Source: a virus
IMG/VR virus record: IMGVR_UViG_3300025632_000056
Span: 1 to 29,754 of that record
DNA length: 29,754 bases
Direction: 5' to 3' (one strand)
Part shown: positions 1 to 29,754 of the stretch, one piece after another
Layout of the letters: the number at the start of each line of letters is the position of its first letter
Position numbering within the stretch: the stretch's first letter is position 1
Made by a program: the position numbers and the translations under genes
The notes under the pieces: model-generated
The model's input: only the letters and a program-made list of their open reading frames with translations
Databases searched by the model: none
Told to the model about the DNA's origin: nothing

Positions 1-110
1 TGTTTTTTAATTCTATCCATACAATCTTTTAGATCCATAAATAAATAGAATTTCTTTTTATATTTTTTTGTCAATATCTCTGTGATTGATTTGTAGTCTT
101 TAGCTTTCAT
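1..110 (-). CDS. Partial small hypothetical protein (N-terminus)
   Basis: A leftward reading frame starts at the ATG ending at 110 and stays open to the window edge, giving 36 complete codons. The protein begins MKAKDYKSITEILTKKYKKK and is rich in Lys. An AAAGG ribosome site lies about 6 bases before the start, in the same form (GAAAGGT, then the ATG) used by the genes behind it. It is the most distal visible gene of the leftward cluster and continues outside the window. I do not recognise the family. Confidence 0.6.
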   Translation of the reverse strand, partial: MKAKDYKSITEILTKKYKKKFYLFMDLKDCMDRIKK

Positions 111-123
111 ATTTACCTTTCTA

Positions 124-489
124 TTAGTTTTGTTTTGGCTCAAAGCTTAAGATAACATTAGCCATAAAAGACCAATAATTTTCAATAACTTTAGCTTGTA
201 GTTTTTCATTAGGGTTTTCATCTATTGAACCCATTTTTACAGCTAGATTTACAATATCATTATAATAATATTCAATATCTAAAGCCAAACCTTGCAACCA
301 TTCTGTCATTGCTTTTTGTTTTCCTATTCTTTTAATATTCCAATCAAATTCAGAATAAAACCTTTCAAAAATATATTTAATTTTTTCTTGATCTGTGTTT
401 AATTCTTTTTCTTCACAGTCTAATTCAATACAATTAAGAATATATTTTTTATAATTCTTTTTGTATGCTGTGTGGTGTAGTTTAGTCAT
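124..489 (-). CDS. Hypothetical protein, 121 aa
   Basis: A full leftward gene with an AAAGG ribosome site about 10 bases before the ATG. The product is acidic to neutral, probably mostly helical, with no membrane segment and no motif that I recognise. It begins MTKLHHTAYKKNYKKYILN, followed by an acidic Glu-rich stretch and several Trp and Tyr residues (for example EFDW near residue 50). It sits in a run of short leftward genes of the kind phages use for early host takeover, but the sequence itself does not show a function. The run appears to be read from the promoter at 1327-1354. Confidence 0.65.
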   Translation of the reverse strand: MTKLHHTAYKKNYKKYILNCIELDCEEKELNTDQEKIKYIFERFYSEFDWNIKRIGKQKAMTEWLQGLALDIEYYYNDIVNLAVKMGSIDENPNEKLQAKVIENYWSFMANVILSFEPKQN

Positions 490-541
490 TTTTTTTACCT
501 TTCATTAGTTGTTTTTATTATAGCTATAAATGTGGCAATAT

Positions 542-727
542 TTAGGCATTGTCAGGTAATGCTGCAAACATTGACATAAAACCACCGAATACAATTAAAA
601 TGCCAAGTATTCTGTGATCTGCTGAGTGTATAAAAGTAATAAAACCGATCATTACAATTATAAACCCCACTAGCAGCATTAATAATCTTGCGATTACTTC
701 TGCGTAATTTACTTTATTATTGTTCAT
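542..727 (-). CDS. Small two-span membrane protein, 61 aa
   Basis: The product is strongly hydrophobic from about residue 13 to 33 (LLMLLVGFIIVMIGFITFI) and again from about 41 to 56 (GILIVFGGFMSMFAAL), with a polar HSADHR turn between. That predicts a hairpin in the inner membrane with both ends on the same side. The start overlaps the end of the preceding leftward gene by 11 bases and has AAAGG before it. Its place among early genes, far from the lysis genes, argues against a holin. A role in altering the host membrane or in superinfection exclusion is possible but only a guess. Confidence 0.6.
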   Translation of the reverse strand: MNNNKVNYAEVIARLLMLLVGFIIVMIGFITFIHSADHRILGILIVFGGFMSMFAALPDNA

Positions 728-935
728 TTGTGTTTCCTTTCATTTGGTTAATTTTATCTTTTAACATATTTACTATTTCTTTTTTAGGATAGTCCATAAA
801 TCTATCAGTAAAGCTATTACTATCTTCATCATGTAAACAGCTTGCAATCATCATATTATTTAATTTTAATGTTAAAAAAATATCATAACCTTTATATCTA
901 ATTGATTTATATTCTCTTACAGTTGGATAAAACAT
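717..935 (-). CDS. Hypothetical protein, 72 aa
   Basis: A short soluble protein starting MFYPTVREYKSIRYKGYDIF, with a predicted beta-strand-rich N-terminal half and a Lys-rich helix at the C-terminus (KKEIVNMLKDKINQMKG). An AAAGG site about 9 bases before the ATG supports the start. It overlaps the downstream gene by 11 bases, so translation is likely coupled. I do not recognise a family. It is part of the leftward early-type cluster. Confidence 0.6.
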   Translation of the reverse strand: MFYPTVREYKSIRYKGYDIFLTLKLNNMMIASCLHDEDSNSFTDRFMDYPKKEIVNMLKDKINQMKGNTNEQ

Positions 936-987
936 TTGTGTTACCTTTCATTAGTTAATTAAAGTTAATAAATAAATGTGGCTATAA

Positions 988-1290
988 TTAGGCAATAATG
1001 TTTCCATTTTTATCACACTTCCAACCCATAGATTCCTGTCTTTTAATTATATTAGACAATGAATCTTGATCATATTGCTTTATTACTTCATCATAATTAA
1101 GATGTGAGTATTTTGGCATTTGCTGAACGTATGATTGTTCATCATCACTTAAACAATCAAACCAATCATAACCTACATCATTAATATTAATTGTTTTTGT
1201 TTTAAAAACTTGATCGCTAAAATTATTAAAGAAATCAAAATTTTTACCAGGTACAAGATCTTGAATTGTAGCATATTTATTTTTTGTCAT
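988..1290 (-). CDS. Hypothetical protein, first gene of the leftward cluster
   Basis: The frame is open from 1326, but I place the start at the Met ending at 1290 (MTKNKYATIQDLV), giving 100 aa. The promoter hexamers at 1349-1354 and 1327-1332 would start the transcript near 1320, which leaves the upstream Met codon outside the message. A purine-rich AAAAAGAAAC precedes the chosen ATG. The protein is acidic with many Asp and Asn residues and contains YDWFDCLSDDEQSYV; no known domain is evident. As the promoter-proximal gene it is a candidate early-expressed protein. Confidence 0.6.
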   Translation of the reverse strand: MTKNKYATIQDLVPGKNFDFFNNFSDQVFKTKTININDVGYDWFDCLSDDEQSYVQQMPKYSHLNYDEVIKQYDQDSLSNIIKRQESMGWKCDKNGNIIA

Positions 1291-1326
1291 AGTTTCTTTT
1301 TGTTGATTTGTTTTAAACATATCCAT

Positions 1327-1354
1327 ATCATATATATATATTTATTGAAGTCAA
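1327..1354 (-). promoter_or_regulatory. Sigma70-like promoter for leftward genes
   Basis: On the minus strand TTGACT (1354-1349) is followed after 16 bases by TATGAT (1332-1327), close to the -35 and -10 consensus. It faces the leftward cluster and would start RNA near 1320. The same TTGACT hexamer is used at 27466-27471. This suggests that host sigma70 RNA polymerase reads the early genes. Confidence 0.55.
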
Positions 1355-1450
1355 TACAAAAAAGATATATTTATAAAATTATTTTATGTGTGATATTATT
1401 GCAGCAGTTACTTTATAATAATTCTAATGTAATTTAATTTAAAATAATAC

Positions 1451-1478
1451 TTGCATATATATAAATTGGATATATAAA
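1451..1478 (+). promoter_or_regulatory. Sigma70-like promoter for the small rightward gene
   Basis: TTGCAT (1451-1456), a 16-base spacer and TATAAA (1473-1478) lie about 30 bases before the start of the gene at 1509. With the leftward promoter at 1327-1354 this makes a divergent promoter pair in a 218-base AT-rich gap (1291-1508). Confidence 0.5.
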
Positions 1479-1508
1479 GATTAAAAACAATTAATGAAAG
1501 GTTATAAA

Positions 1509-1694
1509 ATGAAAATAATAATAAATGCTGCTGATGTTATTAAAGCTCAGCAATTTAAAAAACAAATGAGTGTTGAAGATTTTTCAAAAACTGATGAATT
1601 TAAAACGCTTCAAGATGCTGGACTAATGAGCATTGAACCAAACAAAACATATAAAAAAGCTGTTAATACTTTAAGATTTAATTTAAAAAAATAA
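1509..1694 (+). CDS. Hypothetical protein, 61 aa, monocistronic
   Basis: The start chosen is the ATG at 1509, because GAAAGG (1496-1501) sits 7 bases before it; the in-frame ATG at 1494 lies before this ribosome site and has none of its own. The protein starts MKIIINAADVIKAQQFKKQM and is small, basic and probably helical, ending in a Lys-rich tail. It has its own promoter-like sequence upstream and a strong terminator directly downstream, so it is probably transcribed alone. Such an isolated, separately controlled small gene at a divergent control region is often regulatory, but no DNA-binding motif is clear. Confidence 0.65.
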   Translation: MKIIINAADVIKAQQFKKQMSVEDFSKTDEFKTLQDAGLMSIEPNKTYKKAVNTLRFNLKK

Positions 1695-1706
1695 TAATAA
1701 ACAATT

Positions 1707-1747
1707 AAACCTACTGATTAATTAATTTTAATTGGTAGGTTTTTTTT
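1707..1747 (+). terminator. Intrinsic terminator
   Basis: AAACCTAC (1707-1714) and GTAGGTTT (1735-1742) form an 8-bp perfect stem, with an AT-rich loop that can pair further, followed by an uninterrupted T tract to 1747. It lies 12 bases after the stop codon of the 61-aa gene and should end that transcript. Confidence 0.85.
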
Positions 1748-1792
1748 GTGTGAGGTGTAAAGAAAGTTAATAAAAAGTTGGTATCTATTTAT

Positions 1793-1812
1793 AAACAGCG
1801 TCTGTTTTTTTT
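1793..1812 (+). terminator. Second intrinsic terminator
   Basis: AAACAG (1793-1798), a 3-base CGT loop and CTGTTT (1802-1807) are followed by Ts to 1812. It is the second rightward terminator within 110 bases and has no gene between it and the first. It may be a backup stop or the 3' end of a short RNA. Confidence 0.6.
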
Positions 1813-1827
1813 CTCACATTAAAACAA

Positions 1828-1857
1828 ACGACAGTAATACTGACCTATATCTATAAT
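1828..1857 (+). promoter_or_regulatory. Candidate late-operon promoter
   Basis: TATAAT (1852-1857) is a perfect -10 hexamer. The sequence 18 bases before it is ACGACA (1828-1833), a 4 of 6 match to the -35 consensus. The spacer contains the small inverted repeat CAGTAATACTG (1832-1842). It is placed just after two terminators and before the terminase genes, as expected for the start of the late transcript. Confidence 0.4.
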
Positions 1858-1936
1858 GTATGGTTGATAATTAATGATTATAGGAATAGCTATTGATATT
1901 CTTTTATTATTACTAATCTATGGTGTATATTTTTTT

Positions 1937-1968
1937 AGGTTTGCGTGTTAAAATTAAAGGTTTGCGTG
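1937..1968. repeat. 11-bp direct repeat, 21-bp spacing
   Basis: AGGTTTGCGTG occurs at 1937-1947 and again at 1958-1968. The 21-base period equals two helical turns, so both copies face the same side of the DNA. The second copy runs into a GC-rich block (GCGTGGCGGGT) that is unlike the surrounding AT-rich sequence. This suggests paired protein sites, either for a regulator or for the terminase. Confidence 0.6.
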
Positions 1969-2093
1969 GCGGGTACACCCCCAGACGCACCCGCATTTTA
2001 TTATATATATATATACCGGACTTGAGGACACCCTTACAGCCACCCACACCTTTATACACACTCATCTTTTCTGTTTTATTTTTTTTAAAATCC

Positions 2094-2105
2094 ACTACAT
2101 GTAGT
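2094..2105. repeat. 12-bp perfect palindrome at a start codon
   Basis: ACTACATGTAGT is fully self-complementary and ends 2 bases before the ATG at 2108, where a ribosome site would be expected and none is seen. It could be an operator or could affect translation of the first late gene. Confidence 0.5.
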
Positions 2106-2107
2106 AT

Positions 2108-2296
2108 ATGGATTACTTTAGTGCAGACGATTTAGATTCAGTTGCTTACATAGAAGAAGGCACAAACAATGTTATATTAAAATTCTATGGCTTTCCCAAT
2201 AAACTAGCAGCCGATCTATTTATCAACTATGCTATGTTTAATATGGGTTTTGATTACCAACCTATAGATGGTATGAAGTCTGACATGATACACTAG
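2108..2296 (+). CDS. Hypothetical protein directly upstream of TerL, 62 aa
   Basis: A small acidic protein (MDYFSADDLDSVAYIEEGTN) with predicted beta strands in VILKFYGFPNKLAADLFINY and a helix after that. It ends 2 bases before the terminase large subunit gene. In this position phages often carry the terminase small subunit, but at 62 residues it is shorter than the T7 gp18 type and has no visible helix-turn-helix, so I do not assign that role. I recall similar short proteins beside terL in marine phage genomes; that memory is the only family evidence. No clear ribosome site precedes it. Confidence 0.65.
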   Translation: MDYFSADDLDSVAYIEEGTNNVILKFYGFPNKLAADLFINYAMFNMGFDYQPIDGMKSDMIH

Positions 2297-2298
2297 AT

Positions 2299-3570
2299 AT
2301 GGATATTAAAATACCTTACACACCAAGGAAGCATCAAGCTCACTTGCACAGACAGATAGATAAACACAGATGGAACGTATTAGTATGCCACAGAAGATTT
2401 GGCAAAACAGTATGTATGATTAACCACCTAATTAGGTCAGCACTATTGTCCAAACTTAGTAACCCTAGGTTTGCCTACATTGCTCCAACCTTTAAACAAG
2501 CAAAGTCTATTGCATGGGATTACATGAAACAGTTTACCGCCAAGATACCCCACACTAAATTTAACGAAACAGAACTGAGAGTAGATTTACCTAATGGTGC
2601 TAGAATCACCTTGCTAGGCTCAGAATCCCCAGATGGGTTAAGAGGTATATATTTAGATGGCTGCGTGATTGATGAGTACGCAAACGTAAACAGTAAGTTG
2701 TTTCCAGAAATAATTAGACCAGCATTATCAGATCGTAAAGGCTACTGTGTCTTTATAGGCACACCTATGGGAATGAATAATAACTTCTATGAGTTGTACC
2801 AACACGCACAAGGTGCGGAAGATTGGTTTAACTACAAAGCAAAAGCATCAGATACCAAGATCGTAGACAATGATGAGTTGGTCAAGGCAAAAGAAGTAAT
2901 GGGTGATAAGAAGTTCCAGCAAGAGTTTGAATGTGATTGGATAGCTAACATTGAAGGTGCAGTATATGGGGATGTCATTGCAAAACTAGATGATGATAAA
3001 CAGCTTACAAGAGTTCCTTACGATCCTGCCTTACCAGTATCTACAGCATGGGATCTTGGGGTCTCCGACCACAGTAGTATAATATTCTATCAGCAGTTAG
3101 GTAGAAGCATTAATATAATAGATTACCATGAGGAGAAAGGTCAAGGTTTACCATACTACATTAAGATGATTGATCAGAAAGAGTATGTCTACAAAGATCA
3201 CTTTGCACCACACGACATTGAAGTTACAGAGTTTGGCAATGGCAAAACTCGGAGAGAGGTCGCCACCCAATTAGGATTAAGGTTTAAGGTCGTTCCAAAA
3301 ATTCCACTAGAGGATGGCATACACGCAACAACAATGATCTTACCTAGATGTTACATTGATACAGACCATTGCAAAAAGTTAATAGATGCGTTAAGACATT
3401 ACCACAGGAAGTATATTGATAAAAACAGAATGTTTAGATCAAAGCCTGTACACGATTGGAGTTCACACGCTTGTGATGCAATGCGTTACCTAGCAGTTGG
3501 ACTACAAGAAATTAACACTAGACAATCAGCTCCACAAAGTGTAGCAGATAATAGTTACAGGATTATATAA
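2299..3570 (+). CDS. terL: Terminase large subunit
   Basis: This is the DNA-packaging motor that docks on the portal, pumps genome DNA into the prohead using ATP and cuts the concatemer. The N-terminal ATPase shows a Walker A motif HRRFGKT at residues 31-37, Walker B GCVIDEY at 121-127 and the coupling motif GTP at 154-156. The C-terminal RNase H-like nuclease shows WDLGVSDHSSI (first acidic residue near D252), DHFAPHD near 300-306 and SSHACDAMRY at 388-397, with D393 as the expected metal ligand. At 423 aa it is a little shorter than T7 gp19 but complete. It opens the packaging and head gene run, with only 2 bases separating it from the genes on either side. Confidence 0.95.
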   Translation: MDIKIPYTPRKHQAHLHRQIDKHRWNVLVCHRRFGKTVCMINHLIRSALLSKLSNPRFAYIAPTFKQAKSIAWDYMKQFTAKIPHTKFNETELRVDLPNGARITLLGSESPDGLRGIYLDGCVIDEYANVNSKLFPEIIRPALSDRKGYCVFIGTPMGMNNNFYELYQHAQGAEDWFNYKAKASDTKIVDNDELVKAKEVMGDKKFQQEFECDWIANIEGAVYGDVIAKLDDDKQLTRVPYDPALPVSTAWDLGVSDHSSIIFYQQLGRSINIIDYHEEKGQGLPYYIKMIDQKEYVYKDHFAPHDIEVTEFGNGKTRREVATQLGLRFKVVPKIPLEDGIHATTMILPRCYIDTDHCKKLIDALRHYHRKYIDKNRMFRSKPVHDWSSHACDAMRYLAVGLQEINTRQSAPQSVADNSYRII

Positions 3571-3571
3571 T

Positions 3572-3793
3572 ATGAGTTCAATTTTTTCACCAAAAATGCC
3601 ACCGCTGCCACCAGTTCAACCTTTGCCAGAACCGCCTTCAGCAGAGTTATCTCAAGAAGAGAAAGATAAGATTGCAGCAGAGCAAAGAAAAATGGAAAGA
3701 AAAAGAAAAGGTCGTAAGTCTACAATTTTAACTGGACCACTAGGTGTAGAAGATGAAGCGGAAACAGAAAAGAAAACTTTATTAGGATCATAA
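3572..3793 (+). CDS. Small Pro/Lys-rich protein with GR-STI-T-GVEDE tail
   Basis: A 73-aa protein with a proline-rich N-terminus (SPKMPPLPPVQPLPEPPSA), a charged helix, and a C-terminal motif GRKSTILTGPLGVEDEAETE then KKTLLGS. The same C-terminal motif recurs in the gene at 3981, two genes on. I recall the pattern 'GR.STILT..G......LLG' from small proteins near the terminase and portal in marine podoviruses. Function unknown; it may be a minor head or packaging accessory protein. It begins 2 bases after the terL stop and its stop overlaps the next start as TAATG. Confidence 0.75.
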   Translation: MSSIFSPKMPPLPPVQPLPEPPSAELSQEEKDKIAAEQRKMERKRKGRKSTILTGPLGVEDEAETEKKTLLGS

Positions 3794-3978
3794 TGTTTGA
3801 CAAGATTAAAAAAATTTTTAAAAAAAAACCAAAAGTAGAAAAAGAAAAAAGAACTTACGAGAAAGCTATAGACCATGGTAATGACATTACTTTTGAAAAC
3901 GAAATTAAAAAAGAAGAAGTAAAAGTTAAAGTAAAAGAAACTAAAGAAACAAAGTCATCATTAACTTTCGGAGAATAA
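3793..3978 (+). CDS. Highly charged Lys/Glu-rich protein, 61 aa
   Basis: The start codon overlaps the previous stop (TAATG), implying coupled translation. The protein begins MFDKIKKIFKKKPKVEKEKR, which would make an amphipathic, strongly basic helix, and continues with alternating Lys and Glu (KKEEVKVKVKETKETK). A run of nine A residues inside the gene (about 3822-3830) is a possible slippage site. No family is recognised. It lies between two genes sharing one C-terminal motif, so all three are probably functionally linked. Confidence 0.65.
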   Translation: MFDKIKKIFKKKPKVEKEKRTYEKAIDHGNDITFENEIKKEEVKVKVKETKETKSSLTFGE

Positions 3979-3980
3979 TT

Positions 3981-4208
3981 ATGGGTGGAGCAGCAGCAGT
4001 AGTAACAAAAGCATTTAAAAAAGAACCTGCAGCAGCACCTGTAATGGTTGCACCAACAGTAGCAGAAGTTTCACAATCACAAGCAGCAGATGCTTATGAT
4101 CCAAGAAAAGCAAAAGCCAGAGGTAGATCATCTACAATTATAACAAGTTCTAAAGGTGTAGAGGATGAAACATTAACACTAGGTAAGAAAAGTTTATTAG
4201 GACAATAA
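3981..4208 (+). CDS. Ala-rich small protein with the same C-terminal motif as the gene at 3572
   Basis: 75 aa. The N-terminus is Gly/Ala-rich and weakly hydrophobic (MGGAAAVVTKAFKKEPAAAP), and the C-terminus reads KARGRSSTIITSSKGVEDE followed by KKSLLGQ. This aligns closely with the tail of the 73-aa protein at 3572, while the N-termini are unrelated. The shared tail suggests binding to a common partner, perhaps portal or terminase, but this is inference. Its stop overlaps the portal start (TAATG). Confidence 0.7.
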   Translation: MGGAAAVVTKAFKKEPAAAPVMVAPTVAEVSQSQAADAYDPRKAKARGRSSTIITSSKGVEDETLTLGKKSLLGQ

Positions 4209-5836
4209 TGGCAAGAACAGATTTATCAAAAAATTTATTATCAAGATACGAAAGACTTGAAGGTCAAAGACAAAATTGGGAAACACATTGGCAGGAAGTT
4301 GCAGATTATATGCAACCAAGAAAAGCTGATGTTACCAAACAAAGAGCTAGAGGTGATAAAAGAATGGAACAAGTTTTTGATTCTTCACCAATACAAGCAG
4401 TAGAATTATTAGCAGCATCATTACATGGTATGCTAACAAACCCATCAACACCTTGGTTTACTTTAAGATTTAAGGATGTGGAAATTGATAATGAGGATGA
4501 AGCAAAACTTTGGTTAGAAGCATCTACAGAAGCAATGTACACAGCATTTAATAGATCAAACTTTCAACAAGAAATATTTGAATTGTACCATGACCTAATT
4601 ACATTTGGTACAGCTTGTATGTTTATTGAAGAAGATGATGATGATATTGTAAAATTTTCAACAAGACATATCAATGAAGTGTTTATTGCAGAAAATGATA
4701 AAGGTAGAATTGATACAGTATTTAGAAGATTTAAAATAAGTGCTAGAGCTGCAGTACAAAAATTTGGCGACAATGTTTCATCAGACATTCAAGGTATCTT
4801 TAAAAAAGATCCATATGAAGAAGTAGAAATACTACACGCAGTTTATCCAAGATCAGATTTTAATCCTAAGAAAAAAGACAAAGGTAATATGCCATTTGAA
4901 TCTGTTTACTTAGAATATAAAAATGCTAGTGAATTATCTGTTGGCGGATTTAAAGAGTTCCCTTTCGTAGTACCTAGATATTTAAAAGCATCAAATGAAA
5001 TTTATGGAAGAAGTCCAGCAATGACAGCATTGCCAGATGTTAAGATGTTAAATGAAATGTCTAAGACTACAATCAAAGCTGCACAGAAACAAGTAGACCC
5101 ACCACTATTAGTTCCTGATGATGGCTTCTTGCTTCCTGTAAGAACTGTACCGGGTGGATTAAATTTTTATAGATCGGGTACAAGAGATAGAATTGAACCA
5201 CTAAACATTGGTGCAAACAATCCATTAGGTTTAAACATGGAAGAGCAAAGAAGAGACAGTATTAGAGCTGTGTTTTATGTTAATCAATTAATGATGCAAC
5301 AAGGTCCACAGATGACAGCAACAGAAGTTATCCAACGTAATGAAGAGAAGATGAGATTACTTGGTCCAGTATTAGGTAGACTACAATCAGAATTATTAAA
5401 ACCATTAATTGATAGAGTGTTTGCAATATTACTTAGAAACAATATGTTACCACAAGCTCCAGAGTTTTTATCTGGCAGAGACATAGAAATAGAATATGTT
5501 TCACCACTTGCTAAAGCACAAAAATCTTCAGAACTACAATCTATTATGAGAGCAATAGAAATATTAGGTAGTCTTGCTAATGTAGCACCAGTATTTGATT
5601 ATGTTAATTTTGATAATTTAGTTAAACACTTGGCAGACATTGTTGGTGTACCACAAAAAATATTAAAATCACAAAACGAAGTAAACGCAGAAAGAGAACA
5701 AGCCGCAGCACAAGCTGCAGAACAACAACAAATGGCACAGATGCAACAAGTTGCACAAGCCGGAGGAGATATAGCACCACTAGCAAAAGCATTGCCGGAA
5801 GAAGCAAAGGCTTTAGTTAATTCACAAGTGGAATAG
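4208..5836 (+). CDS. Portal (head-tail connector) protein
   Basis: The 542-aa product matches the podovirus head-tail connector family (T7 gp8 type). Recognisable stretches include a conserved N-terminus (RYERLEGQRQNWETHWQEVA, residues 13-32), DYMQPRK, and LLAASLHGMLTNPSTPWFTL. These proteins form the dodecameric ring through which DNA is packaged and ejected, and they nucleate capsid assembly. Length fits the family. The C-terminus from about residue 485 is rich in Gln and Ala (QAAAQAAEQQQMAQMQQ), as is common in this family. It follows the small genes after terL and precedes the scaffold, the standard podovirus order. Confidence 0.95.
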   Translation: MARTDLSKNLLSRYERLEGQRQNWETHWQEVADYMQPRKADVTKQRARGDKRMEQVFDSSPIQAVELLAASLHGMLTNPSTPWFTLRFKDVEIDNEDEAKLWLEASTEAMYTAFNRSNFQQEIFELYHDLITFGTACMFIEEDDDDIVKFSTRHINEVFIAENDKGRIDTVFRRFKISARAAVQKFGDNVSSDIQGIFKKDPYEEVEILHAVYPRSDFNPKKKDKGNMPFESVYLEYKNASELSVGGFKEFPFVVPRYLKASNEIYGRSPAMTALPDVKMLNEMSKTTIKAAQKQVDPPLLVPDDGFLLPVRTVPGGLNFYRSGTRDRIEPLNIGANNPLGLNMEEQRRDSIRAVFYVNQLMMQQGPQMTATEVIQRNEEKMRLLGPVLGRLQSELLKPLIDRVFAILLRNNMLPQAPEFLSGRDIEIEYVSPLAKAQKSSELQSIMRAIEILGSLANVAPVFDYVNFDNLVKHLADIVGVPQKILKSQNEVNAEREQAAAQAAEQQQMAQMQQVAQAGGDIAPLAKALPEEAKALVNSQVE

Positions 5837-5837
5837 T

Positions 5838-6068
5838 ATGACACAAGATAAACAACTAGAAAAATTTATAGCCGCATTAAAAAAAAATTACGTATACATA
5901 TTCAATACAGATGAAGGAAAAGAAATTTTATCTGACCTTGAAAAAAGATGTCATTATCATTCTACCACTAATGTAAAAGGTGATAGCCATGAGAGTGCAT
6001 ATATGGAAGGACAACGTAGTGTCATTCTATTTATTAAATCAATGCTACGAAAAGATAAGGAAAAATAA
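5838..6068 (+). CDS. Bbp19-like small protein
   Basis: 76 aa. The pattern FIAALKKNYVYIFNTDEGKE, then ILSDLEKRCHYHST, and EGQRSVILFIKSML resembles the short Bbp19-like domain found between portal and scaffold genes of many podoviruses. The conserved core is a Phe/Tyr and Gly-Lys turn, an aromatic or Cys/His patch, and the motif EGxRSVxxxI near the C-terminus. Its role is not established; the position suggests head assembly. It starts 1 base after the portal stop. Confidence 0.75.
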   Translation: MTQDKQLEKFIAALKKNYVYIFNTDEGKEILSDLEKRCHYHSTTNVKGDSHESAYMEGQRSVILFIKSMLRKDKEK

Positions 6069-6070
6069 AA

Positions 6071-6931
6071 ATGTCAAATGAACAGATAACACAAGAAGCT
6101 GTGCCTGTAGAACAAGCGACTACAGAAACTGCACAACCAACAACTCCAGTAGCAACACCTGCTGCACAACCAACATCATCTTGGAAAGATTCTATTAGCG
6201 AAGAGTATAGAGCTGATCCTAGTATAGAAAAGTTTACAGAAATAGATGCGTTAGCAAAAAGTTATATCAACGCAACTAAAATGATTGGTCAAGATAAAAT
6301 AATTATACCAACAAAAAATTCTACACAAGAAGCATGGGATGAAGCCTACGCAAAATTAGGTAGACCAGAATCTGCAGACAAATATGCTTTAGATGTAAAA
6401 TCAGATGTTGTTCCTTTTGATGAAACTGCAATTAAATCTTTTGCAGAACAATCACATAAACTTGGTTTAAATAATAAACAAGCTCAAGGTATATTAGAGT
6501 TTTATAAAAATAATATGGAAGGCTCTGCACAACAAACAAAGATAGATACTGAAACTGCTCAATCTCAAGCTGAACAACAGTTAAGACAAGAATGGGGTAG
6601 AGACTTTGATGGTAAAGTTAAACAAGCTGGTGCATTAGCTAAAGCTAATATCAATCCAGAAGTATTAGATATGACTTTATCAAATGGCACAAGACTTGGT
6701 GATCATCCAGAGATTATAAAAGGCTTTGCAAAAATAGCAAACATGATGTCAGAAGATAAAATTGTTTCAACTGAAAGTGAAAATGTAAATACAGTTGCTG
6801 ACATTGAAACTGAAATATCAGCTATTACTAATGATACTGATGGACCTTATTGGAATAAGCAACATCCAGATCACGATAAAGTAGTACAACAAGTTTATAC
6901 ATTAAGAGAAATGCTAAATGCTGATCAATAA
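6071..6931 (+). CDS. Capsid assembly scaffolding protein
   Basis: 286 aa. A disordered Thr/Pro/Gln/Ala-rich N-terminus (residues 1-35) is followed by SWKDSISEEYRADPSIEKF and a helical, acidic body with segments such as DALAKSYINATKMIG and AYAKLGRPESADKYAL that recur in marine podovirus scaffold proteins. Scaffolds line the inside of the prohead and leave before DNA packaging. It lies directly between the portal side and the major capsid gene, as in T7 (gp9). The last 14 bases overlap a small gene in another frame. Confidence 0.85.
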   Translation: MSNEQITQEAVPVEQATTETAQPTTPVATPAAQPTSSWKDSISEEYRADPSIEKFTEIDALAKSYINATKMIGQDKIIIPTKNSTQEAWDEAYAKLGRPESADKYALDVKSDVVPFDETAIKSFAEQSHKLGLNNKQAQGILEFYKNNMEGSAQQTKIDTETAQSQAEQQLRQEWGRDFDGKVKQAGALAKANINPEVLDMTLSNGTRLGDHPEIIKGFAKIANMMSEDKIVSTESENVNTVADIETEISAITNDTDGPYWNKQHPDHDKVVQQVYTLREMLNADQ

Positions 6932-7088
6932 TCTTAATGATAAAGAAATTCGATTAGAAGTATTGCGGTTGGTTAAGGAGACAGGATCTGAAGTTCAGAA
7001 AAATGATCCCTTGCCAATCGCTGAAAAATATTATAATTGGATAGTAGGTAAGAAAATTCGCAAGAACCTTACTGGCAAGAAGGAATAG
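6918..7088 (+). CDS. Small basic protein overlapping the scaffold gene end, 56 aa
   Basis: A complete frame starts at the ATG at 6918, inside the last codons of the scaffold gene, and ends with TAG at 7086-7088. The product begins MLINNLNDKEIRLEVLRLVK and contains DPLPIAEKYYNWIVGKKI, with an aromatic/basic end. The stop-start overlap suggests coupling to scaffold translation. The balanced residue composition and sensible length argue for a real gene. I recall similar short proteins at this position in marine podoviruses; function unknown. Confidence 0.65.
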   Translation: MLINNLNDKEIRLEVLRLVKETGSEVQKNDPLPIAEKYYNWIVGKKIRKNLTGKKE

Positions 7089-7124
7089 ACTTCTACTCTA
7101 AAAGAGTTTAAATCCAAGAATAGC

Positions 7125-7140
7125 CTACTCATGTGAGTAG
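7125..7140 (+). other. Hairpin in the major capsid gene leader
   Basis: CTACTC (7125-7130), ATGT loop, GAGTAG (7135-7140); the loop-closing bases can add one more pair. A second small inverted repeat, ACTCT-AAA-AGAGT, lies just before it (about 7097-7110). No T tract follows directly. Together they form a structured leader in the 102-base gap before the capsid gene, which could stabilise or process its message. Confidence 0.45.
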
Positions 7141-7190
7141 ATAACCTTTCTGATTTTTATAATAACAATAATAATAATGGAGAGACAATT

Positions 7191-8045
7191 ATGTCATCAC
7201 AAATAACTACAGCATTTGTACAGCAGTATTCTGCTAACATACAAATGTTATCTCAACAAATGGGATCATTATTAAGAGACAAAGTCAGACAGGAAAGTGT
7301 TGTTGGAAAAAATGCTTTCTTTGATCAAGTTGGCTCAGTAACTGCTCAGTTAAAAACTAGCAGACACTCAGACACTCCGCAAATAGATACACCTCACTCA
7401 AGAAGAAGAGTATCTTTAGCTGATTATGAGTATGCTGATCTTATTGATCAACAAGACAAAGTAAGGCTCTTAATTGATCCTACATCATCTTACGCACAAG
7501 CCGCTGCTTACGCAATGGGGAGAGCAATGGATGATGTTATTATCGCTGCTGCAACTGGAACTGCCTTTACTGGTGAAACAGGTGCAACAAGTGAATCTGC
7601 TCAAACAGCAATCGCTGCGGGTGGTACTGGTTTAACAATCGCAAAATTAAGAACTGCAAAACAGACTTTTGATTTAGCAAGTGTTGATCCTTCTATCCCT
7701 AGACACATTGTTGTAGGACCAGAACAAATAACAAACCTTTTAGGAACAACTGAAGTAACTTCATCTGATTTCAATACTGTAAAAGCATTGGCAAATGGCG
7801 AAGTAAACTCGTTCCTTGGTTTTAACTTTACTGTATCAAATAGACTTAGCAAAACAGGTAACGATAGAACTTGTATTGCTTTTGCACAAGATGGTATCAC
7901 TCTAGGAATTGGTAAAGATGTAAATGCAAGAATAGACGAAAGAGCAGACAAATCGTATGCTACTCAAGTTTACTACTGCATGAGCATTGGTGCTACTAGA
8001 ATGGAACAAGCAAAAGTTCTTGGTATAGTATGTCAAGAAGCATAA
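7191..8045 (+). CDS. Major capsid protein
   Basis: 284 aa, the size and pattern of podovirus HK97-fold capsid proteins in marine phages. The N-terminus reads MSSQITTAFVQQYSANIQML, followed by FFDQVGSVTAQLKTSRHSDT, a stretch with IDTPHSRRRVSLADYEYADL, and a C-terminal region with YCMSIGATRMEQAKVLGI. It forms the icosahedral shell. The ribosome site GGAG (7179-7182) is well spaced, as expected for the most abundant virion protein. The 102-base gap before it is the longest gap between genes in the head module and carries inverted repeats, suggesting special control of this message. Confidence 0.93.
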   Translation: MSSQITTAFVQQYSANIQMLSQQMGSLLRDKVRQESVVGKNAFFDQVGSVTAQLKTSRHSDTPQIDTPHSRRRVSLADYEYADLIDQQDKVRLLIDPTSSYAQAAAYAMGRAMDDVIIAAATGTAFTGETGATSESAQTAIAAGGTGLTIAKLRTAKQTFDLASVDPSIPRHIVVGPEQITNLLGTTEVTSSDFNTVKALANGEVNSFLGFNFTVSNRLSKTGNDRTCIAFAQDGITLGIGKDVNARIDERADKSYATQVYYCMSIGATRMEQAKVLGIVCQEA

Positions 8046-8060
8046 TAGGAGGATATATAT

Positions 8061-8507
8061 ATGGCTAATTCAACACAATACGCAAAGACATTAGATACAC
8101 CTTCTGTTAAATTAGATACTAACGAACTACATGGTAGAGTAAGAGTAGCTTATGCAGATTTTACTGCAGCAACTGCTCAAGAAACTATCAATATGTTTAA
8201 GTTACCTAATGGAGCTAGAATAATTGGTGGAAGATTAAATCATGCAGCTCTTGGTGGCAGCACAACTGTATCAGTAGGACACGCAGCATACGATAATGCA
8301 GCAGGAACTACTGTAGCAGCAGATGTAGATGAATACAAAGCAGCAGCAAGTTCAGCATCAGCTAGTGGTGTTAATATTGCAGCTACTACAGCATTGGGTG
8401 AAAACTCTGTTGTAGATGCACCGGATGGTTTAGTTATTACAGCAACTACTGCTGGAGCAGATGCCGCTGGACTTATTACAGTTCAGATGACATATGTTTT
8501 AGACTAA
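8061..8507 (+). CDS. Putative capsid decoration / minor head protein
   Basis: 148 aa with a very good ribosome site (AGGAGGA, 8046-8052). The sequence is Ala/Thr/Gly-rich and beta-like: an N-terminal MANSTQYAKTLDTPSVKLDT, then KLPNGARIIGGRLNHAALGG and a long Ala/Ser/Thr segment ending in GLITVQMTYVLD. The phrase 'LPxGARIIGG' recurs in small head proteins following capsid genes in marine podoviruses. Strong translation signals and position directly behind the major capsid gene suggest a shell-binding protein, but a role in the head is inferred from position. Confidence 0.6.
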   Translation: MANSTQYAKTLDTPSVKLDTNELHGRVRVAYADFTAATAQETINMFKLPNGARIIGGRLNHAALGGSTTVSVGHAAYDNAAGTTVAADVDEYKAAASSASASGVNIAATTALGENSVVDAPDGLVITATTAGADAAGLITVQMTYVLD

Positions 8508-8516
8508 TAAATAAAA

Positions 8517-8554
8517 TTTTAGGCGGTGGAAGCGAGAGTGGAAGCCGCCTAGAG
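8517..8554 (+). other. Strong GC-rich hairpin between head and tail genes
   Basis: In RNA, bases 8517-8526 (UUUUAGGCGG) pair with 8545-8554 (CCGCCUAGAG) to form a 10-bp stem including two G-U pairs, with an 18-base loop. The loop region contains the direct repeat GTGGAAGC (8526-8533 and 8538-8545). No T tract follows. The stem ends 3 bases before the next start codon at 8558 and covers its expected ribosome site. The place, just behind the capsid genes, matches that of the T7 late terminator T-phi. Confidence 0.7.
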
Positions 8555-8557
8555 TGC

Positions 8558-8758
8558 ATGAAAAAGATACAAGATTTAAAACCTGTATTACATTTTAAAA
8601 AAGATAATTATGTGTATAGGTATGTATTAGTAGATAGGTTTCAAAACGATTCTAAAAATCATTATGGCTTTGACACTAAAGAAGAAAGAACAACAGAAGA
8701 AATATTTGCGTTAGAAAAAGATAGACAAATAAGACGTAAGTATATTATAAGGAAGTGA
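8558..8758 (+). CDS. Small basic protein, 66 aa, similar to the one at 25461
   Basis: The product starts MKKIQDLKPVLHFKKDNYVY and continues RYVLVDRFQNDSKNHYGFDT, with many aromatic and basic residues and a Lys/Arg-rich end. Its middle part LHFKKDNYVYRYVLV resembles LHFQWKNSDTKIYRYALV in the 70-aa gene at 25461, so the two are probably related. No function is known to me. The start lies 3 bases behind a strong hairpin and lacks an open ribosome site, so expression may be low or may depend on unfolding. Confidence 0.65.
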   Translation: MKKIQDLKPVLHFKKDNYVYRYVLVDRFQNDSKNHYGFDTKEERTTEEIFALEKDRQIRRKYIIRK

Positions 8759-8759
8759 T

Positions 8760-9341
8760 ATGGCATCAACAGTAGACATTTGTAATGGAGCATTAAACCA
8801 ATTAGGTGCAACAACCATTCTTTCACTTACAGAAGATTCAAAAAACGCAAGACTTTGTAACTCAAGATTTACTCAAGTAAGAGATAGTGTATTTAGATCA
8901 CACCCTTGGAACTGTTTACAGAAAAGAGTTGAGTTAGCGGTAGACACCACAGCTCCTGCATGGGGTTTTAGTTTTGCTTATACTTTACCAGCAGATTGTT
9001 TAAGATTACTTCGTATATTAGATTATGATTCAAACTACAAAGTAGAAGGTAGAAAAATATTAAGCAATACATCTTCTATGAAAATATTATATGTTGGTAG
9101 AATTACAGACCCTAACGAGTATGATGAATTATTAAGAGAAACTTTATCTGCAGCATTAAGTGCAGACATTGCTTTTGCAGTTACTTCCAATAATACTACA
9201 GCAACAAATATGTATAATTTGTTTCAAGATAAATTAAAAGATGCTAGATTTGTAGATTCAACTGAAGGTCAAAATGTTGAACAAGATTTAGGCATGACAG
9301 ATGTTATAGACGCAGGTACATTTATTAACTCAAGGTTTTAG
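8760..9341 (+). CDS. Tail tubular protein A (gp11-like adaptor)
   Basis: 193 aa, the usual length for T7 gp11-type proteins, which form the ring joining the portal to the tail nozzle. The N-terminus MASTVDICNGALNQLGATTI and the motif RDSVFRSHPWNCLQKRVELA are typical of the family, and FSFAYTLPADCLRLLRI follows as expected. It is mostly helical. It lies directly before the gp12-like nozzle gene, 3 bases apart, as in T7. Confidence 0.93.
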   Translation: MASTVDICNGALNQLGATTILSLTEDSKNARLCNSRFTQVRDSVFRSHPWNCLQKRVELAVDTTAPAWGFSFAYTLPADCLRLLRILDYDSNYKVEGRKILSNTSSMKILYVGRITDPNEYDELLRETLSAALSADIAFAVTSNNTTATNMYNLFQDKLKDARFVDSTEGQNVEQDLGMTDVIDAGTFINSRF

Positions 9342-9344
9342 ACC

Positions 9345-11909
9345 ATGGCTAGGGTTGCAGTTGAATTAACAAACTTTACAGGTGGTGAGCTATCGCCAAG
9401 ATTAGATGGCAGAACAGACCTAACTAAATATACATCTGGTTGTGCAACATTAGAAAATTTAGTAGTATACCCACATGGTAGTGCAGCTCGTAGACCCGGT
9501 TCTACTTTTTTAGCGGAAGTTGCTAATAGTGCAAACAAAACAAGACTAATACCTTTTGAATTTTCTACAACACAAACTTATATGCTTGAGTTCTCTAATT
9601 TAAAAATGAGAGTGTACAAAGATAGTGGTGCTGTATTAGAAGGAGATAAAACTATATCTGCAATCACAAAAGCTAATCCTGCTGTAGTAACCGCAACTTC
9701 ACATGGATATTCAAATGGTGATGAAGTGGTAATTACTGCTGTTGGCGGCATGACAGAAGTTAATGGTAAAAGATTTTTAGTTGCAGATAAAACAACAAAC
9801 ACATTTGAACTACAAGATAAAGATGGAGTTGATATAAACAGTTCATCATTTACTACTTATACTTCTGGTGGTGTATCTAATAAAGTTTTTGAATTAGTAA
9901 CACCTTATACAACTGCACAACTTTTTGATATTAAGTTCGCACAATCGGCAGATGTGATGTACATAACTCATCCAGAACATGAGGTAGAAAAATTATCTCG
10001 TACTGGTCATACTGCTTGGACATTAACAGATGTAGATTTTACTAATGGTCCATACTTAGATCAAAACATTACTACAACAACATTAAATCCATCAGCTCAC
10101 ACAGTAGGAACAGGTATAGATTTAGTTGCTAGTGCAGTTACTGGCATCAATAGTGGTAGTGGTTTTCTTGCAACAGATATTGGTAGATTAGTTCAGTTTG
10201 GAGATGGTTATGGAAAAATTACAGCAGTTACAGATACAACAAATGCAGTAATGGAAATTATTGTAGATATGGGTTCAGCAACTGCATCTGCAAATTGGTC
10301 GTTAGGTGCTTTTTCTGATACTACAGGTCATCCTTCTTGCGTAACCTTTTTTGAACAACGATTAGTATTTGCAGGAACAACATCTCAACCACAAACAATA
10401 TTTTTTTCAAAGTCTGGTGATTATGAAAATATGGATGCAAACATTGGTGGCACAATAGCTGATGATGATGCAATCATTTATACAATCGCATCTAACCAAG
10501 TTAATGCTATTAGATTTATGACAGCTACAAGAACTTTAATTCTTGGTACAGCAGGAGGTGAGTTTACAGTAAGTGGTGGAGGTACAGATAGTGCGGTTAC
10601 ACCTACAAACATATTAATTAAAAAACAATCCAACCATGGCTCGGCAAATGTAGATGCTATAGCTGTAGGTAACGCCACATTATTTTTACAAAGAGCAAAA
10701 AGAAAAATTAGAGAACTAGCATATAATTTTGATGTAGATGGTTATACTGCTCCTGATATGACTATCCTTGCCGAACATATTACTGAAGGAGGTCTAACAC
10801 AAATTGCATATCAACAAGAACCTAATCAAATAGTTTATGGAGTTAGAGGTGATGGTGAGTTAGTAGGACTCACTTATCAAAGAGAACAACAAGTAAGTGC
10901 TTGGCACAGACATATCTTTGGCGGAAGATTTGGTGTAGCAACAATTACAGTTTCTGATTATGCAAACATTGCAAATGGAACTAAATTAACTTTAACAAAA
11001 TCTGATGGAACAACTGTAAGTTTTACTTCTACAACAGGTACTGCTGGAACTAATGAGTTTAAAACTCAAACAAATAATAATACTACAGCAACTAATTTAA
11101 AAAATGCGATTGATGCTCATGCTAATTTTACTGCAACAGTAAACTCTGCGGTAGTAACAATTACTGAAACTGCACATGAAGCAACAGGATATTTAACAAT
11201 TAAAAGTTTTGATAGCACAAGATTAACTGCAACTAGTGAAGGTAAAGCAGTAGTTGAAAGTGCAGCAGTTATTCCAACAGACGATACAGAATATCAAGTA
11301 TATGTTATTATTAAAAGAACTGTAAATGGTTCTACTAGAAGATATGTAGAATTTTTAAATGTATTTGATTTTGATCAAACAGATAATACTACATTTAATT
11401 TTTTAGATAGTGAATTAAGTTATAGTGGTAGTGCTGTTAGTACTATATCAGGATTAGATCATCTTGAAGGACAAGTTGTTTCTATATTGGCAGATGGTGC
11501 AACGCACCCAAATAAAACTGTAAGTTCGGGTAGTGTAACTTTAGATCGTTCTGCAAAAAATGTTAAGGTAGGTTTAGCCTATACATCTTTACTACAAACT
11601 ATGAGATTAAATGCTGGATCACAGAATGGTACATCACAAGGTAAAACAAAAAGAATATATGATATTACAGTTAGAATGTTTGAGACTATAGGTGTAGAGG
11701 TTGGACCAGATTTAGACAATTTAGAAAGAATACCATTTAGAAGTTCTGCTGATTTAATGGATGAAGGTATACCACCATTTACAGGAGATAAAGAGGTAGA
11801 GTTTAGAGGAAACTATGAAACAGATGGTTTTATCTTTGTTAGACAAACTCAACCTTTACCTTTTACAATTTTATCGTTATACCCAAGATTACAGACAAAT
11901 GATGGATAA
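9345..11909 (+). CDS. Tail tubular protein B (gp12-like nozzle) with inserted domains
   Basis: 854 aa. The N-terminus (ELTNFTGGELSPRLDGRTDL, LENLVVYPHGSAARRPGSTF) and the blocks TGHPSCVTFFEQRLVFAGT and WHRHIFGGRFG are typical of podovirus tail nozzle proteins. A module at about residues 105-165 (PAVVTATSHGYSNGDEVVIT ... GKRFLVADKTTNTFELQD) resembles the FCCH-like beta domain common in phage tail proteins. A Thr/Asn-rich stretch at about 530-632 separates GGRFG from VVESAAVIPTDDTEYQVYVI, which are near each other in typical homologues, so it looks like an extra surface domain. The nozzle forms the lower tail channel and holds the fibres. Confidence 0.92.
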   Translation: MARVAVELTNFTGGELSPRLDGRTDLTKYTSGCATLENLVVYPHGSAARRPGSTFLAEVANSANKTRLIPFEFSTTQTYMLEFSNLKMRVYKDSGAVLEGDKTISAITKANPAVVTATSHGYSNGDEVVITAVGGMTEVNGKRFLVADKTTNTFELQDKDGVDINSSSFTTYTSGGVSNKVFELVTPYTTAQLFDIKFAQSADVMYITHPEHEVEKLSRTGHTAWTLTDVDFTNGPYLDQNITTTTLNPSAHTVGTGIDLVASAVTGINSGSGFLATDIGRLVQFGDGYGKITAVTDTTNAVMEIIVDMGSATASANWSLGAFSDTTGHPSCVTFFEQRLVFAGTTSQPQTIFFSKSGDYENMDANIGGTIADDDAIIYTIASNQVNAIRFMTATRTLILGTAGGEFTVSGGGTDSAVTPTNILIKKQSNHGSANVDAIAVGNATLFLQRAKRKIRELAYNFDVDGYTAPDMTILAEHITEGGLTQIAYQQEPNQIVYGVRGDGELVGLTYQREQQVSAWHRHIFGGRFGVATITVSDYANIANGTKLTLTKSDGTTVSFTSTTGTAGTNEFKTQTNNNTTATNLKNAIDAHANFTATVNSAVVTITETAHEATGYLTIKSFDSTRLTATSEGKAVVESAAVIPTDDTEYQVYVIIKRTVNGSTRRYVEFLNVFDFDQTDNTTFNFLDSELSYSGSAVSTISGLDHLEGQVVSILADGATHPNKTVSSGSVTLDRSAKNVKVGLAYTSLLQTMRLNAGSQNGTSQGKTKRIYDITVRMFETIGVEVGPDLDNLERIPFRSSADLMDEGIPPFTGDKEVEFRGNYETDGFIFVRQTQPLPFTILSLYPRLQTNDG

Positions 11910-12363
11910 TATGTTATATATAGTACCTTATAAAAAAGAACATGGACAGATCATATTATCATACCAAATGAATCATAAGATATTAGAAGCAGACAGACAT
12001 TACATTAATGTTGAAGGTGATGCTAAAAATTTAGAACAAGATCATTTAGCTTTTACAGGAATGGTTAATGGTAAACCTATTTTTGCTGCGGGTATGAAAA
12101 TGATTTGGGGTCAAGTAGCAGAAGGTTGGGTTATAGCATCAAGTGATATGTGGAAATATCCTTTAGGTGTAGCTAAAGCAATTAAAAAAGATTTTGCTAG
12201 AGTTGCTAAAGAACATAATATAAAAAGAGTTCAAACTGCAATTAGAAAAGATTTTGCTCAAGGTAAAAGATTTGCAGAGTGGTTAGGTTTGGAGAACGAA
12301 GGTTTAATGAGAAAATTTGGTTTTGATGGTTCTGATCAATATATGTATGCGAGGATATTTTAA
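11902..12363 (+). CDS. Internal virion protein A-like (T7 gp13-like, GNAT-related)
   Basis: I start it at the ATG at 11902 (MDNMLYIVPYKKEHGQI, 153 aa); the frame is open from 11815, but that part overlaps the nozzle gene and reads as non-coding. The Met at 11911, directly after the nozzle stop, is an alternative. Segments such as FAAGMKMIWGQVAEGWVIAS and KRFAEWLGLENEGLMRKFGF resemble the acetyltransferase-like fold of T7 gp13-type proteins; whether it binds acetyl-CoA is unknown. In T7, gp13 is needed for assembly of the internal core. Position right after gp12 and before gp14 fits. Confidence 0.75.
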   Translation: MDNMLYIVPYKKEHGQIILSYQMNHKILEADRHYINVEGDAKNLEQDHLAFTGMVNGKPIFAAGMKMIWGQVAEGWVIASSDMWKYPLGVAKAIKKDFARVAKEHNIKRVQTAIRKDFAQGKRFAEWLGLENEGLMRKFGFDGSDQYMYARIF

Positions 12364-12893
12364 TGACAGCACTTACAGCAGCAGCACCCTATATAGTAGG
12401 CGGAACTTCTTTGATGCAATACCAAGCACAAGGAAAAATTGGTAAATATAATCAAGCAGCAAATAATAGAAGTGCTGAAGTATTAGAAGGTCAAGCTGCA
12501 CAGATAGAACAAAAAGCAGAATTTGATATTGCACAATTTAGAAAAGATTATTATAGAATGACAGGAGAAACTACTGTTGCTCTTGCTAAATCTGGAGTAC
12601 AAGTTGGTAGTGGTAGTGCATACAACATTGCTTTATCAAATGCTCTTGAAAAAAGATTACAAGAAAATTTAATATATTATAATTCAAGAGTTGCTGCGGC
12701 TAACAAAAGAGAAGAAGCTAGTTTTGCAAGAATAAAAGGTGTTATGGCTAGACAATCTGCTAAACTTGCACAGATTGGAACTGTAATACAAGGTGGCACA
12801 ACTTTATTAACAATGGGTGGTGGATCAAAACCAAACACAACAGGACAATTTGGTTCTACAGCCAACAATGCAACATTTAGTAATTATTCATAA
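12363..12893 (+). CDS. Internal virion protein B-like (T7 gp14-like)
   Basis: 176 aa, start overlapping the previous stop (TAATG). The protein begins with a hydrophobic segment (LTAAAPYIVGGTSLMQ), continues as an Ala/Gln/Lys-rich helix (RSAEVLEGQAAQIEQKAEFD) with GETTVALAKSGVQVGSGSA, and ends in a Gly/Asn/Thr-rich tail. This pattern and place correspond to T7 gp14, the ejected protein that forms the outer-membrane channel. Sequence similarity to T7 itself is weak by eye; marine podovirus versions with the motif SGVQVGSGSAYNIAL support the call. Confidence 0.75.
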   Translation: MTALTAAAPYIVGGTSLMQYQAQGKIGKYNQAANNRSAEVLEGQAAQIEQKAEFDIAQFRKDYYRMTGETTVALAKSGVQVGSGSAYNIALSNALEKRLQENLIYYNSRVAAANKREEASFARIKGVMARQSAKLAQIGTVIQGGTTLLTMGGGSKPNTTGQFGSTANNATFSNYS

Positions 12894-15181
12894 TGCCAAA
12901 AATACCTACATTTAAAGCACAAGGATCAATAGAACAATTAGTAGGAACTACTAATGCTCCTCAAATGCGATTAGATCAAACACTAGCTACTGCTATAGCA
13001 CCTGCTACTAAAATGATTGTTGATCATCAAATACAAGAAAAAAACGCACAGAACCAAGCAGAAGCATTAAAGCTAGAAAACGATTATATAACTGATCAAA
13101 TAAAAATATCAGAAACTATTAATACTGATAAAGTTATGTCTACTAATAAAGATATTGCTAACGAATATTTTAAAAATCAAAATAATATTTTAATTAATAA
13201 ATACAAATCTTTAGCAACTAATAATAATGTTGCAATTAAATTTGAAAACTATGCGTTAGCAGAAACACAAAAAACAATATTTAGAAATGATACACAAATA
13301 TCAAAAAATATTTTAACAAATTTATTTGCTAGTTACGATAAACAAAAAAACCTTTATCTTATAACAGCTAGTACAGATCAAACTGGTATGGCTAAAGCAA
13401 CTTTAAAAACAGATTTAGAAAAATTAACAATAGATACATTTCAATCACAAGTATCAGCACCAGAATTAAAGGTTATGATAAATTCTATACCCGGTGAAAT
13501 TGATCTTATGGATGGTTTAAAATCTGTTCAGACAGAACCTAGAAAAACTTTTTATTCTTTAAAAGATAAAAATTATTTACCTAATTTAACTTATGAACAA
13601 AGAGAAAAAATAAATAAAGAAGCTCTACTAGCTATAAGACCACAACTAACTACAGAGTGGGAAAATTATACAGCAACAGTAGCTGCTGGTAAAGAGCCAC
13701 CAAGATTTGATTTTCAACTTGCAAAAGAAGTATTTAATTCAAGAGTGTCTGATAAAATGATTCAAGAAGATACCTTTACTAGAGATCGTGTTAAAAATAA
13801 TGCAGTAATACTTAATGCTTCTAACGATACTGTTAATGAAGTTGTAGAGGGTATTATAGACGAAGGTAATGAATTGTATGGAACATTACAAGCTAATGAA
13901 CAGGAAAATTATTACAAAGCTGTTTTAACAAAAAGAAACAAAGATATGAAAGATGATATTGTTAGTTATATTACTACTAACAATTCTGAAATTTCATCTT
14001 TATATGAACAACTAGAGGGTGATGAAAATACAGACAGTAGATTAGCAACTAAAAAACTTATTACAGAAGCATTAATTGAAGAACAAAAAAGATATGGCAC
14101 TAGCGAATCTTTTATTAGAATAACAAGTAAGGCAGAAATTAATCAAATTAAATCTACACTTATGGATGTAGACACACCTTACATAGAAAAAGAAAAATTT
14201 ATAAATGATATGATATTATTATATGGCAATAAAAACATGGGTAAAGTTTTGAATCATTTACAAGCTGAAAAGTTACCTGTTGAATATATCACAGCTATAA
14301 GCACTAATAGTGCAGAATTAAAAAAACATATTCTGTCTGGAGAAACTGTAGAAGATTTAGAAAAATTTGTAAGACTTAGATTGCCAACTGATGAAAAATT
14401 TAACAAAATTGAAAGAGGTGTTGCAAAAGGAATGGAAGATTTTGAAACTGTAATTTTAAATCAAGGAGAAGGTTCTAAATTAAAAACTGATTATTTAGCA
14501 TCAATTCAATCAGCTGTTTATAAATCTGCTTTACAAAGAGTTAAAAGTGGAGAGAATATTACTGAAGCTGTAGATAATGCAGTTACAAGTTTTACTAAAG
14601 ATTATTTTATTGCACCGGATAAAACTTTTATGATTCCTGTAGATGTAGGTGGCAAGTTTGTTAATCAACCTATAGTATATGATAAATCACAAGCTCTTAA
14701 ATTAATGGTTGAAACAGGTGATTATATAACTCGTTTTCATGGTGAAGATGGCTATATGCACTATGCTGCTTTAGCTGGAGTAGAAAATTTAAGCGAAGAA
14801 GAAGTAAAATCAAGAATGGAATTTACAATTAAAAACTATTCTAAATGGTTAATGAATGGTGATGGTACTGGAATTGTTTTAAATGCTGAATTTACAAATG
14901 GTACATACCCTATAGTAAATGCTAATGGTGATAAAATAGAATTTTTCTTTACAGACACACCTAACGATAAAGGTATCTACAGTATAGAATTAAAAGCTCC
15001 AGTAACAGGAGAGGATATAGATTTAATACCTTTTACATCTGATGTAGGTGCTTATGAGTTTGAAGAAACTAATTACGATAATACTAGCGAAAACAAAAAC
15101 CTTCTAACTACAGCAATAGATAGTGTTGGTAGAGTAATAGATACTGCTGGTGATACTTTAATTACAAATAATAATGATTAA
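12893..15181 (+). CDS. Internal core / ejection protein (T7 gp15-like)
   Basis: 762 aa, mostly helical and rich in Asn, Lys, Glu and Thr, with no enzymatic motif. It starts MPKIPTFKAQGSIEQLVGTT, a start that I associate with gp15-type proteins of podoviruses, and ends in a low-complexity Thr/Asn tail. T7 gp15 forms the periplasmic tube during DNA ejection and has a similar length. The gene overlaps the gp14-like stop by one base (TAATG) and the following gene by 8 bases, so the ejection proteins are probably made from one coupled message. Confidence 0.8.
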   Translation: MPKIPTFKAQGSIEQLVGTTNAPQMRLDQTLATAIAPATKMIVDHQIQEKNAQNQAEALKLENDYITDQIKISETINTDKVMSTNKDIANEYFKNQNNILINKYKSLATNNNVAIKFENYALAETQKTIFRNDTQISKNILTNLFASYDKQKNLYLITASTDQTGMAKATLKTDLEKLTIDTFQSQVSAPELKVMINSIPGEIDLMDGLKSVQTEPRKTFYSLKDKNYLPNLTYEQREKINKEALLAIRPQLTTEWENYTATVAAGKEPPRFDFQLAKEVFNSRVSDKMIQEDTFTRDRVKNNAVILNASNDTVNEVVEGIIDEGNELYGTLQANEQENYYKAVLTKRNKDMKDDIVSYITTNNSEISSLYEQLEGDENTDSRLATKKLITEALIEEQKRYGTSESFIRITSKAEINQIKSTLMDVDTPYIEKEKFINDMILLYGNKNMGKVLNHLQAEKLPVEYITAISTNSAELKKHILSGETVEDLEKFVRLRLPTDEKFNKIERGVAKGMEDFETVILNQGEGSKLKTDYLASIQSAVYKSALQRVKSGENITEAVDNAVTSFTKDYFIAPDKTFMIPVDVGGKFVNQPIVYDKSQALKLMVETGDYITRFHGEDGYMHYAALAGVENLSEEEVKSRMEFTIKNYSKWLMNGDGTGIVLNAEFTNGTYPIVNANGDKIEFFFTDTPNDKGIYSIELKAPVTGEDIDLIPFTSDVGAYEFEETNYDNTSENKNLLTTAIDSVGRVIDTAGDTLITNNND

Positions 15182-16448
15182 TACTGGATTAGGTACATTT
15201 GAACCATCAGAACAAGAAGTAGGTTCTTTATATAATCAAACTAGAACTGGTTTTTGGGAAAGTGCTGGTGCTACATTTTATAATGCTTGGAATTATAACC
15301 CTACATCTTCTGTATTTAGAGCAGTAGATCAAACACAAGCCTATCAAGAAAGTAATACTTATATAAATAGAGACGAACTAAACAAACAATATGGATATTT
15401 AGGTTTAACATTTAAAGAAGATACTAGAGAAGGTTTAGTTAATTATTTAGTTGAAAGAAAAAAACTAGAAAGAGAAAGAGCAGATACTATTTCAAAAGGA
15501 CCAGATGGTAAGTTGGCTAAAAGTTTTTTCTTTTTAGAATCTCTTGCTACAGGGTTTTTAGATCCAATAAATATTGGAGCTTCTTTTATACCTGTTGTTG
15601 GTCAAGCAAGATTTGCAAACATGGTTGCTCGTTCTGGTAAAAATGTAGCTAGAATGAAAAAAGGTTTTGTAGAAGGTTTAGTTGGTAATGCCGCTGTTGA
15701 ACCTCTTGTTTATGGTGTGGCTAAATCAGAACAAGCAGATTATGATATGTATGATTCTTTTACAAACATAGCTGTAGGTGGTTTTATAGGTTCTGCAGCT
15801 CATGTTGGTTTTGGTAGAATAGGAGATTATCTTGCAGAAGTAAGAGGTAAGCCAAATATCTATCAAAGATTAGCAGCAATCTCACCAGAAAATCAACAAG
15901 CATTATTAAAACATTCTGTTGGTAGAGTTGTAAGAGGAGAAAAAGTAGATACTGGAAATGTTATAGTTGAAAAAACTAGAGTAGGTGATGAACAATTAAA
16001 TAAAATAGATGATCAAATAAAAGAATTTAAAACTTTATATAAAAATTCTTTAGAAGGTGGTGATAGAAAATCAGCAAAAATATATTTACAAAATATTAGA
16101 AACTTACAAAAAACAGAAAGAGATATATTTGAAGCTAAAAGAAGAGCTAATGATGCTGCTAAATTAGCAGAACAAACTGGAACTAATACAAGTAATAAGA
16201 AAAAATTAACAGAGCAAGAACAAATAAGAATAGAAAAAACTACATCAGAATTAGCTAATGAAGCAGAAAATATAAGTTTAAGAAATACACAACAACAAAA
16301 ACAGTTAGATGTTAAAGATCAAGATTTAGGTGAAGAGTTTGTTGCAGACAAAGCTAAAATTAAAAAAATAGATGAATCTATAAAAAACAAAACTACTGTT
16401 AGAGAAGCTATAAAAGCTGGAACTAATTGTACTAAAAGGAACTCATAA
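15174..16448 (+). CDS. Internal virion protein (gp16-like, first part)
   Basis: 424 aa. The N-terminal half holds hydrophobic, Gly/Ala-rich segments (ATGFLDPINIGASFIPVVGQ at about 123-142; VGGFIGSAAHVGFGRIGDYL near 200) that could cross or touch a membrane; the C-terminal half is a charged coiled-coil-like region with many Lys, Glu and Gln. No lytic transglycosylase motif, as carried by the N-terminus of T7 gp16, is seen. Its stop overlaps the next start as TAATG. I read it as the N-terminal part of a gp16-type protein that is encoded here by two genes. Confidence 0.75.
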   Translation: MINTGLGTFEPSEQEVGSLYNQTRTGFWESAGATFYNAWNYNPTSSVFRAVDQTQAYQESNTYINRDELNKQYGYLGLTFKEDTREGLVNYLVERKKLERERADTISKGPDGKLAKSFFFLESLATGFLDPINIGASFIPVVGQARFANMVARSGKNVARMKKGFVEGLVGNAAVEPLVYGVAKSEQADYDMYDSFTNIAVGGFIGSAAHVGFGRIGDYLAEVRGKPNIYQRLAAISPENQQALLKHSVGRVVRGEKVDTGNVIVEKTRVGDEQLNKIDDQIKEFKTLYKNSLEGGDRKSAKIYLQNIRNLQKTERDIFEAKRRANDAAKLAEQTGTNTSNKKKLTEQEQIRIEKTTSELANEAENISLRNTQQQKQLDVKDQDLGEEFVADKAKIKKIDESIKNKTTVREAIKAGTNCTKRNS

Positions 16449-18952
16449 TGGTAGATATAAAAACAATTAGTAAATGTTTTAAAGAAGTTAAAAGATTAAC
16501 TGGTGATCTTTTGCCAGACGAACAAATAAATCAAATTTTAGATGAAGCTAAAATAAAAATTGAAGAAAACAAATTTCAAGATTTAGAATCAAAAACAGAC
16601 AAAGTATTAGCACAAGAAATTATTGATAAGTTTGAATACGATCAAGTTTCTAAAAAAAGAAATATAGCTGAAAACAATTTAAAAGCATTGGACACTTATC
16701 AAAAAGTTATTGATGCTGTAGATTTATCAGAAGGAAGAATTACCCCTGTGGAAGCTGTAAAAGCAATATTAGTTGGTATGCAAAAATTTTCTAAAATTAC
16801 TAGAGATTCTATTGGTGCAAAGCAAGAAGCATTAGAAGATGTTTTAATAACTAAACTTATTAGACAACTTAATGACATAAGTGATACTGCTTTTAAAGAC
16901 CTTGGTGATGGTAAAATGGATGTAGAAATTATGAATGAAATGCTTGGTATACCTACAGGCATAAAAGATGCAGCAGAAATTGCTAAAGTATTAAAAGATT
17001 TTCAAGCAGATTTAAGAGTAAGACTAAATGATTTAGGAGCTAACATAGGAGAGTTAGATGATTGGATTACAAAGATGTCTCACGATACTGAAAAAATGGC
17101 AAGAGCAGATGTAGGTTCAAAGTTAGTTGAAGATAATAGATATGCTTGGAGAGAGTATATAAAAAGTAGATTAGATTTAAAAAGAACATTTAGAAATGTA
17201 AATGATCCTATAAAAATTGATGAAATATTAGATAGTGTTTATGACAGTTTAATGTCTGGAGACCACAATAAATATAGTGGTGCAGATAGTGTTTATGCAA
17301 CAAAAAATGTTGCTAATCGTTTAAATGCAGCAAGAGTTTTACACTTTAAAAATCCAACAGCTAGACAAGAATATAACATAAGATTTGGACAACCTTCTTT
17401 AAAAGAAAGTGTATTTACTACATTAGCTACAAGCTCAAGAAATATTGCATTAATGTCAGAATTAGGAACTAATCCCAAAGATACTTTAAATAAAGTTTTA
17501 TCTTTATTAAAAAAAAAATATAAACAATCAAATCCTAAAATGGTTTCACAATTAAATTTTAAAACTTTTGCAAATCAATTTGCTGAATTAGATGGAAGTA
17601 TAAATGGTGTTGCTAATGATCTTTTAGCAAGAGCAGGTATGGTTGTAAGAGCAACAGGTAATATGGGTAGACTAGGTATGGCTACTGTATCATCATTTGG
17701 TGATTTAGCACAATACATGGGAACTACAAGTTTTCAAGGAAGAGGATTATTAAGTGGTTTATTTGAAGCTATGACAGGATTGTTTAGAGCAAATGATACA
17801 GCTGCAATGGAAGTTTTACAAATTACCAGTAACTCTGTTGCCGCTACTGCTTTTAGAGGAAATATTTATGGTGCAGCAGATGACACTTGGGGAAGAATGG
17901 GTAGATTACAAAACACATTTTTTAAATGGAATGGTATGAATGGTTGGATTTCAAGTTTAAAAAGTTCAATGGCACTTGGTTTAGCAAGACATTATGGAAT
18001 GTTAGCTGATACAAAATTATCTAATTTAACCACAAGAGAACAAAATTTTTTAACATTGTATGGAATAGATGAAGGAAAATGGAATATGTTGCGTTCTATA
18101 AAAACTTTAGCAGTTGATGATAAAAGATATTTAACAGCAGAAGCCGTAGATGATATATCTGATAATGTTATTAATGCTTATGTTGGTAGAAAATTAAGTG
18201 CAAGAGAGATTAGAAATTTTAAAAAAGACTTACAATTAACATGGAAAAATGTTTTATCAGATCAAGGTAAACATGGATCACCAGAACCAGATGCTGCAGT
18301 TAGAGCTATAACAAATCAAGGTTTAGAAAAAGGCACTCCAATGGGAGAAACTCTCCGATTTGTTATGCAATTTAAAAGTTTTCCTATTAGTATGTGGGTA
18401 AAAATTATTGGTAGAGAAAGATTTTCTTATGGACCAAATGAAAGCAATCTTGCAAAAATTGGTGGTTTATCAAGTATTTTAATATTAGGTACTTTTTTCG
18501 GTTATTTAGCAATGTCTACAAAAGACATGCTTCGTGGAAGATCACCAAGAGATCCTAAAAATAAAAATACTTTATTACAAGCATTTGCACAAGGAGGAGG
18601 TGCTGGTATTTATGGTGATTTTTTAATAAGTGAAATACAAAATGAATATGGAAATGGTATTTTTGAAACTATACTTGGACCAACAGCTTCTGATCTAAAA
18701 AAATTACTTGATATAACAATGTCAATGAATGAACCTAAAAAATCTGGTAAAAAGTTTCTTGAATTAATAGAAGGACATACACCATTTTTAAACCTATACT
18801 ATACTAAAGCTGCCTACGATTATCTAATTGGCTATCAAATTAAAGAGTTACTTGATCCGGGATATTTTGCTAGGATGAAAAACAAACATGAAGAAAAAAG
18901 AGGTCAAAATTACTATTTAAAACCCGGTTCTATTATACCGGATATAAACTAA
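16448..18952 (+). CDS. Large internal virion protein (gp16-like, second part)
   Basis: 834 aa. The N-terminal third is a charged helical region; the middle and end carry conserved-looking blocks such as RATGNMGRLGMATVSSFGDL, MQFKSFPISMWVKIIGRER and a hydrophobic segment SSILILGTFFGYLAMS (about residue 675-692). The FKSFP motif followed by a membrane-like segment is typical of the C-terminal portion of gp16-type ejection proteins in marine podoviruses. With the 424-aa gene before it the combined length is about that of T7 gp16. It closes the ejection-protein block; an 87-base gap follows before the fibre. Confidence 0.78.
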   Translation: MVDIKTISKCFKEVKRLTGDLLPDEQINQILDEAKIKIEENKFQDLESKTDKVLAQEIIDKFEYDQVSKKRNIAENNLKALDTYQKVIDAVDLSEGRITPVEAVKAILVGMQKFSKITRDSIGAKQEALEDVLITKLIRQLNDISDTAFKDLGDGKMDVEIMNEMLGIPTGIKDAAEIAKVLKDFQADLRVRLNDLGANIGELDDWITKMSHDTEKMARADVGSKLVEDNRYAWREYIKSRLDLKRTFRNVNDPIKIDEILDSVYDSLMSGDHNKYSGADSVYATKNVANRLNAARVLHFKNPTARQEYNIRFGQPSLKESVFTTLATSSRNIALMSELGTNPKDTLNKVLSLLKKKYKQSNPKMVSQLNFKTFANQFAELDGSINGVANDLLARAGMVVRATGNMGRLGMATVSSFGDLAQYMGTTSFQGRGLLSGLFEAMTGLFRANDTAAMEVLQITSNSVAATAFRGNIYGAADDTWGRMGRLQNTFFKWNGMNGWISSLKSSMALGLARHYGMLADTKLSNLTTREQNFLTLYGIDEGKWNMLRSIKTLAVDDKRYLTAEAVDDISDNVINAYVGRKLSAREIRNFKKDLQLTWKNVLSDQGKHGSPEPDAAVRAITNQGLEKGTPMGETLRFVMQFKSFPISMWVKIIGRERFSYGPNESNLAKIGGLSSILILGTFFGYLAMSTKDMLRGRSPRDPKNKNTLLQAFAQGGGAGIYGDFLISEIQNEYGNGIFETILGPTASDLKKLLDITMSMNEPKKSGKKFLELIEGHTPFLNLYYTKAAYDYLIGYQIKELLDPGYFARMKNKHEEKRGQNYYLKPGSIIPDIN

Positions 18953-18970
18953 TAAAGAGTAGAAAATAAA

Positions 18971-19036
18971 ATGAAAAAGCATTATAAACAAGAATATTTA
19001 TTTACAAAACCCTCAACAAGTAATAAAGGTTTTTAA
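18971..19036 (+). CDS. Possible 21-aa micro-ORF between ejection and fibre genes
   Basis: A complete frame MKKHYKQEYLFTKPSTSNKG followed by Phe and a stop lies in the 87-base gap. There is a weak purine-rich AGAGTAGA before it, and AAAGG near its end serves the fibre gene. Its length gives little statistical support. It could be a leader peptide, or simply chance. Confidence 0.25.
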   Translation: MKKHYKQEYLFTKPSTSNKGF

Positions 19037-19039
19037 GTT

Positions 19040-21439
19040 ATGACAGTATCAAGCACAACAGTAAAAAATTCCTACTCCGGTAATGGTAGTACAACCGAGT
19101 TTGCTTACACATTTAAAATATTAGTTAATTCAGACTTACAGGTAATTATTAGATCATCTACAGGTACAGAGACAACTAAAACTATAACTACACATTATAC
19201 AGTAGCTGGTGCGGGTGATGCTAGTGGAGGTTCAATAACTTTCACATCTGGCAATATTCCGGCTTCTGGTGAAACAGTTGTTGTTAGAAGGAATGTCCCG
19301 CAAACTCAAGCAATAGATTATATTGCTAATGATCCATTCCCTGCGGAGACACACGAAGAGGGTCTGGATCGTGCTGCTATGGTTGCACAACAATTATCTG
19401 AAGAAGGCGATAGATCAATAAAACTATCAAGAACAAATACAATGAACTCTACAGAGTTTTCTGTAGGTGCTACTGATAGAGCTAGTAAAGTTTTAGGATT
19501 TGATGCTAATGGTGAACTAACAGTTACACAAGAACTTGGTACAAATAGAGGAAACTGGTCATCTGGTACAGATTATAGTGCTAGAGATTTAGTTAAAGAT
19601 ACCTCAACAAATAATATTTTTTTAGTAAACACAGCTCATACATCTTCTGGCTCACAACCTTTAACAACAAACGCAAATTCTGCTAAATATGATTTAATTG
19701 TAGACGCAGCATCAGCAACCAGTTCTGCAGCTACCGCTACAGCTCAAGCAACAATCGCAACTACAAAGGCTGGTGAAGCAGCAACATCTGCATCAACTGC
19801 TACAACAAAAGCAAGTGAAGCAGCTACTTCAGCAAGTAATGCATCAACAAGTGAAACTAATGCGGCAGCATCTTTTGACAGTTTTGATGACAGATATTTA
19901 GGTGCTAAATCTTCTGATCCTTCAGTAGATAATGATGGGGATGCTTTAATAACTGGAGCATTATACTTTAATTCTTCAGACAATGTAATGAAAAATTACA
20001 CAGGTTCTGCTTGGGAAACTTTAAAACCCTCTTCTGTTGAACAAACAAATATTAATACTTTAGCTGCTGCGGATGTAGTAGCTGATATGGCAATACTAGC
20101 TACAGCAGACATTGTAGCAGATATGAATACTTTAGGAACAGCAGACGTTGTATCTGACATGAACACTTTAGCAACTGCTGATGTAGTTTCAGATATGAAT
20201 ACTCTTGCAACTGCAGACATTGTATCTGATATGAACACTCTTGCTACAGCAGATGTAGTAAGTGATATGAATACATTAGGAACTGCGGATGTTGTAACTG
20301 ATATGAATACTTTAGGTACAGCAGATAATGTAACTAATATGGCAACAGTTGCCACAAATATTACAGGAGTTAATTCTTTTGCAGAAAGATATAGAGTTGA
20401 TAGCTCTGATCCTACATCTAGTTTAGATGAGGGAGATCTCGCATTTAATACTACAGATAATAATTTAAAATTTTACAATGGAACAGCTTGGACATCTATT
20501 TCTCCGGGGATAGCAAATGTTGTTGATGATTCTACTCCACAACTAGGTGGTAATTTAGATGTACAAACTAATCAAATTGTAACAACAAGTAATAGAAATG
20601 TTAAAGTTTATCCTAATGGTACAGGTGTTTTAGAAGTAGGTGGTGATGGTTCATCTAATGATGGTACTATTCAATTAAACTGTTCTCAAAATTCACATGG
20701 TGTTAAGATTGCATCACCAGCTCACTCTGCTGGACAATCATATACATTAATTTTACCAACATCAGTTGGATCAGCAAATCAAGTTTTAGCTAGTAATGGT
20801 AATTCTACAAACCAATTATCTTGGATTGATGCAGCAGAAACTAAACCTACTGTAGCAGATGTATCACAAACAATACCACCTGCAACAGCTACAACAATAA
20901 ATATTACAGGAACAAATTTTGTTTCAATACCTACTGTTGAATTTGTTAATGGTTCAACAGGTGCTATTACAAATTCTAATACAGTTTCTTTTACAAATGC
21001 TACTACACTTTCAGTTAATGTAACTTTAGCATCAGGTAATTATTATGTAAGAATAGAAAATCCAGATGGAAATGCTGCAAGATCAACAAACAATATTTTA
21101 ACAGCTTCTACTGCACCATCATTTACAACTGCTGCAGGGTCATTAGGTACAGTTGCAGGAAACTTCTCTGGTACAGTATTTACAGTTGTAGGTTCATCAG
21201 ATAGTGCTATTACTTTTACAGAAACAACAAGTGTTTTAGTTGGAAGTGGTGGTAGTCAAGCTAATTGCAGTTTAGCTTCTAATGGTGTAATAACTACAAG
21301 TGATTTTGGTGGTAGTTCTACAACACCAACTACATACAATTTCACACTTAAAATTACAGATGCTGAAGGTCAGTTTGTAACTAGAGATTTTAGTTTAACT
21401 TCTAGCTTCGGTGCAACAGGTGGAGGACAATTTAACTAA
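19040..21439 (+). CDS. Tail fibre protein (T7 gp17-type N-terminus, modular)
   Basis: 799 aa. Residues 1 to about 140 (NSYSGNGSTTEFAYTFKILV, RRNVPQTQAIDYIANDPFPA, THEEGLDRAAMVAQQLSEEG) match the T7-type fibre N-terminal domain that attaches to the tail nozzle. Next come an Ala/Thr/Ser-rich, probably trimeric segment (225-275), a module at 284-332, eight 12-residue repeats (338-433), a second related module (449-491), and beta-rich C-terminal domains: an IPT/TIG-like region (about 603-687, INITGTNFVSIPTVEFVNGS) and a last Ig-like part. It should recognise the host surface. AAAGG precedes the start by about 9 bases. Confidence 0.9.
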   Translation: MTVSSTTVKNSYSGNGSTTEFAYTFKILVNSDLQVIIRSSTGTETTKTITTHYTVAGAGDASGGSITFTSGNIPASGETVVVRRNVPQTQAIDYIANDPFPAETHEEGLDRAAMVAQQLSEEGDRSIKLSRTNTMNSTEFSVGATDRASKVLGFDANGELTVTQELGTNRGNWSSGTDYSARDLVKDTSTNNIFLVNTAHTSSGSQPLTTNANSAKYDLIVDAASATSSAATATAQATIATTKAGEAATSASTATTKASEAATSASNASTSETNAAASFDSFDDRYLGAKSSDPSVDNDGDALITGALYFNSSDNVMKNYTGSAWETLKPSSVEQTNINTLAAADVVADMAILATADIVADMNTLGTADVVSDMNTLATADVVSDMNTLATADIVSDMNTLATADVVSDMNTLGTADVVTDMNTLGTADNVTNMATVATNITGVNSFAERYRVDSSDPTSSLDEGDLAFNTTDNNLKFYNGTAWTSISPGIANVVDDSTPQLGGNLDVQTNQIVTTSNRNVKVYPNGTGVLEVGGDGSSNDGTIQLNCSQNSHGVKIASPAHSAGQSYTLILPTSVGSANQVLASNGNSTNQLSWIDAAETKPTVADVSQTIPPATATTINITGTNFVSIPTVEFVNGSTGAITNSNTVSFTNATTLSVNVTLASGNYYVRIENPDGNAARSTNNILTASTAPSFTTAAGSLGTVAGNFSGTVFTVVGSSDSAITFTETTSVLVGSGGSQANCSLASNGVITTSDFGGSSTTPTTYNFTLKITDAEGQFVTRDFSLTSSFGATGGGQFN
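20051..20338 (+). repeat. Eight tandem 36-bp repeats coding for 12 residues each
   Basis: Inside the fibre gene, eight in-frame units follow the pattern M-N-T-L-[AG]-T-A-D-[VI]-V-[SAT]-D, starting with INTLAAADVVAD and ending with MNTLGTADNVTN; a ninth degenerate unit (MATVATNITG) follows. The protein sequence is nearly constant while codons vary (GCAACTGCTGAT, GCTACAGCAGAT, GGAACTGCGGAT). Hydrophobic residues recur at fixed places, as expected for a fibrous trimer shaft. Confidence 0.95.
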
Positions 21440-21441
21440 TC

Positions 21442-22731
21442 ATGGCTAATACATATTTAACAAGGACTTTTGGAACAGATAATAGTACTGTATATAAATG
21501 GACATACTCCTTTTGGGTAAAAAGAAGTAAATTAGGAAGTTCACAAACAATTACATCCCCATATGTTGATGCAAATAATCTTGGTTGGATTTCTTTTCTT
21601 AGTTCAGATGCGTTAGAAATTTATGATTATCAAATTTCTAATGGGGGATACAAAATGAGAAAAGTAACAACTAGATTGTTTAGAGATACTTCAGCTTGGT
21701 ATCATATAGTGATTGCGAATGATAATTCAGTTGCTTCACCAGATTTAAAAATTTATATTAATGGAGTACAAGAAACTTCATTTAGTACAGATACTGAATA
21801 CGACCAAAATAAAGATACTTTGTTTAATAAAAATATATTGAACAGCATAGGAAGGTATCCATCTGCAGGATATTTTGATGGCTCAATATCACACTTTCAC
21901 TTTATAGATGGCACAGCTTATGACGCAACAGCATTTGGTTCAACAGATGCAACAACTGGAGAATGGAAAATAAACACTTCTCCAAGTGTAACTTATGGAG
22001 CTAATGGTTTCTTTATTTTAAAAGACACAAATTCTGGAACAGACCAATCTGGTGAAGGTAATAACTTTACAGTTGGTGGTGGTACACTTACAAAAACAGA
22101 AGATTGTCCAAGCAATGTTTTTGCTACTGGTAATCCTTTATCATCAAATGTTACAATGAGTAATGGTAATTTAACTTTTTCTGGAACATATAATTTCAAA
22201 AGCACATTAGCTTTTAGCAAAGGTAAATACTATGCAGAGTGTAAAGTAACAAATTCTAATACTTATAATCCACAGTTAGGAATCGGACAAGTCGGAAGTG
22301 CAAATATTGATAATCCTGCAGGAACTGGTTATGCTGGTAATACACCAAATTCTTATCATTATGAAAGAGATGGAAAGATTTTTGCTAATGCCAATGGTAC
22401 AGCAGTTCAAACAGGTTTAACTACTGTTGCACAAAATGATATAGTTGGAATAGCAGTTGATTTAGATAGTGCTACAAAAACTATTAAATGGTACATAAAT
22501 GGTACTTTATCTGCCACACAAAATATTACAGAAACAGCTTCTGAACCTTATGTTTTTTGGACATATGCTTCTGGCTCACAAGCAGGAGAGGGTAGTTGGA
22601 ACTTCGGTAATGGGTATTTCGGAACAACAGCAGTATCTAGTGCAGGAACTAACGCAAGTGGAATAGGAATATTTGAATATGATGTACCAACAGGATATAC
22701 TGCTTTATCAACAAAAGGATTAAATTTATAA
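21442..22731 (+). CDS. LamG/SPRY-like host-recognition protein
   Basis: 429 aa. The first part (MANTYLTRTFGTDNSTVYKW, TYSFWVKRSKLG, DTSAWYHIVIANDN, LKIYINGVQETSFS, GRYPSAGYFDGSISHFHFID) has the order of strands typical of LamG / concanavalin-like lectin domains. From about residue 245 a second lectin-like domain of the SPRY type follows (KSTLAFSKGKYYAECKVTNS, GKIFANANG, NDIVGIAVDLDSATKTIKWY, INGTLSATQ, WNFGNG). Such proteins bind carbohydrate or protein on the host. It follows the fibre by 2 bases and begins with the same TAATCATGGC context as the next adhesin gene. Confidence 0.85.
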   Translation: MANTYLTRTFGTDNSTVYKWTYSFWVKRSKLGSSQTITSPYVDANNLGWISFLSSDALEIYDYQISNGGYKMRKVTTRLFRDTSAWYHIVIANDNSVASPDLKIYINGVQETSFSTDTEYDQNKDTLFNKNILNSIGRYPSAGYFDGSISHFHFIDGTAYDATAFGSTDATTGEWKINTSPSVTYGANGFFILKDTNSGTDQSGEGNNFTVGGGTLTKTEDCPSNVFATGNPLSSNVTMSNGNLTFSGTYNFKSTLAFSKGKYYAECKVTNSNTYNPQLGIGQVGSANIDNPAGTGYAGNTPNSYHYERDGKIFANANGTAVQTGLTTVAQNDIVGIAVDLDSATKTIKWYINGTLSATQNITETASEPYVFWTYASGSQAGEGSWNFGNGYFGTTAVSSAGTNASGIGIFEYDVPTGYTALSTKGLNL

Positions 22732-22787
22732 TGGCTTTACATTCGTTACACTCATGCAAAGAAACTAATTACAAGGAGATATTTTAA
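22731..22787 (+). CDS. Possible 18-aa micro-ORF / module remnant
   Basis: A frame with start codon overlapping the previous stop (TAATG) encodes MALHSLHSCKETNYKEIF. It ends 2 bases before the next gene, and the AAGGAG ribosome site of that gene (22773-22778) lies within it. It could couple translation between the two adhesin genes or be a leftover tail of an exchanged adhesin end. Support is limited to position. Confidence 0.3.
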   Translation: MALHSLHSCKETNYKEIF

Positions 22788-22789
22788 TC

Positions 22790-23848
22790 ATGGCATACAC
22801 AACAATTAATAAATCTACAGATTATTTTAATACTAAACTTTATACTGGTACAGGCTCTGCACCTTTAAATATAACAGGTTTGGATTTTCAACCAGATTTT
22901 AACTGGACTAAAAATAGGTCAACTGCTGGAGGCTATTCTCATAATTTATGTGATGTTGTTAGAGGAACAACAAAATATATTAAATCAAATAGCAGTAATG
23001 CAGAACAAACAGATAGTAATAATATAACATCTTTTAATTCTGATGGTTATACTTTAGGCTTCAGTACAAATGGAGAGCATAATGTCAATGGTCATACTTA
23101 CGCATCATGGAACTGGAAAGCAAATGGTGCAGGTTCAGCTAATACAGATGGAGATATAAATTCAACAGTTTCAGCTAATACGACAGCAGGTTTTAGTATT
23201 GTAAAATATTCTGGAAATTCTACAAGCAATCAAACAATTGGTCATGGATTAGGTTCAACACCTAAAATGATAATTATAAAAAGATTAACAAATACTAATA
23301 GTTGGATTACATATCATTCTTCTTTAGGTGCAACTAAAATGATTTTTATAGACCAAACTTCTACACCTACAACAAGTGCCGCACCTTTTAACAATACATC
23401 TCCTACTAATAGTGTATTTACTGTAGATGGTAATGGTGGATATAATCCAGTTAATGTAAGTAGTAATGATTACATAGCCTACTGTTTCGCAGAAAAAACT
23501 GGTTATAGCAAGTTTGGTTCTTATACTGGTAATGGAAATGCTGATGGAACATTTGTTTATACAGGATTTAAACCTGCTTTTATTATGCTAAAAAATACAG
23601 AAACTGCTGGTAATAATTGGGTTATGATTGATAACAAAAGATTAGGATATAATGTTGATAATAATAGAATTTATGCAGACCTTTCTAATGCAGAAGATAC
23701 AACAGATGTCATTGACATAGTTTCAAATGGCTTCAAGCATAGATTCACAGGTGGTACATCTAATGGTTCAGGAGATAATTACATTTACATGGCATTTGCA
23801 GAAGCACCTCTAGTTGGCAGCAATAATGTTCCTTGTACAGCTCGTTAA
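22790..23848 (+). CDS. Third tail-associated adhesin-like protein
   Basis: 352 aa, Asn/Ser/Thr/Gly-rich and beta-like. It contains two related half-modules: FSIVKYSGNSTSNQTIGHGL then GSTPKMIIIKRLTNTNSWIT (about 124-164), and FGSYTGNGNADGTFVYTGFK then PAFIMLKNTETAGNNWVMID (about 242-281). These match a module common in tail and adhesin proteins of marine phages (I recall the name DUF7483). It ends with YIYMAFAEAPLVGSNNVPCT. With the two preceding genes it makes a cassette of three surface-recognition proteins. AAGGAG precedes the start. Confidence 0.8.
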   Translation: MAYTTINKSTDYFNTKLYTGTGSAPLNITGLDFQPDFNWTKNRSTAGGYSHNLCDVVRGTTKYIKSNSSNAEQTDSNNITSFNSDGYTLGFSTNGEHNVNGHTYASWNWKANGAGSANTDGDINSTVSANTTAGFSIVKYSGNSTSNQTIGHGLGSTPKMIIIKRLTNTNSWITYHSSLGATKMIFIDQTSTPTTSAAPFNNTSPTNSVFTVDGNGGYNPVNVSSNDYIAYCFAEKTGYSKFGSYTGNGNADGTFVYTGFKPAFIMLKNTETAGNNWVMIDNKRLGYNVDNNRIYADLSNAEDTTDVIDIVSNGFKHRFTGGTSNGSGDNYIYMAFAEAPLVGSNNVPCTAR

Positions 23849-23896
23849 TTATGATCGCTTCGCTTTACATAATCAACGAGAATAAAACAAAGTTTT
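23841..23896 (+). terminator. Inverted repeat and small hairpin behind the adhesin cassette
   Basis: CTCGTTAATTATG (23841-23853) pairs with CATAATCAACGAG (23868-23880) in 12 of 13 positions across a 14-base loop; the adhesin stop codon lies in the left arm. A second perfect hairpin AAAAC-AAA-GTTTT (23884-23896) follows, ending in four Ts. Together they resemble a weak terminator or processing site between adhesin and lysis genes. Confidence 0.5.
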
Positions 23897-23907
23897 AAGC
23901 AAGATAA

Positions 23908-24123
23908 ATGAAATTTGTATTGGCTTATACAATCTGCTCTGCAATCACAGGTTTGTGTAACAACACAACAGTATCACCAATAGAATTTAATTCTTGGACA
24001 GATTGTACTAAAGCAGGTGCAATAGCAAGTATTAAAGTTGTTAATAATAATTTAGAAAAATTTAACGAAAAAAAATTATATGTAACTTATTTTTGTAACG
24101 AAGTAGAGAGAGAAGATGCCTAA
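23908..24123 (+). CDS. Small secreted-type Cys-containing protein, 71 aa
   Basis: The N-terminus MKFVLAYTICSAITGLCNNT is hydrophobic and signal-like; the rest is polar with four Cys in total (CSAITGLC, DCTKAG, YFCNEVE), suggesting a disulfide-bonded periplasmic or virion protein. Small proteins of this look occur near lysis genes in marine phages, but I cannot name a function. It overlaps the next start by 8 bases. Confidence 0.6.
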   Translation: MKFVLAYTICSAITGLCNNTTVSPIEFNSWTDCTKAGAIASIKVVNNNLEKFNEKKLYVTYFCNEVEREDA

Positions 24124-24310
24124 AAATTCTGCTCTTGACAAAATAGAATCACACGAAAAACTTTGTCGTATCATGCAAAAACAAACTCACCAAAAAATTA
24201 ACAATATAGAATCAGAAATTAAAGATATTAAAAGACATATGTATTATGCTATGTCAGCATTAATAGGTGGAATGTTTACAATTATAGTTATATTATTTCA
24301 AAAACTTTAA
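24116..24310 (+). CDS. Small tail-anchored membrane protein, 64 aa
   Basis: A charged, coiled-coil-like N-terminal part (HEKLCRIMQKQTHQKINNIE, SEIKDIKRHM) is followed by one hydrophobic segment at residues 43-61 (YAMSALIGGMFTIIVILFQ) and a short basic end. This is the architecture of XhlA-like proteins, which act with holins in cell lysis. Position before the endopeptidase and holin-like genes fits a lysis accessory role, which remains inference. Confidence 0.6.
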   Translation: MPKNSALDKIESHEKLCRIMQKQTHQKINNIESEIKDIKRHMYYAMSALIGGMFTIIVILFQKL

Positions 24311-24323
24311 CTTTAAGGTCTTT

Positions 24324-24626
24324 ATGGCTAGAAGAAAGAAAGCAGTTACTGGTCTAACCTCAGAATTAAAGGCTCAACTTAGGCTTGCGGAAGATCCTAA
24401 TTTAATAGTATTTATACCTGTTGGAGGTCTTGGTCCTGTAGATATTGTTACTTTAAATATGACAACAGGAGAGTATAATGCTTATGATGTTAAGTCTAAA
24501 AATTATAGAAAAAGCAATAGTTATATCGCACCAGATGGGTATAAAAGAAACCTTAAAGGAACATTTATATCAAGAGGAACAACTAAAGAACAAAAAAAAC
24601 TTAAAGTAAGGATTATATACGAATGA
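24324..24626 (+). CDS. Small protein with possible PD-(D/E)XK-like motif, 100 aa
   Basis: The product starts MARRKKAVTGLTSELKAQLR and contains GPVDIVTLNMTTGEYNAYDV then KSKNYR. The pair P-V-D (residues 38-40) and D-V-K (55-57), each in a predicted beta strand with a turn between, has the spacing of a minimal PD-(D/E)XK nuclease core. At 100 residues only the core would fit. I recall related short proteins in marine podoviruses without assigned function. Its stop overlaps the endopeptidase start as ATGA. AAGG is before the start. Confidence 0.6.
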   Translation: MARRKKAVTGLTSELKAQLRLAEDPNLIVFIPVGGLGPVDIVTLNMTTGEYNAYDVKSKNYRKSNSYIAPDGYKRNLKGTFISRGTTKEQKKLKVRIIYE

Positions 24627-25096
24627 AATTATCACAAAACTTTACCCTTCAAGAACTAACTAAATCAGACACAGCTATTAGATTGGGTATACCTAATGAA
24701 CCTAACTCAGATCAGATTGAAAAACTACAAAACCTTTGCGAGACTTTACTTCAACCAGTTAGAGATAAATTTGGTCCAGTAATTATAACGTCTGGATTTC
24801 GTAGTGAACAGCTATGTGTTAAAATAGGTAGTTCAATCAATAGCCAACATAGCAAAGCTGAAGCTGTAGACTTTGAAGTACCGGGAACAGATAATGCCGA
24901 TCTTGCTTATTGGATAAAAGATAATATAGAAGGGTGGGATCAAATGATCCTTGAATTTTATACGATTGGTGAACCTTCAAGTGGCTGGGTGCATTGTAGT
25001 GTTGCAGATAAACCTAGAAAACAATTCTTGAGAGCTTACAAAGAAGATGGTAAGACGAAATACAAACCAATACTAGGAGACATAAGATGTGGTTAA
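24623..25096 (+). CDS. Endolysin: M15 family peptidase
   Basis: 157 aa. The motif SGFRSEQLCVKIGSSINSQH then SKAEAVDFEV with H76 and D83, and GWVHCSV with H124, are the zinc ligands of M15 (D-Ala-D-Ala carboxypeptidase / VanY-like) enzymes. These cut the peptide stems of peptidoglycan. There is no signal peptide, so it needs a holin to reach the wall; a holin-like gene follows with a 10-base overlap. The length fits the single-domain phage enzymes. Confidence 0.9.
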   Translation: MKLSQNFTLQELTKSDTAIRLGIPNEPNSDQIEKLQNLCETLLQPVRDKFGPVIITSGFRSEQLCVKIGSSINSQHSKAEAVDFEVPGTDNADLAYWIKDNIEGWDQMILEFYTIGEPSSGWVHCSVADKPRKQFLRAYKEDGKTKYKPILGDIRCG

Positions 25097-25464
25097 GTGC
25101 AATTAAGTTGGCTGTTCAAGCAGGTAGCCATATATATAAAAATAAACAAAAAACTAAAATGCTAATGGCAGATGCTCAAATGAACCATGCACAAAAAATG
25201 GCAGAAGGCAAAGAAGAGTATCAAGGTAAATTATTAGAAAGCAGAAACTCAGACTGGAAAGACGAATTTATTTTAATTTTGCTCAGCGTGCCAATCGTAA
25301 TGCTGGGATTTGCTGTATGGTCAGACAATCCGGAACACATGGAAAAGATGCAGCTCTTCTTTGAATATTTTTCTAACCTACCATTTTGGTATCAATCAAT
25401 TTTTGTGGGAGTAATTGCGAGTGTTTATGGTCTTAAAGCAACAGATTTAATTAAAAGAAAATGA
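25087..25464 (+). CDS. Holin-like membrane protein, 125 aa
   Basis: An amphipathic N-terminal part (LSAIKLAVQAGSHIYKNKQK) and a Lys/Gln-rich helix are followed by RNSDWKDEFILILLSVPIVM (a membrane segment at about 60-77) and a second one at about 100-118 (WYQSIFVGVIASVYGLKA). The sequence pattern 'SWKDEF-hydrophobic' followed by a final span resembles the 3TM/GTA-type holin family. It overlaps the endolysin gene by 10 bases and the next gene by 4, so these are one lysis unit. It would let the endolysin pass the inner membrane. Confidence 0.75.
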   Translation: MWLSAIKLAVQAGSHIYKNKQKTKMLMADAQMNHAQKMAEGKEEYQGKLLESRNSDWKDEFILILLSVPIVMLGFAVWSDNPEHMEKMQLFFEYFSNLPFWYQSIFVGVIASVYGLKATDLIKRK

Positions 25465-25673
25465 CCATAGCTGCTTTTGATCCCAGTTTATTAAGCAACT
25501 ATGATGAACCTAAATACCTTTTACATTTTCAATGGAAAAATTCTGACACTAAAATTTACAGATATGCTTTAGTAGAAGAGATAGATATAACTAAAATAGA
25601 TCACAGGTTAAAACTAAAACAAGATGAAATAGGATTGACCCAACAAAAGATATGGGAAAAGAAATATAAATGA
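25461..25673 (+). CDS. Small protein, 70 aa, related to the one at 8558
   Basis: The start overlaps the holin-like stop (ATGA). The product contains YLLHFQWKNSDTKIYRYALV, close to VLHFKKDNYVYRYVLV in the 66-aa protein at 8558, then a charged helix ending in a Lys-rich tail. Two related copies in the late operon, one among head/tail genes and one among lysis genes, suggest a family duplicated in the phage. Function unknown. Confidence 0.65.
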   Translation: MTIAAFDPSLLSNYDEPKYLLHFQWKNSDTKIYRYALVEEIDITKIDHRLKLKQDEIGLTQQKIWEKKYK

Positions 25674-25816
25674 AAAATATATCCACATCATACTCACAAC
25701 AATATAATAAGAAAGTAAGTTTATTATCACAACAAACAGGAAAAAATGGCAAGAGTAAAGTTCAATATAGCAGATCAACCTCACGAAAGAATACCAAAAA
25801 AAACAAGTATAGGTAG
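25670..25816 (+). CDS. Doubtful 48-aa Ser/Lys/Gln-rich ORF
   Basis: It starts with an ATGA overlap behind the 70-aa gene and reads MKNISTSYSQQYNKKVSLLS, followed by a Lys/Ser-rich end. Its second half lies in another frame over the better supported gene at 25746. It may only serve to carry ribosomes to that start. No family. Confidence 0.3.
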   Translation: MKNISTSYSQQYNKKVSLLSQQTGKNGKSKVQYSRSTSRKNTKKNKYR

Positions 25817-25895
25817 ACGACCTAAACTTTCTTCTATGAATAAGCATAAGAAGAGACAAAAAGGCAAGTCAAAAAATCGTGGACAGGGTAAATAA
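25746..25895 (+). CDS. Very basic small protein, 49 aa
   Basis: The product MARVKFNIADQPHERIPKKT, then SIGRRPKLSSMNKHKKRQKG and KSKNRGQGK, has the look of a nucleic-acid-binding tail protein. The motif R-I-P-K-K-T-S-I-G, then M-N-K-H-K-[KR]-R and a final R-G-Q-G, is one that I recall from small proteins across marine podoviruses. AGGAA five bases before the ATG supports the start. It overlaps the doubtful frame at 25670 by 71 bases. Role unknown; it may bind packaged DNA or RNA. Confidence 0.75.
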   Translation: MARVKFNIADQPHERIPKKTSIGRRPKLSSMNKHKKRQKGKSKNRGQGK

Positions 25896-25927
25896 TATCT
25901 TATATTAGAAGATCATAGGAGATAAAT

Positions 25928-26029
25928 ATGATTGATGAAATTAAAGATATGATCAAACACTATTTAGAAGATCATAAAAAAGCAGTAATTGTTATTGGTG
26001 TGCTATTAGTTATAGCTCTAATACTATAA
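25928..26029 (+). CDS. 33-aa single-span membrane protein
   Basis: A clear ribosome site (AGGAG, 25918-25922) stands before the ATG. The product is a charged helix MIDEIKDMIKHYLEDHKK followed by a hydrophobic C-terminus AVIVIGVLLVIALIL, so it would be anchored in the inner membrane with the N-terminus in the cytoplasm. Micro-proteins of this kind recur near lysis genes of marine phages. A role as antiholin, pinholin or lysis modulator is possible but not shown. Confidence 0.7.
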   Translation: MIDEIKDMIKHYLEDHKKAVIVIGVLLVIALIL

Positions 26030-26065
26030 TAATCTTATAAAGAATAACCTATGGAGATAGAGAAG

Positions 26066-26140
26066 ATGAACTATTATTTTACAGGTGTTCTTATAATTAT
26101 GATGTTGTTATTGGCTTTCTGTGGAGGTCCGGCAACATGA
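26066..26140 (+). CDS. 24-aa hydrophobic micro-protein
   Basis: The start at 26066 has GGAG (26053-26056) 9 bases before it; the in-frame ATG at 26051 includes that site and is less likely. The product MNYYFTGVLIIMMLLLAFCG then GPAT is almost one membrane segment, ending in a Cys-Gly-Gly that loosely recalls a lipobox, although it is too close to the C-terminus for a lipoprotein. Its stop overlaps the next start (ATGA), making it part of a coupled chain. Confidence 0.6.
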   Translation: MNYYFTGVLIIMMLLLAFCGGPAT

Positions 26141-26244
26141 TTGATAAATACGTATATAAAGTTCTTGGTTTTTTTGATAAGTACATTGAATGGATTAATG
26201 ATTTATTTGCTCCAAAATGTAAATGCAAAAGAAAGAAAAAATGA
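26137..26244 (+). CDS. 35-aa micro-protein with Cys-Lys-rich tail
   Basis: MIDKYVYKVLGFFDKYIEWI is an amphipathic aromatic helix, followed by NDLFAPKCKCKRKKK. GGAGG lies 9 bases before the ATG, inside the previous gene. The two Cys in a basic tail could bind metal or lipid. Both ends overlap neighbours as ATGA. I recall close relatives (a start MIDKYVYK and an end with CKC and Lys) in other marine podoviruses, so it is likely real. Function unknown. Confidence 0.7.
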   Translation: MIDKYVYKVLGFFDKYIEWINDLFAPKCKCKRKKK

Positions 26245-26603
26245 AAGTATCAGAAAACACATCAGTAGCTATGCCAATAAAAAATATGATTGGTATTGTT
26301 GTAGCTGTTGCTATGGGTGTGTTCGCATATACAGAGGTAACTTCAAGGCTGACTTCACTTGAAACATCAAGAGAATTATTTCAAGCTGACTTACTTAAAA
26401 AATCTGAGCAGTTACCAACTGATCAAGAGCAATATATGTTGATAGAAAATTTATATAAGACAACAGAAAAATTAGAATTAACTCAAGAACAAAACATGAC
26501 GAATAAAGTTAATATACAATTTTTAAGAGATCAATTAGACAAAGCGTTAGCTGATGTTGAACATTTAAAAGATAAGGTAAGACAAAATGGAAACAGTCAT
26601 TAG
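26241..26603 (+). CDS. Membrane-anchored coiled-coil protein, possible i-spanin
   Basis: I start it at the ATG at 26241, which overlaps the previous stop (ATGA), instead of the upstream in-frame ATG at 26223; this gives 120 aa. A single membrane segment lies at about residues 15-33 (NMIGIVVAVAMGVFAYTEV), followed by a long charged helix with heptad-like spacing (TEKLELTQEQNMTNKVNIQF, LRDQLDKALADVEHLKDKV). N-terminal anchor plus periplasmic coiled coil is the design of inner-membrane spanins. The following gene overlaps it in another frame, as spanin pairs often do; that gene's product lacks a clear lipobox, so the pairing is tentative. Confidence 0.6.
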   Translation: MKVSENTSVAMPIKNMIGIVVAVAMGVFAYTEVTSRLTSLETSRELFQADLLKKSEQLPTDQEQYMLIENLYKTTEKLELTQEQNMTNKVNIQFLRDQLDKALADVEHLKDKVRQNGNSH

Positions 26604-26808
26604 TAGTGTGGTTGCTTTGTGTATGTTTGTGGCAGGTGAATTAACTGAACACAGAATACAACCTGCTATGTCTGATTGTTTAAAAGGTAAGCGTGTTGCT
26701 GAACGTGATGTTAATGATAACATTGAATACAAGTGTGGTAAAGTAAAAGCAGAACTTGAAGAAAATATTGATGGTAGCAAAGCTATTAAAAAAATAATAA
26801 AAGAATAA
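26587..26808 (+). CDS. Small secreted-type protein, 73 aa
   Basis: It overlaps the coiled-coil gene by 17 bases. The N-terminus METVISSVVALCMFVAGELT is hydrophobic and signal-like; the remainder EHRIQPAMSDCLKGKRVAER and NIEYKCGKVKAELEENIDGS is polar with two Cys that could form a disulfide. I recall nearly the same 'EHRIQPAMSDCLKGKRVAERDV' pattern in many marine phage micro-proteins, so it is a conserved family. Position next to the spanin-like gene suggests an envelope role. Confidence 0.75.
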   Translation: METVISSVVALCMFVAGELTEHRIQPAMSDCLKGKRVAERDVNDNIEYKCGKVKAELEENIDGSKAIKKIIKE

Positions 26809-26810
26809 TT

Positions 26811-27095
26811 ATGGCTATTAGAAAAACAACAAAAGGCAAAGACGCAAACTACAGACCTACAAAAAAAGGTGCTGGTATGACAGCTAAAGGTGTTGCAAGA
26901 TATAGAAGAGCCAATCCCGGATCAAAATTAAAAACAGCAGTAACAGGTAAAGTTAAAAAAGGATCTAAGGATGCTAAACGTAGAAAAAGTTATTGTGCAA
27001 GATCGGCTGGACAATTAAGAAACTCATCTGCTAAAACAAGGAACGATCCTAACTCAAGAATAAGACAAGCAAGACGTAGGTGGAAGTGCCGATAA
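26811..27095 (+). CDS. DUF6321-like basic protein, 94 aa
   Basis: The sequence GAGMTAKGVARYRRANPGSK, then AKRRKSYCARSAGQLRN and KTRNDPNSRIRQARRRWKCR, fits the DUF6321 pattern (K-G-x-G-[ML]-T-x-K-G at the start, K-R-R-K-S-[FY]-C-A-R in the centre, D-P-N-S-R-I and R-x-W-x-C at the end). This family is widespread in marine phages and of unknown role; the high Arg/Lys content suggests binding to nucleic acid, and the conserved Cys residues suggest metal binding. It is the last gene of the late operon, 2 bases behind its neighbour, and is followed by a terminator. Confidence 0.85.
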   Translation: MAIRKTTKGKDANYRPTKKGAGMTAKGVARYRRANPGSKLKTAVTGKVKKGSKDAKRRKSYCARSAGQLRNSSAKTRNDPNSRIRQARRRWKCR

Positions 27096-27129
27096 AAAAG
27101 GCGACTATTTCTAGCCGCCTTAAATTTTT
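27094..27129. terminator. Bidirectional terminator between convergent genes
   Basis: AAGGCG (27098-27103) pairs with CGCCTT (27116-27121); CTA and TAG extend the stem inside after one mismatch. A-run at 27094-27099 and T-run at 27125-27129 provide U tracts for both directions. It separates the end of the rightward late operon from the convergent leftward gene at 27137. Confidence 0.8.
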
Positions 27130-27136
27130 ATTTAAC

Positions 27137-27406
27137 TTACTCTTGGTCTAAACCTTCAAAGTCTTGACTACGAAACACTTGAAGATTTCCTTTAGATGGT
27201 TTGATTTGATCTTTTGCGTTTAGTGAATGATGTTCAATAGTAAAACGATCTGCTTTTACTACTATCATATTATCACTATCAGCTCTTCCATCTTTAAAGG
27301 GAACTAAAGTTACATGAACATATTTTTCTTTATATGTTTCTGAACCTTTATCTGTATCAGTTGCAATTTCAATCATTACAAATGGATACTTTTTATTCTC
27401 AACCAT
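27137..27406 (-). CDS. Hypothetical protein, 89 aa
   Basis: The frame is open to 27436, but I choose the ATG ending at 27406 because AAAGGA precedes it by 6 bases, and the promoter at 27443-27471 would start RNA near 27436, right at the longer frame's first codon. The product (MVENKKYPFVMIEIATDTDK) is beta-rich with VHVTLVPFKDGRADSDNMIV and an acidic end; no family is recognised. It has its own promoter with repeated sites and ends at a shared terminator, so it is a separately controlled leftward gene. Confidence 0.65.
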   Translation of the reverse strand: MVENKKYPFVMIEIATDTDKGSETYKEKYVHVTLVPFKDGRADSDNMIVVKADRFTIEHHSLNAKDQIKPSKGNLQVFRSQDFEGLDQE

Positions 27407-27442
27407 GTTTTTTCCTTTCTGTTTTTTTGTTGTCATAATATC

Positions 27443-27471
27443 AGTATATACGATTTGGATACATAAGTCAA
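27443..27471 (-). promoter_or_regulatory. Sigma70-like promoter for the 89-aa gene
   Basis: On the minus strand TTGACT (27471-27466), a 17-base spacer and TATACT (27448-27443) form a good sigma70 promoter. The spacer contains one full copy of a 13-base repeat whose second copy lies 25 bases upstream, as for a repressor operator. Confidence 0.65.
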
Positions 27472-27490
27472 TATCTAATTTGGATACATA
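27453..27490. repeat. 13-bp direct repeat overlapping a promoter
   Basis: ATTTGGATACATA occurs at 27453-27465 and at 27478-27490. The first copy fills most of the spacer of the leftward promoter, the second lies just upstream of its -35 box. Period 25 bases. Likely operator sites of a phage regulator. Confidence 0.75.
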
Positions 27491-27503
27491 GTGTCGCAGC
27501 TAA

Positions 27504-27587
27504 TTGTTGTAATTATGTTACACCTGTTGTAATTATGTTACACTTGTTGTAAAATTGCAACAGTTGCAAAAATACAACATTGTTGTA
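27504..27587. repeat. Tandem 20-bp repeats plus two perfect 15-bp palindromes
   Basis: Three units begin at 27504, 27524 and 27544. The first two differ in one base (TTGTTGTAATTATGTTACAC, with C in place of the first T in the second copy); the third diverges after TTGTTGTAA. Two odd-length perfect palindromes follow: TTGCAACAGTTGCAA (27555-27569) and TACAACATTGTTGTA (27573-27587). All share a GTTG[TC]AA half-site. The array fills the gap before the rightward gene at 27599. It looks like an iteron or multi-operator region. Confidence 0.88.
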
Positions 27588-27591
27588 AAAT
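27564..27591 (+). promoter_or_regulatory. Candidate promoter inside the repeat array
   Basis: TTGCAA (27564-27569), 16-base spacer, TAAAAT (27586-27591). The -35 box is half of the first palindrome, and the second palindrome lies in the spacer. RNA would start near 27598, at or next to the ATG at 27599, giving a nearly leaderless message; no ribosome site is seen before that ATG. Confidence 0.4.
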
Positions 27592-27598
27592 TATCACA

Positions 27599-27814
27599 AT
27601 GAAAAAAAAGAAAACATGGGTAAGACCTAAAGAACAATCTTTAATCTGTGGCTACTGCGAGACTTGTAATAAACAATTAATGAGTGATGAAGGTGGCTGG
27701 ATTATTACAGCTAATAAACAGTATTTTTGCCATGATGGTAAGGATGGTAGTTGTTTTGACAACTATTGTGTGTTAAAACTTAAACAACAAAAGGAGAATA
27801 ACCATGTATGGTAA
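27599..27814 (+). CDS. Small Cys/His-rich zinc-ribbon-like protein, 71 aa
   Basis: The product has CGYCETCNKQLM near residue 17-28 and FCHDGKDGSCFDNYC further on (about 43-57), so six Cys and one His are arranged as two clusters, as in treble-clef or zinc-ribbon folds. The N-terminus is very basic (MKKKKTWVRPKEQSLI). It lies just behind the repeat array and could bind DNA there, including its own promoter, but this is inference. No ribosome site precedes the ATG. The stop overlaps the next gene by 11 bases, and AGGAG for that gene is inside it. Confidence 0.7.
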   Translation: MKKKKTWVRPKEQSLICGYCETCNKQLMSDEGGWIITANKQYFCHDGKDGSCFDNYCVLKLKQQKENNHVW

Positions 27815-27911
27815 ATCAAAAGGTAAAAGCAAATTAACAGCAAAGCAAAAAACTTTGCCAAAAAATTTGCAAAAAAAAATAATGAAATCTAAATCTAAAA
27901 AGAAAAAATAA
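27804..27911 (+). CDS. 35-aa Lys-rich micro-protein
   Basis: MYGKSKGKSKLTAKQKTLPK, then NLQKKIMKSKSKKKK. Of 35 residues almost half are Lys. AAGGAG about 8 bases before the ATG is a strong start signal. I recall a marine phage micro-protein family with 'LT.KQ..LP..LQKKI.K.K' that this fits, so it is likely real. The composition suggests nucleic-acid binding. Its stop overlaps the next start (TAATG). Confidence 0.7.
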   Translation: MYGKSKGKSKLTAKQKTLPKNLQKKIMKSKSKKKK

Positions 27912-28069
27912 TGCCGGGTTATCACAAAACAAAATCTGGTAAGATGGCTAAAAAAGGTTTGTACTACAATATAAACAAACGTAAGAAAGCTGGTACAAGT
28001 AGAACTAAAAAGAAATCTACTATTACAAAGAAAGCTTACAAGTCTATGTTGTCTGGATTTAAGAAATAG
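27911..28069 (+). CDS. 52-aa very basic protein
   Basis: MPGYHKTKSGKMAKKGLYYN, then INKRKKAGTSRTKKKSTITK and KAYKSMLSGFKK. Strongly basic with conserved-looking aromatic residues; related micro-proteins with the pattern 'K-x-G-K-M-x-K-K-G-L' occur in marine phages as I recall. The start overlaps the previous stop as TAATG. The last 11 bases overlap the end of the convergent DnaA-like gene, with no terminator between, so the two RNAs would be complementary at their ends. Confidence 0.7.
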   Translation: MPGYHKTKSGKMAKKGLYYNINKRKKAGTSRTKKKSTITKKAYKSMLSGFKK

Positions 28070-28550
28070 TTTCTTTTAAATCTTGGTATTCTTGCCAAAT
28101 GCTTTGACCAGCATCCCAAAATCTTCGCTTGTGTTTTTTCATTTCTATTGAATGTAAAACTGTGGTATGATCCTGTCCGAAATATCTACCTATATCTGTA
28201 AGGTTTAAGTTATATTTTTCATACAACATATTGTGAATAATGTTTCTTGCTCTAACTATATCTTGTGTTCTAACCTTACCCAATAAACTTTTTTTGTGTA
28301 CCTCATAACGAACACAAACTCTATTAATAATACTGTCTACAATTCTTGTACTAGGCTTGGCAAATGAGTAACTAATAATTCTTCTTGGCTTATAAAACTC
28401 TGGACTTCTTTTTTTACAATGTATCTTTGCTAACTTGTAGCCATTCTTAAATGCGTTCTTATATATTTTTTTTTCTTTTTTTGACAAATCACGATAGTGT
28501 CCTGCTTTCATAGCAAGTTTTATTTCAGTAAATATTTTATTTTTAGTCAT
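28059..28550 (-). CDS. Stand-alone DnaA domain IV-like DNA-binding protein
   Basis: 163 aa. Residues 70-142 match the DNA-binding domain IV of the bacterial initiator DnaA: a helix with IINRVCVRYEVHKKSLLGK, a basic VRTQDIVRARNIIHNMLYE, and the signature LTDIGRYFGQDHTTVLHSIE (117-136), in which D127-H128-T129-T130 contact the DnaA box in the host protein. One residue of the host GGRDHTT loop is missing. There is no AAA+ ATPase part; residues 1-60 are a Lys-rich unknown segment. It probably binds phage DNA to start replication or control transcription. AGGGG before the ATG supports the start. Confidence 0.88.
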   Translation of the reverse strand: MTKNKIFTEIKLAMKAGHYRDLSKKEKKIYKNAFKNGYKLAKIHCKKRSPEFYKPRRIISYSFAKPSTRIVDSIINRVCVRYEVHKKSLLGKVRTQDIVRARNIIHNMLYEKYNLNLTDIGRYFGQDHTTVLHSIEMKKHKRRFWDAGQSIWQEYQDLKETIS

Positions 28551-28611
28551 AGATCCCCTACGTTTTCCTTCAGTTTTTTTTAATAATTAACTAATGACTA
28601 AATAGATGTCA

Positions 28612-28764
28612 TTAATCGTTTTCTTTTGTCTGCTCTATCTTCCAAAGCAATCTATAAGAATCTTTCTGATACTTATTTACTTTCTGCTTTGCTTCCAAGT
28701 ACTTCTCGTGTTTCTTCGCTTGAAGATCCCTGTACTTTTGCAGACGAGTTTTTATCTCGTTCAT
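28612..28764 (-). CDS. Probable overprinted 50-aa helical protein
   Basis: A leftward frame starts at the ATG ending at 28764, with AAAGGATAAGG directly before it, and ends at 28612. The product MNEIKTRLQKYRDLQAKKHE, then KYLEAKQKVNKYQKDSYRLL and WKIEQTKEND, looks like a normal charged helix with aromatic residues in regular places. Its first 92 bases lie over the C-terminal part of the 84-aa gene in another frame; the rest is alone in the DNA. Without it, the stretch 28612-28672 would have no gene. This supports a real overlapping gene. Confidence 0.6.
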   Translation of the reverse strand: MNEIKTRLQKYRDLQAKKHEKYLEAKQKVNKYQKDSYRLLWKIEQTKEND

Positions 28765-28927
28765 CCTTATCCTTTTTTACTGTTGTAAAATCAATCCTCA
28801 AATTATCAATTTTACATTCTACGGGTTCTCCTTTATTGGACACATCCGCAGCTTTCTCAACATCATCAAAGAGTTCTGTCATTGTAAAATGACATTCCCC
28901 ATTAATAATTCTTTTAAACTTTGTCAT
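28673..28927 (-). CDS. Small hypothetical protein, 84 aa
   Basis: The start has AAGGAT 7 bases before it and overlaps the preceding gene's stop (ATGA). Residues 1-53 (MTKFKRIINGECHFTMTELF, CKIDNLRIDFTTVKK) look like a folded alpha/beta unit; residues 54-84 are a low-complexity Lys/Asp/Ser/Glu tail, exactly where the 50-aa frame overlaps. I do not recognise a family. The odd tail is probably the result of the second coding frame. Confidence 0.65.
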   Translation of the reverse strand: MTKFKRIINGECHFTMTELFDDVEKAADVSNKGEPVECKIDNLRIDFTTVKKDKDERDKNSSAKVQGSSSEETREVLGSKAESK

Positions 28928-29226
28928 ACTTTATCCTTTTTGGCAACCTCTTTTTTGTGTATCTCTTTAGTCATTTTATTGTACACACTCATGTCTAAAT
29001 AGTTGTCTGCCTTAAAATTTTTTGTTGATCTATATAGCTTTAATCCCATCATTAATTGACCTACTTGATGAGGTTTAATTCTTGTTCTTAAATTACCTGC
29101 AAGTATTATGGTAAACATTTCTGCTAACATAATAAAGTTCTCTTGATAATTACCATAATCTTTTTGGCGATCATCAATAATTTTCTTCTCAATTTCTTGA
29201 TCAATATCTGTAATTTTCTTGTCCAT
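28924..29226 (-). CDS. DUF6378-like protein, 100 aa
   Basis: The pattern D-R-Q-K-D-Y-G-N-Y-Q-E-N-F (residues 19-31), then GQLMMGLKLYRSTKNFKADN and YLDMSVYNKM, fits the phage family DUF6378: an 'R..DYG...-NF' motif, a helix with 'M..LK..R', and a 'DN..D...Y' motif. The acidic and Asp/Asn residues in an all-helical layout remind one of MazG-type NTP pyrophosphohydrolases, but the activity is not established. No ribosome site stands before the ATG. Instead a 12-bp RNA hairpin is 13 bases upstream, so translation may be controlled by structure. Confidence 0.75.
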   Translation of the reverse strand: MDKKITDIDQEIEKKIIDDRQKDYGNYQENFIMLAEMFTIILAGNLRTRIKPHQVGQLMMGLKLYRSTKNFKADNYLDMSVYNKMTKEIHKKEVAKKDKV

Positions 29227-29239
29227 ATTTTTTTGAGGT

Positions 29240-29294
29240 GTCTCGGGGAAGAAAACTACCGAAAGGGAACTAGAAAGAAAAACTCCCCCAAGAC
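29240..29294 (-). promoter_or_regulatory. Strong hairpin in the leader of the DUF6378-like gene
   Basis: In minus-strand RNA, GUCUUGGGGGAG (29294-29283) pairs with CUUCCCCGAGAC (29251-29240) along all 12 positions, with two G-U pairs; in plus-strand RNA these two become mismatches, so the structure is specific for the leftward transcript. The 31-base loop is U-rich and contains CUA and UAG that can close a smaller stem around CCCUUUCGG. The hairpin fills the gap between two leftward genes and is followed by an A-run instead of a U-run. Confidence 0.72.
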
Positions 29295-29307
29295 TAATAC
29301 AAATTAA

Positions 29308-29619
29308 TTAAAACTTGTATGATGGTTTATTACCATAACTAGGTTTATTTTGAAACCCCTTATTTTGTGGTGTTGATTTAGGTGTACCACTAGCACTATT
29401 AGGACTAATCTTAATAGTTAGTTTGCCAGTTAAGTTTCCTTGATCATCTTTTTCATCCCATCCTGCAGGATTATACCAAGCATCACCAATTTTTACACCT
29501 ATGGTCCATTTCTTACCCTCTGGTGCGTTAGGATTTGCAGGTGCAACCCAATCTGGTTGATTATCTGCGTTCTTGTTTTCGTTTCTTACTAAGTTACACC
29601 ATATTACTTCATCACTCAT
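29308..29619 (-). CDS. Putative small ssDNA-binding-like protein, 103 aa
   Basis: AAAGGA, 7-8 bases before the ATG, supports the start. The N-terminal 70 residues hold beta-strand-like segments with conserved-looking Trp (VIWCNLVRNENKNADNQPDW, KKWTIGVKIGDAWYNPAGWD), and the C-terminus is a flexible Ser/Pro/Gln/Lys tail with NKPSYGNKPSYKF. The layout of an OB-like beta unit plus a disordered tail suggests a single-stranded DNA-binding or DUF736-like protein. The tail is basic instead of acidic, unlike SSB. I therefore give this only as a possibility. It lies on the replication side of the genome. Confidence 0.5.
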   Translation of the reverse strand: MSDEVIWCNLVRNENKNADNQPDWVAPANPNAPEGKKWTIGVKIGDAWYNPAGWDEKDDQGNLTGKLTIKISPNSASGTPKSTPQNKGFQNKPSYGNKPSYKF

Positions 29620-29646
29620 GTCTTTTCCTTTTGTTATCGTCAGCTT

Positions 29647-29754
29647 TTACTGACCATTATTTAATTGCAACTCTCTAGTATCAGCAACATCTTTTATTTG
29701 TTGATAAACTTTAGTGTTGTTTTTTATTAGATATTGAATGTGATTAGAATATTT
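29647..29754 (-). CDS. Partial hypothetical protein (C-terminus)
   Basis: A leftward frame open from the window edge ends with TAA at 29647-29649 and gives 35 residues including HIQYLIKNNTKVYQQIKDVA and DTRELQLNNGQ. The composition is like that of the neighbouring genes and the 27-base gap to the next gene is normal for this cluster. Its start and identity lie outside the window. Confidence 0.55.
   Translation of the reverse strand, partial: KYSNHIQYLIKNNTKVYQQIKDVADTRELQLNNGQ

Follow-up and report, generated by a model that had tools for sequence, protein, structure and literature searches.

The stretch at 27505-27598 of the window (the whole 29,754-base IMG/VR virus record analyzed here) carries tandem repeats and palindromes, and the question it raises is whether these serve as a replication origin or as a multi-site operator, both of which had been offered by a first-pass annotation. 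Comparison with related phages and with host genomes makes it most likely that they were taken over from the host as a control element and are not an origin.

The phage and its host

The window phage is an HTVC010P-type pelagiphage. The portal protein shares 93% identity with its counterpart in Pelagibacter phage HTVC010P, and neighbouring genes have matches in HTVC010P-type isolates grown on SAR11 hosts; these relatives point to a SAR11-type host. Phages of this type are believed to be dependent on the RNA polymerase of their hosts (PMC10504331). The structural genes of the window are on the plus strand and the block containing the DnaA-like gene is on the minus strand. This gene, first noticed for its likeness to DnaA domain IV, is genuine (Table 1) and is standard in the phage group, several isolates carrying the annotation "DNA replication initiation". 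Elsewhere in the window, a tandem peptide repeat (NTLATADVVSDM, 19996-20355) was found within a tail-fibre-like ORF (19040-21439), and a short GC-richer island (GGCGGGTACACCCCCAGACGCACCCG..., 1950-2060) lies in AT-rich surroundings between the early and late genes.

The repeats form five tandem dyads

The coordinates and sequences given by the first-pass annotation were correct. Of the three 20-bp units that it described, those at 27504 and 27524 (TTGTTGTAATTATGTTACAC(C/T)) were confirmed, but the one at 27544 shares only TTGTTGTAA with them and then diverges. Both perfect odd-length palindromes, TTGCAACAGTTGCAA (27555-27569) and TACAACATTGTTGTA (27573-27587), are present with their centres 18 bp apart. 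Direct repeats and palindromes alike belong to a single regular array: the whole stretch consists of five tandem 18-bp dyads of the form TGTTGYA-N4-TRCAACA (O1 to O5, Table 1), with spacings of 20, 20, 17 and 19 bp between neighbouring centres. The first palindrome is the O3/O4 junction and the second the O4/O5 junction. In O1, O2 and O5 the deviations fall at two positions of one arm; O1 and O2 can also be read as TGTTGTA-N4-TGTTACA, with half-sites 11 bp apart (OmpR-family sites are direct repeats at 10-11 bp), whereas the host-type dyad described below is inverted.

At up to two mismatches the window contains eight dyad matches, five of which lie inside 94 bp. Shuffled versions of the window contained 1.1 +/- 1.07 matches and none of 100 reached eight, while 40 simulated windows, generated at full length with an order-2 Markov model, never had more than one match per 100-bp stretch. 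The chance expectation is one to two matches per window and no clusters.

The array is adjoined by the motif TGTCGCA (27492-27498). The same motif (ATGTCGCACCT) occurs directly 5' of p71 in the dyad-free promoter versions of L163, L136, L152 and HTVC035P, and also upstream of p99 in L166.

Table 1. Positions of the dyads, the cassette and the associated genes in the window
Feature	Position	Strand	Remarks
Degenerate dyad	1389..1406		TGTGATATTATTGCAGCA, 3 mismatches; 34 bp from TTGACT of the minus-strand early promoter
Inserted cassette	27096..27598		Between DUF6321 gene and p71; missing from 67 distinct relative junctions
p99 intrinsic terminator	27098..27121	minus	AAGGCGGCTAGAAATAGTCGCCTT then TTTT; predicted
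p99, cargo gene	27137..27436	minus	Inside cassette
p99 promoter -10 box	27443..27448	minus	TATACT; 17-bp spacer
p99 promoter -35 box	27466..27471	minus	TTGACT
Dyad O1	27505..27522		TGTTGTAATTATGTTACA, 2 mismatches; 33 bp from p99 -35 box
Dyad O2	27525..27542		Sequence of O1, 2 mismatches
Dyad O3	27545..27562		TGTTGTAAAATTGCAACA, 0 mismatches; same class as host porin sites
Dyad O4	27562..27579		AGTTGCAAAAATACAACA, 1 mismatch; present in 3-4 copies before p99 in L164/L165
Dyad O5	27581..27598		TGTTGTAAAATTATCACA, 2 mismatches; ends one base before p71 start codon
p71, Cys/His-rich protein gene	27599..27814	plus	Divergent from p99
p163, DnaA-like protein gene	28059-28550	minus	Minus-strand block; domain IV only, PF08299, E=3e-19

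The array belongs to an accessory cassette carrying p99

The array is part of a cassette of about 500 bp that is present in the window and in five relative contigs (L003, L004, L005, L020 and L023, one of them near-identical to the window). Its order is terminator, p99 on the minus strand, TTGACT-17-TATACT promoter and array. In 67 distinct junctions from relatives the DUF6321 gene runs up to or into p71, the gene for the 71-aa protein, with a gap of -6 to 4 nt as against about 507-527 nt with the cassette, and none of these array-free junctions (0/67) holds a dyad at up to two mismatches.

The true start of p99 is probably the ATG at 27406, giving 89 aa, which lies behind AAAGGA and coincides with the start of the homologues. 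The promoter and terminator of p99 were called from consensus matches, by which the minus-strand promoter is a good one. Promoter-like hexamers in the region are otherwise about as frequent as expected by chance (12 found, 9.2 expected). For p71, the nearest promoter-like sequence is covered by O4 and O5. Searches with p99 gave zero matches in Pfam, PHROG and PDB, and the gene was found neither in the bacterial genomes searched nor in the named phage collection; the viral collection contains at least 10 p99 loci. With its predicted promoter and terminator and its position as an extra gene between genes adjacent in relatives, the cassette fits the description of a phage moron.

Two further observations concern the flanks of the array. 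A second direct repeat, ATTTGGATACATA (27446-27465 and 27471-27490, 25 bp apart), lies partly over and partly beside the p99 promoter and may be a second operator; a related sequence, TATCCAAAT, lies in the promoter spacer of another cargo gene (L127). On the p71 side (27589-27599), the cassette allele of p71 has no clear ribosome-binding site and has TAAAAT 7 bases before its ATG, so its transcript is possibly leaderless.

The array or a relative of it was found upstream of p99 in three lineages, whose genes on the opposite side are unrelated. Besides the window lineage, in which the window has two copies of the 20-bp unit and L003, L020 and L023 have three, contigs L164 and L165 carry three or four copies of AGTTGCAAAAATACAACA upstream of p99 homologues in a different genome context, where the gene on the other side of the array is on the same strand. 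In L166, diverged units of about 20 bp (TGTGGTAAAAATGTCACAC, 3 mismatches) precede p99. These sequences associate the array with p99. It is not obligatory for p99, since the gene lacks a clear dyad array in L163 and L167. The p99 gene of L163 stands behind another promoter that has no dyads, indicating that promoter and cargo recombine as modules. Other minus-strand cargo genes occupy the DUF6321-p71 junction in L127, L136, L152 and HTVC035P (gp28, L177:2500-2916), marking it as an insertion hotspot; cargo genes at this junction are closed by a similar hairpin, GGCGACCATTTCTGATCGCC.

The dyad precedes porin genes in the host group

Among 118 evenly drawn host-family genomes, the perfect dyad was found in 29, at about one per genome, and the reversed control pattern gave none. 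All 29 dyad loci lie beside a porin or outer-membrane-protein gene (27 loci, assigned with Pfam apart from a few judged outer-membrane-like by eye only) or beside a DUF3576-type gene (2 loci, L437 and L444). One genome with two dyads has one before each of two porin paralogues. In Pelagibacteraceae, many of which were among the matches listed in an exact scan for TGTTGCAAAAATACAACA with one genome per species, the dyad is mostly 100-120 bp upstream of the porin start codon, in a gap common to the porin gene and a divergent DUF3576 lipoprotein gene. These two genes form a conserved pair in SAR11 (L423 and most of L430-L457).

The 18-mer also precedes porin genes in Beta- and Gammaproteobacteria. 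In Nitrosomonadales and Methylotenera the genes concerned are of the Porin_4 and Porin_O_P families, and in SAR116 it stands before one Porin_4 gene. Some of the matches outside Proteobacteria are due to chance. In Methylotenera/Methylopumilus (L306, L307, L316 and L320) the dyad lies upstream of a Pho-box-like motif, CTGTCATCAAA.TGTCA, both standing before a phosphate-selective porin gene (Porin_O_P in L307).

The phage array matches the host dyad in sequence, O3 perfectly and the other four dyads within two mismatches, and is located upstream of p99 and p71 instead of a porin gene. The phage dyads may function as the host site does and yet not be porin operators.

Dyads and promoter spacing in other phages

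Dyads were also found near the early genes of cultured pelagiphages: three in HTVC010P (0-2 mismatches), two in HTVC034P (1 mismatch each) and one each in HTVC203P and Skadi-1 (2 mismatches), HTVC203P having a weaker neighbour as well. None was found in the corresponding early region of HTVC024P and HTVC035P. Between the -35 box and the dyad closest to it there are 33 bp in HTVC010P, 34 bp at the early promoter of the window, 33 bp at p99 and 44 bp in HTVC034P, the last being about one helical turn above 33.

Among the matches listed in other IMG/VR contigs, 30% of the sites of the unit have a very strong sigma-70 promoter nearby, compared with 2% of random positions. The sequence TGTTGCAAAAATACAACA is intergenic in many IMG/VR contigs (L186-L304), often 8-20 bp upstream of near-consensus TTGACA/TATAAT, and the element is therefore wider than the pelagiphages.

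A proposed host-type operator for p99

The array is probably a multi-copy host-type operator that places the moron gene p99 under the control of a host envelope or porin regulator. The multi-site operator, proposed as the second option in the first-pass annotation, is thus supported. Its suggestion of a new phage-specific recognition sequence is not supported, since the dyad occurs at host porin genes and, in other pelagiphages, close to early genes.

A dimeric host DNA-binding protein, putatively an envelope or porin regulator, would bind the dyads, possibly cooperatively at neighbouring ones because their centres are 17-20 bp apart. Its target would be the p99 promoter beyond O1, and it might also control p71 on the other side, given that O4 and O5 cover the promoter-like sequence there. 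With the dyads placed before the -35 box and the helical phase constant, activation from upstream seems a better fit than simple blocking. We infer that one host protein binds all of these sites and regulates p99, and likewise the sign of this control.

SAR11 retains several response regulators of the OmpR family, which are candidates for this role, and the five SAR11 two-component pairs include ChvGI, EssRS and PhoBR (PMC10746171). An OmpR-family protein was found in 116 of the 118 host-group genomes, a condition that is necessary, not sufficient, for an OmpR-family site. A CRP/FNR regulator, suggested by the dyad geometry, was rejected, as only one of the 118 genomes had a protein over the HTH_Crp_2 cut-off.

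Alternative explanations

Tandem host-type operators could instead act as a decoy that titrates the host porin regulator and alters porin levels, for example excluding superinfecting phages or changing nutrient uptake, with control of p99 secondary. The multiple tandem copies and their variation in number would agree with this, and since host sites number about one per genome, a few dozen phage genomes would outnumber them. However, the dyads stand at a fixed place, 33-34 bp from the -35 box, which a pure sponge does not need; other phages have a single copy or few, and the array stays with p99. We regard this explanation as unlikely. The same doubt applies to a combined role, in which the array would be both regulatory decoy and promoter element, titration of the porin regulator reshaping the cell surface while the same regulator drives early and accessory genes.

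There is a slimmer chance that the array serves a regulator made by the phage itself, which could be p99, p71 or the DnaA-like protein, as its operator and resembles the host site by accident. Operators beside small genes of unknown function are often autoregulatory, and p99 and the array co-occur in three lineages, but host porin genes have the same dyad, and so do phages that lack p99. No DNA-binding domain was found in p99 or p71 with Pfam, though the structure model of p99 is poor (pLDDT 58, too weak for structure search), and the DnaA-like protein persists in relatives that lack the array.

The first reading given to this locus, an iteron-type origin recognized by the DnaA domain IV-like protein, is highly improbable in spite of the tandem repeats, the AT-rich DNA and the DnaA domain IV gene 0.5 kb away, and was rejected because the array is absent from close relatives with the same DnaA-like gene: 29 of the 67 array-free junctions retain the 71-aa gene together with a DnaA-like protein of at least 90% identity. 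On the sequence side this is the outcome that the first-pass annotation had named as refuting its proposal. Among the matches listed, no comparable dyad cluster was found outside p99-bearing loci, other DnaA-bearing relatives included. The sequence TTATCCACA was not found in the window, the site class is tied to porins and promoters, and the cumulative GC skew comes close to its maximum at the array and has its minimum at the opposite end, a pattern confounded by gene strand.

An RNA hairpin or terminator is not favoured, as many dyad sites lie upstream of a -35 box and the inner Y/R positions show no base-pair covariation. One C and one T half-site, giving C-A or G-U, are combined in 18 of 30 host sites, and this variation without pairing argues for protein-DNA contacts rather than an RNA stem. 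Single phage copies in L252 and L265 have the look of a terminator stem. Tandem 20-bp sites occur at the transposon ends of Tn7-like elements; transposon ends were rejected here, the cassette having no transposase and its junction no obvious target duplication.

Significance

The conserved dyad before porin genes of SAR11, Beta- and Gammaproteobacteria is apparently unreported: in the literature searched, neither a report of it nor relevant work on SAR11 or betaproteobacterial porin regulation was found. SAR11 are the most abundant marine bacteria, and their phages carry this porin-type site of the host near early genes and before an accessory gene. As these phages are thought to rely on host RNA polymerase, a host regulator reading phage promoters would link the state of the host envelope with infection. 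The dyad could be used directly as bait for the SAR11 porin regulator.

Comparison with known systems

Porin regulation by the OmpR family (EnvZ/OmpR, and ChvGI and EssRS in Alphaproteobacteria) likewise involves a multi-site region upstream of porin promoters. The known sites of two alphaproteobacterial regulators differ from the dyad. Caulobacter ChvI recognizes a TTGC/GCAA dyad with N3 spacing (PMC9731502); its half-site is similar, but the spacing in the phage and host dyad is TTGY-N6-RCAA, and a ChvI site was rejected. Rhodobacter CenR binds the direct repeat TGA-N8-TGA (PMC9275681), whereas the dyad here is inverted.

Iteron origins share with the array tandem repeats of about 20 bp and AT-rich DNA. 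The array differs from them in that it is not conserved with the initiator-like gene, sits in an accessory cassette and has a unit matching a porin-linked promoter element.

The Pho boxes of cyanophages are read by the host PhoB and, as is proposed here, place the site of a host regulator before a phage accessory gene. The present site is an inverted, porin-linked dyad arranged as a tandem array of five.

Morons, which occur in temperate and lytic phages, are genes with their own promoter and terminator between two phage genes. The p99 gene resembles them in its own sigma-70 promoter and terminator, its opposite strand and its presence or absence between genes adjacent in relatives. It differs in carrying a host-type operator array of five dyads and in a promoter module that has been swapped independently of the cargo, as in L163.
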